Notes under the pieces: generated by a model
What the model was told of the DNA's origin: nothing
Database searches by the model: none
The model's input: the letters and a program-made list of their open reading frames with translations, nothing else
Assembly: GCA_036939755.1 (NCBI GenBank)
Contig: JALLAZ010001587.1
Span: 1-14,504 of the forward strand
DNA: 14,504 nucleotides
Source of the DNA: Stephanodiscus triporus
Taxonomy: Eukaryota; Bacillariophyta; Thalassiosirophyceae; Thalassiosirales; Thalassiosiraceae
Reading direction: 5' to 3'
Position numbers and translations under genes: made by a program
Shown: piece after piece, positions 1 to 14,504 of the stretch
How positions within the stretch are numbered: position 1 is the first letter of the stretch
How the letters are laid out: each line of letters starts with the position of its first letter

Positions 1-66
1 CCCCCCCCCCCCGCATTCCCCCCCCCCCCCCCTCCCCCCGACGACGACGACGACGACGACGACGAC
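1..66. repeat. C-homopolymer and (GAC)9 low-complexity edge
   Basis: Two C-runs separated by GCATT fill roughly the first 39 bases, and nine perfect GAC units follow at 40-66. This is simple-sequence DNA with no coding content that I can support. Such tracts often break assemblies, so the left edge may be a contig end rather than a biological boundary. Confidence 0.9.
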
Positions 67-195
67 GATAACTTCCCGTGACTCCTGCGTCCGTCGCACC
101 CTATCCCGCCCCCCGGGGGAGACGACGTGAATTTCGCAGGCGCGATCGATCCGGGCGCGTGTCCGGATAATTCCAACACGAACTGGGCGTCGGCC

Positions 196-720
196 ATGGT
201 CGATGTCGACGCCGACGGCGGCACGACGAACCTCACGACGATCTCCGCGTTCGGCCGGTACGACGACGACGACGACGCGGCGGGATCGTCCCCCCCGAGG
301 AGGGGAGAGACCTCCAGGCGAGCCCCCGGCTCCCTGCTCGACGAGTGGGGGAGGACGACGTTGTTCATTATCACCGTCTCGTCTGGGATTAGGTCCGTCA
401 TGCACGAGACCTTCCGATCCACGAACCACGCTGCGAAGCCCTCGACGACGACGACGCCGACGCCCCCCCTCCCGGGGGGGGAGAGGAGGAGGAGGAGATG
501 GGCGATGCGCCACCGCCGGCATATCGAGGGGGGGCGCGGGGGGAGGACGAGCGTCGGCATTACTTTTTGGTCGTTTTTTAATGCGAGTTTGTGTACAGGT
601 GGAAATGGGGGGGGATTTTCGACCCAACGGATAATACATCATCATTCTCTGTTACTATTCCTACCTAACGTCTGTCTAAAGATTACTGCTCTCGTAACAA
701 TTGACACACGTGTTTGTTAG
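196..720 (+). CDS. doubtful hypothetical protein, possibly the tail of a truncated gene
   Basis: The frame is open from 82 and its first ATG is at 196, giving 174 residues. Codons between 127 and about 450 end almost always in G or C, as in the well-supported host genes nearby, so part of the frame may be truly translated. From about 550 onward the composition turns AT-rich and the peptide loses character, looking like read-through into untranslated sequence. A run of five Asp near the start, Thr and Arg runs in the middle, and no recognisable domain are visible. It could be the last exon of a gene whose 5' part lies left of the window, or chance. I do not recognise it. Confidence 0.25.
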   Translation: MVDVDADGGTTNLTTISAFGRYDDDDDAAGSSPPRRGETSRRAPGSLLDEWGRTTLFIITVSSGIRSVMHETFRSTNHAAKPSTTTTPTPPLPGGERRRRRWAMRHRRHIEGGRGGRTSVGITFWSFFNASLCTGGNGGGFSTQRIIHHHSLLLFLPNVCLKITALVTIDTRVC

Positions 721-881
721 AGAGAACAAAAAAAGTCGAATGCGTCAATTGTTACTCCGGATGATGAATTATTCGAAATTTCCCAACGCCAACGGAGAAA
801 AGACAACTCCTCTAAACAATCATCGCGATACAACAACATCCTTATTTCCTCTCTCCCAACAAACTGATCGGCGACAACGCG
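721..881 (+). promoter_or_regulatory. AT-rich upstream region of the PDZ-protein gene
   Basis: A marked drop in GC begins around 560 and ends at the ATG at 882. This short stretch is the only plausible place for the promoter and 5' UTR of the downstream gene. No TATA box or other named element can be called with confidence. Confidence 0.35.
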
Positions 882-2435
882 ATGGTCCTCGAAGCGATGA
901 TGACGAGGACGCCGCCGCAACACTGGGACGACGACGAGGACGACGATGAGGACAACGAGGACAACGAGGACGACGACGACGTCCTCCCGTATGACCTAAA
1001 AAAGTCCCACGCGACGCCAAGTCCCCAGTCCGTGGGCGGCCTCGATCTCGATCGATCCGCGGACCTGTCCTCGTTGGTCTCGAGGATGCTTTGCGATCAT
1101 CTCGTCACTGTCAGCGACGACGAGGTGATAGTTAGGTCGACGACGTTTACCCTGCCCGAGCTGGAGGAGGCGACGGCGACGGCATTGGACACGCCGTATC
1201 GTCGAGGCTATCGCGGCGGCGACGATGACCATGATGACGACGACGACGACGATGACGATGACGGTCGGTGCGACGCGACGGATTATCCCCCCGCGTCGTC
1301 GTCGTCGTCGTCGTCGCCGCCTCGCGAGGACGGCCGACTCCCCGTCCATCACAAGATGCTGTACCAGTCCCTGTCGTCGTTCGCGTCGCCCGTTTGGCGG
1401 GGGATCGAGGAGGGGAAGGACGGCGACATCGACGGCGAAGACGGCAACGGCAACGGCAACGGCAACGACCGGGAATGCCACGACGGACGATCGCCGACAA
1501 TACGCGTCGGTCCCGAGCGCGTCGTCGTCTTCCACTCCGATTCCCTCGGGATCAAGATCTCGCGTCACACGGACGGATACGTCCGCGTCCTGTCGGTCTC
1601 TCCTTCCCCGTCGTCGTCGTCGATGTCGTACCCCCCTACCGACGGATCGTCGTCCGAGCAGCGACGGCGGCATCCTCCTCCTCCTATCGCGCGGTGGCGG
1701 GAGGGCGAGGTGCGTCCCGGGGACGTCGTCAGGGAGGTGGGAGGGGTGAGCCTCCGCGCGCCGATCGACACGCCGGCGTGGAAGTTGACGGTGGGATTGA
1801 TAAGGATGGCGCCGCGGCCGCTCAGGCTCGTGGTGGCGAACGAGCTGACCGCCGCCGCGGCTACGAAGACGACGACGACGACGACGGACGCGGCCGCGCG
1901 GCGCGACGACGACGACGACGACGCAGACGACGGACGTCGACGTCGTCGTCGTCGACGATCGCTCGTCGGCGCGCGCTCGCGCGTCGTGACGTTCCACGAG
2001 CCGTGCCTCGGGGTGAGGCTGCGTCACGACCCGCTCGACGGGCGCGTGCGCGTCCTCGACGTCGCGCGCGTGTACAGGCCCTTCCCGGGCCGTCCCCCCG
2101 TACGCACGGGCGACGAGGTTCGTGCGGGAGACGTCGTACTCGACGTGGGCGACGGCGAATGGGACCTGAACGATCCGATCGACCTGGATGCGTGGCGCTC
2201 GTTGATCGAGTACGTACGCGGGGCGGGGAGGCCGATGCGCATGGTCGTGACGGCGGAAGACGACGACGGCGACGACGACGACGGCGGCGCGCGGATGGAC
2301 GCTGGGGAGGCGAAGACGACGGCGGAGGAGGATCGCGGCGACGATCGACCGAGACTCTCTTGGGCCGGTCCCGTGGTCGCCACCGGAAACGAGGGACAGG
2401 ATCACGATAGCTCCTACGTCGATGAGTCGAGGTGA
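882..2435 (+). CDS. acidic protein with two PDZ-like domains
   Basis: This is a predicted 517-aa soluble protein. Residues 16-33 and 113-127 are Asp/Glu-rich, and 139-145 is a Ser run. PDZ-like domain 1 spans about 213-319: a VVVFHSDSLGIKI strand and carboxylate-loop region, then GYVRVLSV, EVRPGDVVREVGGVSL and the closing strand PLRLVVA. A Ser/Pro-rich loop (about 240-270) is inserted in it. Domain 2 spans about 367-457: RVVTFHEPCLGVRL, GRVRVLDV, EVRAGDVVLDVGDGEWDL and MRMVVTAE. PDZ domains usually bind C-terminal peptides and act as scaffolds; the ligand here is unknown. The linker (341-359) is a run of Asp followed by eight Arg. There is no signal peptide and no membrane segment. The first ATG in the frame was taken as start. 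Expression of the protein is an inference, but two separate PDZ-like folds in one frame make the frame choice firm. Confidence 0.8.
   Translation: MVLEAMMTRTPPQHWDDDEDDDEDNEDNEDDDDVLPYDLKKSHATPSPQSVGGLDLDRSADLSSLVSRMLCDHLVTVSDDEVIVRSTTFTLPELEEATATALDTPYRRGYRGGDDDHDDDDDDDDDDGRCDATDYPPASSSSSSSPPREDGRLPVHHKMLYQSLSSFASPVWRGIEEGKDGDIDGEDGNGNGNGNDRECHDGRSPTIRVGPERVVVFHSDSLGIKISRHTDGYVRVLSVSPSPSSSSMSYPPTDGSSSEQRRRHPPPPIARWREGEVRPGDVVREVGGVSLRAPIDTPAWKLTVGLIRMAPRPLRLVVANELTAAAATKTTTTTTDAAARRDDDDDDADDGRRRRRRRRSLVGARSRVVTFHEPCLGVRLRHDPLDGRVRVLDVARVYRPFPGRPPVRTGDEVRAGDVVLDVGDGEWDLNDPIDLDAWRSLIEYVRGAGRPMRMVVTAEDDDGDDDDGGARMDAGEAKTTAEEDRGDDRPRLSWAGPVVATGNEGQDHDSSYVDESR
1905..1953. repeat. inverted GAC/GTC repeat encoding adjacent poly-Asp and poly-Arg
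   Basis: Six GAC units (1905-1922) are followed after a short spacer by a perfect 12-bp palindrome GACGTCGACGTC (1933-1944) and GTC units up to 1953. The two halves are complementary and could fold into a hairpin. Reading GAC in phase gives Asp and reading the complementary repeat as CGT gives Arg, which explains the abrupt acidic-to-basic switch in the linker between the PDZ-like domains. Confidence 0.8.
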
Positions 2436-2728
2436 TGATGTAGGCCAGTCCCCGTGCATACGCGCGTCAATCGATGCGCGGAGGCTGGGGATCGAATCAC
2501 ATGGAGCAAGTGTGGACTATACTACTTTTGGTTGCATTACTTTAAACAAAAAGCACCTTTTTACAGAATTTCTTACTAGACGAAATGTATGTAATGATGG
2601 TTATGTATAAATTGATGAAGAGTCGCATCCCAAATCAGCAGCCACTCATGGTGGCCTTGTCTCTATAACACACCACCAATAAACGCCTTTAAGTGGTAGA
2701 ATCCCGATACGATACTTAAAACATGCTG
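2436..2728. other. convergent intergenic spacer
   Basis: This spacer lies between two convergent stops (PDZ protein on +, membrane protein on -) and should hold both 3' UTRs. It is clearly more AT-rich than the flanking genes. One AATAAA on the + strand (2678-2683) could serve the PDZ-protein transcript, though it lies about 240 bp past the stop. I see no gene or RNA in it. Confidence 0.6.
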
Positions 2729-4480
2729 CTATTGCCGAGTGGACACTGCCGATGGAAGCCGAGGTCCGCCCAAAGCCGTTCGATGCAATTGCGAATCCAT
2801 CAGCACCATTGCCACCAACGAGAAGATAGTGAAAACTACCACGCACGCAATCATGAGAAGTAGGAGGTTCAGTTGGACGTGCATCTGTTCTATGATGACC
2901 GAAACGGCTATCATGATCATGTAGCAAAATGCGAAACCAGCCATGACTGTTCCTGTGCCCAAACCTTTTGTTTGTGACTGCCATTGCTGTTGGGTCCCAT
3001 CGGATTCTTCTGCATTATCCGCCAGTGGCACTTCAGGGGTCTCTCCTTCCTCTTTTGGACTTGGCTTGGCGGTGTATTGTGGGGGAATGCCGTTCTCCCC
3101 TCCACTGCAAGTATTAGCGACAGATATCATGCCCCATCCCACAAATGCAGTGAATAGAACTAATAGGTACAAAATGGAAGGGATGCGAATGATCTCGGTG
3201 ATAAAGAGAGGATTGAATGACCCGTCCTCTCTTGAAAGTGCAGTAGCGTACACCGCCAAAACAATTGCAAAATATACCACCGGTGGACCCAACCGCACTA
3301 GATAGCGAACCCACTGTGACTTGGGAACCATAGCGAACGTTTCCGTTGATGCGTCATTCCCAATTCGTTGCGCTCTCGCGACTTCGACGAATCCCAGGTA
3401 GTACGGAATGCCATGAATGGACGTGAAGGCAAAGATCCACAAAAAACCGAATAGGAACATCGCCCATCCTCCCTCCTGCCTCATTTGGATCGCGACGACC
3501 GCTCCGTGAATGGCGACCCAAGTTTCCAGCACGAGCTTCCAATACCCGTTCACGTGTATCGGCGTGAATATGAGAGATTGTTGTATCAACAACGCGCCCG
3601 TGTGCAAGAAGCCCATGACGTGACCGACGGTCGGCTCCATGGGGTGATACCAAAGCGTGTAGATGGTCGCCCACGCGAAGGCATAGCCGTGATACTTGCG
3701 CACGAGCTCGATGGGTCTCGCCGGCAATCTCCAGGAACATTTGCCGGTGTCATCGTCGGGCACGGCCGGCCATCCAAGGAACAGTCCCCGGTGTTTGTAT
3801 TCCATAAGCAATATCATCACGAGGAGCATAATGACGGATCCCTGTGAGCTCGACTCGGTCACGTCCTGCGCGGTGGCGTCGTATGTGACGTGAGTCTGCA
3901 GCAAGTGAACCAAGTAGGCGACGAGATTGACGACGAACGACCAAACGTTGTACCAACGCAGATTGCCGTCGTATCGCACGTCGTAAGCATGCTCGCGTTG
4001 GGCCTTGTATATCAGTCCCCAAATGGCGCACTGGTGTACGACGTAGCACGTCCACACGACTGCGCGCGTAGTCGTCGTCGCCCTACGGACCGCGCACGAC
4101 ATGGTGTACGGCTCCGGCGGGTTCGTGACATCGTCGCAGTGCGCATCGCTGTCGGACGGTCGGAGCTTCCAATAATACCACGTCGACGACGCCGATGGAT
4201 AATTCCTCGATGCGTAGATGGCATCCAATTCCGCGGTTTCGTTATACTCGTTCGGCTCCGGCCAGAAGCGAGACGGATCCTCGACGGCGTAGAGGGCGAA
4301 GCTCCCCCCCGTCGTCGTCGTCGTCGTCGCAGTCGCAGTCGCAGTCGCAGTCGCAGTCGTGACGTTCCATCCCCGCGCGATCCCGATGCCCATGAGGAGC
4401 GGGCCGCAGACCACGAGGAGCGTCGCGATGGCCAACGACCAGGCGACGCCCCCCTTGATGGTCGTGCCGGGCGAGGACAT
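2729..4480 (-). CDS. polytopic membrane protein of unknown function, histidine-rich core
   Basis: The predicted protein has 583 residues and about 11-12 hydrophobic segments, near residues 13-36, 138-158, 178-195, 215-227, 265-280, 285-308, 317-332, 338-356, 396-414, 430-455, 508-530 and 537-562. The best-conserved-looking part is the middle, where His residues sit in or beside membrane segments: KYHGYAF (262-268), WYHPMEPTVGH (277-287), FTPIHVNGYW (305-314), VAIHGA (322-327) and SIHGIPYY (354-361). Such His pairs can bind haem or metal, but I cannot assign a family. A lumenal or extracellular loop (40-135) contains an Ala-Thr repeat. A hydrophilic acidic loop (456-505) precedes the last two helices. 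The start is the first ATG of the frame, with A at -3; a longer version needs a non-ATG start. The gene is divergent from the FAS1 gene. Confidence 0.75.
   Translation of the reverse strand: MSSPGTTIKGGVAWSLAIATLLVVCGPLLMGIGIARGWNVTTATATATATATTTTTTGGSFALYAVEDPSRFWPEPNEYNETAELDAIYASRNYPSASSTWYYWKLRPSDSDAHCDDVTNPPEPYTMSCAVRRATTTTRAVVWTCYVVHQCAIWGLIYKAQREHAYDVRYDGNLRWYNVWSFVVNLVAYLVHLLQTHVTYDATAQDVTESSSQGSVIMLLVMILLMEYKHRGLFLGWPAVPDDDTGKCSWRLPARPIELVRKYHGYAFAWATIYTLWYHPMEPTVGHVMGFLHTGALLIQQSLIFTPIHVNGYWKLVLETWVAIHGAVVAIQMRQEGGWAMFLFGFLWIFAFTSIHGIPYYLGFVEVARAQRIGNDASTETFAMVPKSQWVRYLVRLGPPVVYFAIVLAVYATALSREDGSFNPLFITEIIRIPSILYLLVLFTAFVGWGMISVANTCSGGENGIPPQYTAKPSPKEEGETPEVPLADNAEESDGTQQQWQSQTKGLGTGTVMAGFAFCYMIMIAVSVIIEQMHVQLNLLLLMIACVVVFTIFSLVAMVLMDSQLHRTALGGPRLPSAVSTRQ
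4311..4359. repeat. (GTC)n plus (AGTCGC)n microsatellite inside the membrane-protein gene
   Basis: GTC units at 4311-4329 run into nearly five AGTCGC hexamers at 4331-4359. On the minus strand they encode the Ala-Thr repeat and Thr run after the first membrane segment. The units are in phase (length multiples of 3), so copy number can vary without breaking the frame. Confidence 0.85.
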
Positions 4481-4776
4481 AATATTATTATTCGACGACG
4501 GCGATTGGATGGATGGGAGTCCGGCTCGGACTGGGAAATTCCACCCCGGGGAAGGAACCGACGACGGACAGGAATCCTGATCACAAAAAATAATAATAAT
4601 AATCCCCCCACACAGAATCGCCAGCGCCCAACCAACGCCACACACACAAAAACATCTATTTTTACGTACTTCATTCACCGCATCGTCGAGATCCGAGGCG
4701 AGGAAAGGAGAGAGAGAGAGAGAGAGGGAGAGAGAGTGTCCGAGGGAGAGTTCCTCTTCCGAGATTAAAAAAAACG
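4481..4776. promoter_or_regulatory. divergent promoter region with GA-repeat tract
   Basis: This 296-bp region separates the start codons of the minus-strand membrane-protein gene and the plus-strand FAS1 gene, so it must carry both promoters and 5' UTRs. A purine tract of GA dinucleotides lies at 4707-4737. An AT-rich stretch, including a TAATAATAATAA-like block, sits at about 4584-4603. An A-run precedes the FAS1 ATG. No classical TATA box is convincing. Confidence 0.5.
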
Positions 4777-5613
4777 ATGATGACGTCGTCGACGACGCCG
4801 GGACGGACGATCAGCCTCGCCTCCTTCGCCCTCCCCTTCCCCCCCCCCCCTTTCAGCCCGCGACGACTCCGACCCCCGACTACGTCTTCGTCTTCTTCGT
4901 CCTTGTCGTTGACGTCGTCGTCGGCGTTGTTCGAGTCCTCCCCCCCCTCCCATTCTCGCGATCGCGCCGAGAGTTACCTGTCCGAATCGTACCCGCGATT
5001 CTGCGCCCTGCTCAGCGCGTGTCCCGCGGCACTGGACCGCATGCGCGAGTCGACGTCGGGGTACGCGGTGTTCGCGCCGTCCGAGTCCGCGTTCGACGGG
5101 CTCGGCGACGAGCGACTCGGCCTGCTCGACGCCGCGATCGAGCGCTGCGTCGGCGGCGGCGGTGGAGGAGGAGGAGGAGGAGGGACGACGACGACGACGA
5201 CGAACGCGATGACGGCGGCGCTGTTATCGACCGTGGCGGAATATCACATGGTCTCGGCGCCCATGACGTCCGAGATCATGACCGCCTACGGCGTAGTCAC
5301 CACGAGCGTCGGGGAGATGCCCGTCGAGGTGGCCGCGGACGGGACCATGTACGTGAACGGGGTGAGGGTCGTTAGGAGTTATCAATTCGAGGAGAGGTCG
5401 ATTGTCGAATATCGCGACGGCAGGGGAAATTCGCTCGGGACGGTGGAGGAGGGGGCGGGGGGTCGAGGTGGTGGTGCTGCTGCTGGCGGCGGCGGCGGGA
5501 GGGTGTGCGTGGTGCACGAGGTGGACGGACTGCTATGTCCCGACGAGCTTTGGCGGGTCATGTACGACCAAGTATTCCCATCGGCCGCCGAGGCGCGGCA
5601 TGGCGCGATGTAG
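4777..5613 (+). CDS. FAS1 (fasciclin-like) domain protein
   Basis: A single FAS1 domain occupies about residues 72-262 of 278. The H1-like motif YAVFAPSESAF is at 96-106, the conserved EYHMVS (Tyr-His) at 154-159, a VNGVRVV strand at 193-199, and the domain-end signature VHEVDGLLCPDELW at 246-259. FAS1 domains mediate adhesion at the cell surface or act in organelles. Two low-complexity inserts interrupt the fold: Gly12-Thr6 (125-142), and Gly-rich 225-241. The N-terminus (1-55) is rich in Ser, Thr and Pro with few acidic residues, and contains a SLASFALPF stretch loosely like the ASAF plastid-import motif of diatoms. Export or plastid targeting is therefore possible but not shown. The start is the first of two consecutive ATGs, preceded by an A-run. 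Confidence 0.8.
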   Translation: MMTSSTTPGRTISLASFALPFPPPPFSPRRLRPPTTSSSSSSLSLTSSSALFESSPPSHSRDRAESYLSESYPRFCALLSACPAALDRMRESTSGYAVFAPSESAFDGLGDERLGLLDAAIERCVGGGGGGGGGGGTTTTTTNAMTAALLSTVAEYHMVSAPMTSEIMTAYGVVTTSVGEMPVEVAADGTMYVNGVRVVRSYQFEERSIVEYRDGRGNSLGTVEEGAGGRGGGAAAGGGGGRVCVVHEVDGLLCPDELWRVMYDQVFPSAAEARHGAM

Positions 5614-6189
5614 AGGGTTAACGCGTCCTCGCGTTTCGACCCCTCCTCACTTGAAACAACACGAAGAAGATACTTATGCCATATCTGTTCCGGAAACGAA
5701 CGATGAAAAAATGCGTAAAAAAAGGGGGGGGGGGTGCTGTCAAGGGGCGGGGGATGAGTGTGTGGAAAGGAGAAGCAGTCCGGAACAGGGGGCGGGGGGA
5801 GGGAGGAGGGGGGGACACGTCACGTAGTCATCGTGCAGAGATACCCGTATGAATCTCCACGCATCAATTGGAGGGTGAATCGAAAAAAAGAGTGCATGCC
5901 GGTATAGTACTCCGCATAGAAATGCCGCCATCCCATCGGCGGGGGAATGAATTTGGAATCATCCCTTCAATGTATGCCTGAAAATATCGCCCCCCATCTT
6001 CTTGCTAAATAAATCAATTAATATCGCTGCTATTGGTATTGATTGACGGGAGTACACATGATGCCGAAATAAGGCTTTGCATACACTCTCTCTTTTGACA
6101 TTAAAAAAAACTCCCGCGTGAGTAGGCCGCGATGGCGACAAGGCTGCTGGGCATCAAGAACGTTCGATCGATGCGCATTCGGGCAGGCG
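5614..6189. other. spacer between the FAS1 gene and the retroelement
   Basis: No convincing gene. It holds the FAS1 3' UTR, A- and G-homopolymers around 5710-5735, a G-rich purine block at 5740-5818, and an AT-rich part (about 5990-6110) with AATAAA near 6007. The element-derived frame is technically open back to 6122, but the similarity to the second element copy stops sharply at 6190, so 6122-6189 is flanking DNA. Confidence 0.55.
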
Positions 6190-6244
6190 CTCCGCACCTT
6201 TTACACAACACATCCACGACCAACTCAACCACCGCTGGGATTTC
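6190..6244 (+). repeat. direct repeat, left copy (55 bp, at the RT start)
   Basis: All 55 bases are identical to 14450-14504. The base before each copy differs (G at 6189, C at 14449). Both copies encode the same peptide in the open Pol frame. Confidence 0.98.
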
Positions 6245-8299
6245 TCCACAGTCGCCGAATACCTCCGGAAAGCCCCGCCCAACAAAATTGTGGAATCTGG
6301 CGACGTCCTCAACTATGTCAGTCGAGCAATGCGTCTCACCCGCGGCACGCTCCTCAAGCAAGATGACTGGTCTGATTGGCAAGATTCGGAATACCTCCAG
6401 CTCGATCAATATGACGCTCAGGGTATGTTTGGCGACCCAGTTGTAATGTCCGACAAGGATGCCATTTTTCACCTCGTCTGGACGTATGCAATAAAAGCAC
6501 TCGACGGACGCAAGAAGGCACGTTGCGTTTGCGACGGCTCTACACGGTCGGGTATGGTTCGTATACTTGCGGAAACTTATGCAAATTGCGTCGACCAAAC
6601 CAGCTCCCGTCTCTTCTATGCAATATGCGCGGCAGAGAATATGCTTATCTTTGGCGCCGACGTCTCCAACGCGTTTGCCGAAGCCCCACCCCCAAAGCAA
6701 GGCTTCTTCATTCGCCCTGACAAGGCTTTTCATGAATGGTGGGTCCAACACAAGAAACGCCCCCCCATCCCAGATGGCTATGTTATACCTATACTCTCAG
6801 CAATGCAAGGCCACCCTGAATCCCCCAGATTATGGGAGAAACATGCCGACTCTATCCTCCGCGAACTCGGGCTAGAGCCTACAGTGCACGAACCATGCCT
6901 CTATTCGGGTACCATCAACGGCACTCGCGTCCTACTCAAACGACAAGTAGACGACTTTGCCATCGCTGCCCCTGATGCTAACACTGCCAACATCCTACTG
7001 GACATGATCGACGATAAGCTTAAAATCCCAGTTAAACGTCAAGGCTACCTCGATATGTACAACGGAATCAACGTCCTCCAAACCCGACATTACATCAAGA
7101 TCTCTGTCCGCTCGTTCGTGGATAAAGTCTTCGAACATCACCTTACCACATGGATGAAATCAACGTACCCTAGTCCGGCTCGGTCTACTCCACTCCCCAC
7201 CGACGCTGCGTTCGTGAAGAAGTTTAACGCCACATCTGGCAATCCAGACCCAAAAATACAACAAAAGCTTGCCAAAACGATGCAACTTAATTATCGGTCA
7301 GGCGTAGGCGAACTTATTTGGGCTATGACTACCTGTCGCCCAGACCTCGCTTTCACCAGCGTCAAACTCTCACAGTCTAATTCTTGCCCACACGAAATCC
7401 ATTACCACGGCCTCAAACATGCTCTGAAATTCCTATACAACTCAAAGGACGACGGTCTCTACTTCTGGCGCACAACACCACGTCTCGAACTCCAAGAAGG
7501 TCCTCTTCCACCTATCAACAGCAATCGACAAGATATTCTCCTTGATGATCGCCCGCAGTTCAATGCCTCCACAGTACACGCTTATGCCGACTCAGACTGG
7601 GCTACGTGTGTCAAGACTCGCCGTTCGTTCGCTGGTACTTGTATTCGACTAGCCGGTGGCACAATAGCATACAAATGTAAATTCCAACCAACAGTCGCAG
7701 GGTCTTCCACTGAGGCCGAATTTATGGCCGCCTACGACACAGGCAAGATGATACTGTTCGTCAGAAGCATATTATGGGACTTACACGTTCCACAGGAGGC
7801 CGCAACTGTCCTGTTTGAAGACAACGACGGATGCACGGCAATGGGTAATGCCCAGAAACCCACTACACGCACCCGGCACATCGACATCAAGTATTTCTCC
7901 CTTTGCGAATGGATAGAACGCGATCTCATGCTCCTGGAACGCATCGATACTTCCATCAACATGTCCGACCACATGACGAAAAGCCTACAAACAACACTTT
8001 TCCATCGCCATGCGGACTTCATCCTTGGTCACGTCCCACCGGCGTATTCTCCTGTATATGACTCCATCATCGGGACATACACCAATCACAATGTGGACAT
8101 CAACCACTATATTCCGCCCTCCTTCACTACCCCCACTACCGCGGCGGCTGCTCGCGTTCATGCTCCCATCTTGTCCGATTACCAACACAATCCTTGGCTT
8201 GGTCCTATCGCGCATGGGCAGTACAATCCACTCTTTTCTTCATCTTTACCATCTCTTTGTTCACGATATACGCTACATAGTGGATTGTGGGGGGGGTGA
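6190..8299 (+). CDS. pol: copia Pol C-terminal part: reverse transcriptase and RNase H (5' truncated)
   Basis: The frame reads TCC at 6191 onward to the TGA at 8297. Numbering from 6290 as residue 1, the RT domain includes KALDGRKKARCVCDGS (69-84), the catalytic Asp in ADVSNAF (D124), QGHPESPRLWEKH (173-185) and the catalytic pair in QVDDFAIA (D221, D222). RNase H has AYADSDW (D434), SSTEAEFMAA (472-481), EDNDGCTAMGNA (510-521) and RTRHIDIKYF (527-536), followed by the typical DHMTKSL end (560-566). An unusual tail of about 100 residues follows. This part makes and matures the element cDNA in the virus-like particle. No frameshift or stop is present. The upstream Pol domains are missing at the left because similarity ends at 6190; they exist in the second copy at 11856-14504. 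Confidence 0.93.
8137..8154 (+). repeat. 18-bp direct repeat encoding TAAAAR, copy in the Pol tail
   Basis: These 18 bases are identical to 13997-14014. The frames agree, so both encode TAAAARV: here in the tail after RNase H, there in the linker after integrase. Confidence 0.9.
8286..8296 (+). other. putative polypurine tract
   Basis: TTG followed by T and eight G residues (G-run 8289-8296) sits directly before TGAC at 8297. LTR retrotransposons prime plus-strand DNA from a purine tract touching the 3' LTR, and LTRs usually begin TG, so 8297 is the natural LTR start. If so, the TGA stop of Pol is made by the first three LTR bases. This is an inference because no second LTR copy is present to align. 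Confidence 0.55.
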
Positions 8300-8567
8300 C
8301 AGCGGATAGGCTCGTAGATACGTAAATTAGCTTACTCTTTCTCCTATCCTCTCCATGCTGGGACGATGGGATTCTGAGAGGTTACGAGTCCATTAACACC
8401 AAAAATTTTCCTCGCCTTCGGCTCGGCCCAGATCATCCGCCGACCTTCCCCACCCCCACCCCTCCGTGCTGTGATTGGTCGGCCCCCAGGCTGAGCACTT
8501 ACGGCAAGTCCCTTTGCCATACTCCAGTATCTACGATCACCACCAATATCTTTGCTTCCCCAACAAC
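8297..8567 (+). repeat. LTR plus Gag leader (single copy, right end unresolved)
   Basis: The 271 bp between the Pol stop and the Gag ATG must contain the LTR and the primer-binding site. Features seen: TG at the left end, an AT-rich part with pyrimidine runs (about 8321-8355), AAAAATTTT at 8401-8409, and a small GCCTTCGGC hairpin at 8414-8422. No CA end followed by a convincing tRNA-complementary site could be fixed. The promoter and polyadenylation signals of the element should lie here. Confidence 0.5.
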
Positions 8568-11500
8568 ATGTCCACCAAGAAAAATATGTCTGACGACAAC
8601 GACATCACGGCGACGGCGGCGGCTCTCCTCAAACCCCCCCCCGAACATCATCGCATGCTACGACGCTCCATGGGCCCCCCCCCTCCCGCTCTGACACACG
8701 AGAACCCTCCCCCCCCCGTCGGTGACGGTGGTGCCACAAACCCCAAACCACCCGACGAAACCCCTACTCAACCTCACGAACACTCCCAGGACACCCAGAG
8801 CGGCGGTAGCCCCTCCCTCTTGTCGTTAGACGATATTGCTGGATTCACGGTTGCCACGGCGACACGCGGCCACCGCACTACCCCTCCCCACGAGGCGGTC
8901 GTGCGCGCGGGGATCCCTTCACCCCCCCCCACACGAAACAGCTTCGCGGCGCTTCGCACGACCTCCCCCACACCAACAGACACCTCTGACAACATCCCGG
9001 ATGATCCCCCGCGGACGACAACACCCCCGATGAATCTACCACCCACCGACGGCGTCCCAGACCCTCACAAACGAGTCTCGGAACCCCGCGGCTTCCCCGA
9101 ACCCCGCGGCTTCCTCGCCACGTTCCTCGAAACATGGCCCGAAGATCAAGTCACCGATGACACCTCCCGTCGGATTTGGGATTCTTTCCGCCAGAGCCAC
9201 TCCGATGCCGACGCTATCTACAGCTCCCTCGATTACCGTCAACAGGATATCACCCGGGCAAATAATAAATTTTGGTCCGACACGAACGCTCGTCTAGACG
9301 AGAGCGAACGCGCAGTCAAGTCCACCCTCACGACGATATCCGAACGCTTTGAGTCGTCGGCCGAGACGCTTCGAGCCCTGGAACAGTTGTCCGGTGTTGT
9401 TGCATCCTCGGTGTCCAACTTGGCGGATATCACCACCCGTCATGAATCTTCGTTGAAATCTATTTTCGATCGCTTGGAGGCCCAGAGTAACATCCTTCGG
9501 ACGATAACCCGACACAACGAGGCCCGCGACGCTCGCGTTAACACCATGGAAGGGCGCGTGACCGCCATGGAAGGGGACATCGCCTCAGTGAACGAATCTG
9601 TTACCACCGTCGACGCCAAACTGCTTGAAGTCGATGCCAAGTTGATCGGCCTTCGATCTACTTCGGAATCGACGGCATCCACCCTACGACTCGACGTCAA
9701 CGACCTACGGGCCCGTATCATCCCCGACCTCCGCCGAGACCTCCGCACAGAGATCCAGGCATCTGCCAGTGCGACCCCGAACGCCATCGATACCACCGTC
9801 CAGGAAACTTTGGCGCGTCTCCCTGTCAACTCGCCCCAACGACATCGGGCCGCGACGGCTGACGCTGATGTCCAGGTTGGCGGCGCGGACGTGGGCGGTG
9901 CGGGCGTGGATCGTACCACGACAGAGGCGCCTCTACCCCACGACACGCACGCTGACGACACGCGCGCTGCCACCGAAACACGTGCCACCACCCCCGAGGT
10001 GGCCACGGCTGCATCTGACAGGTCCGACGTTCGTGACATTGGAGACAATCGAGATATCGGCAGGTCCGACAATAGTGTTTACGGGCACATTCGGGAATAT
10101 GGTCCCTCTGCGGCCTCACGCATTGGATTCTACCCGTCCCGGTCCCCTCCCCATGGGACATCATACAGGGATGACACCCGTCACGTTACCCCTGGCTGTC
10201 CCGACAGATACCGTCCATCTCCCCTCACGACTGATGACATTCAAAAAGGGGGTCTGATCCTGTCCCCTCATGCTAGTGATCGCGAACGGCTTGCCCGCAC
10301 CCTCAAAACAAGTCGTTTCGATATGGCTGCCCTGGCTCATTCAGACTACCATGGTGGTACCGACGGTGTGCTGGACCTCTCGATCAGCTTCATCCACGAA
10401 TGTGGGTACGACTCTATCTCTGTCGAAGCCTCCGAGGACGTACTTCTCTGCTATAATGACATCATTTTGGTCCATCGGAAGGTTGTTGCAGGCTGGACGA
10501 ACTACCGAACTGGTCGCTCTGGTCCTACAGTGGAGTACATCATTGAAAAAGCTCTTGTGAACTTCCCCAAACTCCGCACCCTGGACGCTCGGGCAGCCGT
10601 CGACTTCTATGACAAGCTCCAAAAACTCTCCGCCGGCTACCTCCTTCCGCTCATGCCTTTCGATGCCATCAAACTGTCGAACAACTTCGAGGGCCTCTGC
10701 CCACCCGGACTTGGGACCTTACGGTACGCGGAGGTCGGCTCCGCACTCATGGATATCCTCCCACGCCTCCTCCCGACTACCGAGTCCGAAATCACCTCCG
10801 CCATTGCTACTGTCGGCTTCGAATCTAACAATGGCTACGATCTCCTCTGGCGGATTCTTGAGCTCACAGTTCCGGGATTCGATCCCACTGTGCCCATCTT
10901 GCCCCCGACGTGGCACCGCGACTCCGACGTGTTCGAATTCTGTCATGCCCACCTCCTGTACTTCCGACTACAAGCTAAGAAGAACAACCACTTTGATGCC
11001 CGCACCCGCACCTCAATATTCCTGCGAGCCATCGCGGATTCGGAATACGCTGACATTGTCACGCTCTTACAGGCCCAGGTCAATTCATTCCGCCACATCG
11101 ACGGCGATGACGGATATCTTCCTCATCACCTGCGTCTCAGCGGCATCGCGACCTTGATCAATACCAACGCCAAAGCCCGCGTTCGAGATTTTGCAACCCC
11201 GCGAGCACACAGGGCCCTCGGTTCGGGCCCTGACTGGGACATGGCGTTCGACTCGGCCTACAATTGGGATGCGGTTGACGACGAGGAGCTTCCCTTTTGC
11301 CACGTCCAAGGGTACACCCCCCGCATACACCGTTTGGATCAGGGACGTGATCGGGCTGAACGCGGCGGGATACGCGACCGGGATAGGGATCGTGGGGCTC
11401 ATAGGATGCGCCGGGAAAATGATACCCGCCGAGACTTTGGCCCTCGCGACCGCGGTCAACCCCGACTGGGAGTCCGCAATCAATTCGGTGGGCGTAATGG

Positions 11501-11855
11501 TGATGCCACCCAGGGTCGTTCTCTCCGCCCGGACCAGCGACGTCGCCCTTTCCTCCACGGTGTCATATGCGCAGCATGCAAACGTACCGGGCACGAGGCC
11601 ACTAGCTGCGACATGCTTGCGATAGCTCTTTTCGTGGACCGCCACAAGGAACGACTTTCGGAAAACGAAAAATCGGAAATAGAGGCGGCTTGGGTTGCGC
11701 GCTGGAAGGATAAAATTGGCCAACCAACCCGCACCCCCCGACAGGTGATGCGCGCTTACTGCGAAGCGTTGGACATCTCGGCAGATCATCTCGTCGAAGC
11801 GATGGATTGGGATTGTTGGCCCGCCTCTGACCCTGATGACGTCCCCGATGAATGA
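8568..11855 (+). CDS. gag: Gag polyprotein with coiled coil and CCHC zinc knuckle
   Basis: The protein has 1095 residues from the ATG at 8568 (A at -3; a 31-codon upstream extension lacks ATG). Residues 1-190 are Pro/Thr-rich and disordered in appearance. About 220-400 has heptad-like spacing of Leu, Val and Ile and is predicted coiled coil. Residues 425-550 are again low-complexity. About 555-890 is the folded, capsid-like part, with VFEFCHAHLLYFRLQAKK (788-805) resembling the C-terminal half of copia Gag. About 920-990 is Arg/Asp/Gly-rich and probably binds RNA. A zinc knuckle C-x2-C-x4-H-x4-C uses C1001, C1004, H1009 and C1014 (nucleocapsid). It forms the particle shell and packages element RNA. 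It is far longer than usual copia Gag. It ends at a TGA that is in frame with Pol. Confidence 0.9.
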   Translation: MSTKKNMSDDNDITATAAALLKPPPEHHRMLRRSMGPPPPALTHENPPPPVGDGGATNPKPPDETPTQPHEHSQDTQSGGSPSLLSLDDIAGFTVATATRGHRTTPPHEAVVRAGIPSPPPTRNSFAALRTTSPTPTDTSDNIPDDPPRTTTPPMNLPPTDGVPDPHKRVSEPRGFPEPRGFLATFLETWPEDQVTDDTSRRIWDSFRQSHSDADAIYSSLDYRQQDITRANNKFWSDTNARLDESERAVKSTLTTISERFESSAETLRALEQLSGVVASSVSNLADITTRHESSLKSIFDRLEAQSNILRTITRHNEARDARVNTMEGRVTAMEGDIASVNESVTTVDAKLLEVDAKLIGLRSTSESTASTLRLDVNDLRARIIPDLRRDLRTEIQASASATPNAIDTTVQETLARLPVNSPQRHRAATADADVQVGGADVGGAGVDRTTTEAPLPHDTHADDTRAATETRATTPEVATAASDRSDVRDIGDNRDIGRSDNSVYGHIREYGPSAASRIGFYPSRSPPHGTSYRDDTRHVTPGCPDRYRPSPLTTDDIQKGGLILSPHASDRERLARTLKTSRFDMAALAHSDYHGGTDGVLDLSISFIHECGYDSISVEASEDVLLCYNDIILVHRKVVAGWTNYRTGRSGPTVEYIIEKALVNFPKLRTLDARAAVDFYDKLQKLSAGYLLPLMPFDAIKLSNNFEGLCPPGLGTLRYAEVGSALMDILPRLLPTTESEITSAIATVGFESNNGYDLLWRILELTVPGFDPTVPILPPTWHRDSDVFEFCHAHLLYFRLQAKKNNHFDARTRTSIFLRAIADSEYADIVTLLQAQVNSFRHIDGDDGYLPHHLRLSGIATLINTNAKARVRDFATPRAHRALGSGPDWDMAFDSAYNWDAVDDEELPFCHVQGYTPRIHRLDQGRDRAERGGIRDRDRDRGAHRMRRENDTRRDFGPRDRGQPRLGVRNQFGGRNGDATQGRSLRPDQRRRPFLHGVICAACKRTGHEATSCDMLAIALFVDRHKERLSENEKSEIEAAWVARWKDKIGQPTRTPRQVMRAYCEALDISADHLVEAMDWDCWPASDPDDVPDE
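9079..9114 (+). repeat. 18-bp tandem duplication in gag
   Basis: Two adjacent 18-bp units (9079-9096 and 9097-9114) differ at one base. They encode the doubled peptide EPRGFPEPRGF (Gag residues 172-182). The unit length is a multiple of 3, so the frame is kept. It is a recent local duplication. Confidence 0.9.
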
Positions 11856-11898
11856 CTAGGATACGGTCCACCTCGATGCGTCGGGCTGGACCATATTC
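11853..11898 (+). promoter_or_regulatory. putative stop-codon readthrough signal between gag and pol
   Basis: The gag stop TGA is followed by CTAG. Positions 11859-11876 then pair with 11881-11898 around a TGCG loop (11877-11880): 16 of 18 positions pair, including two G-U, with single mismatches at 11864/11893 and 11871/11886. The strongest block, GGTCCA with TGGACC, starts 9 nt after the stop. UGA followed by CUA, with a 3' stem-loop after about 8 nt, is a known readthrough class in tobra-, furo- and alphaviruses. Pol continues in the same frame. The hairpin and frame are seen in the sequence; function is inferred. Confidence 0.8.
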
Positions 11899-14504
11899 AT
11901 CCTCCCCTCGGGGAACCAGCGCCGGTCTTACAGCACGCCCACGCCCCATCCGTCTCGTATGCGTTGGCACCAACCTTGGCCGACCCATCCGTGCTCGCTC
12001 CCAGTTCTCACGTTGGCCATTCCACGAATGATCTCCCTGCTACACATGCCTCCGATCTCCCTCCGGCTGAACCTCCTCCCGACACCCCTGCCGGCTCCCT
12101 AATAGCTGAAATCCTCCACAACCATACCCGGCGTTGCTTGCCAATACATCCGTTCGAGTTTCCCCTCAACCCTCATCCCACCCCACAAACTCATGGCCAC
12201 TCTATCCTCACTGCGGCCACCATCCCCGAGTTCCCGCCGGTTATGGACAGCATCACCCGCGTTGTCGGGGCACCCCGTGTGTTCGGCATCCGAAACGACA
12301 GTCGATCTTTCGTCCAAGTGCGGAAAACCTCCGCCTCCCTAATCGATGGCGGCGCCAACATCTGCCTCACGGGTGACCTGGATATTCTGGTTGACGTCGT
12401 AGAGATTCCACCCCTGCCAATTTCCGTGGCGGTCACCGGCGACGTATCTACCTTGGATGATTCATGTACCCGTCGGGGATACCTTCCTTTGGCCCTATCT
12501 GACGGCTCTACGCATTGGCAGTTGTGCTTCTATTGCAAAAACGCCGTCGAGACGATCATATCTCCCCAGGCGATTCTAGCATCCAGCGATATATTTGCCT
12601 CCTGGACGCAGACGGGTTTCAAAGATGGTCGCCCGGGTCAAATACGTTTCGATAGTCATGACGGCCTCATCACCATGCACCTCGATCTTGAATTTCGCGA
12701 TGGTCTATACTACTGCCCAACAGACGTTCTCACGGTCGACCGGTCGCCCGTCCGACGACATCCACCGCCAATGGTACACCGCCTTAGCATGCCCCCTGCC
12801 CCAAATACCGCTCGTCGGCCGTCCCGCTTCGCCCCGACGTCGAAACCCAAACAGGTCGAATCCGAAGTGTGGCTCCTCCGGCTCGGCTCTCCTGGTGTTC
12901 ATCAACTGGACGTCCTGCCAGGCAATGCCACGGGACTACCCTCGGTTTTCGAGTACCACCCGTTCCGGTTCATCGACTTTAAGGAGCAGGCACGGACCCG
13001 GAAACAGGCCGCACAACGTTCGGCTCTACGTACTACGGAAAGGAAGCGGCGTTTCTACATGGATTATGGTTTTATGCGTGCTTCCACGTCGGACTACTCC
13101 CAACCGAAGAAGAGCACAGATCGGGTTGTCAAATCTTATGACGGATTTACATCTTACCTTCTAATTATCGACGAGGCCTCGCGGTATGTATGGGTATTCC
13201 TCACGGCCACCAAGGATCCTCCGCTCGACATCGTCACTGAATTCCTCCGACATCATGGCCACAAGGACGGAGGTTGCATCCGCACGGACCAGGGCGGAGA
13301 ACTTGCTCGCTCCCTTGCCTTTCAAGATCTTCTCCTCCGTGAATTCCATTATACTCTCGAACCAACCGGTGCAGACAGCCCCTCCCAGAACGGCGCGGTC
13401 GAGACATACAACGATAAGTTTGCTGTGCGTGCTCGCACGCTCCTGTTTGGTTCGGGCCTTCCGGCTCAGTACTGGTCCGCTGCACTGGTTCACTCGGTTT
13501 ATTTGCATAATCGGCTGGTTCACTCGGAGACGAAGACAACACCATTCGAAGGGTACTACGGCATCAAACCAGATCTCGCATCCCTCAAACTGTTCGGCTC
13601 CAGAGTATGCGTGAAACGCACTGGAGATAGACGCAGCAAACTTGACCGGCACGACTTCAGTGGCATTTTCCTTGGCTACGCTTCGACAGACCACAACATC
13701 CTTTACCTCGACGTTAACTCCGGTGTTGTAAAACGCAGCCATCACGCTCAGTTTGATGAGGCCTGGTACCTACAGCCATCTCGTCCGCCGGCGGCACAAC
13801 TCCTGTACGACCTTGGCCTCGAGGCTGATGACGATACCCCCACCGCAGATGCAGTCGACGACATTGGCATCACACTCCTCCCTGCCCCTTGGCCGCCGCT
13901 CCCGCCATCTACGGTGAAAACAACTTGCTGGAGTGTGCCAACATCATGTCGGAATACTCCCCTACCCCTTCGCGAGACTGCGTTGCCTCGTCAGATTACC
14001 GCGGCGGCTGCTCGAGTCCGGTCCAACCCAGATGCCCCGCCCCCAACAGCATCAGATATCGTCTCGGAATATAACATCGACCGAAATGATATGGCGCTAA
14101 TATATATGTCCCCCGATCCGTACCACGAGGCCTTTGAAGAGGTACTCGACCTTCGGCGATTCGACTTCAGTCGACACAGAACGGCTGGCCTCTGTCTCGC
14201 CCACGTCAACGGACGACTGATTCTTGGTGGTATGGCACCTGGTACCCCCGCGGCTAAGATACCTCGATGGCGATCACGGATCAAGGGAGCCTGGCTCATA
14301 AAAATAGGCCACGCAACAGTTTCTTCCATTCCAGATGCTCAAGCTGCATTCGACGCACTTGCCACAGCTAATCAATCATCCGTCACTCTCCTCTTCTCAC
14401 ATCCGGAAATACGCCAGGATATCTCCCACAACGGCCTCCATATTATATCCTCCGCACCTTTTACACAACACATCCACGACCAACTCAACCACCGCTGGGA
14501 TTTC
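11856..14504 (+). CDS. pol: copia Pol N-terminal part: protease, integrase, PDZ-like domain, RT start (cut by window end)
   Basis: Frame 11856-14504 is open for 883 codons without a stop and continues the Gag frame after its UGA. Counting from 11856, residues 1-130 are a Pro-rich linker. The aspartic protease has LIDGGANICLTGD with D164. A region with CFYCKNAVETIISPQAI and FRDGLYYC, typical of the segment before integrase, follows. The integrase core has catalytic D403 (FYMDYGF), D478 (RTDQGGE) and E516 (NGAVE), giving D-x74-D-x37-E, followed by LFGSRVCVK and GIFLGYA of the C-terminal part. Residues about 770-852 form a PDZ-like domain. The RT start matches 6190-6244. If readthrough were not used, the first ATG in the frame is at 12243, before the protease. 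Together the two parts would give about 1570 Pol residues. The N-terminal HHCC zinc finger of integrase is not visible. Confidence 0.92.
13997..14014 (+). repeat. 18-bp direct repeat encoding TAAAAR, copy in the integrase/RT linker
   Basis: Identical to 8137-8154 and in the same translational phase (Pol residue 715 onward). Confidence 0.9.
14450..14504 (+). repeat. direct repeat, right copy (55 bp) ending at the window edge
   Basis: Identical to 6190-6244 over its whole length up to the last base of the window. Similarity begins exactly at 14450, and the upstream bases are unrelated to those before 6190. Confidence 0.98.

Follow-up and report, generated by a model that had tools for sequence, protein, structure and literature searches.

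A conserved UGA-CUA context and a covarying hairpin suggest stop codon readthrough at the gag-pol junction of a copia-type element family in the diatom Stephanodiscus triporus

In a 14,504-nt stretch of the Stephanodiscus triporus genome (contig JALLAZ010001587.1; hereafter, the window), the gag and pol genes of a mobile element lie in the same reading frame and are separated by a single UGA stop codon, which raises the question of how Pol is expressed. A reading of the sequence alone had proposed that this UGA is a programmed readthrough signal assisted by a 3' hairpin. We recovered its description of the junction. The UGA lies at positions 11853 to 11855 of the forward strand, both sides of it are open in one frame, and it is followed directly by CUA-G (11856 to 11859), giving the UGA-CUA-G context of type II readthrough. 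Upstream, the Gag frame runs for 1126 codons from stop to stop; counted from its first ATG at 8568, the Gag ORF comprises 1095 codons ending in the UGA (8568 to 11855) and has relatives elsewhere in the genome. It had no Pfam match in a domain search of the window's ORFs. By eye, we recognized a CX2CX4HX4C motif at 11568 to 11609 that had no profile match and that we take to be the CCHC zinc knuckle of Gag. Downstream, the Pol ORF (11856 to 14504) stays open for 883 codons until the contig ends, and 129 codons precede its first in-frame ATG, the same two figures as originally given. This ORF comprises a linker, a protease-like motif (DGGA at 12345, found by eye), an integrase-like part, and a retroviral SH3-like domain (PF25597, residues 568 to 635). 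A Pfam search found no match to the integrase core family in the window's first Pol part.

A reverse transcriptase/RNase H part belonging to this element family lies upstream of gag, also on the forward strand (6190 to 8299; PF07727, RVT_2, in 6188 to 8299, E = 4e-16). The presence of RVT_2 and the SH3-like domain in the polymerase parts indicates that the element is copia-type. Because the contig ends inside pol and the reverse transcriptase-RNase H part precedes gag, the window does not contain one complete colinear element. In addition, an exact 55-nt repeat joins positions 6190 to 6244 and 14450 to 14504, the second copy ending at the last base of the contig. Together with the upstream position of the reverse transcriptase part, this suggests a collapsed repeat or a break in k-mer limited assembly more than a genuine tandem arrangement. 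On other contigs, relatives have gag followed by a full-length pol frame in the expected order. The gag and pol frames are both open in C158 (1026 and 1583 codons, respectively), C967 (1003 and 1601), C739 (1101 and 1587), and C1314 (940 and 1499). In these four contigs and in C89 and C1001, the Pol frame is 1499 to 1601 codons long and RVT_2 falls inside it; in all of them except C1001, we also recorded a match to the window's first Pol part 5' of RVT_2 in that single frame. Between the two parts of the element in the window is an LTR-like stretch (approximately 8296 to 8379, forward strand), which is common to matches 3' of pol and matches 5' of gag on other contigs. C89 and C158 have LTR-like matches on both sides. 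Genome-wide, we detected 100 RVT_2 matches at E ≤ 0.001, some of them below the family cut-off.

We used the last 317 codons of the window's gag to search the genome for other copies of the family and obtained matches in 31 contigs, which is a lower bound. Three of these (C1285, C366, and C448) matched gag but had no junction in the stretch fetched. In all 28 contigs that still have a junction, the stop is UGA followed by C (24 CUA, 3 CUC, and 1 CCA), so the copies offer no example of a sense codon at this position, and the UAG characteristic of murine leukaemia virus is absent. The 28 junctions were all drawn from a single genome. Aligned pieces of Gag are about 34 to 81% identical to the window, indicating that the copies are not the product of recent duplication. 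We aligned 26 of the junctions over 46 columns starting at the UGA, without gaps (22 CUA, 3 CUC, and 1 CCA). The two junctions outside this alignment are those of C792, which has a 1-nt deletion in the hairpin, and C981, in which an insertion splits the hairpin. Both read UGA-CUA, and C981 retains UGA-CUA-G despite its insertion. On a tree of the 26 elements built from polymerase sequence, with the signal's own codons excluded, columns U1, G2, A3, and C4 experienced no parsimony changes.

The proposed hairpin was described as two 18-nt arms. Locally, the window does fold as described, with 16 pairs in blocks of 5, 6, and 5, two single mismatches, and a UGCG loop. The 81-nt fold at the junction has a z-score of -2.61 (2 of 200 shuffles were as good), and the 40-nt hairpin of the window has a predicted energy of -19.0 kcal/mol (z = -3.57). 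Across copies, comparative support spans columns 10 to 43 of the 46-nt element, corresponding to positions 11862 to 11895. The alignment, consensus fold, and covariation tests define a 5' arm at 11862 to 11876 and a 3' arm at 11881 to 11895, and the local fold and alignment place the UGCG apical loop at 11877 to 11880. The outer three pairs of the original description (11859 to 11861 with 11896 to 11898) are unsupported across copies, pairing no better than shuffled columns. The strongest stem block had been placed 9 nt after the stop, and the best-conserved block, GRUC/GAYC, begins exactly there; the distance is 6 nt if the UAY/AUA pairs are included.

Considering all 26 rows, 85.1% of the 390 cells in the 15-pair core (columns 10 to 24 with 29 to 43) are paired, and this value drops to 31.3 to 48.5% when the 3' partners are slid by 1 to 3 columns. 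We counted 32 cells in the core in which both partners have changed, compared to 11.9 ± 2.8 after shuffling, and none of 500 shuffles reached 32. Because kinship among the copies inflates such counts, we used a second null in which the changes inferred for each column were moved to random branches of the tree. This tree-aware null yielded 8.3 ± 3.8 double-change cells, and none of 2,000 runs reached the observed value. The covariation score was likewise never reached in 2,000 runs, and the percentage paired was reached in 2. These data indicate that the arms of the hairpin covary, as the sequence-only reading had suggested checking. The whole-structure shuffle test included five measures, two of which did not exceed the shuffles. 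Six pairs had a double change, a value reached in 162 of 500 shuffles, and there were 21 pair types, a value reached in 273 of 500.

Given the alignment alone, RNAalifold predicted 10 pairs, all within the core and 5 of them with double changes. Rows folded singly had a mean z-score of -2.95, with 24 of 26 below -1; the two weak folders, with z-scores above -1, were C89 and C1271. Support is uneven along the stem. Pairs 17-36, 18-35, 19-34, and 12-41 are unpaired in 8 to 16 of the 26 rows, and on the tree the most strongly covarying pair, 14-39, underwent changes in both partners only about two times. A test of independent pairs on the tree had just three pairs to work with and therefore could not reach significance. 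In contrast to the type II signals discussed below, the apical half of the hairpin is nearly invariant. Columns 21 to 33 read UCGAUGCGUYGG in most rows, and A24, U29, and G31 are the same in every row.

The hairpin overlaps a conserved peptide, LGYDxSRCVGxDH, and protein-level constraint on this peptide may account for part of the nucleotide conservation. Three results allowed us to tell RNA constraint and protein constraint apart. The Asp codon at position 12 is GAC in all 8 Asp rows that have G at column 14 and GAU in all 11 that have A, so this silent choice follows the pairing partner. All 19 rows with Arg at codon 7 use CGA there (19 of all 26 rows), whereas CGA makes up 17% of the Arg codons after pol codon 14 in seven copies. 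Finally, the first 13 codons of pol have the lowest pS of 41 windows along the gene (0.32 across six copies); the next lowest values are 0.45, 0.46, and 0.46.

We also examined the frame between the UGA and the first in-frame AUG of Pol, which lies 13 to 180 codons downstream, at varied places, in 18 copies. In 12 copies that had been chosen beforehand as open, this stretch (1,069 codons in total) contains no in-frame stops, compared to 23 and 35 stops in the other two frames. An in-frame stop occurs in one (C1271) of the six remaining copies, leaving the stretch open in 17 of 18 overall. Based on these sequences, the Pol extension looks to be translated from the UGA rather than from the later AUG. 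Two other AUGs recur at the junction, both out of Pol's frame: one at -1, overlapping the stop (A-UGA), and one at +23. Of 14 copies, 12 carry the first and 12 the second. In the 26-row alignment, the +23 AUG, which lies in the hairpin loop (11876 to 11878 of the window), is found in 21 rows.

A pattern describing the signal had 22 exact matches in 21.65 Mb, all at the family's junctions; since the pattern was derived from the family, this demonstrates specificity, not discovery. Allowing one mismatch added four more junctions and one match elsewhere (C55), and allowing up to three mismatches resulted in 69 matches, compared to 21 for the reversed pattern. A covariance model matched C792, which lies outside the model (E = 1e-10), and gave a weak match (E = 0.49) to the hairpin of C981, which is split; it had no match at E ≤ 1 in five stretches of other copia elements (L076 to L080). 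The model also matched, less strongly, the reverse strand of the hairpins in the window and in C792, as expected of a hairpin. We detected no relatives of the family in viral contigs (searched with two single proteins, a 43-place pattern, and alignment A4) or in prokaryote contigs (alignment A4), both of which are unlikely places for algal elements. The genome itself encodes a silicon transporter (PF03842, E = 8.9e-228) and has 27 matches to chlorophyll a/b-binding proteins (PF00504), the profile of a photosynthetic silica user and probably of a diatom; silicon transporters occur in other silica-using algae too.

The position and frame of the stop, its conservation, the covarying hairpin, the synonymous constraint, and the open extension frame all support readthrough at the sequence level. 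On this evidence, we consider it highly probable that this Ty1/copia-type family expresses Pol by programmed, type II-like readthrough of the gag UGA, as originally proposed. Under this mechanism, UGA-CUA-G (less often UGA-CUC-G) and the 15-pair hairpin, with its base 6 to 9 nt downstream, would allow readthrough. Most ribosomes would terminate at the UGA to produce Gag, and a fraction would insert an amino acid there and go on into pol. Readthrough itself, its efficiency, the residue inserted, and the resulting control of the Gag:Gag-Pol ratio are inferred from the sequence.

We also weighed other explanations of the junction. Pol could have its own initiation, by an internal promoter at the junction or re-initiation at a downstream AUG, in which case the UGA just ends Gag. 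There is a precedent, in that the junction of the Candida element Tca2 reportedly has minor promoter activity in a yeast reporter, and the frequent A-UGA overlap speaks in its favor, but neither that AUG nor the one at +23 is in frame with Pol. Moreover, the varying position of the first in-frame AUG, 13 to 180 codons downstream, is at odds with such a start, the intervening frame is open in 17 of 18 copies though own initiation needs no open frame there, and none of 16 matches to the LTR/leader region in the genome falls in a gag-pol junction. The identity of UGA-CUA and the covarying hairpin would also be left unexplained, and we therefore regard separate initiation as improbable. Splicing, which some copia elements are said to use, could remove the UGA and join gag to pol in the mRNA; given that the sequence after the UGA is open in frame and conserved both as peptide and as RNA structure, unlike the start of an intron, we find this very hard to sustain.

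Two further explanations concern the decoding of the UGA itself. A hairpin directly after a UGA resembles selenocysteine redefinition elements, and selenoproteins are known in diatoms, so the UGA might be decoded as selenocysteine. No SECIS family was among the eight Rfam matches at E ≤ 1 in the window, a mobile element would need a SECIS of its own, and both the CUA context and the distance to the hairpin match ordinary readthrough; the odds of selenocysteine decoding seem to us very slim. Alternatively, the UGA could be a chance stop in a decaying copy or a codon reassigned in the host. Additional stops do occur in many copies of the family, but the same UGA at 28 of 28 junctions rejects a chance stop in this copy. 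As a control for the use of UGA as a sense codon, we examined 15 chaperonin domain matches on nine contigs, 13 of which have no internal stop. Stop-free matches on C363, C861, C897, C7, C66, and C320 cover at least 435 of 490 positions. Two of three chaperonin pieces on C1303 contain UGA, most likely because of introns or decay. The stop-free matches rule out reassignment, consistent with the earlier argument against an altered genetic code, and the combined probability of chance and reassignment is next to nothing.

The programmed readthrough that we favor has close counterparts among viruses. Type II signals, which consist of UGA-CGG or UGA-CUA and a 3' stem-loop, are found in alphaviruses, furo-, pomo-, and tobraviruses, and a coltivirus, and the UGA-CUA-G context also occurs in some human genes. 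The copia family resembles them in having UGA-CUA followed by G, a stable stem about 8 nt downstream (6 to 9 nt in our alignment) with compensatory changes, and an in-frame coding extension. It differs in being at the gag-pol junction of a diatom copia element, in the near invariance of the apical half, and in having CUC at 3 and CCA at 1 of the 28 junctions. Gag-Pol production by readthrough is well established in some retroviruses. In murine leukaemia virus, Gag-Pol likewise arises by readthrough of a stop that has an RNA structure about 8 nt 3' of it, but the stop is UAG and the structure a pseudoknot, compared to UGA-CUA and a hairpin here (we considered hairpin folding only). To our knowledge, gag-pol readthrough in copia elements has so far been weakly supported. 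The closest case is Tca2/pCal of Candida albicans, a Ty1/copia element that reportedly has gag-UGA-pol and a predicted pseudoknot; its junction is said not to have directed readthrough in yeast reporters. Both are copia elements in which a UGA interrupts a frame shared by gag and pol, with a structure 3' of it; the structure is reportedly a pseudoknot in Tca2, whereas the diatom family combines UGA-CUA with a simple covarying hairpin. The family also resembles the CoDi elements, copia lineages of diatoms, in being made up of copia elements in a diatom genome.

This family supplies many diverged natural versions of a single signal within one host. Together with their covariation, they make it possible to test directly, in an algal lineage, the rules that govern UGA-CUA-plus-hairpin readthrough. 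A further and rather doubtful idea is that the near-invariant apical half of the hairpin (columns 21 to 33) is more than a roadblock and serves as the docking site of a trans factor that switches readthrough, with Gag's nucleocapsid or a host protein as the candidate factor. If true, a copia lineage would regulate its Gag-Pol output at a stop codon.

The same genome holds copia elements with a different gag-pol layout, which can be used for comparison. In at least two of these, C1310 and C991, gag and pol form a single ORF. The earlier statement that copia elements normally use one ORF, a frameshift, or splicing overlooks the precedent of a UGA-split gag and pol in Tca2/pCal. C1253 has one long frame of 1,706 codons. 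In L079 (contig C1196), pol is in a different frame from a 455-codon putative gag, and the two overlap by about 40 nt. In L080 (contig C290), gag-like and pol sequences share one frame and are split by UGA-UGG. We make no case for C290 as a second lineage of readthrough elements. Apart from fragments on C688, the one match to its gag end was C1128, a close gag relative whose sequence after the stop is unrelated.

Outside the element, the window contains a host ORF for a fasciclin-domain protein (4603 to 5613, forward strand), a 693-codon membrane-protein-like host ORF that has no Pfam match (2729 to 4810, reverse strand), and CGA/GAC trinucleotide repeats (1231 to 1963). The repeats gave below-threshold matches to miRNA families on both strands, most likely low-complexity artefacts. 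Within the family, three decayed copies (L018, L033, and L035, on contigs C141, C1067, and C1050, respectively) have UGA at codon 7, a second stop inside the signal. In L025 (contig C209), the minus strand carries two copies of the signal at a distance of 68 nt, and the second copy reads UGA-CCA-G and has an altered loop.
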